Assembly: GCA_035624455.1 (NCBI GenBank)
Contig: DASPRM010000134.1
Span: 1-36,611 of the forward strand
DNA length: 36,611 nucleotides
Direction: 5' to 3'
DNA from: Terriglobales bacterium
GTDB lineage: Bacteria; Acidobacteriota; Terriglobia; Terriglobales; Acidobacteriaceae
Part shown: in pieces, positions 1-36,611 of the stretch
Layout: the number at the start of each line of letters is the position of its first letter
Numbering within the stretch: position 1 is the first letter of the stretch
The notes under the pieces: generated by a model
Told to the model about the DNA's origin: nothing
What the model saw: the letters and a program-made list of their open reading frames with translations, nothing else
The model's database searches: none
Made by a program: the position numbers and the translations under genes

Positions 1-1
1 T

Positions 2-460
2 CATACCCAGTCTCTGTTCATCCTAGCCGTGCGTTTGTATTGGGGATGGCAGCTGGCGCAGAGCGGTTGGGGCAAGCTGGGCAACATAGACAGAGTAACG
101 GGTTACTTTGAGAGTCTGAATGTGCCGATGCCGCATATGACCGCGGTGATGGTCAGCTCGCTCGAGGTGGTTGGAGGAGTCTTGCTCTTCATGGGCCTCG
201 GCTCAAGGTTGATTGCCATTCCGCTCACCTTGAACATGCTCGCTGCATACTATTTCGGAGATCGGGAAGCGTTGTTTTCGATTCTCAAGGAGCCTGGCAA
301 GTTTTATGCCGCAGATCCCTACACATTCTTGTTCGCGTCGGCATTGGTTTTGGTCTTTGGGGCGGGAGTATTTTCTCTCGATTACCTTCTGTTCCGACGA
401 TCAGGGGCGAAGCTCGCGCAGCGTCAGATTGCGTCTGAAGCAGAATCGGCAATCGCATAA
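2..460 (+). CDS. DoxX family membrane protein, 5'-truncated by window edge
   Basis: The frame is open from the left edge to a TAA at 458-460. A GTG at 29 could serve as a start, but the reading continues upstream without a stop (HTQSLFILAVRLYWGWQ) and already looks like the first DoxX helix, so the gene most likely begins outside the window. About 150 residues are visible with four hydrophobic stretches: RLYWGWQLAQSGWGKL, the SSLEVVGGVLLFMGLGSRL segment, a helix around IPLTLNMLAAYYF, and TFLFASALVLVFGAGVFSL. DoxX proteins are small four-helix inner-membrane proteins; some belong to quinol oxidases or redox-stress complexes, but most have no assigned role. Nothing downstream indicates a partner. 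Family call is good, function unknown. Confidence 0.8.
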   Translation, partial: HTQSLFILAVRLYWGWQLAQSGWGKLGNIDRVTGYFESLNVPMPHMTAVMVSSLEVVGGVLLFMGLGSRLIAIPLTLNMLAAYYFGDREALFSILKEPGKFYAADPYTFLFASALVLVFGAGVFSLDYLLFRRSGAKLAQRQIASEAESAIA

Positions 461-962
461 AGGGCCACAAGGCCTCTGTCACGACAGCAAGACCGATCGT
501 TCACTGGGTTTCCATGTTTTGCTTACGGGCCCCGCAGCGTTTCGTCGCTTGCACGGATGGGTAACTAACTATGCTCAGGGAAAGCGGTTCCCGTTCTGCT
601 CTAACCGCGATGTTTCTTGTAATCGTTTTCATCAGCACGAAGCGGTAAAGCTGTCCTCGGGCTGCAATCCGTTTGCGATCCGTTTGTCCTCCTACCAGTG
701 CTTTTCATGTACTTCCATGCCATCCGTAGCTCTGCATGTCGTTGAATTTGCGTTTTCACGCGGATTCGATTCCTTCTGCGCGCGCCAATTTTTCAAGAAG
801 TTACCGAACACGCAATCCGCGCTGCGATGATTTCCCAGGTCTCGAAAAAGCGCGAGACCTGGGGCACCCGGCAGACTCTGCTCAGCGGTGCAACTGCCCC
901 ACTCAAGCCAACAGAGGACTTGAGTGAGTGTGCCACCCATCCAACTTTCAAAGTTCAACCAG
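461..962. other. Gene-poor intergenic stretch
   Basis: About 500 bases lie between the DoxX-like gene and the convergent secreted-protein gene. Reading frames here have no recognisable protein character and no convincing ribosome binding sites. The only clear structure is a perfect hairpin at 834-863. A short segment near 760-786 ends in a tRNA-like ttcgattcc...gcgcca string, but no tRNA fold could be built upstream of it. The stretch may hold decayed sequence. Confidence 0.5.
834..863. repeat. Perfect 11-bp inverted repeat (hairpin)
   Basis: CCCAGGTCTCG at 834-844 pairs perfectly with CGAGACCTGGG at 853-863 around the 8-base loop aaaaagcg. No T-run follows on either strand, so it is not a standard Rho-independent terminator. 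It lies in an otherwise empty region about 100 bp beyond the stop of the minus-strand gene ending at 963. It may be a REP-like intergenic element or an mRNA 3'-end hairpin for that gene. Confidence 0.7.
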
Positions 963-1688
963 TCAGAGTTTCTGGTAGTTGCTGTTTTGGACTGCGATCG
1001 TCAATTGTTTGCTGACACCGTTAATGGTCTCCCCGGACACGTGGTTCGGTCCGCCGGGGATAGCACTAAACTGAACCGACACGTTGACAGCATCACTCGG
1101 ATTGTCCAGGTAGGAGGCAATCGATATGCTCGCGAGGTCTTTCTTGGCGCCGTCTATCAGGAGGCTCATCTTGTCGCCGCTCTTAACGTAGTTGGAGATG
1201 ACCAGTGAGTATTCGCCGGAAGCACCCGGCGCTGGCCCAAGCGTGATGTTGCCCTGCTGACGTGCTTGCTCCAGCAGTTCCTTCTCAGGAGGAACGTACT
1301 GCTGGATCAGAGCCTTGATCTGGTCGGCGTACTCCTTGTACTCTTCCTTCTTCTTTTCAACCACGTGCTCCTTGAGGCGACCTTGCCGCCTTCCACCGCC
1401 ACTCTCGGAGGACGCTTGCGCTGGGGGATCAAGTGACGTTTTCTGCGGTTTGCCGTCGGGGCCCAGCCGAACCTGGAAGTGCTCCTGTTTTTTCTGCTCG
1501 CCTTTCAAGCTGATGGTGACTGTTTCTACCCAGGTATATTGCGCCAGGGCTTGCTTGTTCCTGGCGGACGCCTCCTTGATCTGAGCGACTTTCTGTTGCA
1601 ATTCCGGATTTTGGCCGGCGGCCAGAGCAGTAAAGCATCCGATCAGGAAAAGTACAAATGAGACGAAACTGATCCAACTCTTTCGCAT
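963..1688 (-). CDS. Secreted protein of unknown function
   Basis: This 241-residue protein starts at ATG 1688 with an AAAGGGAA ribosome site just upstream. Residues 1-25 (MRKSWISF, then VLFLIGCFTALAAGQ) form a signal peptide with likely cleavage after ALAAG or LAA, so the product is exported. The mature part is charged and contains a low-complexity Ser/Gly/Arg-Lys section around residues 90-120 (SSESGGGRRQGRLKEH), then a mixed alpha/beta C-terminal half that looks globular. No catalytic motif or named domain was recognised. It follows the DUF4136 gene by 43 bp on the same strand and is probably co-transcribed. Secretion is well supported; function is unknown. Confidence 0.75.
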   Translation of the reverse strand: MRKSWISFVSFVLFLIGCFTALAAGQNPELQQKVAQIKEASARNKQALAQYTWVETVTISLKGEQKKQEHFQVRLGPDGKPQKTSLDPPAQASSESGGGRRQGRLKEHVVEKKKEEYKEYADQIKALIQQYVPPEKELLEQARQQGNITLGPAPGASGEYSLVISNYVKSGDKMSLLIDGAKKDLASISIASYLDNPSDAVNVSVQFSAIPGGPNHVSGETINGVSKQLTIAVQNSNYQKL

Positions 1689-1731
1689 GGCGATTCCCTT
1701 TCGCGAGTCGCGCTGAATCCAGGTGTCTATT

Positions 1732-2259
1732 TTATTTGGGTGGGTAATTCTTCAACAACTTCTCCATCGCCTTGTTCAGATTCTTCTGGTTCTTCTCTTG
1801 GCTACTCTTAGGATCGATGGTCTTGGTAGCGTTTCCCTGCCAAACCAGCTGCTTCGTCGCCGGGTCATACATATCCAGAACCAGAGTCCCGACGTTGATG
1901 GTGGAGCTGGTAGCAGACGCCATCCCACCCCAGCGGAGGCCGCCACCCATGCCGTATCCGTTCCACTGCTTCTCCTGATCGACAGCGACTTGATAGGCGA
2001 GATAAAGATCAGCCTTATCGCCATCGGTCTTGGTCATACCCTTGGACGCCAGTTGCGAGTCAACCGCCTGCTTGATCTGGGCGTCCACGATCTGATTAGG
2101 ATGCGCTCCGCCTTCGATATTGACCCACTTGTAGTTGTGGTATTTCGAGAAGTCCGTTCCAGGCATGTAGTTGGTACGCACATCTTGCGCTTGTGACGCC
2201 ATGCACGCGAGGAGGGCGACTACGAGCAGAGTTAGTGTGATTCGACATCCTTGCCGCAT
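1732..2259 (-). CDS. DUF4136 family exported protein, probable lipoprotein
   Basis: 175 residues from ATG 2259. This start is preferred over longer frames because an AAGGAG site lies about 8 nt upstream and a signal peptide begins at MRQGCRITLTLLVVALLAC. LLAC at residues 16-19 fits a lipobox, making Cys19 a candidate lipidated residue; cleavage by signal peptidase I after SQA is an alternative. The mature sequence has DUF4136 features: the early FSKYHNYKWV segment, the DLYLAYQVAV strand, a Gly-rich tract (YGMGGGLRWGG), and the closing LVLDMYDPATKQLVWQGNATKTI segment before a helical tail. Family members are envelope-associated proteins of unknown function. It heads a likely two-gene unit with the secreted protein at 963-1688. 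Confidence 0.82.
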   Translation of the reverse strand: MRQGCRITLTLLVVALLACMASQAQDVRTNYMPGTDFSKYHNYKWVNIEGGAHPNQIVDAQIKQAVDSQLASKGMTKTDGDKADLYLAYQVAVDQEKQWNGYGMGGGLRWGGMASATSSTINVGTLVLDMYDPATKQLVWQGNATKTIDPKSSQEKNQKNLNKAMEKLLKNYPPK

Positions 2260-2733
2260 TGCAATGCTCCTTCTTGCTATTGGAAGTATGGCGGAACGGT
2301 AACGTCCGATGGTTTTCAAGGAGGCTTCTAAGAGCACGATGAGCTGCCTATCCTCCCCGACGTGACATGCTTCCACCGTCACAGCATCTAAACAGCGCAG
2401 GAAAAGTATCAAGAAATGACGTATCGTTAGAACTGGCAGAACTGACAGTTCTCCTCTCCAACCCAGTCTGAATAGTGTTTCAGCTTCCAGTCATTCAGCA
2501 CGACCGCGCCGAGTGTTTGCTGAATTGTGCGATACTTTGCTAGCCCGCGGTGATCATTACATGCATCGGGCAAATCTCATCTCTTGTTGTCAGGCCCAAG
2601 ACCGGCTCGGCGATGTCTACGCAAAGCCGGGCGAGCGGGCACCCAAAGCCATTCTGAAGGTGGTGAATTCCGGAGAGTTCTCGAGCGACCGCACTATTTC
2701 TGCATATGCTGCGGATATATGGAAGGCGGAGCC
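2260..2733. other. Divergent promoter region between DUF4136 gene and pgm
   Basis: These 474 bases separate two divergent genes. No convincing coding frame was found. The notable element is a 15-bp palindrome at 2438-2452 preceded by one extra direct copy of its half-site. Both ribosome binding sites sit at the ends (around 2268 for the minus strand and 2722-2730 for pgm). No clear sigma-70 boxes were assigned. Confidence 0.5.
2438..2452. promoter_or_regulatory. Candidate operator palindrome (7-1-7) with extra half-site
   Basis: AGAACTG-a-CAGTTCT is a perfect 7-1-7 palindrome, and another AGAACTG copy lies at 2429-2435 in direct orientation. Three half-sites within 24 bp in a divergent promoter region is a pattern expected of a dimeric repressor or activator. 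The regulator is unknown and no gene beside it is a regulator. Chance occurrence cannot be excluded. Confidence 0.4.
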
Positions 2734-4422
2734 ATGCCCGATACCCTGAAAACAAAGCCAGCAGCAAGCGCACCCGGCATCCCGGCAATTTCGGCCCTGG
2801 CCGGCAAGCCGGCTCCGAAAGAGATGCTGATTGACGTCGGGCAGCTCGAAAAAGAGTACTTTGAGCGTCAGCCCGACCTGAGCGATCCGAATCAACTGGT
2901 GAGCTTCGGCACCAGCGGACATCGCGGGTCCCCGTTGCAGGGTACTTTCACCGAAGCCCACATCCTGGCGATCACGCAGGCGATTTGCGACTACCGTCGC
3001 ACGCAGAGGACCGACGGCCCACTGTACATGGGGAAGGATACACACGCACTGTCCGCCCCCGCGCAGCGCACAGCGCTTGAAGTTCTCGCCGCGAACAACC
3101 TGGACACGGTCATCCAGCAAGGAGATGGTGTAACTCCGACTCCCGTCATCTCGCGGGCTATTCTGGTTTACAACCGAAATCGCAAACAACATCTTGCCGA
3201 CGGCATTGTCATCACGCCCTCGCACAATCCTCCGGAAGATGGCGGCTTCAAATACAACCCGCCCAACGGCGGCCCGGCTGATAGCGACGTGACACGCTGG
3301 GTTCAGGACCGCGCCAATGAACTGTTGCGGACACGAAATACAGAAGTGAAGCGCGTTCCTTTTGACCAGGCGATCCGCGCTGCGACAATACACCAGGAAG
3401 ATTTTGTTCTGCCTTATGTTCGCGATCTCAGAAATGTCGTGGACATCGATGCCATTCGCGGCGCCCACCTCAAACTTGGCGTCGATCCTCTTGGCGGAGC
3501 TGCCCGTCCGTATTGGGAGCCGATCAATTCGATTTATGGATTGGATATCACCGTCGTCAATCCAACCCTTGACCCGACCTTCTCGTTCATGACAGTGGAT
3601 CACGACGGCAAAATCCGCATGGACTGCTCCAGTCCGTACGCGATGGCAAGGCTCGTGAGACTGAAAGACCAGTACCAGGTGGCTTTTGCCAACGATCCTG
3701 ACTCGGACCGCCACGGAATTGTCACTCCTGTTGGCGGGTTGATGAACCCGAACCATTACCTCGCGGTGGCCATCCAGTACTTGCTCACACACCGCCCACA
3801 GTGGCATCCGGACGTCGCGGTTGGAAAAACGCTTGTCAGCAGCAGCATGATTGACAGAGTCGTCCAGAAGCTCGGCCGTCAGCTGCGCGAGGTGCCAGTA
3901 GGGTTCAAGTGGTTCGTATCCGGACTAGTGGACGGCTCCTTTTGTTTCGGCGGAGAGGAGAGCGCGGGCGCAAGTTTCCTTCGGCTTGACGGCACCGTGT
4001 GGACGACCGATAAGGATGGCCCAATCATGGACCTGCTGGCAGCCGAAATCACCGCCCGCACCGGAAAGGATCCCGCTGAGCACTACCGGGAACTGACCGC
4101 AGAATTTGGGACGCCGTTCTACACGCGCATCGACGCGCCAGCCACGCCTGAACAGAAGGCAAAATTGCAGAAGCTCTCGCCCGAAGCGGTCAAGGAATCG
4201 GAACTGGCAGGCGAGTCCATCATTGTCAAGTTGACTCGGGCGCCGGGAAATCAAGCTCCCATCGGTGGTCTGAAAGTTGTGGCCAAGAGCGGCTGGTTTG
4301 CCGCCCGGCCCTCCGGCACAGAGAACATCTACAAGATCTACGCGGAGAGCTTTAAGAGCGAGTCGCATTTGAGTGCTCTTGTGAGCGAAGCTCAGGAAAT
4401 GGTGAATGCGGCGCTGGATTGA
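2734..4422 (+). CDS. pgm: Phosphoglucomutase (alpha-D-glucose phosphate-specific)
   Basis: 562 residues, close to the 546 of E. coli Pgm. It interconverts glucose-1-phosphate and glucose-6-phosphate in the cytosol, linking glycogen and sugar-nucleotide metabolism to the pentose-phosphate genes further right. The start ATG 2734 follows GGAAGGCGGA; upstream residues in the frame have no family similarity. Family motifs are in order: SFGTSGHRG (58-65), the phosphoserine loop [11 protein letters not shown] with Ser163, the metal loop DPDSDRHG (321-328), the sugar-binding loop [11 protein letters not shown] (about 405-415) and the phosphate-binding [12 protein letters not shown] near the C-terminus. 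The first 30 residues are Ala/Pro-rich and look like a disordered extension. All catalytic elements are intact. Confidence 0.96.
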
Positions 4423-4525
4423 GCAGGCCATGCTCCAGGCAGTATCGGTTCTGCGGCCGCAATGCGCCGTTGTGGGGTTTCTGAAGTAAGTCGTCCTATT
4501 ACTCAGCAACCGGGGTCGAGGCTGG

Positions 4526-5023
4526 TCATATTCTCGCTTGGGTTGACGACTGGTCGTCGGCCTCGATCAGCCGAGTGGCAATAGCGAACAGCGCGCTCAC
4601 AGAGATGCCACACATCAGCACGCCGGTAATACTCTCTACCGCGCCTAGCGCGCGCCAGATCCGCGGGAGAACAACGTCCCCGTAGCCGACGGTCGAATAG
4701 CTGCTGGCTGAAAAGTAAAAGGAGGACTCCCAGGATGGAAGACAACGCCAGCGGTAGAAGGCAGCCCACAGCACAATCTGCAGGATGTGCAAAATAACTA
4801 TCGCAGTTGTAAACCGAATCATCAGCAGGCTAGCGCGCCACGGACCCAGGCCGTTGAGGCCTCGCGCAATAGAGGCTCGCGCCCAGTGAATAAGCACCCC
4901 CATACCCGCGCACTGCAATAACAACGTCGCAGTCACGAGAATCACTGCAGCAATGGCTTGGAAGCCAAAGGTCATCGACTCCGTCATCGGTTTCACGCCA
5001 GAGTGCGAGCTCCCTCTCCCCAT
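4526..5023 (-). CDS. Pore-loop (potassium-type) ion channel protein
   Basis: About 165 residues. Hydrophobic helices occur at FGFQAIAAVILVTATLLLQ, at LLMIRFTTAIVILHILQIVL and at VESITGVLMCGISVSALFAI. Between the second and third is a classic pore helix plus selectivity filter, SASSYSTVGYGD. TVGYGD is the potassium-selective signature, so the protein belongs to the Ion_trans_2 superfamily and would act as a tetramer in the inner membrane. No RCK/TrkA-N gating domain follows; the C-tail is only about 20 residues. Start choice is uncertain: ATG 5023 has an AGGAAAGAG stretch upstream, while ATG 4987 (MTESMTFG) gives a tighter N-terminus. It converges on pgm. Confidence 0.85.
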   Translation of the reverse strand: MGRGSSHSGVKPMTESMTFGFQAIAAVILVTATLLLQCAGMGVLIHWARASIARGLNGLGPWRASLLMIRFTTAIVILHILQIVLWAAFYRWRCLPSWESSFYFSASSYSTVGYGDVVLPRIWRALGAVESITGVLMCGISVSALFAIATRLIEADDQSSTQARI

Positions 5024-5461
5024 GCAACCGTCTCTTTCCTGGTTGCGTGCAGACTCCAATTCTGACAAGCAACTCAAGTTCCAAGCAAGAATTGCGCTGA
5101 GCCGTTCTCGTGCTCAAGCCGCACTGGCACCAGAGAGACTCTGACCGAGCCATTGGGCTTGGGGCATTTCGGGGTTCGGCCCTGAGCGGCTCGCAGCTGT
5201 TTCTCGATCGATGATGCCGTACATCACTTTCCAGAAGTGCCCCCCTGACGGCGCGGTGACAACAATCTGGCAAGTGACGGGCTCAAGTCGAAGGGGCTCT
5301 ACCGCAGGGGGCGGCTTCTAACCTTTTGTCCCAGTACGATCTACAGGGGTCGTGGGCGTACTGACACTGACTGGAACCCTGGATGCATAAGGCAATTGGA
5401 CGGTTTCCGCGAATGGCAAGCCTGTTGGGGGCCTCAGGAACCCATGCATCCAGAGGGATGA
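5024..5461. other. Divergent intergenic region, no gene seen
   Basis: About 440 bases lie between the minus-strand channel gene and the plus-strand secreted-protein gene. Frames through it have skewed compositions and no recognisable family. No inverted repeat of note or clear promoter was identified. It presumably holds the two divergent promoters. Confidence 0.5.
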
Positions 5462-6016
5462 ATGGAAAGAAGACTGACAATAATGCTCCTTGTTCCAGCG
5501 ATTGTTGCTTTGATGCTTGCGTCAGGCCCCCGGTCTCTCGCCCAGGAGTCGGCCTCGCAACCGGGCAGGAGGTTGCGACCGCCCAGCCGCTCCGCGATCT
5601 ATAACGACACTGCATCGGCTCCTGGTCCAGACCTTCAATTGTTGGAAAGAGACCTGAGCTCACAAAAAAAGCAGATTGTTGCGGCAAACATGAATCTCAC
5701 GGATACCGAGGCAGAGAAATTCTGGCCGGTGTACGACCGCTATGCTGCGGATTTGGCAAAGATCTACGAGGCCAAATTAACTGTTGTTGATGAGTATTTT
5801 CAGAACTACCAGACGATGAACGACGATCAGGCCGAAACTTATCTTCGCCGCCGCGCCGCGGTGGAACAACAAGTCATGCAGCTGAGGTTGAAATATCTCC
5901 CGGAATTTCGAAAAGTGCTGTCCAGCCGGGAAGCCCTCTTGTTTTTTCAGATCGACTGGCGGCTTGATCTGATGATCAACCTGCAACTCACACCAGCGCC
6001 CCTGATAGATCCATAG
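5462..6016 (+). CDS. Secreted helical protein, Spy/CpxP-like in outline
   Basis: 184 residues from ATG 5462, with CAGAGGGA just upstream. Residues 1-28 (MERRLTIMLLVPAIVALMLA, then Ala-Gln after SL) are a signal peptide. The mature part is almost entirely predicted amphipathic helix: DLQLLERDLSSQKKQIVAAN, then NLTDTEAEKFWPVYDRYAADL, a long central helix with an RRRAAVEQQVMQL segment, and a closing FFQIDWRLDLMINLQL. The L(T)xxEAxKFWPVY pattern and short length resemble periplasmic LTxxQ-type proteins (Spy, CpxP, metal-stress sensors), but this is an outline match only. It lies 84 bp before the mini-protein/nitric oxide reductase unit and might be co-expressed with it. Confidence 0.72.
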   Translation: MERRLTIMLLVPAIVALMLASGPRSLAQESASQPGRRLRPPSRSAIYNDTASAPGPDLQLLERDLSSQKKQIVAANMNLTDTEAEKFWPVYDRYAADLAKIYEAKLTVVDEYFQNYQTMNDDQAETYLRRRAAVEQQVMQLRLKYLPEFRKVLSSREALLFFQIDWRLDLMINLQLTPAPLIDP

Positions 6017-6100
6017 CCTCCTCCACCAGCAGGGTGCAGCGCTGGTGTTCGGCTGGTTTGGTTCGCAGGAAAACACTCGATAGCAGACACAGGAATGGTT

Positions 6101-6265
6101 ATGCAGACTTTGATCGCTATGTTCAATTTAATTTTTGGTTGCCATCACCGCCGGCTAAGTCGCGTCTTCACCATCGACCGACGAACTTACCGCGTGTGTT
6201 GCAACTGTGGACGGAAGTTCGCTTATTGCCTGGAAAAGATGGCCTTGCAGCGCAGTTTCGTGTAG
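6101..6265 (+). CDS. Cys-rich mini-protein (CxxCG), 54 residues, directly upstream of nitric oxide reductase
   Basis: This short frame starts at ATG 6101, 6-9 nt after CAGGAATGG, and ends with TAG at 6263-6265. It contains a short hydrophobic N-terminus (MQTLIAMFNLIFGC), then CHHRRLSRVFTIDRRTYRVC and CNCGRKFAYCLEKM. Cysteines are at 14, 33, 34, 36 and 43, and the RVCCNCGRKF piece is a CxxCG knuckle. The pattern C-x-HRRLSR-FTI-RTYRVC-CG-F resembles small proteins of unknown function common in Acidobacteriota. Its stop codon is embedded in the TAGGAG that forms the ribosome site of the next gene, suggesting translational coupling. It could bind zinc or iron; function unknown. Confidence 0.75.
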   Translation: MQTLIAMFNLIFGCHHRRLSRVFTIDRRTYRVCCNCGRKFAYCLEKMALQRSFV

Positions 6266-6273
6266 GAGCGACA

Positions 6274-8589
6274 ATGGACATACATGAAAAGCGTCCACTG
6301 CTGATCTCTCGTGGTTGGATTCAGGCGGCAGTGATTGTCCTGATTTTCGGCTTCTTCATCATGGGTGTGCTCACTTACTACACCTACAACGATGAACCAC
6401 CCATACCGAATGCCGTGAAGGACACGAATGGAGCAACCCTCTTCACTCGTGCCGACATCATGGGAGGCCAGCAGATCTTTTTGAGCAACGGCCTGATGGA
6501 GTACGGCTCCATTTTTGGCCATGGTGCGTATCTGGGTCCGGATTTCACCACGGAATATCTACATCGCGCCGCGCTATCCAGCATCAACTTCTACGGCGGA
6601 GCAGATTCCGATAGGGCACGCAGCCGCACCATAGAAGACTTCAAGACGAATCGGTATGACAGTACCACGGGCACTCTGGTTTATACGGATGCGCAAGCTC
6701 ATGCCTTCAACGAGTGCCGAGATTACTATTCATCTTTCTTCGGAGAGCCGACCACAAAGCACGGTTTGAGGCCGAAGGCCATTCAAGATCCGGAAGACAT
6801 TCGCAAACTGACTGCATTCTTCAGTTGGTCTGCGTGGGCGGCCTCCACCGCCCGCCCCGGCCATCCTTATTCTTATACCAATAACTGGCCTCCGGAGCCG
6901 CTGGTGGACAATCATGCTACCGCCGACTCCATTGTGTGGAGCGTGCTTTCACTGATTGCGCTTCTGGGCGGAACAGGTTTGCTGCTTGCAGTGTTTGGCC
7001 GCTGGAATCTGTTGGGATGGCATGGACGCGAGCAGCAGACGATGTCATTTCGCGCTCCCGACGAGGTGTTGCTCACTCCCGCTCAAAAGGCGTGTGCCTG
7101 GTTTTTTTTCATTATGGCCGCATTGTTCGTGGTTCAGACCCTGCTGGGGGGAGCTACGGAGCACTACCGGGCTGACCTGCAGACTTTCTTCGGAATTGAC
7201 CTCGGACGGCTGCTTCCTTTCAATGTTGTTCGGACGTGGCACTTGCAACTGTCGCTCTTCTGGATTGTCACTTCCTACCTTGCCGCGGGAATTTTCCTGA
7301 CTCCGATGATTGCGGGCCGCGAGCCTCGTGGACAAAAGCTGCTGGCGTACGGATTACTTGGCGCTCTGGTGATTGTTGTAGTCGGAAGTCTGCTAGGAGA
7401 ATTTGCCGGAATCCAGGGTTTCATTCGTAATCCATGGTTCGGCCATCAAGGATTCGAGTATCTCGATCTTGGGCGTGTCTGGCAGGTATTACTGACCGTC
7501 GGCTTACTGTTTTGGGTTGTGATCCTCTATCGCGGTCTGCGCAACCGGCTTTCTCTCGAGCATGGAGGGAATCTGCCGTGGGTGTTTTTCTTTTCAGCGC
7601 TCTCGATCCCCGCCTTTTACGCTGTTGGTTTGCTTGCCCACCCCGGCGGACATTTCACCACGACAGACTTCTGGCGTTTTTGGGTCGTGCATCTGTGGGT
7701 CGAGGACTTCCTGGAGCTGTTCACAACCATTCTTGTTGCCTACATCTTCGTGCTGCTGGGCGTAGTTCATGAGCGTGTCGCTTTGCGCATGATCTATCTG
7801 GACATCATTCTGTATTCTGCAGGCGGGATCGTCGGCACAATGCATCATGTGTACTTTTCCGGCGAGCCTGCTCTGCACATGGCGCTGGGAGCTTTCTTCT
7901 CGGCGGCGGAGGTCATTCCTCTCACCTTCCTTACGCTCGAGGCCTGGAGCTTCCTGCAATTGGGGACCGTGCAAGGTGTGAAGTCCAAAACAGCATTTCC
8001 GCATTACTGGGCCGTGATGTTCCTCGCTGCTGTCGGTTTCTGGAACTTTCTTGGCGCCGGAGTATTCGGCTTCCTCATCAATCTACCGATAGTGTCCTAC
8101 TACGAAATCGGGACTGCCCTAACGGCAAATCACGGTCATGCGGCGATGATGGGGGTTTACGGAATGCTTTCGATAGGTCTTGCGGTCTTCTGTTTGCGTT
8201 ACATCACCCCGCAAAAATATTGGTCTGACAAGGCAGCGCAGATCAGCTTCTGGTCCCTCAACCTTGGGCTGGCATGGATGGTCTTTGCGACACTATTTCC
8301 ACTAGGCATCCTGCAGCTCTATCACGCCATCAGCGTGAGCTATTATGACGCGCGGACGCTGAACTACATTGGCAGTCATGCCAACTCGATACTGGAGTGG
8401 CTGCGCATGCCCGGTGACATCGTTTTCATAGTGGGAGGAGCACTGCCGATACTTTATTTGTCTTACCTGGGAGTTCGCCACATGCGCGCCGGCACTACGA
8501 GCGAAGAACCCAGAGACCTCCTCTTCACCGACGTCGTTGTCCCGGTACAGGCTGTTCGAGAGCAGGTTTTCAAGGAGCGGGAGCGCTAA
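6274..8589 (+). CDS. norZ: Quinol-dependent nitric oxide reductase (qNOR)
   Basis: 771 residues from ATG 6274 (TAGGAGCGACA upstream). The enzyme reduces 2 NO to N2O at a heme b3/non-heme iron site in the inner membrane, taking electrons from quinol. Residues 14-37 form an N-terminal helix followed by a soluble NorC-like domain (to about 215) that has no CxxCH, as expected of the quinol type. A 12-helix NorB-like core follows. Visible ligands are His323 in TWHLQLSLFW, HLWVEDFLEL with His473, Glu477 and Glu481, GTMHHVYFSG with His524/His525, Glu546 in FFSAAEVIPL, and a late NHGHAAMMG helix. The glutamates expected around FeB are all present, arguing against an NO dismutase. It probably detoxifies NO, since no other denitrification gene is visible. 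No NsrR- or NorR-type regulator is adjacent. Confidence 0.95.
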   Translation: MDIHEKRPLLISRGWIQAAVIVLIFGFFIMGVLTYYTYNDEPPIPNAVKDTNGATLFTRADIMGGQQIFLSNGLMEYGSIFGHGAYLGPDFTTEYLHRAALSSINFYGGADSDRARSRTIEDFKTNRYDSTTGTLVYTDAQAHAFNECRDYYSSFFGEPTTKHGLRPKAIQDPEDIRKLTAFFSWSAWAASTARPGHPYSYTNNWPPEPLVDNHATADSIVWSVLSLIALLGGTGLLLAVFGRWNLLGWHGREQQTMSFRAPDEVLLTPAQKACAWFFFIMAALFVVQTLLGGATEHYRADLQTFFGIDLGRLLPFNVVRTWHLQLSLFWIVTSYLAAGIFLTPMIAGREPRGQKLLAYGLLGALVIVVVGSLLGEFAGIQGFIRNPWFGHQGFEYLDLGRVWQVLLTVGLLFWVVILYRGLRNRLSLEHGGNLPWVFFFSALSIPAFYAVGLLAHPGGHFTTTDFWRFWVVHLWVEDFLELFTTILVAYIFVLLGVVHERVALRMIYLDIILYSAGGIVGTMHHVYFSGEPALHMALGAFFSAAEVIPLTFLTLEAWSFLQLGTVQGVKSKTAFPHYWAVMFLAAVGFWNFLGAGVFGFLINLPIVSYYEIGTALTANHGHAAMMGVYGMLSIGLAVFCLRYITPQKYWSDKAAQISFWSLNLGLAWMVFATLFPLGILQLYHAISVSYYDARTLNYIGSHANSILEWLRMPGDIVFIVGGALPILYLSYLGVRHMRAGTTSEEPRDLLFTDVVVPVQAVREQVFKERER

Positions 8590-9108
8590 GTGGTGGCCAG
8601 TGTGCCTCTGGAATGTGTTTTGATGCTGGGATACGCTGTGTTTCTTGCCGCAGTCGCATTTCTGCTGGAGTGGGCGGCTCGTCATGCGCACCGGCGAAGC
8701 GTGGCTGCGAGCACCGCGGGTTTCAGCTATCATGCCGAGCACGACATCTGGAAGTGTCCGCGGGACCAGCACCTGTTCCCAGTTTTTTCAGATTCGGCAA
8801 AGGGCAAGGTAATTTATCGCGCGCCGGCAGAGGCCTGTAATGCCTGTCCGAGCAAGGCGGCCTGCACCGATTCCAGCCATGGTCGCGAGATTGAGCGGAG
8901 TAATTCGAGCCAATTGGAACACGGCATGAAGAGATTCCATCGCGCCGTGTCGCTGACTCTCTTCGTGCTGGCCAGTCTGATCCTTGTTATCGAGCTTTTT
9001 CGAACCGGCGGCTTCTATGCAAGAATTGTACTGGCATCGACCCTGACGATGTTTTGTATTTTGATTCAACGCTTGGCATCGAGACTAGCAAGCTTGCCTC
9101 CCAGGTGA
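8590..9108 (+). CDS. Two-helix membrane protein with transposase-like Cys cluster
   Basis: 172 residues. GTG 8590 follows the qNOR stop codon with no gap and AAGGAGCGG lies upstream, so it is translated from the qNOR message. Residues 7-28 and 119-138 are membrane helices; a third hydrophobic patch lies at about 145-160. Between them, residues 45-105 carry FSYHAEHDIWKCPRDQHL and YRAPAEACNACPSKAACT, with Cys56, Cys83, Cys86 and Cys92 in a likely zinc-binding arrangement. The cytosolic segment strongly resembles the zinc-ribbon part of IS1182-type transposases, but no DDE catalytic domain is present and the segment sits inside a membrane protein. It is probably a reused domain, not an insertion sequence. 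Role in NO reduction is inferred from position only. Confidence 0.78.
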   Translation: MVASVPLECVLMLGYAVFLAAVAFLLEWAARHAHRRSVAASTAGFSYHAEHDIWKCPRDQHLFPVFSDSAKGKVIYRAPAEACNACPSKAACTDSSHGREIERSNSSQLEHGMKRFHRAVSLTLFVLASLILVIELFRTGGFYARIVLASTLTMFCILIQRLASRLASLPPR

Positions 9109-9228
9109 GGCTAGCGACGACCGCAGCATATTTTTTGGCTTTCGCCTGTGGCAGGAAGAAAGCGAGGCGTACTGATTGACCCAACCGGAGACATTCCAAG
9201 TAACCAGAGCACAGGAGAGGATAAGGAC

Positions 9229-10884
9229 ATGGCAGCACGAGCACAAGTAATCACCAGCCACCCAGCGGCCCAACAGGCCTGGAAAGATCTCGAGGCTCAT
9301 CACAATAAGATTGGGCAATTACATCTGCGGCACCTGTTTGCCGAGGATCCAAAGCGCGGCGAGCGCTTCACTGCCCAAGCCCTGGGCCTTTATCTCGACT
9401 ATTCAAAAAATCGAATTACTTCCGAGACCGTCAAGTTGCTCATCACGCTTGCCGAGGAATCTGGCCTGCGAGATCACATTGACGCCATGTTCCGGGGAGA
9501 CAAAATCAATATTACGGAGAACCGCGCGGTTTTGCATGTGGCCCTGCGTGCACCGCGAGACGCCTCCATTGAGGTGGATGGCGAAAACGTTGTTCCGAAG
9601 GTGCATGCCGTGCTCGATCGTATGGCGGATTTTGCAAACCGGGTGCGAAGCGGCGCATGGAAGGGACACACCGGCAAGCGCATTCGCAACGTGATAAATG
9701 TCGGCATCGGCGGTTCTGACCTGGGTCCGGTCATGGCCTATGAGGCTCTGAAGTACTACAGCGATCGAAGCATGACCTTCCGCTTTGTATCCAATATTGA
9801 CGGAACCGATTTTGCCGAAGCCGTTCGGGACCTGGATCCATCGGAAACACTCTTCATCATTTCGTCGAAAACCTTCACTACGTTGGAGACGATGACCAAT
9901 GCCCAGACCGCGCGTGCCTGGGCACTGGCGGGATTGGGAGGCGACGAAAAATTGGTCGCAAAGCATTTTGTCGCGGTTTCCACCAATGAGTCAGAGGTGG
10001 AGAAATTCGGCATCGATACCGGCAATATGTTCGAGTTCTGGGACTGGGTTGGCGGCCGCTACTCGATGGACTCGGCCATCGGCCTGTCGACCATGATCGC
10101 CATTGGTCCCGATAATTTTCGCGCGATGCTCAGTGGCTTTCACCAGATGGATGAGCATTTCCGCACAGCGCCTTTCGAGATGAACCTGCCCGTGCTCATG
10201 GGACTGCTGTCGCTCTGGTACAACGACTTCTTCGACGCCCAGACGGTTGCCGTGTTGCCGTATGAGCAATATCTGAAGCGTTTTCCCGCCTATCTGCAGC
10301 AGTTGACGATGGAGAGCAACGGCAAGCATGTGACGCTCCAGGGCACCCGGGTCACGCACGCCACTGGACCCATCTACTGGGGTGAGCCGGGAACCAACGG
10401 CCAGCACTCCTTCTATCAGTTGATCCATCAAGGAACCAGGCTTATCCCTTGCGACTTCATTGCATTTGCGCAGCCGCTCAACAAGCTTGGCCGCCACCAC
10501 GACATGCTCCTGGCGAACGTCTTCGCCCAAACTGAGGCCCTGGCGTTTGGCAAGACCCCCGAACAGGTCAAGGCCGAGGGCACGCCGGATTGGCTCGTTC
10601 CGCATCGCGTATTTGAGGGCAACCGTCCGTCGAACACGATCCTGGCTGAGCGACTGTCGCCGGAGACGCTGGGCAAACTGGTAGCGTTGTACGAACACTC
10701 CGTATTCACTCAGGGCGTAATTTGGAACATTGATTCCTTCGACCAGTGGGGTGTTGAATTGGGTAAGGTTCTGGCACAGCGCATCATTCCTGAGCTTGAG
10801 AGCAAAGCAGAACCCAAGCTCGCGCATGACAATTCAACCAACAGCCTGATCACGTATTACAGGAAGTTGAAGCAGACAGCATGA
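9229..10884 (+). CDS. pgi: Glucose-6-phosphate isomerase
   Basis: 551 residues, matching the 549 of E. coli Pgi. It interconverts glucose-6-phosphate and fructose-6-phosphate in the cytosol. ATG 9229 is chosen because AGGAGAGG and AAGGA precede it and the protein then begins like family members. Diagnostic segments are [18 protein letters not shown], the [16 protein letters not shown] phosphate-binding loop, [32 protein letters not shown] with the catalytic Glu/His region, and the closing [17 protein letters not shown] with the catalytic Lys. It is the first gene of a likely unit with gnd (77 bp later) and zwf, at the entry point where glucose-6-phosphate is shared between glycolysis and the pentose-phosphate pathway. 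Confidence 0.97.
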
Positions 10885-10960
10885 AGGCTCCCGGCTCTGA
10901 CCAGCCCTTGTGCCAGCGTCTTGCGGACCTGGCCAATCTTGTTTCACTGAGGAGATAACG

Positions 10961-11995
10961 ATGCAGCTTGGAATGATCGGTCTTGGAAGGATGGGCGCCA
11001 ATATGGTGCGGCGGCTCATAAATAAAGGACACAACTGCGTGGTGTTCGACAGGGCGCAGCAAGCGGTGAGTGAACTGGTGAAGCAGAAGGCAACCGGCGC
11101 CGCTTCTCTCGCTGAGTTTGTCAAGAAACTCGAAAAACCACGCGCGATTTGGCTGATGGTACCGGCCGCCGTGGTGGACCAGACCATTGCTGACCTTCTA
11201 CCTCTTGTCGAGGCGGGAGACATCCTCATCGATGGCGGCAATTCCTATTATGTGGACGATCTCCGGCGTGCAAAGCAACTGGTTCCGCGCAAGATTCATT
11301 ATGTCGATGTGGGCACCAGCGGCGGTGTGTGGGGACTGGAGCGAGGCTACTGCATGATGATTGGCGGGGAAACCGAGGTCATCAAGCGGCTGGATCCAAT
11401 TTTTGCCACACTCGCTCCTGGCGTGGGCGACATTCCACGTACACCTGGCCGGGAAAAAGTTGACGGCACCGCCGAGCAAGGCTACTTGCACTGCGGTCCG
11501 AACGGGGCCGGCCATTTCGTCAAAATGGTGCACAACGGAATCGAGTACGGAATTATGGCGGCATACGCGGAGGGGCTGAGCATCTTGCGCTCCGCCAACG
11601 TCGGCAAGCAAGGACAGGAAGCAGCCGACGCTGAAACCACGCCGCTGCGCGATCCCGAAGAATATCAGTATGACCTGAACCTGCGCGACATCGCGGAGGT
11701 GTGGCGCCGCGGAAGCGTGATCGCGTCGTGGCTGCTTGACCTCACGGCCAACGCGCTGATGCAGGATCCGAGTCTTTCTAATTTTGCCGGACGCGTTTCC
11801 GATTCTGGCGAAGGGCGATGGACGATTAAAGCGGCCATTGATGAAGCGGTCCCGGCACCGGTTCTGACCACTGCACTCTACGAGCGGTTCAGTTCGCGAG
11901 GCGAGGCTGACTTCGCCAACAAACTCCTGTCCGCGATGCGATATCAATTCGGCGGACACCTGGAGAAATCTGAAAGCAAAATTACAGCGGCTTAA
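10961..11995 (+). CDS. gnd: 6-phosphogluconate dehydrogenase, decarboxylating, short form
   Basis: 344 residues from ATG 10961 (GAGGAGATAACG upstream). It oxidatively decarboxylates 6-phosphogluconate to ribulose-5-phosphate. The Rossmann motif GLGRMGANM lies at residues 7-15. Other landmarks are IDGGNSYY, the substrate loop [14 protein letters not shown], and [21 protein letters not shown] with catalytic Lys and Asn. The protein is much shorter than the roughly 470-residue classic form, placing it in the short bacterial group that includes NAD-dependent enzymes. The second beta strand ends in Asp30-Arg31 (VVFDR); an acidic residue there usually favours NAD over NADP, an inference only. It lies 10 bp from zwf, so the oxidative steps are co-expressed. 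Confidence 0.94.
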
Positions 11996-12005
11996 GGAGA
12001 TTACG

Positions 12006-13409
12006 GTGAACAAGTCACACTCAGACGCGCTGGTTTTTTTCGGCGCCACCGGCGATTTGGCCTACAAGAAAATCTTCCCTGCATTACAGGCGATGGTGAA
12101 GCGAGGTCATCTCGACGTGCCGGTGGTCGGCGTGGCCAAGGCTGGCTGGAATCTTGGGCAGCTTCAGGCGCGGGCACAGGATAGTCTCGAGAAGCACGGT
12201 GGAGTCGATCCCGCGGCTTTTGAGAAGCTCCGTTCCTTGCTGCGCTATGTCGATGGCGACTATAACGACCCTGCTACGTTTGTGGAGCTGGGCAAGCAAC
12301 TCAGAGGGGCGCAGCGGCCGGCACACTACCTGGCGATTCCACCTACGCTGTTCGAGGTCGTGCTCGAGGAGCTTGTGCACTGCGGCTGCACGACAGACGC
12401 CAGGATCATCATCGAAAAGCCGTTCGGCCATGACCTGGAATCGGCGCAGCATCTGAACAAGGTTCTGCTGCGAAAGTTTGATGAAAGTTCGATTTTCCGG
12501 ATCGACCATTACCTGGGCAAGCGGCCCGTGCACAACATGGTCGTTTTTCGCTTCTCGAATGCCTTCATGGAAGCGTTCTGGAACCGTAACTATGTTGAGA
12601 GTGTGCAGATAACCATGGCAGAGGATTTTGGAGTCCAGGGCCGGGGCGCGTTTTACGATCAGACGGGCGCGATTCGGGATGTTATTCAGAATCATCTGTT
12701 CCAGGTGTTATGCAATCTGGCCATGGAAGCTCCGGTCAGAATGGACAGCGAGTCGATCCGCGATGAGAAAGTAAAGGTTCTGAAGGCCATTCCTCCGCTG
12801 GAAGAGAAGGACGTCGTTCGCGGGCAATTTCGCGGATATCTCGACGAGAAAGGAGTGGCGCCGGACTCGAAAGTGGAGACGTTTGCTGCGGTTCGATTGG
12901 AGATTAACTCCTGGCGCTGGCAGGGAGTGCCGTTTTACATCCGCGCAGGCAAAAACTTGCCGGTAACGAGCACGGAAATCGTCTGCCGGCTGCGCAAGCC
13001 TCCCTCCATAATACCGGCGGAGGTTGTGCATTCGAATTATTTGCGTTTCAGGATCAGCCCAGACGTGACAATCGCCATGGGGATGACGGTGATGGCTCCT
13101 GATGACAAATTCCTCAGTCGGCCTGCAGAAATGGTGGCAAGCCAACAGCAGAACGCAGAAGAGATGGATGCCTATGAACGGGTGCTGGGAGATGCAATGG
13201 CCGGGGACGCCACTCTATTCGCAAGAGAAGACTATGTGGAAGAAGCATGGCGCATTGTCGATCCATTGCTGAAGAACGGCTCATCTGTCTACCAATATGA
13301 GCCAAAGAGTTGGGGGCCAACGGAGGTAGTCAGAGTGACTCCCGCAGGAGGCTGGCAAAACCCCGTCGTTGTCGAAGAGAAACCAGCTATTACCAGCCAG
13401 GCCGCTTGA
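12006..13409 (+). CDS. zwf: Glucose-6-phosphate 1-dehydrogenase
   Basis: 467 residues, somewhat shorter than the roughly 490 of E. coli. It oxidises glucose-6-phosphate to 6-phosphogluconolactone. The start is GTG 12006, with TAAGGAGATTAC overlapping the gnd stop region. The nucleotide-binding FGATGDLAYKKIFPAL lies at residues 12-27. IIEKPFGHD and the active-site RIDHYLGKRPVHNM follow; the latter contains the catalytic His region and substrate Lys. RAGKNLPVTSTEI is the conserved later loop. The family usually reads DHYLGKE; here Arg replaces Glu. No lactonase gene follows; the transcript meets the convergent tal gene at a long hairpin. Confidence 0.96.
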   Translation: MNKSHSDALVFFGATGDLAYKKIFPALQAMVKRGHLDVPVVGVAKAGWNLGQLQARAQDSLEKHGGVDPAAFEKLRSLLRYVDGDYNDPATFVELGKQLRGAQRPAHYLAIPPTLFEVVLEELVHCGCTTDARIIIEKPFGHDLESAQHLNKVLLRKFDESSIFRIDHYLGKRPVHNMVVFRFSNAFMEAFWNRNYVESVQITMAEDFGVQGRGAFYDQTGAIRDVIQNHLFQVLCNLAMEAPVRMDSESIRDEKVKVLKAIPPLEEKDVVRGQFRGYLDEKGVAPDSKVETFAAVRLEINSWRWQGVPFYIRAGKNLPVTSTEIVCRLRKPPSIIPAEVVHSNYLRFRISPDVTIAMGMTVMAPDDKFLSRPAEMVASQQQNAEEMDAYERVLGDAMAGDATLFAREDYVEEAWRIVDPLLKNGSSVYQYEPKSWGPTEVVRVTPAGGWQNPVVVEEKPAITSQAA

Positions 13410-13494
13410 GAAACTATTTGGGATTCAAGCAGGGAATTTCACACGAAGATCGATGTGTTCGTTAACAACGAGTCCACGGCCAGACGAGGAGCTT

Positions 13495-13524
13495 GGGTGC
13501 GGATTGTCCGGACAACCCGCACCC
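13495..13524. terminator. Long near-perfect hairpin between convergent zwf and tal
   Basis: GGGTGCGG (13495-13502) pairs with CCGCACCC (13517-13524), and the inner TTGTCC pairs with GGACAA. This gives a 15-bp arm palindrome with a single A-C mismatch and essentially no loop. It lies 86 bp past the zwf stop and 34 bp past the tal stop, so it could end both transcripts. There is no clear T-run on either side, so a Rho-dependent or 3'-protecting role is also possible. Confidence 0.6.
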
Positions 13525-13557
13525 CTTGGTGAAGTTAAGGCACGATGAGACCGTTCC

Positions 13558-14529
13558 TCACCCAACCTTTTCAGCTACCTGGGACAGCGCGTACTCTTCC
13601 AGCTTCTGCGCATCAGCATTAAATTTGCGGATGCCTTCGGCCAACTTCTCGGTCGCCATCGCGTCTTCGTTGTGCATCCAGCGGAAGCCCGCTTCCGTGA
13701 GGTGCAGGCGCTCATCTTTGCTCGCGTGAGCTGTGGCCGGATCGAGCCTCCGCTGTAGAACGCCCTCCGTTTTCTCCAGTTGGTCAAGAAGTTCGGGGCT
13801 GATGGTCAGCAGATCCGAACCTGCCAGCCGTACGATCTGGTTCACATTGCGGAAACTCGCGCCCATGACCTGGGTCTTGTAGCCATACTTCTTGTAATAG
13901 TCGTAGATGCGCGTGACCGAAGCAACGCCGGGATCCTGGTCTGGGTCAATCTCTTTGCCGCCCTGCTCCTTCTTGTACCAGTCGTAAATGCGACCGACAA
14001 AGGGCGAAATCAACGTGACGCCGGCTTCCGCGCAGGCGGCGGCCTGGGCGAAACTGAAAAGAAGCGTCAGGTTACAGTGGATGCCTTCTTCCTCCAGCTC
14101 AGCTGCTGCCTGAATTCCTTCCCATGTGCTGGCAATCTTGATGAGGATGCGCTCGCGCGACACGCCCTTCTTCTCATACAGCGAGATGAGTCTGCGTGCT
14201 TTGGCAACCGTCTCAGGAGATTCGAAGCTCAAACGGGCCGCGACCTCAGTCGAGACTCGGCCAGGGATTACTTTGAGAATCTCGTATCCAAACAGAACAA
14301 AAAGTTGATCTATGAACTCCCCCGCCATTTCGGAGTGGTCGCCGCCGTGCTCCAGCGCCAGGTCCGTGGCTTCTTCCACAAAGTGCTTGTAAACAGGCAT
14401 CTGAGCGGCGTGATAAAGAAGCGAAGGGTTGGTAGTCGCATCTTGTGGGCGGTGACGGGCAATGGCCTCGATATCCCCCGTATCCGCTACAACCGTGGTG
14501 TATTGTTTTAGCGAATCCAGTAGCGTCAT
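13558..14529 (-). CDS. tal: Transaldolase (TalB type)
   Basis: 323 residues, near the 317 of E. coli TalB. It transfers dihydroxyacetone units between sugar phosphates in the non-oxidative pentose-phosphate pathway. ATG 14529 follows GGGAGAG. Residues 1-40 ([19 protein letters not shown], then DATTNPSLL) contain catalytic Asp16 and the DATTNPS signature. [12 protein letters not shown] carries the Schiff-base Lys131. [19 protein letters not shown] and the [10 protein letters not shown] loop are also conserved. Encoded opposite to pgi-gnd-zwf and converging on them, it completes a hexose/pentose phosphate block. Its divergent neighbour is the small ORF at 14655. Confidence 0.96.
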
Positions 14530-14654
14530 TGTTGTCTCTCCCTCTTAAGGATACCTGTAAGTCGGACGGTGTGGCCAGCCTCTGTCCCGGGAACCAGCTG
14601 CTAATGACACTATACTAAGTGGCAACGCACGTCTCCGAATGAGGAGAAACTTCA

Positions 14655-14762
14655 ATGAGCGCGACTATGGATCGCGTGCATCAAATAAGGACGACTGCAC
14701 TACTTCTCCAGAGTGTCGATAATTGTTGTACGACTACGGTTGTATTTCGCAAGATGTACTGA
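14655..14762 (+). CDS. Small ORF (35 residues) with strong ribosome site, upstream of DUF3291-like gene
   Basis: GAGGAG at 14641-14646 sits 8 nt before ATG 14655, and a TATACT -10-like hexamer lies at 14611-14616. The frame reads MSATMDRVHQIRTTALLLQS and ends in VVFRKMY, then TGA at 14760-14762. The next start codon is at 14769, six bases later, and it lacks its own ribosome site. This looks like a leader peptide or coupling ORF for the following gene. It may also be a degenerate relic. No family resemblance. Confidence 0.4.
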   Translation: MSATMDRVHQIRTTALLLQSVDNCCTTTVVFRKMY

Positions 14763-14768
14763 AACGTT

Positions 14769-15188
14769 ATGCCGGTGGTCTCAATTACGCGCTTGCGGGT
14801 ACGTTCCTGGCGGTATCTTCTACCATTTGTCTTCTACGCCCTGCGCGCTTACCGGCAGGCCAAAAATTCCCAAGGCAACCTGGCTGTGTCCTTGCTTCGT
14901 GAGGCTGACCGTACGTTCTGGACCCGCACTGTCTGGACAACAGATTCCGCAATGAAGGATTTCATGTTAGCTGGCGCGCATCGGCAGGTGATGCGAAAGC
15001 TCCTCGAGTGGTGCGACGAAGCCGCTCTGATCCATTGGGATCAGGAAAGCGACCGCGAGCCTGACTGGGACGAAGCCCATCAAAGGCTGCAGGCAGGAGG
15101 GCGACGCTCGAAGGTGAACCACCCATCTCCTGCTCACGAGAGCTTCCAAATCCGGCCACCGGTATATCAGCGCGCCAGTCAAACCTGA
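14769..15188 (+). CDS. DUF3291-like protein (monooxygenase-fold superfamily outline)
   Basis: 139 residues from ATG 14769. Recognisable stretches are MPVVSITRLRVRSWRYLLPF, READRTFWTRTVWTTDSAMKDFM, AGAHRQVMRKLLEWCDEAAL and the GRRSKVNHPSPAH tail. Proteins of this type have an antibiotic-biosynthesis-monooxygenase-like ferredoxin fold and are annotated DUF3291; a physiological reaction is not known. The second segment (W..W...AM..FM..GAHR) is the most conserved part. The start codon lacks a good ribosome site and probably relies on coupling to the small ORF 6 bp upstream. It converges on the chrA gene, whose stop lies 20 bp away. Confidence 0.75.
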   Translation: MPVVSITRLRVRSWRYLLPFVFYALRAYRQAKNSQGNLAVSLLREADRTFWTRTVWTTDSAMKDFMLAGAHRQVMRKLLEWCDEAALIHWDQESDREPDWDEAHQRLQAGGRRSKVNHPSPAHESFQIRPPVYQRASQT

Positions 15189-15208
15189 GACACGGACCAT
15201 TGCCGGAT

Positions 15209-16396
15209 TCACCGGCGATAAAGCCATCCGAAAACTCCCGCCGCCACGATGAGCCAAGAGGAATTGATTCGGAAGGTCAACAACAGCACTGCGCTGACGA
15301 TTGCAATGACGAGGGTTGGAACGTCGATGATCGCTGCCCGTCCAAGCTGCCAGGCTACTACTCCCATTAAGGCGAGCGATCCCACTACCACTCCGTCCAG
15401 CATGGAGGAAGCAATCTTGGATCGGCGGATCCTCGAGATGAGAAATCCGCTAATCGCGACGAAGATGAAAGCGGGTGCAAAGATTCCCACCGTGGCAGCG
15501 ATCGCACCCGGAGCTCCTCCGATGACGTAGCCGATGAAGGTGGCGGTTGTGAACACCGGCCCCGGGGTTATTTGGCCCACCGCGACCGAATCCAGCAACT
15601 GTCTCTCGGTCAGCCAATGCAGACGGTCGACGAGATCCGCTCGAAGAAACGCCAACAGAACATACCCGCTCCCGAAGAGCACGGCACCGATCTTTGCGAA
15701 TACCAGAAACAGTCGCCACAGTCCGAACGGAGCTGCAGCTGTGGCAAAGCCGCCGAGAACGCGTGCCGGGCTTATTTGGGCGAAGAGAAACGATGCAACG
15801 CGCCCTCGAGTCCTCAGTTCCCGATAAGTAATGGGTGCCGCTGCCAAGCCGGCAGCGATGACGAGCGTGAGGATCTCGTGAACACGCGTCGCATACAAAA
15901 CTGCAGCAACAATCGCCACGGCAGCGAGCCACTTCGTTCTTGCTGCGGTTCGTCCGAGCTTCCAGAAGGCCTGCACCACGATGGCGATGACCACCGGCTT
16001 CAATGCGTAGAGCACCCCGTTTACTTGCGGCAGGGTGCCATATCGCACATACGCCCAGGCAATTGCGCCAACCATGATGGCAGCCGGAAGGATGAAGGTG
16101 CACCCCGCAACCAGCAGACCCGGCCAGCCCCGTTTCTCGTAGCCGATGAAGATGGCCATCTCAGTCGAGCTCGGCCCAGGGAGCAGGTTGGCCGCTGCAA
16201 GACGATCCAGAAACTGCTCTCGGGTTAGCCATCGGCGGCGCGAGACGAACTCGTCCTCCATCATTGCAATGTGAGCCGCCGGCCCGCCGAAGGCGATGGT
16301 TCCCAGTTTCAGAAACGCCAGGGCCACTGACTTCAGTGACACCTCTCCCACCGTCTGAGCGAGGGACGGACGTGTGACGGGAAGGGGTTCACTCAT
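15209..16396 (-). CDS. chrA: Chromate transporter, long two-domain ChrA
   Basis: 395 residues from ATG 16396 (CACGGGAGCGCTGG upstream), with 10-11 hydrophobic segments. Two homologous CHR halves are visible. The first has FLKLGTIAFGGPAAHIAMMEDE and LLPGPSSTEMAIFIGYEKRG. The second has FAKIGAVLFGSGYVLLAFLRADL and ITPGPVFTTATFIGYVIGG. The long two-domain form acts as a proton-coupled chromate (and possibly sulfate-like oxyanion) efflux protein in the inner membrane. Its start overlaps the stop of a DoxX-like remnant. The promoter region is shared with a divergent PadR regulator and contains two perfect palindromes, so PadR control is a reasonable inference. No chrB regulator is present. Confidence 0.93.
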   Translation of the reverse strand: MSEPLPVTRPSLAQTVGEVSLKSVALAFLKLGTIAFGGPAAHIAMMEDEFVSRRRWLTREQFLDRLAAANLLPGPSSTEMAIFIGYEKRGWPGLLVAGCTFILPAAIMVGAIAWAYVRYGTLPQVNGVLYALKPVVIAIVVQAFWKLGRTAARTKWLAAVAIVAAVLYATRVHEILTLVIAAGLAAAPITYRELRTRGRVASFLFAQISPARVLGGFATAAAPFGLWRLFLVFAKIGAVLFGSGYVLLAFLRADLVDRLHWLTERQLLDSVAVGQITPGPVFTTATFIGYVIGGAPGAIAATVGIFAPAFIFVAISGFLISRIRRSKIASSMLDGVVVGSLALMGVVAWQLGRAAIIDVPTLVIAIVSAVLLLTFRINSSWLIVAAGVFGWLYRR

Positions 16397-16542
16397 CCAG
16401 CGCTCCCGTGAGGAGCGATGTATTTGAGGATGCTCTGTGTTAAGAAGGTTAGCCCGACCGCAAGGCGAACAAACAGAATGGAACGCGATTGGCAGGCTGG
16501 ACGAATCACTCTTGAACACAACGGCTGATGGCTCTCGTGCAT
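16393..16542 (-). pseudogene. Truncated DoxX-like remnant ahead of chrA
   Basis: This 49-residue frame (ATG 16542; a longer frame from 16608 is possible) contains RSILFVRLAVGLTFLTQSIL followed by KYIAPHGSAG and a TGA. The conserved piece is the first helix of a DoxX family protein, but the remaining three helices are missing; full-length members run to about 130-150 residues. The stop overlaps the chrA ATG by four bases (ATGA), and the chrA ribosome site lies inside the last codons. A simple reading is an internal deletion in an ancestral doxX-chrA operon that left a short translated leader. A functional one-helix protein is the alternative. Confidence 0.55.
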
Positions 16543-16562
16543 GGCTTCACCGCGCTGCAAGG

Positions 16563-16575
16563 ATTGTATTACAAT
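16563..16575. promoter_or_regulatory. Palindrome in chrA/padR divergent region, candidate operator 1
   Basis: ATTGTA-t-TACAAT is a perfect 6-1-6 inverted repeat, 24 bp before the padR start codon. The TGTA...TACA core is like the dyads bound by PadR-family repressors, as remembered. It is probably an operator for PadR and possibly for the divergent chrA unit. Confidence 0.55.
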
Positions 16576-16584
16576 CGAATACCG

Positions 16585-16601
16585 ATAACGAATTTCGTTA
16601 T
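16585..16601. promoter_or_regulatory. Palindrome overlapping the padR start codon, candidate operator 2
   Basis: ATAACGAA-t-TTCGTTAT is a perfect 8-1-8 inverted repeat that covers the first two bases of the padR ATG at 16600. It lies 9 bp after the first palindrome (centres 24 bp apart). Binding here would block translation-start-proximal transcription of padR, and fits autorepression. No ribosome site is visible in front of this ATG, so the message may be leaderless. Confidence 0.55.
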
Positions 16602-16917
16602 GACACATTCAACCGTAGCGGATCAGGGCCTCTACTCAGGGCTTATACGGCTGCACATTCTGCACCACGCAGCTGAGGAACCCATCTTTGGTCTGGGCAT
16701 GATTGAAGAACTGGCGCGTCACGGCTACCGCTTGAGCCCGGGAACCCTTTATCCAATCGTCCACGGGCTGGAGAAAAAGGGGCTGCTCCGCTCGAAAAGA
16801 CGGCGCGTTAATGGCAAAATTCGGCGTGTCTATTCCGCCACCCCAAGGGGGCAGAAAGCTCTTCGAACCGCAAAACAAAAAGTCCGTGAGTTGTTCGGTG
16901 AACTGTTCGAACGTTAA
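16600..16917 (+). CDS. PadR family transcriptional regulator
   Basis: 105 residues from ATG 16600. The winged-helix domain is clear: GLIRLHILHHAAEEPIFGLGMIEELARHGYRLSPGTLYPIVHGLEKKGLL with the recognition helix SPGTLYPIVHGLEKKGLL, then wing residues KRRRVNGKIRRVYSATPRGQKAL. The short C-terminal helix VRELFGELFE would dimerise, as in small (group 2) PadR proteins. The start is placed here because the upstream frame has no family similarity and the palindrome ends on it. The stop codon is inside TAAGGAG, which is the ribosome site of the multicopper oxidase gene 14 bp on, so the two form an operon. Effector unknown; copper, chromate or phenolic compounds are possible. Confidence 0.9.
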   Translation: MTHSTVADQGLYSGLIRLHILHHAAEEPIFGLGMIEELARHGYRLSPGTLYPIVHGLEKKGLLRSKRRRVNGKIRRVYSATPRGQKALRTAKQKVRELFGELFER

Positions 16918-16931
16918 GGAGTGCAGGACTC

Positions 16932-18425
16932 ATGAGCTTTTCCCGACGTAATTTCCTCAGAGCGGCAAGCGCCTTGGCGGGTAGCGCGCTAGTGCCCCCA
17001 ACCTTGGCCAACCATGGCATCGCCGAAAAAACTTTCAGAGCCCCCCAGAACCAGGGTGCAGCCGACCACACCATCAGAATCGCCGCCGCGCCGGTGGAGA
17101 TCGCGCCGAAGAAGATTATTTCGATTACCACGTACAACAGCCAATTTCCGGGGCCGCTGCTGCGCCTTAAGGAAGGACAACGAGTTGTTGTAGACCTGGT
17201 GAACGAGACTGACACGCCCGAGCAACTGCACTGGCATGGTCAGCTTGTTCCCGTGGACGTAGATGGCTCGGCGGAAGAGGGGACACCGTACATTCCGGCC
17301 CATGGGCAGCGTCGCATTTCATTCGTCCCTCAGCCTTCAGGTTATCGCTTCTACCATACGCACAACCGTGCGGGCGCCGACCTCTCCGCCGGCCAGTACA
17401 GCGGGCAAGTCGGGCAGGTTTACATCGAGCCGAAACATGAGCCGGGGAACTATGACCGAGAGGTATTCCTGGTTTTGAAGGAATTCGAGCCGACTTTCAG
17501 CCGCGGTGGTGACATGCCCCAGGATGTCTTATCGCCGGCGGCCAAGGTGAAGGAGTTGGAGGAGAAGGGCGAGTCGGCAATGAAGGCGTCACTCGCCAAG
17601 GGCATGCCGCGGGGATACGAGATCGGCTACGCCTCTTTCACCGTCAATGGCCGCATGCTTGGGCATGGAGAGCCTATTAAAGTGAAGCCAGGGCAGCGGG
17701 TACTGTTTCACGTGCTGAATGGGAGCGCCACTGAGATCCGCAGCCTGGCATTACCGGGACATACTTTTCTCGTCGTGGCTCTTGACGGAAATCCGGTACC
17801 GAATCCGGCGAGGGTTCCGTTTTTGTGGCTGGGGACCGCCGAGCGGGTCTCCGCCATCGTGGAGATGAACCATCCGGGAGTCTGGATCATGGGCGACACC
17901 AGCGACGATGATCGGCGCCACGGGATGGGAGTTGTGGTGGAATACGCGAATCGTGCCGGCAAAGCCCAGTGGGTCGCGCCACCGAAATTCCGTTGGGACT
18001 ACACCAAATTTGCAAAGCCTGGGGCCACCGCTCATGTGCCCGACGAGACCTTTGAAATGACGTTCGCAAAGGACAACGCTGCTCTGGAAGGATTCAACCG
18101 ATGGACGATTAACGGTGTGGCGTATCCGATGACGAGCACAATGGCAGCGCCTGCATTTCACCTACGCGAGGGTCGGCGGTACCGCGTGCACATGCGCAAC
18201 GAAAGCGACGACGTCCATCCCATTCATCTCCACCGACACGTGTTTGAACTAACAAACATGATGGGAGAGCCGACGGTGGGCGTGATGAAGGACGTGGTCA
18301 TGCTGGGCGGATATCAGGAGGTTGCACTCGATTTCGTGGCCAACGATCCCGGCATGACGCTATTCCATTGCCACCAGCAGTTGCACATGGACTTCGGATT
18401 TATGACGCTGTTCGATTACGTGTGA
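16932..18425 (+). CDS. Multicopper oxidase, Tat-exported, laccase-like
   Basis: 497 residues from ATG 16932, 10 nt after AAGGAG. The N-terminus has a twin-arginine signal (SRRNFLRAASALAGSALV), so it is folded with copper and exported. All four copper motifs are present: HWHG (100-103), HTH (142-144), HPIHLHRH in the last quarter, and HCHQQLHMDFGFM at the end with Cys480 and His485 as type 1 ligands. The position that normally carries the axial Met is Phe490 in this alignment, a feature of high-potential laccases. The family oxidises phenols, Cu(I) or Mn(II) while reducing O2 to water. There is no Met-rich loop as in CueO. Co-transcription with PadR and closeness to chrA suggest metal or phenolic stress. 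Confidence 0.93.
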   Translation: MSFSRRNFLRAASALAGSALVPPTLANHGIAEKTFRAPQNQGAADHTIRIAAAPVEIAPKKIISITTYNSQFPGPLLRLKEGQRVVVDLVNETDTPEQLHWHGQLVPVDVDGSAEEGTPYIPAHGQRRISFVPQPSGYRFYHTHNRAGADLSAGQYSGQVGQVYIEPKHEPGNYDREVFLVLKEFEPTFSRGGDMPQDVLSPAAKVKELEEKGESAMKASLAKGMPRGYEIGYASFTVNGRMLGHGEPIKVKPGQRVLFHVLNGSATEIRSLALPGHTFLVVALDGNPVPNPARVPFLWLGTAERVSAIVEMNHPGVWIMGDTSDDDRRHGMGVVVEYANRAGKAQWVAPPKFRWDYTKFAKPGATAHVPDETFEMTFAKDNAALEGFNRWTINGVAYPMTSTMAAPAFHLREGRRYRVHMRNESDDVHPIHLHRHVFELTNMMGEPTVGVMKDVVMLGGYQEVALDFVANDPGMTLFHCHQQLHMDFGFMTLFDYV

Positions 18426-18582
18426 CCAGGCCTTGAGTGCGCGCTCGAATGACAGACATGCCGAGATCGGAATTGTTCGACCCGGGAGACTCGGAAGGCG
18501 GCCGCTCGCCGAGGATTCCCCATATGGTCCGGTTTTCTGCTCGCAGCAAAAAACAATAGTGCGGCCTTGAGAAAGTATCACA

Positions 18583-18597
18583 TTAGATATATTCTAA
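18583..18597. promoter_or_regulatory. PerR/Fur-type box in front of perR-like gene
   Basis: TTAGATATATTCTAA keeps the outer arms TTAGA and TCTAA and matches the TTAGAATnATTCTAA class of PerR/Fur boxes except for two central bases. It lies 8 bases before the start codon of the adjacent Fur-family gene, as expected for autoregulation. Assignment is by pattern only. Confidence 0.6.
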
Positions 18598-18604
18598 AAA
18601 AGTT

Positions 18605-19030
18605 ATGGACTCGGAGGGGATCAAGCGGTCCTTCGACAGCAGTGGGCTGCGATGCACACCGCAGCGCTACGCGGTGATGGCATTCCTATTGGAATGCCAC
18701 CGGCATCCCACAGCTGCGGAAATTTTCGAAGCCGTGAATCGCGTGGATCCGCGCTCTTCCAGGGCTACAACTTATAACAACCTGCGGGACTTGGTGCAGG
18801 CGGGTTTGGTGCGGGAAGTGCCCGTTGAGGGCCGGGCTGCGCGATTTGAGGCGAAAGGCATGCGGCATCACCACTTCATCTGCGACCGCTGCGGCAATGT
18901 TGAGGACGTAGAATGGTACGGAGTGCCCAAGCCTGGCGCGGGCTCCCTCGGTAAGCGGCTGGTTCGCGAATGCGAACTCATGTTCCGGGGTCTGTGTGCG
19001 AAGTGCGCCCGGCGGCGTGCTTCCGGTTAA
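18605..19030 (+). CDS. perR: Fur family repressor, PerR-like peroxide sensor
   Basis: 141 residues from ATG 18605. The DNA-binding half (1-80) has LRCTPQRYAVMAFLLECHRHPTAAEIFEAV and SRATTYNNLRDLVQAGLV. The dimer domain has FEAKGMRHHHFICDRCGNVEDVEW. Two CxxC pairs, Cys93/Cys96 and Cys131/Cys134, form the structural zinc site. By alignment with Bacillus PerR, His34, His88, His90 and Asp101 match its metal ligands H37, H91, H93 and D104; the D85 position is Glu82. An Asp at the D104 position favours peroxide sensing over iron sensing. The gene is 146 bp upstream of katG on the same strand and has a PerR-type box just before it, so control of katG is likely. Subtype is inferred. Confidence 0.87.
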   Translation: MDSEGIKRSFDSSGLRCTPQRYAVMAFLLECHRHPTAAEIFEAVNRVDPRSSRATTYNNLRDLVQAGLVREVPVEGRAARFEAKGMRHHHFICDRCGNVEDVEWYGVPKPGAGSLGKRLVRECELMFRGLCAKCARRRASG

Positions 19031-19128
19031 GTTGGTACGGGTTTGAATCGGTGTCGCGCTGCCTGAATCCCGGCCGGCAGCAAGTGTGTGAATCCGAAGG
19101 CCGGAATGGGTTCCCAGCTCGTTTCCGT

Positions 19129-21420
<2,292 letters not shown>

Positions 21421-21463
21421 GTTCGGCGGAAGAAGCGAGCTGTCAAATTGGATGCGGACAAAT

Positions 21464-21503
21464 AGTAGTGGTGCAGTTGGAACTGACTGCACCACTACTT
21501 TAG
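21464..21503. terminator. Bidirectional terminator hairpin between katG and pruA
   Basis: AGTAGTGGTGCAGT (21464-21477) pairs perfectly with ACTGCACCACTACT (21486-21499) around the loop tggaactg, and TTTAG follows. It sits 43 bp past the katG stop. On the other strand ATTTGTCC follows the stem, so it could also end the convergent pruA transcript, whose stop is at 21623. Confidence 0.78.
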
Positions 21504-21622
21504 AACCAGATCTCTAGTCTGATCGCGCTTACATTTCTCAAGCAACCGTTGTCTTTGATTCGATCGCAATTAGTCAGGCACCAGTGGTCGAATGAATCCT
21601 TCCTTTTGCCACCGTGCTGCCG

Positions 21623-23206
<1,584 letters not shown>

Positions 23207-23334
23207 GATTGCATCCTCTCTATTAGAAGCTCGGGGGAGCCAGTGGTGCCTGACATACAAAGCAGAAACGGCAGCGGACTCCGTGCCGCCGGGGGCGGGA
23301 CACCATGAGAGATTTTACACCCTGGGGGAGGGAA

Positions 23335-23360
23335 CGGGACAGGCGGGAACGCCTGTCCCG
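23335..23360. repeat. Perfect 11-bp stem with GGAA loop
   Basis: CGGGACAGGCG (23335-23345) pairs with CGCCTGTCCCG (23350-23360) around GGAA. It lies between the DUF2207 stop and the pruA start, 82 bp past the former, so it could stop the LemA/DUF2207 transcript. There is no good T-run on that strand (TTCCCTCC follows). It may instead be a mobile REP-like palindrome. Confidence 0.65.
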
Positions 23361-23442
23361 CGCGAGCAAAACGCCACGCAGAAAACCCCGCCCAAGCTTC
23401 GCCTGAACGGGCACCCTCAGGGTCTCACGTCACGCCATCCCG

Positions 23443-25206
23443 TTAGAAGGCGTCGCCGCCGCCACCGCCGAAGCCGCCCCCGGAGAAGCCGCCACCTCCT
23501 CCGCCGCCATCTCCGCCCGACCATCCTGAGCCGGTGCTGGAGGCGCGAGGCGCGGAGGTGAAGACCTCGTGCATGTCGGTGCTCATGGAGTGCATGCTGT
23601 TAGTAAAGAAAATGGGATTGAAGGCCCCGGGAAAGCCGTCGGGCCCGGCATACCACTGTGGCGGATTCTGCACGATCCCGGCGAAGGCCTGCGCCCAGCG
23701 ATGCTCGACGCCTAGCGCCATGGCATAGGGCAGGAATTTTTCGAAGGTGTCGGGCGGCATGCGCTTCAGCCGGTCAGCATCGACACGATTCATGAATTCC
23801 TGGAAGCCAAGAATCTGTATTCGTGTTCTTGCCCCCAGCACGGTTTTGGCTACCATCTGCCGGCCGAACAACCACACGATCAACACCGAAATTGCGATCG
23901 CGGCGAAGGCGAGCAACGGCGCATCCAGCCACGAGACCATGTTCAGGAATTGTGTGATCACGATCGGGGCCGCGATCACCACCAGTCCGAACAGCACCCA
24001 GACGTGCGCCGAGTCGGGATCGACCAGGTACATGTCTTTCGACTTCAGGGCCGACATGATGTCCGACTGGATCACGGGAATTGCCGTGTAGAAGCGGTTT
24101 TTTAGTGACGACAGCCGCACCACTTCCCCGCCCTGAAAGACATTCTCCAGCATCACGCGCTCGTGTGGCGCAAGGTCGTTGCCCCATTGCGGCATGGGTT
24201 TGAGCAACGTGAACTCGTAATCTTTATGGGTGAAAAGCAGGACTTTTTCCTGGATCTCTTTGATCTTTACGTAGCCGCGGACAGCGAGGTCCACCAGGGT
24301 GCAGGTAACGTCGCGGGGCTGCACGCCGTCGTCGATCAGCGCACCGGTTTCGGCGGGAGTCATGCCCTTTGGCGGCTCGTACATGGGCGCGACTGAGATG
24401 CCGGGATCGGGATCGCGTCCCTTGTAGTACCAGAGCAGAAACATCACGGCGAAAGTCCAGAAAGGCACCAGCAGGACAGGGTTGGCTTTGAGGAACCACC
24501 AGGCGCGCGTAAGCGAGTTGGGCTGGTGCAGGATGCCTTTGGGAATGTAGACGTCGATGGTCAGCCCGCCGCGCATAGGCAGCGGGTTAGTGGTCTCGAA
24601 GTTGACGCGCGAGTCCTCGACCTCGCTGGTGGCCTCACGATCGTGAGAGCCGTAAACGCCGGTGAAGGCCTGGGCGCGCAAACCTGTTGTGCCCGGCGGT
24701 AAGGAGACGATGGCGGAGGCGTGATCGATGGGTACAGGCCAGTCGTTGCCGGTCACGTTCCAGTAGAACTCGTCGTGATCGTCGAAGAAGCGCACCGCGT
24801 TGGGCGAGGAGTAGGTCAGCAGAACGGTCTTCGTGGTGTCGGTGGCGCCGGGAATATAGATTTTCAGCTTGCGATAAGGGCCGTCGCGTTTGGACTCGTA
24901 TCTCAAGGGCTGGCCCTGGTCATCCGTAACCGAATCGATGTGCAGAAACAGCCGGTAATTGCTGCCGCGCGGCCCAGGATAGTCGATGGGGATGGAGCGG
25001 TAGATCCCGTTGTACGCGCCCACAAAAACCAGGCTGATGCGCTCGATGCTGACCATGTTGCCGTCTTTGTCGATGGCCACAGAACTGTGAAAGTCGGCTA
25101 TGCGCCAGTTGCGGGCGTGGACGGTGATGGGTAGGGCGAGGAGGAGAAGGAGGATGCAGATTTGGAATGTGGAGCGAAGGTTCTTCCAGGAACAAACGGA
25201 AGGCAT
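23443..25206 (-). CDS. DUF2207 membrane protein with glycine-rich tail
   Basis: 587 residues from ATG 25206. After a signal/anchor ([20 protein letters not shown]) comes an extracytoplasmic DUF2207 domain to about residue 240 ([46 protein letters not shown]). A transmembrane segment [20 protein letters not shown] follows, with the RDPDPG motif, then a cytosolic domain, two more helices ([34 protein letters not shown]), and a long C-terminal region ending in an almost pure Gly/Ser tail ([21 protein letters not shown]). This architecture is the usual partner of LemA; function is unproven, with envelope or proteolysis roles suggested. It lies 195 bp after lemA on the same strand. The start has no good ribosome site and abuts a dispersed repeat, so the true start may differ. 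Confidence 0.85.
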
Positions 25207-25252
25207 TTCGACTCGCACGGGGATTGTTATGCCCCGTCCTCGATTGGTCGAC
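25203..25252. repeat. Degenerate copy of dispersed repeat, type B
   Basis: The string ttcgactcgcacggggattg followed by ttatgccccgtcctcgattgg corresponds to the intact type B copies at 26158 and 31401, but its ggatgacag end is lost. It overlaps the first codon of the DUF2207 gene on the other strand, so the gene start and leader appear to have been built from, or invaded by, the repeat. Confidence 0.6.
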
Positions 25253-25282
25253 GAAGAGCTCCTGGATGCAGTTAGCAAAAGC

Positions 25283-25364
25283 AGATCCTTCGACTTCGCG
25301 CCCGCGACCCGCCAAGAAGGCGGTTCGGAAAAGCGGAACGGGCGCGTCGCTCAGGATGACAGAT
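25283..25364. repeat. Dispersed intergenic repeat, type A copy 1
   Basis: It begins agatccttcgact, has a G/C-rich centre with cgcgcccgc and gggcgcg that can pair, and ends cgctcaggatgacag. The same ends and inner arms recur at 27596 and 31270. The ends tcctt...aggatga are themselves inverted. It sits between lemA and the DUF2207 gene. Confidence 0.8.
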
Positions 25365-25401
25365 CAGCGGAATATCCATGTTGAACAATCGACGTCACTG
25401 C

Positions 25402-25953
25402 TCAGAACTTCACCTGCACGGGCTCACGCTCCTGGGGAGCGGAAAGCTCGAAGAACTGCTTGGTCTGAAAACCGAAAGCGCTGGCAAACATATTCGCCGG
25501 AAAGGACTGCAGTCGCGTGTTGTAGTCGCGCACCACGGCATTGTAGTAGCGCCGCGAATTCTGGATGGCGTCCTCGACCTCCTGCAGAGAATTCTGCAAT
25601 TGAGTGAACTGTTCAGAGGCGCGCAGTTGGGGATAATTCTCCGCCACCGCGAACAACTGGCGCAGCGCTCCGGTGAGCTGATTTTCTGCCTGGGCGCGGT
25701 CTTCCGGCGCGGTGGCGCTCATGGCCGCCGACCGCCACTTGGCAATGTTTTCGAAGGTCCCCTTCTCGTGGGCGGCATAGCCTTTCACGGTTTCAACAAT
25801 GTTGGGAATCAGATCGTGGCGGCGTTTAAGCTGTACGTCAATGTCGGACCAGGCGGAGTCGGCGCGCACCCGCAGTTGCACCAGGCTGTTGTACAGCGCG
25901 ATCAGGAAAAAGATGATGACCGCGATGATTACCAGACCAATAACCAGGGCCAT
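25402..25953 (-). CDS. lemA: LemA family protein
   Basis: 183 residues from ATG 25953, with GGGAGG 6 nt upstream. An N-terminal membrane helix (ALVIGLVIIAVIIFFLIALYNSLV) is followed by the hallmark LRVRADSAWSDIDVQLKRRHDLIPNIVETVKGYAAHEKGTFENI, then long helices with ENQLTGALRQLFAVAENYPQLRASEQFTQLQ and a conserved RRYYNAVVRDYNTRLQSFP. LemA proteins are anchored with the helical bundle outside the membrane. They are widespread, often paired with DUF2207/TPM-domain proteins, and of unclear function. The downstream DUF2207 gene gives exactly that pairing. It diverges from pstS. Confidence 0.95.
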   Translation of the reverse strand: MALVIGLVIIAVIIFFLIALYNSLVQLRVRADSAWSDIDVQLKRRHDLIPNIVETVKGYAAHEKGTFENIAKWRSAAMSATAPEDRAQAENQLTGALRQLFAVAENYPQLRASEQFTQLQNSLQEVEDAIQNSRRYYNAVVRDYNTRLQSFPANMFASAFGFQTKQFFELSAPQEREPVQVKF

Positions 25954-26157
25954 GACGCCTCCCTATGTGCTGGAGTGGACAGCAAATTGTCGCACAGATG
26001 GCGAGCGCCCGATGATTACTTGTACGTAACTCGGGGGTAGGAAGTTCTGGCTGGGGAATGAGCACCCACCAGCAGTTCGATTTGAATCACGCCCAACCCG
26101 CTTGTTCTCACGAGCCGCCGACAGCCGGCGAGGGATCCTTCGTGGGCTTAAACACCA

Positions 26158-26209
26158 GGTCTTTCGACTCGGACGGGGATTGGTAGCCCGCCCTCGCTCA
26201 AGATGACAG
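26158..26209. repeat. Dispersed intergenic repeat, type B
   Basis: It reads ggtctttcgactcggacggg, then gattggtagcccgccctcgctcaagatgacag. The outer ends match type A, but the centre is a shorter ggacggg...cccgccc arm. An intact relative lies at 31401-31453 and a degraded one at 25203-25252. Confidence 0.75.
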
Positions 26210-26309
26210 AGCAGTTAGCGGTCCTCTAGCCATTCAGGCCATGGAAGTACGCAAATATCTTCCATTCCCAAAAGGGTCGTTTATTCCTTGTAAACAAATA
26301 TTCACTCCT

Positions 26310-26327
26310 TTGTAACCGTGCTGTAAC
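26310..26327 (+). promoter_or_regulatory. Pho-box-like direct repeat before pstS
   Basis: TTGTAAC-cgtg-CTGTAAC is two 7-bp direct repeats separated by 4 bp, the exact architecture of PhoB boxes (consensus CTGTCAT, 11-bp period). It ends 50 bp before the pstS start. Phosphate-starvation induction by a PhoB-like regulator is the natural reading; phoB/phoR are not in the window. Confidence 0.72.
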
Positions 26328-26377
26328 ACTGGTTGGCTAAAAGGTTTCGTTTGAAAATCCCAGGGAGGAGAGTCTTC

Positions 26378-27385
26378 ATGGCAAGACGTCTATCAGCGTG
26401 GTTCCTCTGCTGCGCGTTTTTGGTGGGTAGTGCGGTCGCCCAGAATCTGAATGGCGCAGGAGCAACATTTCCCTATCCCATCTATTCCAAGTGGTTTAGT
26501 GATTACAAGAAGGCAAACCCGTCGGTACAGATCAACTATCAGTCGATCGGCAGCGGTGGCGGAATCCGGCAAGTGACGGCGGGCACGGTGGATTTCGGCG
26601 CCACCGATGGTCCGATGAGCGACCAGCAGCTTGCCGAGGCCAAGAAGAAGATATTCCACATTCCGACGGTGCTGGGAGCGGTGGTTCCGGCGTACAACGT
26701 GCCCGGGGTAAGTGGCGAGCTGAAGTTCACGGGACCGATTCTGGCGAACATTTTCCTGGGCAAGATCACGAACTGGAATGATGCGGCCATTGCCAAGGCG
26801 AACCCCGACATGAAACTGCCTGACCGGCCGATCGTGGTAGTGCACCGTTCCGACGGCAGCGGCACGACTTTCATTTGGACCGACTACCTGTCCAAGGTGA
26901 GCACTGACTGGGCAAACGGCACGGGGAAAGGAACGTCGGTGAAGTGGCCCGTAGGTTTGGGCGCGAAAGGCAACGAGGGAGTGGCGGGTCTGATCCGTCA
27001 AATGGAAGGTGCTCTGGGGTACGTGGAATTGATCTACGCACTGCAGAATAAGATTCCGTTTGGCTCTGTGCAGAATGCGGCCGGACAGTACATCAAGGCC
27101 AGCCTGCAGGCAACCACGGCGGCGGCGGCGTCAGTGAAGAATATGCCGGCGGATTTCCGGGTTTCCATTACCAATGCTCCGGGCAAGGAGGCGTATCCGA
27201 TCTGCAGCTTCACCTGGCTCCTGGTGCCAGGGCAGTGGAGTGACGCTTCCAAGAAAACGGCCATGGTGGGATTCCTGAACTGGATGCTGGATAACGGCGA
27301 AAACGAGGTGGCGGAATTGGATTACGCGCCCCTGCCGAAGGAAGTGGCTGACCGGGTTCGCAACACCATTAAGCAGATCCAGTAG
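26378..27385 (+). CDS. pstS: Phosphate ABC transporter substrate-binding protein
   Basis: 335 residues from ATG 26378 (CAGGGAGGAGAGTC upstream). Residues 1-22 (MARRLSAWFLCCAFLVGSAVA) are a signal peptide cleaved at AVA-QN. The mature protein begins with the PstS hallmark LNGAGATFPYPIYSKW and continues with QSIGSGGGIRQVTAGTVDFGATDGPM, the phosphate-binding VVVHRSDGSGTTFIWTDYLS and KGNEGVAGLIRQMEGALGYVE. Ser, Asp, Arg and Thr residues that grip phosphate lie in these loops. It captures phosphate outside the inner membrane for PstCAB. Cys11/12 lie inside the signal sequence and do not make a clean lipobox. A Pho-box-like repeat precedes it. Confidence 0.96.
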   Translation: MARRLSAWFLCCAFLVGSAVAQNLNGAGATFPYPIYSKWFSDYKKANPSVQINYQSIGSGGGIRQVTAGTVDFGATDGPMSDQQLAEAKKKIFHIPTVLGAVVPAYNVPGVSGELKFTGPILANIFLGKITNWNDAAIAKANPDMKLPDRPIVVVHRSDGSGTTFIWTDYLSKVSTDWANGTGKGTSVKWPVGLGAKGNEGVAGLIRQMEGALGYVELIYALQNKIPFGSVQNAAGQYIKASLQATTAAAASVKNMPADFRVSITNAPGKEAYPICSFTWLLVPGQWSDASKKTAMVGFLNWMLDNGENEVAELDYAPLPKEVADRVRNTIKQIQ

Positions 27386-27595
27386 GCGAGTGGCATTGAA
27401 CTTCGCCGGCAGCTTCAGCAGAGGGGAGTGGCAGGCGAGGAGCGCAACAGCGGCTTAAACAAGCCCTGCATCGCGGCCGACGCCCAAACACGGCGCCGGC
27501 CGCGGCAAGCGCGAAGAGCAGCCCAGGTTAGCCCCGAAGTGCGCGGCGCGAACCTGAGGCACCGCTGCTGGATGGGTTGAGAGGAAGAAAACGCA

Positions 27596-27674
27596 AGATC
27601 CTTCGACTCCGCGCCCGCAACCCCTGCAGAACGCGGGTCGGAAGGAACGACGGGCGCGTCGCTCAGGATGACAG
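27596..27674. repeat. Dispersed intergenic repeat, type A copy 2
   Basis: It begins agatccttcgactccgcgcc and ends gggcgcgtcgctcaggatgacag, with the same outer and inner inverted arms as copies at 25283 and 31270. The centre (gcaacccctgcagaacgcggg) is close to the 31270 copy. Confidence 0.82.
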
Positions 27675-27709
27675 TCAGGGTCTCGTTAAGGGAGAGTAGC
27701 TCCCTGGTC

Positions 27710-27727
27710 TTTTAATCTCGCTGTAAC
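27710..27727 (+). promoter_or_regulatory. Second Pho-box-like direct repeat, before pstC
   Basis: TTTTAAT-ctcg-CTGTAAC repeats the 7-4-7 layout of the pstS element; the second half-site is identical (CTGTAAC), the first is weaker. It lies 37 bp before the proposed TTG start of pstC. It supports an internal phosphate-responsive promoter. Confidence 0.55.
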
Positions 27728-27764
27728 AGAACGCTGGTAGCCTTCGTGTTTTCCGAGGTGACGT

Positions 27765-28799
27765 TTGCTCGCCCCAGGTAGCGCTCTGCCAGACAATTTG
27801 CCCAAAGACACATCCAAGGCAGCCGCTCTCAGCGAGGTAGGAGCGAAGCCGATCACGGTCAAAGCATCGCTTGCCAGCCGCCTCGGGGATAATGGTTTCA
27901 AGCTGATAACTCTGCTGTGCGCCCTCTCAGTGCTCGGCATCGTGGTGCTGATCGTCCTCGAGCTGGTAACCAAGTCGGAGCTCTCTCTCAAGCAGTTCGG
28001 ATGGAGATTCTTCCTGGGCCAGAACTGGGACCCGGTGGCGGGAGATTTCGGCGCCCTGCCGTTTGTCTACGGCACGCTGGTGTCCTCATTCCTGGCGCTG
28101 CTTCTGTCAGTGCCGCTGTCGATTGGAGCGGCGATCTTCATCACCGAGCTGAGCCCGGTGTGGCTGAGGATGCCGTTATCGTTCCTGATGGAGTTGTTGG
28201 CCGCGGTTCCCAGCGTGATCTACGGGTTGTGGGCGATTTTCGTGCTCGCGCCGTTGCTGCGCCAGTACGTACAGCCGCCGCTGGGTAAATACCTGGGGTG
28301 GACAGGCTTGTTTGCGGGCCCACCCTTCGGCATTGGGATGCTGGCGGCGGGGGTAATTCTCGCCATCATGACGGTTCCCATCATTTCCTCGATTACGCGT
28401 GACGTGATGACAGCGATTCCGCAAACGCAGCGCGAGGGCGTGCTGGCGCTGGGGGCCACCCGCTGGGAGATGATCCGCATGGGCGTGCTGCGCAACGCCC
28501 GTGCCGGCATTATCGGGGGAGTCATTCTGGGGCTGGGACGCGCGCTGGGCGAGACCATGGCGGTCACCATGGTGATCGGCAACCGGCCGGAGATTTCAAA
28601 GTCGCTGTTTGCGCCCGGCTACACCATGGCCAGCGTGATCGCCAATGAGTTCACCGAGGCGACCGGGGATCTGTATCTGAGCGCAATTATTGAGGTCGGC
28701 CTGGCTCTTTTCATCGTGACTCTCATCGTGAATGCGCTGGCCCAGGGTCTGGTATGGATGACCACGCGCGGCACGCCTGCGAGGTCCCGTGGCCAGTAA
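27765..28799 (+). CDS. pstC: Phosphate ABC transporter permease PstC
   Basis: 344 residues. The start is TTG 27765, chosen because GAGGTGACG lies immediately upstream; the first in-frame ATG is far inside the protein. A hydrophilic 40-residue N-terminal tail precedes six membrane helices, among them FKLITLLCALSVLGIVVLIVLEL, GTLVSSFLALLLSVPLSIGAAIFI, and LSAIIEVGLALFIVTLIV at the end. LSFLMELLAAVPSVIYGLWA is typical PstC, and EGVLALGATRWEMIRMGVLRNARAGIIGG is the EAA loop that docks PstB. It forms the membrane channel with PstA. The 3' end overlaps pstA by 11 bp. Confidence 0.95.
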   Translation: MLAPGSALPDNLPKDTSKAAALSEVGAKPITVKASLASRLGDNGFKLITLLCALSVLGIVVLIVLELVTKSELSLKQFGWRFFLGQNWDPVAGDFGALPFVYGTLVSSFLALLLSVPLSIGAAIFITELSPVWLRMPLSFLMELLAAVPSVIYGLWAIFVLAPLLRQYVQPPLGKYLGWTGLFAGPPFGIGMLAAGVILAIMTVPIISSITRDVMTAIPQTQREGVLALGATRWEMIRMGVLRNARAGIIGGVILGLGRALGETMAVTMVIGNRPEISKSLFAPGYTMASVIANEFTEATGDLYLSAIIEVGLALFIVTLIVNALAQGLVWMTTRGTPARSRGQ

Positions 28800-29670
28800 C
28801 GCCGTTCAACCAACGCAGCTGACGCCCATCAGTTGGTCACGCAAGTTTGCCAACCACTTTCTAACGTTTTTTGCTACCGCGTCTTCCATCGCGGTGGTGA
28901 TTCCGCTGTTTGCCATTTTCGTGTACCTGGTGATCAAGGGAATCGGGTCGATCAATCTGGCTTTCCTGACGCAGATTCCCAAGCCGGTAGGAGAGACGGG
29001 CGGCGGCATGGCGAGCGCGATCGTCGGCTCGGCGATCATTCTGGCGATTGCCTCGGTGATCGGTATCCCGCTGGGGATCGGGGCGGGAATTTATCTCGCG
29101 GAATACGGTCACAACAAAGTTGGAAATGCGGTGCGCTTCACCGCGGACGTGCTGAACGGCATTCCGTCCATCGTGGTGGGAATTGCGATCTATGGACTGA
29201 TTGTTGTTGTGCAGAAGCACTTCTCCGCGCTCGCGGGCGGAGTTGCGCTTGGCGTGATGATGATCCCCATGGTATCGCGGACCACGGAAGAAATGCTGTT
29301 GCTGGTACCGCGCATGATCCGTGAAGCTGCCTGGGGCCTGGGCGTAACGCAGTGGCGGGCGGCGCTGTCGGTTACGCTGCGCACGGCGTCGGCGGGCGTG
29401 ATTACCGGTGTGATGCTGGCGTTTGCGCGCGCCGCAGGTGAAACTGCGCCGCTGCTGTTCACCGCGTTCGGAAATCAGTTTTGGAACTTCAACATCAACC
29501 AACCCACGGCAGCGTTGCCACTGCAGATTTTCGCTTATGCCATTTCGCCGTTTGACGAATGGCATCGGCTGGCCTGGGCTGGCGCCCTGATTCTGATCCT
29601 GCTGATTGTTGCCGCCGTGACCGCAGTCCGCATCGTTACCAGTCGCGGCATGATGAAGGGAGGGGCTTAA
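28789..29670 (+). CDS. pstA: Phosphate ABC transporter permease PstA
   Basis: 293 residues from GTG 28789, overlapping the end of pstC; GCGAGGTCC provides the ribosome site. Six membrane helices include [58 protein letters not shown] and [17 protein letters not shown]. The permease hallmark [33 protein letters not shown] and the EAA-type [29 protein letters not shown] are intact. Partner of PstC in the phosphate channel. pstB starts 5 bp after its stop codon. Confidence 0.95.
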
Positions 29671-29675
29671 CCCAA

Positions 29676-30437
29676 ATGGGTACGGCGATAGAAGTTCGGA
29701 ATCTCAAGGCGTATTACGGGAATAGCGAAGCTCTGCACGATGTCTCGATGGACATGGGAGCCAATCAGGTGACGGCGCTCATTGGCCCCTCAGGATGCGG
29801 CAAGTCCACCTTCGTGCGGACGCTTAATCGAATGCATGAGACTATCCCCGGGGCACACGTGGATGGGAGCGTGGTGATTGGCGGAGTGGACATCTACGGT
29901 GCCGGAACACCGGCTGTCGAAGTGCGGCGGCGGGTGGGGATGGTGTTCCAGAAGCCGAATCCCTTTCCCACCATGTCGATTTACGATAACGTGGCAGCTG
30001 GTCTGAAGCTGAATGGTTACCGCAATCGTCACAAACTCGACGATATCGTAGAGAAGTCGCTGCGCGGCTCGGCCCTGTGGGATGAAGTGAAGGACGTGCT
30101 GAAGAAGAAATCTGGCGCCAGCCTTTCCGGAGGCCAGCAGCAGCGTCTATGCATTGCCCGTGCTTTGGCCGTGGAACCGGAGGTCCTGCTGATGGATGAG
30201 CCGTGTTCGGCGCTGGATCCGATCTCGACGGGCAAAATTGAAGAGCTGATCGATGAGTTGAAGCAGCGCTTCACCATCGTGATCGTCACCCATAATATGC
30301 AACAGGCGGCGCGTGTGGCGGGCTATACTGGGTTCTTTCTCCTGGGGAAGTTGATCGAGTTTGACAAGACGGAAAAGGTATTTACCAATCCGTCCGACAA
30401 GCGGACGGAAGACTACATCACTGGCAGGTTCGGATAA
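29676..30437 (+). CDS. pstB: Phosphate ABC transporter ATP-binding protein
   Basis: 253 residues from ATG 29676, after AAGGGAGGGG within the end of pstA. It powers phosphate import. Walker [10 protein letters not shown] lies at 35-43, Q-loop [19 protein letters not shown] signature [16 protein letters not shown], Walker [14 protein letters not shown] and switch [18 protein letters not shown] and the [15 protein letters not shown] region are specific to PstB. The stop codon overlaps the phoU start (TAATG), so the two are translationally coupled. Confidence 0.97.
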
Positions 30438-31117
30438 TGCGCACCCGCTTTCATCAAGAACTCGACGAACTGAAAGACAAACTGCTGCGGATGGGCGGGC
30501 TGGCCGAACAGGCCGTCGACCGCGCGATTGAAGGGTATCGGCGCCGTGATGCTGCTCTCTGCAACAAAGTGTTGGAGGGGGAGCGCTCCATCAACCAGAT
30601 GGAACGGGAAATCGACGAATTGGCGCTGGACCTGCTCGCCATGCAGCAGCCGATGGCGATTGACCTGCGCTTCATCGTGGCGGTGGTAAAGATCAATGCC
30701 GACCTGGAGCGGGTGGGCGATCAGGCGGTGAACATCGCCCAGCGGGTCATAGAATTGACCACCCTGCCCGAAGCGGACCTGGCAATCGATATTCCGCGTA
30801 TTGCAGGAATCGGCTCCACCATGGTGCGGACCGCGCTGGAATCCTTTATTTATGCCCGCGCGGATGTTGCCGAGTCGGTCCTCAAGATGGATAACTCGAT
30901 CGACCAGTTAAACGCAGAAGCCCACCGCCACATCATCAAGTTCATGCAAGAATCGCCCCAGTTGGTGCCGCAGGCCCTGAACACGCTGCTGATCTCCCGC
31001 AACCTGGAACGGGTGGGGGATCATGCCACCAACATCGCCGAAGACGTAATTTTCTGGGTACGGGGCGCCGATGTGCGCCACATGTTCGGCGACAAAGCGG
31101 TCACCCCTGGGGATTAG
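30437..31117 (+). CDS. phoU: PhoU phosphate signalling regulator
   Basis: 226 residues from ATG 30437. PhoU links PstSCAB to the PhoR/PhoB sensor system and restrains phosphate uptake. Two tandem three-helix bundles are visible, each with the metal-binding pattern: MEREIDELALDLLAMQQPMAIDLRFIVAVVKINADLERVGDQAVNIA in the first, and MDNSIDQLNAEAHRHIIKFM with ISRNLERVGDHATNIAEDVIFWV in the second. The ExxxD motifs (DLERVGDQ, NLERVGDH) are intact. It is the last gene of the cluster and is followed 24 bp later by a strong terminator. Confidence 0.96.
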   Translation: MRTRFHQELDELKDKLLRMGGLAEQAVDRAIEGYRRRDAALCNKVLEGERSINQMEREIDELALDLLAMQQPMAIDLRFIVAVVKINADLERVGDQAVNIAQRVIELTTLPEADLAIDIPRIAGIGSTMVRTALESFIYARADVAESVLKMDNSIDQLNAEAHRHIIKFMQESPQLVPQALNTLLISRNLERVGDHATNIAEDVIFWVRGADVRHMFGDKAVTPGD

Positions 31118-31140
31118 GCGCGGTTTCGCGTTTGTGGAAG

Positions 31141-31163
31141 AGCCCGGCTTTGGCCGGGCTTTT
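31141..31163 (+). terminator. Rho-independent terminator after phoU
   Basis: AGCCCGGC (31141-31148) and GCCGGGCT (31153-31160) form a perfect 8-bp stem with the loop TTTG, followed by TTT. It lies 24 bp past the phoU stop. Confidence 0.88.
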
Positions 31164-31269
31164 GCATTGGAGCGCAATGGCCGGGTTCATTTCTTTGGCC
31201 GAGAGTGAATGCATAGATGCTTCGCTTCGCTCGGCATGACCCCTACCGTTACTGCCGAAGGAAAACACC

Positions 31270-31348
31270 AGATCCTTCGACTCAGCGCCCGCAAGCCGCA
31301 GAGAACGCGGGTCGAAAACACGGTCGGGCGCTTCGCTCAGGATGACAG
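31270..31348. repeat. Dispersed intergenic repeat, type A copy 3
   Basis: It starts agatccttcgactcagcgcc and ends gggcgcttcgctcaggatgacag, with a centre (gccgcagagaacgcgggtcg) similar to the 27596 copy. The outer and inner arms can base-pair. Confidence 0.82.
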
Positions 31349-31400
31349 TCATTTCTGGCTGAGCCCAGGCGAGATCGCCTGTCCAACACAAAAACAGCTG

Positions 31401-31453
31401 GTCCTTCGACTCGGACGCGGATTGTTGTGCCGCGTCCTCGTTCAGGATGACAG
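31401..31453. repeat. Dispersed intergenic repeat, type B copy
   Basis: It reads gtccttcgactcggacgcgg, then attgttgtgccgcgtcctcgttcaggatgacag. The arms ggacgcgg and ccgcgtcc pair perfectly. Same element type as 26158-26209. Confidence 0.8.
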
Positions 31454-31468
31454 ATGGGAATGTGCCGA

Positions 31469-33037
31469 TCAGCCGACCTGCCAGATGGTATCCAGCACCG
31501 TGCCATCGACCCATTTCACAACAGCCACGGCACGATCGAGCCGCCTGGGTTTTTGTGGCTTGCCGCCGCAGATGTTTTCGACCTCGCGCTGGATGTCTGC
31601 AAGTGGCCGGATGGGCAACTTCGATCCCTTGACTGCATCGCTCAGATCCTGCCGGCACGGATTGATGGCGATGCCGCGCTCGGTCACGATCACGTCGATG
31701 AGTTCGCCGGGGCCGGTGAGGGTGGTGACTTCGTCGACGATGACGGGGATGCGGTCGCGGAAAGAAGGAACGGCAAGGATAGTGCAGCCGGCGAAGAGGC
31801 AGTTTTGCCATCCTCCGATCCCGTGCAGCAGGCGGCCGTCCGAGTGGGTCACCACGTTGGCATTGAAGTTCAGGTCCACTTCAGTCGCTCCCAGCACCAC
31901 GACGTCCACCATAGATGCGAAGTTTCCCTTGCCGTGAAAATTGTAGGAGGTAAAAGGAGAGGTGGCGACGTGGCGGGGATCGGTGGCGATGGAGCGAACT
32001 GCGTCGAGATCGAAAGTCTGGCCGTCGAGAATGTAATCGGTGAGGCCCTCCTGCAGCATCTCCACGAGGTAGCGGGACGATCCCCCGCGCACGAAGCGAG
32101 CTTTGAGTCCGGCTTCCTTCATCATGCGCCGCAGGTAATCGACAAAGGCGAGGGCGATGCCACCCGCGCCCGCCTGGAACGAGAAACCGTTGCGCATAAT
32201 GCCGGCGTCGCGCAAGAACTGGGCGACGTACTCGGCGATCTTCAGGCGGTCAGGGCTGCGGGTGATCTGCGTGGTTCCGGAGACGATCTTTGCGGGATCT
32301 CCGATGGATGGAACTTCGACCACGTAATCGACGTTGTTGCCCTGGATCTGCCACGGCACGCAGGGAAACGGAACCAGGTTGTCAGTAACGACGATGACAT
32401 GATCGGCGTAGGTGGAGTCGGCGAGGGCGAAACCGAGTGAGCCACAAGCGGACTTGCCGAGCGAGCCGGTGGCATTGCCGAAGGGATCAGCAGTGGGCGC
32501 AGCGATGATGGCGATGTCGATGTGAACTTCGCCGTCCTGGATGGCTTGCCAGCGGCCGCCATGCGAGCGGAGCACGCCCATGCCGCGCATCTTGCCCATC
32601 GAGCAGTAATCGCCCAGGGGACCATTCATGCTGCCTTCGATGTGGTGAACCGCCCCAGCTTCCATCAGGTCGATGACGGGCGCGTGCGTGGGAAAGGAGG
32701 CGCTGGGAAACCACATCAGGTCCTTCACACCCATGCGGGCGGCGGTCTGGAGTACAGGCAGGGCTACGGCATCGCCGTCACGCAGGTGGTGATGAGTCGA
32801 GATCACCATCCCGTCGCGCAGACCGCAGCGGCGGAGGGCAGACTCGAGATCAGGAAAACGCTTGTCGCCGTTCGTAGGATAGTCTTTGGCCGAACGGATG
32901 GGTGGGGCAGCCTTCGTGCCGCTGGGTTGATATTGGTTGAGGCCGAGAAACGGAGACTGAGATTTGTGATTGACCTCAAGGGGAACGAGACGTCCAGCAG
33001 CATTGCGCGCGAGTTCAATCCTGGCGGTAACCGGCAT
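31469..33037 (-). CDS. citF: Citrate lyase alpha subunit (acetyl-ACP:citrate ACP-transferase)
   Basis: 522 residues, within the usual 500-520. CitF exchanges the acetyl group on the acyl-carrier subunit for citrate before cleavage. It starts at ATG 33037, sharing one base with the stop of the upstream gene (TAATG), with AGAGG upstream. Conserved stretches are FPDLESALRRCGLRDGMVISTHHHLRDGD, HHIEGSMNGPLGDYCSMGKM, DIAIIAAPTADPFGNATGS, SFQAGAGGIALAFVDYLR, ATEVDLNFNANVVTHSDGRLLHGIGGWQNCLFAG and the closing TERGIAINPCRQDL. These are CoA-transferase-superfamily motifs specific to CitF. It is the last gene of the minus-strand operon; no citX or citG follows. Activity requires a phosphoribosyl-dephospho-CoA-charged carrier and a ligase not seen here. 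Confidence 0.93.
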   Translation of the reverse strand: MPVTARIELARNAAGRLVPLEVNHKSQSPFLGLNQYQPSGTKAAPPIRSAKDYPTNGDKRFPDLESALRRCGLRDGMVISTHHHLRDGDAVALPVLQTAARMGVKDLMWFPSASFPTHAPVIDLMEAGAVHHIEGSMNGPLGDYCSMGKMRGMGVLRSHGGRWQAIQDGEVHIDIAIIAAPTADPFGNATGSLGKSACGSLGFALADSTYADHVIVVTDNLVPFPCVPWQIQGNNVDYVVEVPSIGDPAKIVSGTTQITRSPDRLKIAEYVAQFLRDAGIMRNGFSFQAGAGGIALAFVDYLRRMMKEAGLKARFVRGGSSRYLVEMLQEGLTDYILDGQTFDLDAVRSIATDPRHVATSPFTSYNFHGKGNFASMVDVVVLGATEVDLNFNANVVTHSDGRLLHGIGGWQNCLFAGCTILAVPSFRDRIPVIVDEVTTLTGPGELIDVIVTERGIAINPCRQDLSDAVKGSKLPIRPLADIQREVENICGGKPQKPRRLDRAVAVVKWVDGTVLDTIWQVG

Positions 33038-34266
33038 TAGCGAACCTCTGCTGCCGCGGGAATCAGGCCCATCTGCCTGGCGCGGGAGACGAGCTTCAGA
33101 GCCCGCTGGACCACAGGGGGATCGATCATCTTCGATCCCAGGCTGACTACTCCCAGGCCCTTGCTCCGGGCTTCTTCGAAAGCAGTGACGATGCGAAGAG
33201 CCTTCTCGATCTCAACGGGAGATGGGGCAAAAGCCTCGTGAATGACCGGAATCTGCAGTGGGTGAATACAGCCCATGCCTTCGAAGCCGAGAGCGCGGGA
33301 GCGCTCGCCCCAGCGGCGGAGACCTTCCATGTCGGCGACGTCGCTGAAGACGGAGTCGATGGCCTGGAGTCCGGCAGCTTTGGCGGCATTGACAAGACGC
33401 GTGCGGGCATAGAGTGACTCGGAGCCGTCGGTGGTTTTTGCTACGCCAAGATCGGCAGTGTAATCCTCGAGCCCGATGGTGAGAGCGACTACAGACGCGT
33501 GCGCGCTGGCGATGTCGAAGGCCTTCTCGATGCCGATAGCCGACTCCAGGATCGGCATCAACCAGATGGGACGATCGATGTGATGCCAGGACTTGATCTC
33601 ATCGATCTTGCCTGCTACTTCCCTCACCTGATCGGCGTACTCGACCTTGGGAATGAGCACCAGATCGGGGCTCTCAGGAATTACTTCCAACAGATCATCC
33701 AGGCCGAGCGGCAGCTGGTTGATTCGGACCATGCGCTCGCAGGCGCCGAAATCGACAGCGCGCAGCGCATTGCGGACGAGGATGCGGGCGGCATCTTTCT
33801 CGGCTGGATGCACCGAGTCTTCGAGGTCAAGGATGATGGCGTCGGGACCGTGCAAAGCCGCGTTGATGTAGTACCTGGGCTCGGAGCCGGGCAGGTACAG
33901 ACGCGAGCGGCGCAGGCGGTCACGAGCGGAGGGCGCGGGAAGTGCGATGGCAGACGGAAGCGCACGTCTTCCCTGCCCGAGTCCGGCGCGTCGCACCGCC
34001 GCTTCGATGCGCGCGGAGATGACGTAGGGCAGCGCGCCCTCGTCTTCGATGATCAGGGCGGCGTGAGAAATCCCGAGTTGTTCCAACACCTCTTGCGCCT
34101 GGCGGCGGATGGAGTCGCCGTAGTAGGCGGCGACGCGGGATCGCAGATCGATCTCGAGCCCGCCGCTGGCGCGCGCTTCGAACTGGACGCGCAGATCGGA
34201 GCGGACGTCTTTGCCTGAGCGTCCGGCTTCCGTAATGGGTGATGGAGCAACTTGTTGTGTGCTCAT
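33037..34266 (-). CDS. citE: Fused citrate lyase acyl carrier (CitD) and beta/lyase (CitE) protein
   Basis: 409 residues from ATG 34266. Residues about 12-100 match CitD: a GKDVRSDLRVQF start, GGLEIDLRSRVAAYYGDSIR, VLEQLGISHAALIIEDEGALPYVISARIEAAVRRA. Ser17 (AGRSGKD) is the candidate prosthetic-group attachment site. After a Pro/Ala linker (100-114), residues 118-409 are CitE: RSRLYLPGSEPRYY, DAIILDLEDSVHPAEKDAAR (148-152), VRINQLP, LIPKVEYADQV, PILESAIGIEKA with metal ligand Glu241, IGLEDYTADLG with Asp268, and SLGSKMIDPPVVQRAL. CitE cleaves citryl-carrier into oxaloacetate and acetyl-carrier. Classical operons keep citD and citE separate in this same order, so the fusion follows gene order. 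It sits between the dehydrogenase (8 bp) and citF (1-bp overlap). Confidence 0.88.
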   Translation of the reverse strand: MSTQQVAPSPITEAGRSGKDVRSDLRVQFEARASGGLEIDLRSRVAAYYGDSIRRQAQEVLEQLGISHAALIIEDEGALPYVISARIEAAVRRAGLGQGRRALPSAIALPAPSARDRLRRSRLYLPGSEPRYYINAALHGPDAIILDLEDSVHPAEKDAARILVRNALRAVDFGACERMVRINQLPLGLDDLLEVIPESPDLVLIPKVEYADQVREVAGKIDEIKSWHHIDRPIWLMPILESAIGIEKAFDIASAHASVVALTIGLEDYTADLGVAKTTDGSESLYARTRLVNAAKAAGLQAIDSVFSDVADMEGLRRWGERSRALGFEGMGCIHPLQIPVIHEAFAPSPVEIEKALRIVTAFEEARSKGLGVVSLGSKMIDPPVVQRALKLVSRARQMGLIPAAAEVR

Positions 34267-34274
34267 GCTCGTCT

Positions 34275-35498
34275 CTATCTCGCAGCGGCGACGGTTTCGG
34301 GCAGTTTCACGGTTTCAAGCGCACGCAGGACGGCGTCGGTCATCTCGGTGGTGCTGGATGCGCCCCGGCTGATGGCTTTCGGGCCGCCGGAGATGCGCAT
34401 CATATCGTAGGTTCGCACTTTGCCCTGCTTGACGACCTCGGCGATAGCAGCGCGCACCAAGTGAGCCTTTTCGATCTCGCCCACATGCTCGAGCATCATG
34501 GCGGCGGAGAGAATCATGGCGATGGGATTAACGATGGGCGGGTCCAGCTCCGCGTACTTCGGAGCTGAGCCGTGGGTGGGCTCAAAGACCGCGACTTCGC
34601 GGCCGATGTTACCCGAGGCGGCGAATCCCAATCCGCCGATCAATCCGGCAAAAGCGTCGGAAATGACATCGCCGAAGAGATTGCTGGCGACGACTACCCC
34701 GTAGTCTTCCGGATTCTTGGTGAGCCACATGGTTTGGGCGTCGATATTGGTGGACCACAGCGGAATTGAGGGGTAATCCCGGGCTACCTGCTTTGCGACT
34801 TCTTCCATCATGCCGCTGGTTTCGCGCAGCACATTGGGCTTCTCGCAGATGGTCACGCTCTTGTAGCCGAATTTCCTGGCGTAATCAAAAGCGGCGCGGC
34901 AGATGCGCTCCGCGGCAGGGCGCGTGATAATGCGCACCGAGATCGCGAGGTCCTCGTCTTTTACGTCGTGGAAAGGCTGAAATTTGGGATGGCTCTCGAG
35001 AGCCGCCCGTACCTGCGCGGGCGGATTGGTCCATTCCACGCCGGCGTAGAGGCCCTCGGTGTTCTGGCGGAAGACAACCACGTTGACGTGTGGTTCCTCG
35101 TAGCCACCGCCGGGCTTCTTGCGGATGAAGTTCAGAGGATTGCCGGGAAATCCGATGCAGGGGCGAATGCAGATATCGAGACCGAAGCGCTGGCGCATGG
35201 TCACGATGGGGCTGTAGTAGGTGAGGCCTTTGCCGCGCAGCTGAGGCTTGAGCTCGGCGTCGGCTTCGCGCTTGGGCTTGGAGGTGATGGCGCCGAACAA
35301 ACCTAGCTTGTGTTTCCCCAGCAGATCAATGGTGCGCTGGGGCAGGGCGTTGCCTTCGTTGATCCAGCAATCCCAGCCGATGTCGGCGTGAACGTAGTCG
35401 GCGTCGAAACCGATGGCGTGCAGCACACGAACCGCTTCGGGTAGAACCTGGTTGCCGATGCCATCGCCCGGCATGGTAACGACGGTGTATTTAGGCAT
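34275..35498 (-). CDS. Isocitrate/homoisocitrate-type beta-decarboxylating dehydrogenase
   Basis: 407 residues from ATG 35498 (GGAG at the end of the upstream gene, which it overlaps by 8 bp). It oxidatively decarboxylates a 2-hydroxy-3-carboxy acid. Signatures are MPGDGIGNQVLPEAV, the substrate helix YYSPIVTMRQRFGLDICIRP (Ser96, Arg102, Arg112), FRQNTEGLYAGVEW (Arg144, Tyr151), catalytic Lys220 in CEKPNVL, and NLFGDVISDAFAGLIGGLG with Asp277/Asp281. The nucleotide site HGSAPKYA has Lys314-Tyr315, as in NADP-linked isocitrate dehydrogenase. The loop SPIVTMR lacks the Asn of isocitrate dehydrogenases (SxNxxxR) and is nearer to SPIVALR of yeast homoisocitrate dehydrogenase, as remembered; REN is RQN here. 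Substrate is therefore uncertain. Confidence 0.85.
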   Translation of the reverse strand: MPKYTVVTMPGDGIGNQVLPEAVRVLHAIGFDADYVHADIGWDCWINEGNALPQRTIDLLGKHKLGLFGAITSKPKREADAELKPQLRGKGLTYYSPIVTMRQRFGLDICIRPCIGFPGNPLNFIRKKPGGGYEEPHVNVVVFRQNTEGLYAGVEWTNPPAQVRAALESHPKFQPFHDVKDEDLAISVRIITRPAAERICRAAFDYARKFGYKSVTICEKPNVLRETSGMMEEVAKQVARDYPSIPLWSTNIDAQTMWLTKNPEDYGVVVASNLFGDVISDAFAGLIGGLGFAASGNIGREVAVFEPTHGSAPKYAELDPPIVNPIAMILSAAMMLEHVGEIEKAHLVRAAIAEVVKQGKVRTYDMMRISGGPKAISRGASSTTEMTDAVLRALETVKLPETVAAAR

Positions 35499-36611
35499 GA
35501 TGAGACTCCTGGAGATTTTCAATCCGCTTAGCAATCAACTGCTCGATTCCGCCCGCTGCTACCAGCGACTGCGGCACACTGCCCAGCGCGGGGAAATGGA
35601 ATTTCGCGCCGCGATACAGGATCGTGCCGGTGGTGAAGTCTACTTCAATCTGATCGCCAGAGATGATCGTGCGCTCCTTGCGGGCGATGGCGGCAGCGAA
35701 ATCCGACTTCAATTTTCTTACCAGCTCCGGCACCTCGATACAGAGGAAGCCGTTGTTGAAGGCGTTGCGGAGGTAGGTCTGCGAGAAGGAGCCGGCGATC
35801 ACCAGAGGAATGCCTTTAGCTTTGAGGGCGGTGACAGCCTGCTCACGGCTCGATCCGGTGCCGAAGTTGAAGCCGGCGCTGACTACGTCACCCGCGTGGG
35901 TGAGCGAAGCGAACTGGGGATCGTAATTCTGCATGACGACCTGCGCCATCTGCTCCGCCGTGATGTCTTCACGGTAGGTGTAATCCTTGCCGTAGATGCC
36001 GTCGGTGTTGAGATTATCCTGGGGCAGAAAAACCAGGCGGGCTTTCACCTGCCGCGGAAAACCTTCGATGATATCGACGGATTCGGCTTCCAGCGGCGGC
36101 GCGACAAGTTCCGTGAAGGAGCGCGTCAAAGGACGAATGGCGGGAGCTTGCGCTTCAAAGCTTGGCGCGGTGATGTATCCGGCGATCGCAGAAGCCGCGA
36201 CTACGGTGGGACTGGCGAGATAACACTGGGCATCGCGCGATCCCATGCGGCCCTTGAAATTGCGATTCGTCGCCGAAATTCCCACTTCGCCGGGCTTGAG
36301 CAGTCCGACTCCCAGTCCGATACAAGGGCCGCAGCCGGCGGGAAGCGCAATGGCTCCCGCATTGAGCAGCGATTGCCAAATGCCGCGGCGCTCGGCTTCC
36401 TGCTGCACCCAGCGGCTGGCCGCGCCGAGATAGAACTGCACGCCGGAGGCGACCTTGCGGCCGTCGAGCACGCGGGCGGCAGCTTCGAGATCTTCAAGCC
36501 GCGAATTGACGCAGGAGAGCAGGTAAGCTTTGTCAATTTTGATGTGGCGCTTTTCCGCCTCGGCCAGCGGTGACATCACCTGGACGCTGTCCGGGCCGGA
36601 GATGTGGGGCG
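35491..36611 (-). CDS. Homoaconitase/aconitase-family hydratase, single chain, 5'-truncated by window edge
   Basis: The frame is open to the right edge; 373 C-terminal residues are visible, so the start lies outside. The end of the Fe-S domain is present: PHISGPDSVQV, then KIDKAYLLSCVNSRLEDLEAA with a cluster Cys, and PAGCGPCIGLGVGLL with two more. GISATNRNFKGRMGSRDAQCYLASP is the conserved substrate loop. After a linker (about 130-165) comes the swivel domain, fused in the same chain: NLNTDGIYGKDYTYREDITAEQMAQ, and GFNFGTGSSREQAVTALKAKGI with the catalytic Ser. The fusion and sequence resemble fungal homoaconitase (Lys4) more than bacterial AcnA/AcnB or split LeuCD. It contains the ribosome site and start of the dehydrogenase gene, so the two are coupled. 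cis-aconitate, homoaconitate or a related acid are possible substrates. Confidence 0.85.
   Translation of the reverse strand, partial: PHISGPDSVQVMSPLAEAEKRHIKIDKAYLLSCVNSRLEDLEAAARVLDGRKVASGVQFYLGAASRWVQQEAERRGIWQSLLNAGAIALPAGCGPCIGLGVGLLKPGEVGISATNRNFKGRMGSRDAQCYLASPTVVAASAIAGYITAPSFEAQAPAIRPLTRSFTELVAPPLEAESVDIIEGFPRQVKARLVFLPQDNLNTDGIYGKDYTYREDITAEQMAQVVMQNYDPQFASLTHAGDVVSAGFNFGTGSSREQAVTALKAKGIPLVIAGSFSQTYLRNAFNNGFLCIEVPELVRKLKSDFAAAIARKERTIISGDQIEVDFTTGTILYRGAKFHFPALGSVPQSLVAAGGIEQLIAKRIENLQESHHA

Follow-up and report, generated by a model that had tools for sequence, protein, structure and literature searches.

A conserved operon that joins a citrate lyase-like protein pair with an altered carrier site to homoaconitase-type and (homo)isocitrate dehydrogenase-type enzymes

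The window, i.e., the whole stretch of DNA analyzed here, is a complete contig of 36,611 bases that carries four open reading frames (ORFs) on the minus strand at its right end. All four gene products are assigned to Pfam families above cut-off, as follows.

31469–33037, minus strand: CitF-type transferase subunit, 522 aa (Pfam CitF, 425.5 bits)
33037–34266, minus strand: CitD-CitE fusion (CitDE), 409 aa (Pfam ACP/MdcD and HpcH_HpaI)
34201–34203, minus strand: Arg22 codon (CitD domain), aligned with Ser14 of E. coli CitD
34275–35498, minus strand: NADP-type β-decarboxylating dehydrogenase of the (homo)isocitrate family (Iso_dh), 407 aa (Pfam, 257.2 bits)
35491–36609, minus strand: single-chain homoaconitase-like hydratase, C-terminal 372 aa (Pfam Aconitase and Aconitase_C)

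Within the fusion, the CitD-like domain spans approximately residues 15–97 (34224–33976) and the CitE lyase domain approximately residues 117–400 (33918–33067). The length of Iso_dh is counted from an ATG codon, with an alternative TTG start possible at 35534. The hydratase and Iso_dh genes overlap by 8 bp, an 8-bp gap separates Iso_dh from CitDE, and CitDE and CitF overlap by 1 bp, so that the ORFs, their junctions and their Pfam domains confirm the minus-strand gene set of the preliminary description. The N-terminus of the hydratase is missing because the contig ends inside its gene.

A pattern scan of a species-level genome collection yielded 403 stretches that encode CitF relatives, the best 80 of which are 73–83% identical to the CitF of the window. 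Two further genes, for an HD protein and an MmgE/PrpD-family protein, normally lie upstream of the hydratase gene in these relatives. In 41 of the 52 loci with 6.6 kb or more of sequence in front of CitF, the order is HD protein, MmgE/PrpD, homoaconitase, dehydrogenase, CitDE and CitF, an arrangement beyond chance, which upholds the earlier proposal of a dedicated operon. The four genes of the window are thus the rear part of a longer, six-gene operon. Its front probably lies in an assembly gap in this organism, given that the contig ends within the hydratase gene; no PrpD domain was found in the organism's own assembly, which is 97.68% complete.

The full six-gene form is present in Acidobacteriota, Gemmatimonadota and Bacteroidota. 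In a second version, type B, another aconitase-family protein takes the place of PrpD, and a two-subunit homoaconitase replaces the single chain. The operon is split 4+2 in two genomes and 5+1 in one, with all parts retained, and PrpD is missing from three Gemmatimonadota operons. CitDE and CitF also occur with no other operon genes nearby (L123, L130, and L066), and the homoaconitase occurs without CitDE and CitF (L115–L117). Within the phylum, 24 of 119 sampled genomes have a CitDE match, three of which cover the CitE part only and at least one of which is a fragment. Clustering of the best 80 of the 403 loci, with the operon genes and their antisense shadow ORFs set aside, revealed no other family in more than nine loci, nor was a recurrent transporter or source of 2-oxoadipate recognized beside the operon in these 80 loci. 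A family of 156 aa is found in seven loci between PrpD and the homoaconitase, its member in L042 being DinB-like, and the type B operon of L122 harbors an extra ORF at 8401–8910.

The HD protein has an HD-like fold, its model matching YhaM (9h3f) with a Z score of 15.6 and an rmsd of 3.1 over 164 aligned residues; the only sequence match in the PDB has an E value of 0.07, and the best Foldseek E value is 1.2e-3. Type A proteins lack the His-Asp dyad of HD-domain metal-dependent phosphohydrolases, all 13 having Ala instead of the His, and the dyad is retained in six of six type B proteins.

The lyase part resembles the citCDEFXG-encoded citrate lyase of E. coli in that adjacent genes encode members of the same CitF and CitE families and a CitD-like domain. 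In contrast with that system, CitD and CitE are fused, and the attachment serine is gone. Where E. coli CitD has Ser14, to which the prosthetic group (phosphoribosyl-dephospho-CoA) is attached, all 67 ungapped CitDE rows have Arg, with one further row gapped and four fragmentary proteins of 71 left out of the alignment. Among CitDE proteins of type B operons and others outside the alignment, R-S-D is found in eight of the nine translated, L126 being left out. A Ser adjoins the lost attachment site in 65 of the 67 proteins, so that attachment might conceivably have moved by one residue. All three components score below their equivalog cut-offs, narrowly in the case of the CitD domain (60.6 vs. 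63.5 bits) and more widely for CitE (TIGR01588, 252.9 vs. 443.4 bits); the CitF of the window, which is 38.7% identical to that of E. coli, reaches 471.6 bits with TIGR01584 against a cut-off of 501.45. In a tree, a branch with a support of 100 separates the operon CitF proteins from two canonical ones.

The operon also differs from the E. coli system by its junction with hydratase and dehydrogenase genes, and in what accompanies it. Profile searches, which worked in the E. coli control, found neither CitG nor CitX in any of 12 genomes, mostly metagenome-assembled ones among which completeness is stated for that of the window alone. CitC was matched in three of the 12, by ORFs of 180–192 aa, compared with 352 aa for E. 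coli CitC, and with weak scores of 21.1, 25.3, and 34.6 bits against a cut-off of 20.9. These results support the earlier suspicion of an altered citrate lyase, whose carrier serine is replaced throughout, but they speak against cleavage through an acetyl-carrier as initially described. Given the loss of that serine, the failure to find CitG and CitX and the lack of a convincing CitC, we infer that the lyase depends on CoA and operates with no protein-bound arm. CitF would then be an acetyl-CoA (or other acyl-CoA):tricarboxylate CoA-transferase.

A structural search with the AlphaFold2 model of CitDE (pLDDT 91.2), which in effect covered residues 90–399, gave as best matches of the CitE domain lyases of the same fold, namely malyl-CoA lyase (5ugr; Z 34.8, rmsd 2.1, 287 aligned residues), human CLYBL (5vxo; Z 34.2, rmsd 3.1, 286 aligned residues) and CitE of M. 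tuberculosis. These matches favor a CoA-type lyase. The operon CitE differs from such CoA-dependent CitE-like lyases in having CitF as a partner and a CitD-like domain in its own chain.

The catalytic residues of Iso_dh are retained in 56 of 56 aligned proteins (five fragmentary sequences of 60 having been left out), as are the NADP residues K344, Y345, V351, and Y391 (E. coli Icd numbering) and Ser at the position of Icd S113. On the other hand, the column of Icd N115 holds Ile in 55 of the 56, including Ile98 of the window (35205–35207), and Val in the remaining one. Asn occupies this position in the isocitrate enzymes used for comparison (E. coli Icd, 6lky, and 6ltf), whereas Ile or Leu is found in the homoisocitrate dehydrogenase of T. 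thermophilus, in E. coli LeuB and in DmlA. The operon enzyme shares both the Ile and the catalytic residues with the T. thermophilus enzyme but differs from it by its NADP-type cofactor residues, by an extended loop that precedes the recognition helix and is also longer than in E. coli Icd, and by Ser instead of Gly at the S113 position. It falls below every NCBIfam equivalog cut-off, also those for homoisocitrate dehydrogenase (AksF2, 275.7 vs. 540 bits; AksF, 258.2 vs. 500 bits).

The hydratase fragment scores 374.1 bits with the homoaconitase model TIGR00139, and the full-length hydratase of a relative (L018) reaches 769.8 bits, over the cut-off of 529.9. The fragment harbors the cysteine motifs SCVNS (36502–36516) and GCGPC (36322–36336) and, in its small domain, the loop YTYR (35971–35982), all on the minus strand. 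This loop is YTYR in type A and YTYT in type B, as compared with the YLRT and YLVY loops of methanogen homoaconitase and isopropylmalate isomerase. The homoaconitase-level score and the absence of the isocitrate-binding Asn agree with the initial impression that neither the hydratase nor the dehydrogenase resembles its housekeeping counterpart.

Two isomerization enzymes are encoded in type A and type B operons alike. The second gene product of L018 matches the Pfam domains MmgE_PrpD_N (239 bits) and MmgE_PrpD_C (155.3 bits) but is far below the NCBIfam PrpD equivalog cut-offs (98.0 vs. 950, 82.7 vs. 575, and 60.2 vs. 458 bits). Its nearest solved relatives are an IDS-epimerase (5.9e-39) rather than 2-methylcitrate dehydratase (1.3e-13), and the MmgE/PrpD family also includes, among those nearest solved relatives, decarboxylases; its assignment as a dehydratase is thus a prediction from family membership. 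PrpD of the operon family was not found in the genomes of the three PrpD-less Gemmatimonadota operons or in those of L051 and L067. Fungal homoaconitases catalyze only the homoaconitate-homoisocitrate half of the isomerization, a second enzyme being required (PMC3556520). The operon shares with fungal Lys4/LysF a single-chain homoaconitase of the TIGR00139 type, a likeness that rests on this model, and isomerization is apparently split over two enzymes in both systems. In contrast with the fungal system, the partner would be a PrpD or aconitase-family protein from the operon itself, the genes are linked to those of a lyase, and homocitrate synthase (TIGR02146) is over cut-off in none of 14 genomes, the control being over cut-off in two of the 14.

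Taken together, the reading that we favor, although it falls somewhat short of being probable, is that the operon encodes a CoA-dependent lyase of the (homo)citrate type, a split isomerase and an NADP-dependent dehydrogenase that act on homocitrate or a close homolog. A homocitrate-like substrate is suggested by the presence of two isomerization enzymes, as fungi need for homocitrate, and homocitrate rather than citrate by the replacement of N115 with Ile and by a hydratase over the homoaconitase cut-off; no single residue proves homocitrate as the substrate. Several observations weigh against this reading: dehydrogenase scores below all equivalog cut-offs, three operons devoid of PrpD, the distance of PrpD from known dehydratases, homocitrate synthase over cut-off in none of 14 genomes, the lack of a recognized recurrent transporter or 2-oxoadipate source beside the operon, and the separate occurrence of CitDE with CitF and of the homoaconitase in some relatives. 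The operon products would act one after another, starting from a tricarboxylate with a tertiary hydroxyl group, R-C(OH)(COO-)-CH2-COO-. PrpD would interconvert the tertiary alcohol and the unsaturated acid, the homoaconitase-type enzyme the unsaturated acid and the secondary alcohol, and the dehydrogenase the secondary alcohol and a 2-oxoacid plus CO2. The tertiary alcohol would receive CoA, and no protein-bound arm, through CitF, and the resulting CoA ester would be cleaved by CitE to acetyl-CoA and a 2-oxoacid shortened by one carbon; the CitD domain may now have a structural or docking role. The net reaction would be 2-oxoadipate + CO2 + NADPH ↔ 2-oxoglutarate + acetate, with the direction of cleavage, or chain shortening, favored. 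CoA dependence, division of labor, substrate and direction are all predictions from protein families and residues.

More tentatively still, this might be a hitherto undescribed pathway whose core would be the first “homocitrate lyase,” a derivative of citrate lyase that works with no carrier and retains CitD as a fossil that is not acylated. Together with the isomerase divided between PrpD and homoaconitase and the NADP-dependent dehydrogenase of homoisocitrate type, this lyase would reverse the first part of the α-aminoadipate pathway, fix CO2 onto 2-oxoadipate and release acetate and 2-oxoglutarate. The pathway would resemble the variants of the reductive TCA cycle, with ATP-citrate lyase, citryl-CoA synthetase/lyase or reversed citrate synthase, in linking an isomerase of the aconitase type to CO2 fixation by a dehydrogenase and to tricarboxylate cleavage, but the CoA-transferase and lyase appear to be ATP-independent, and the enzymes are dedicated paralogs with probably another substrate. 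As the preliminary description had surmised, no account of this gene set was found in open-licence PMC papers. The enzyme types themselves are known; it is their combination for which these searches gave no description.

The alternative that survives best, though rather unlikely, is that citrate and isocitrate are the substrates. The operon would then carboxylate 2-oxoglutarate with NADPH to isocitrate, isomerize this to citrate and cleave the latter in a CoA-dependent manner to oxaloacetate and acetate, half a reductive TCA cycle serving as a redox or anaplerotic branch. Citrate is the best-known substrate of the CitF and CitE families, the retention of S113 and of the catalytic residues fits isocitrate, and a single aconitase-type enzyme, such as remains in the three operons devoid of PrpD, suffices for citrate. 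However, the Ile at the N115 position, the homoaconitase type of the hydratase and the two isomerization enzymes of both operon versions argue against it, and the genome of the window has other aconitase-family genes (frames of 904 and 678 aa) and four further Iso_dh genes. Doubtful as well is the proposal that the operon degrades or makes another citrate analog with a different R, such as a longer homolog or an alkyl- or phosphono-substituted malate. The YTY loop of the hydratase, the extended loop of the dehydrogenase and the lack of a recognized 2-oxoadipate source near the operon would be in line with such a substrate, but the TIGR00139-type hydratase points to homoaconitate, and the Ser at the S113 position hints at continued binding of a carboxylate. 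Methylcitrate, considered because of PrpD, was rejected on chemical reasoning: in the methylcitrate cycle, hydration of 2-methyl-cis-aconitate yields a tertiary alcohol, which such dehydrogenases should not oxidize.

It is very unlikely that the operon substitutes for the front half of lysine biosynthesis by the α-aminoadipate route, with CitDE and CitF making homocitrate in place of a homocitrate synthase, which is over cut-off in none of the 14 genomes. The homoaconitase-type hydratase and the homoisocitrate-like residue of the dehydrogenase are compatible with this role, and seven of 16 operon-bearing genomes have no LysA over cut-off. Nevertheless, LysA is over cut-off in the genome of the window and in eight others of the 16, which indicates a diaminopimelate route; the condensation would have to proceed without acetyl-CoA hydrolysis, and no lysine genes were recognized in the operons. 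This role is rejected for the organism of the window, which has LysA but no homocitrate synthase over cut-off, a rejection that does not extend to the seven LysA-less genomes. Finally, the idea of a common citrate-fermentation cluster, whose citrate lyase would be of the canonical, carrier-dependent type, although suggested by the presence of CitF, CitE, and CitD domains and by the near-threshold CitD score, is rejected as extremely improbable in view of the lost carrier serine and the maturation genes not found in the 12 genomes, of the low CitF and CitE scores, of a canonical-looking set whose CitD reads QSSD in another genome of the phylum (L124), of the occurrence of such operons in many relatives, and of separate aconitase-family and Iso_dh genes in the genome of the window.

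Automatic annotation would probably label these genes as citrate lyase, aconitase and isocitrate dehydrogenase, so that soil bacteria would seem to ferment citrate or to possess a branch of the reductive TCA cycle. If the homocitrate reading is true, the operon would instead represent a new route of tricarboxylate cleavage, show how a carrier-dependent lyase sheds its unusual prosthetic group, and provide a natural test of why homocitrate isomerization requires two enzymes.

The set of four genes in the preliminary description was found where that description had placed it, at 31469-36609 and on the minus strand, with the junctions as described (an overlap of 8 bp, then a gap of 8 bp, then an overlap of 1 bp). 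Pfam domains recognized in the four proteins are CitF, ACP/MdcD with HpcH_HpaI (the CitD-CitE fusion, CitDE), Iso_dh, and Aconitase with Aconitase_C (the hydratase, whose gene is interrupted by the contig end, the 36611 bases of contig C134 all being window). The assembly comprises 4.39 Mb and is 97.68% complete. Judged from translations, a convergent gene run past CitF resembles pstSCAB-phoU; only its first gene was domain-tested.

31469-36609, minus strand: CitF, CitDE, Iso_dh dehydrogenase and homoaconitase-like hydratase (cut)
31118-31468: gap between the phoU-like gene and citF, containing an intergenic repeat; 80-90 bp of this repeat are also present within the window at 27587-27677 (83.5%) and 25282-25362 (82.7%)
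26333-27382: first gene of the pstSCAB-phoU-like run, PBP-superfamily protein
19177-21417: peroxidase gene with two peroxidase stretches
16932-18422: multicopper oxidase gene
After the NorB-like gene, to 13406: phosphoglucose isomerase, 6-phosphogluconate dehydrogenase and glucose-6-phosphate dehydrogenase type genes
6034-8586: nitric oxide reductase NorB-like gene

A CitF scan of genome contigs yielded 403 stretches encoding a relative, the best 80 of which were kept and all examined. These 80 belong mostly to Acidobacteriota and next to Gemmatimonadota, with single or few records from Bacteroidota, Krumholzibacteriota, Ignavibacteriota, Planctomycetota and one deltaproteobacterium. A constant six-gene order, called type A, was found in 41 of the 80 loci, or 41 of the 52 whose DNA extends 6.6 kb or more on the upstream side of CitF. 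It runs from an HD protein (about 180-190 aa) through MmgE/PrpD (about 460-480 aa) and a single-chain homoaconitase (about 650 aa) to Iso_dh, CitDE and lastly CitF. These 41 span Acidobacteriota, Gemmatimonadota and one Bacteroidota record, the records from the other four groups being contig-cut pieces only. The 11 deviating loci comprise three from Gemmatimonadota without PrpD (L052, L053, L058), two chromosomes on which just the C-terminal part of the homoaconitase gene was found, with HD and PrpD not seen in the vicinity (L051, L062), one whose HD-PrpD pair lies close by in inverted orientation (L008), one that its own contig end cuts short (L031), three in which the operon is split (L002, L010, L048) and one that has CitDE and CitF alone (L066). 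In split operons the absent genes sit elsewhere in the same genome: HD-PrpD-homoaconitase-Iso_dh lie apart from the rest in genomes G016 and G017 (the G016 PrpD being without an internal piece), and the first five genes lie together, apart from the sixth, in G018. The distribution is patchy: of 119 genomes sampled from the phylum, 24 gave a CitDE match at E 1e-60 (three matches covering the CitE part only and at least one being a fragment). Apart from the window's genome, ten genomes of its family were listed in this sample, and G093 is the one among them with the operon.

Following the CitDE matches within the phylum led to a second version, type B, in which Iso_dh comes first and is followed by the HD protein, an aconitase-family protein of 613 aa, HacA-like and HacB-like subunits, CitDE and CitF. 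All seven genes are present in L125, where the contig start truncates Iso_dh, and in L126, where CitF runs off the contig end, and six in L127 and L128, with no Iso_dh within the stretch; L129 starts inside HD, the upstream Iso_dh position being outside view, and L122 has neither Iso_dh nor CitF within the stretch. HD and CitDE are retained in 6/6 and CitF in 5/6, while PrpD and the single-chain homoaconitase are replaced. A quick tree built on 95 CitF rows separates the type A and B proteins, as a single group, from two canonical CitF proteins (support 100); inside that group type B is a group of its own (support 99). The HD-fold protein is strongly conserved (examples: type A, L018:2970-3527; type B, L122:12300-12869), with the motif His replaced by Ala in 13/13 type A proteins and intact in 6/6 type B proteins. 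Its model (pLDDT 87.7) matches the YhaM HD domain (Z 15.6, rmsd 3.1, 164 residues; Foldseek E 1.2e-3).

The full-length homoaconitase of L018, a relative's type A locus, scores 769.8 bits with TIGR00139, against a cut-off of 529.9, and type B HacA passes that of the homoaconitate hydratase family (527.3 versus 385.7 bits). TIGR00139 was passed in 9/119 genomes of the phylum sample and in 0/14 controls. Six of these nine also have a CitDE match, on the same contig in G093, G112, G089, G102 and G066 and on a different one in G098, where the homoaconitase adjoins PrpD. The other three, G025, G082 and G091, have a TIGR00139-type homoaconitase at 55-57% identity (L115, L116 and L117), with no operon neighbors within the 17-18 kb read. 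Fungal homoaconitases interconvert homoaconitate and homoisocitrate only, the other half being performed by an aconitase, a split likened by the authors to the methylcitrate cycle with its separate methylcitrate dehydratase (PMC3556520). Both operon types encode a pair of candidate isomerization enzymes. Homocitrate would be expected to require such a pair; for citrate it would be redundant. PrpD is the putative dehydrating partner in type A, although among solved structures it is closest to an epimerase and to decarboxylases of its family. The three PrpD-less operons could borrow the housekeeping aconitase, as in fungi.

The family catalytic residues, the serine corresponding to S113 of E. 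coli Icd, and the residues for NADP (K344, Y345, V351 and Y391) are kept in 56/56 operon Iso_dh proteins aligned with E. coli Icd; the R395 column holds R in 47, K in 8 and M in 1. Asn115 of E. coli Icd, which contacts isocitrate, is replaced by Ile in 55/56 and Val in 1/56. Of the enzymes compared, those for isocitrate (E. coli Icd, 6lky, 6ltf) have Asn in this column and those for homoisocitrate, isopropylmalate and D-malate lack it. Its replacement argues against isocitrate as the substrate, but the window Iso_dh also scored under every homoisocitrate equivalog cut-off.

At the column of E. coli CitD Ser14, the attachment residue for the prosthetic group, 67 of 68 aligned operon CitDE proteins have Arg and one a gap; the next column holds Ser in 65, Ala in 1 and Gly in 1, and the one after that Asp in 67. 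The operon proteins read VRSD here, versus QSSD in a canonical-looking CitD of another genome of the phylum. This CitD, a separate protein, belongs with CitE and CitF to a canonical-looking citrate lyase set in another family (L124, G117:C1:3394000-3410000, 6708-9874). In malonate decarboxylase, the phosphoribosyl-dephospho-CoA arm is carried by Ser25 of the small subunit, and the authors take the carrier of citrate lyase as similar (PMC5534430). CitG and CitX were each found in 0/12 operon-bearing genomes, three of them whole-chromosome records (L051, L055, L062) and the remainder assemblies in pieces, with positive E. coli controls. Three weak CitC matches, barely above cut-off and in short ORFs, are probably other nucleotidyltransferases. 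CitF and CitE score under their equivalog cut-offs and CitD just under. By structural comparison, the CitE domain fold matches malyl-CoA lyase and CLYBL, whose substrates are CoA esters. We infer that the operon lyase uses free CoA.

No description of the operon or pathway was found in open-licence PMC papers; a survey of carbon fixation pathways omits plain citrate lyase as indistinguishable by sequence analysis (PMC9802188). The gene set would convert R-CH2-CO-COO- and CO2 to R-CO-COO- and acetate, or the reverse. By analogy with citrate lyase, cleavage would be favored by the rise in product number. LysA over cut-off is absent in 7/16 operon-bearing genomes (G002, G004, G013, G052, G065, G066, G090). 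The window's genome has LysA, and the operon route would therefore not be needed for lysine. Since this genome also contains further members of the aconitase family (frames of 492, 904 and 678 aa) and four additional Iso_dh genes, the operon likely serves a dedicated route.
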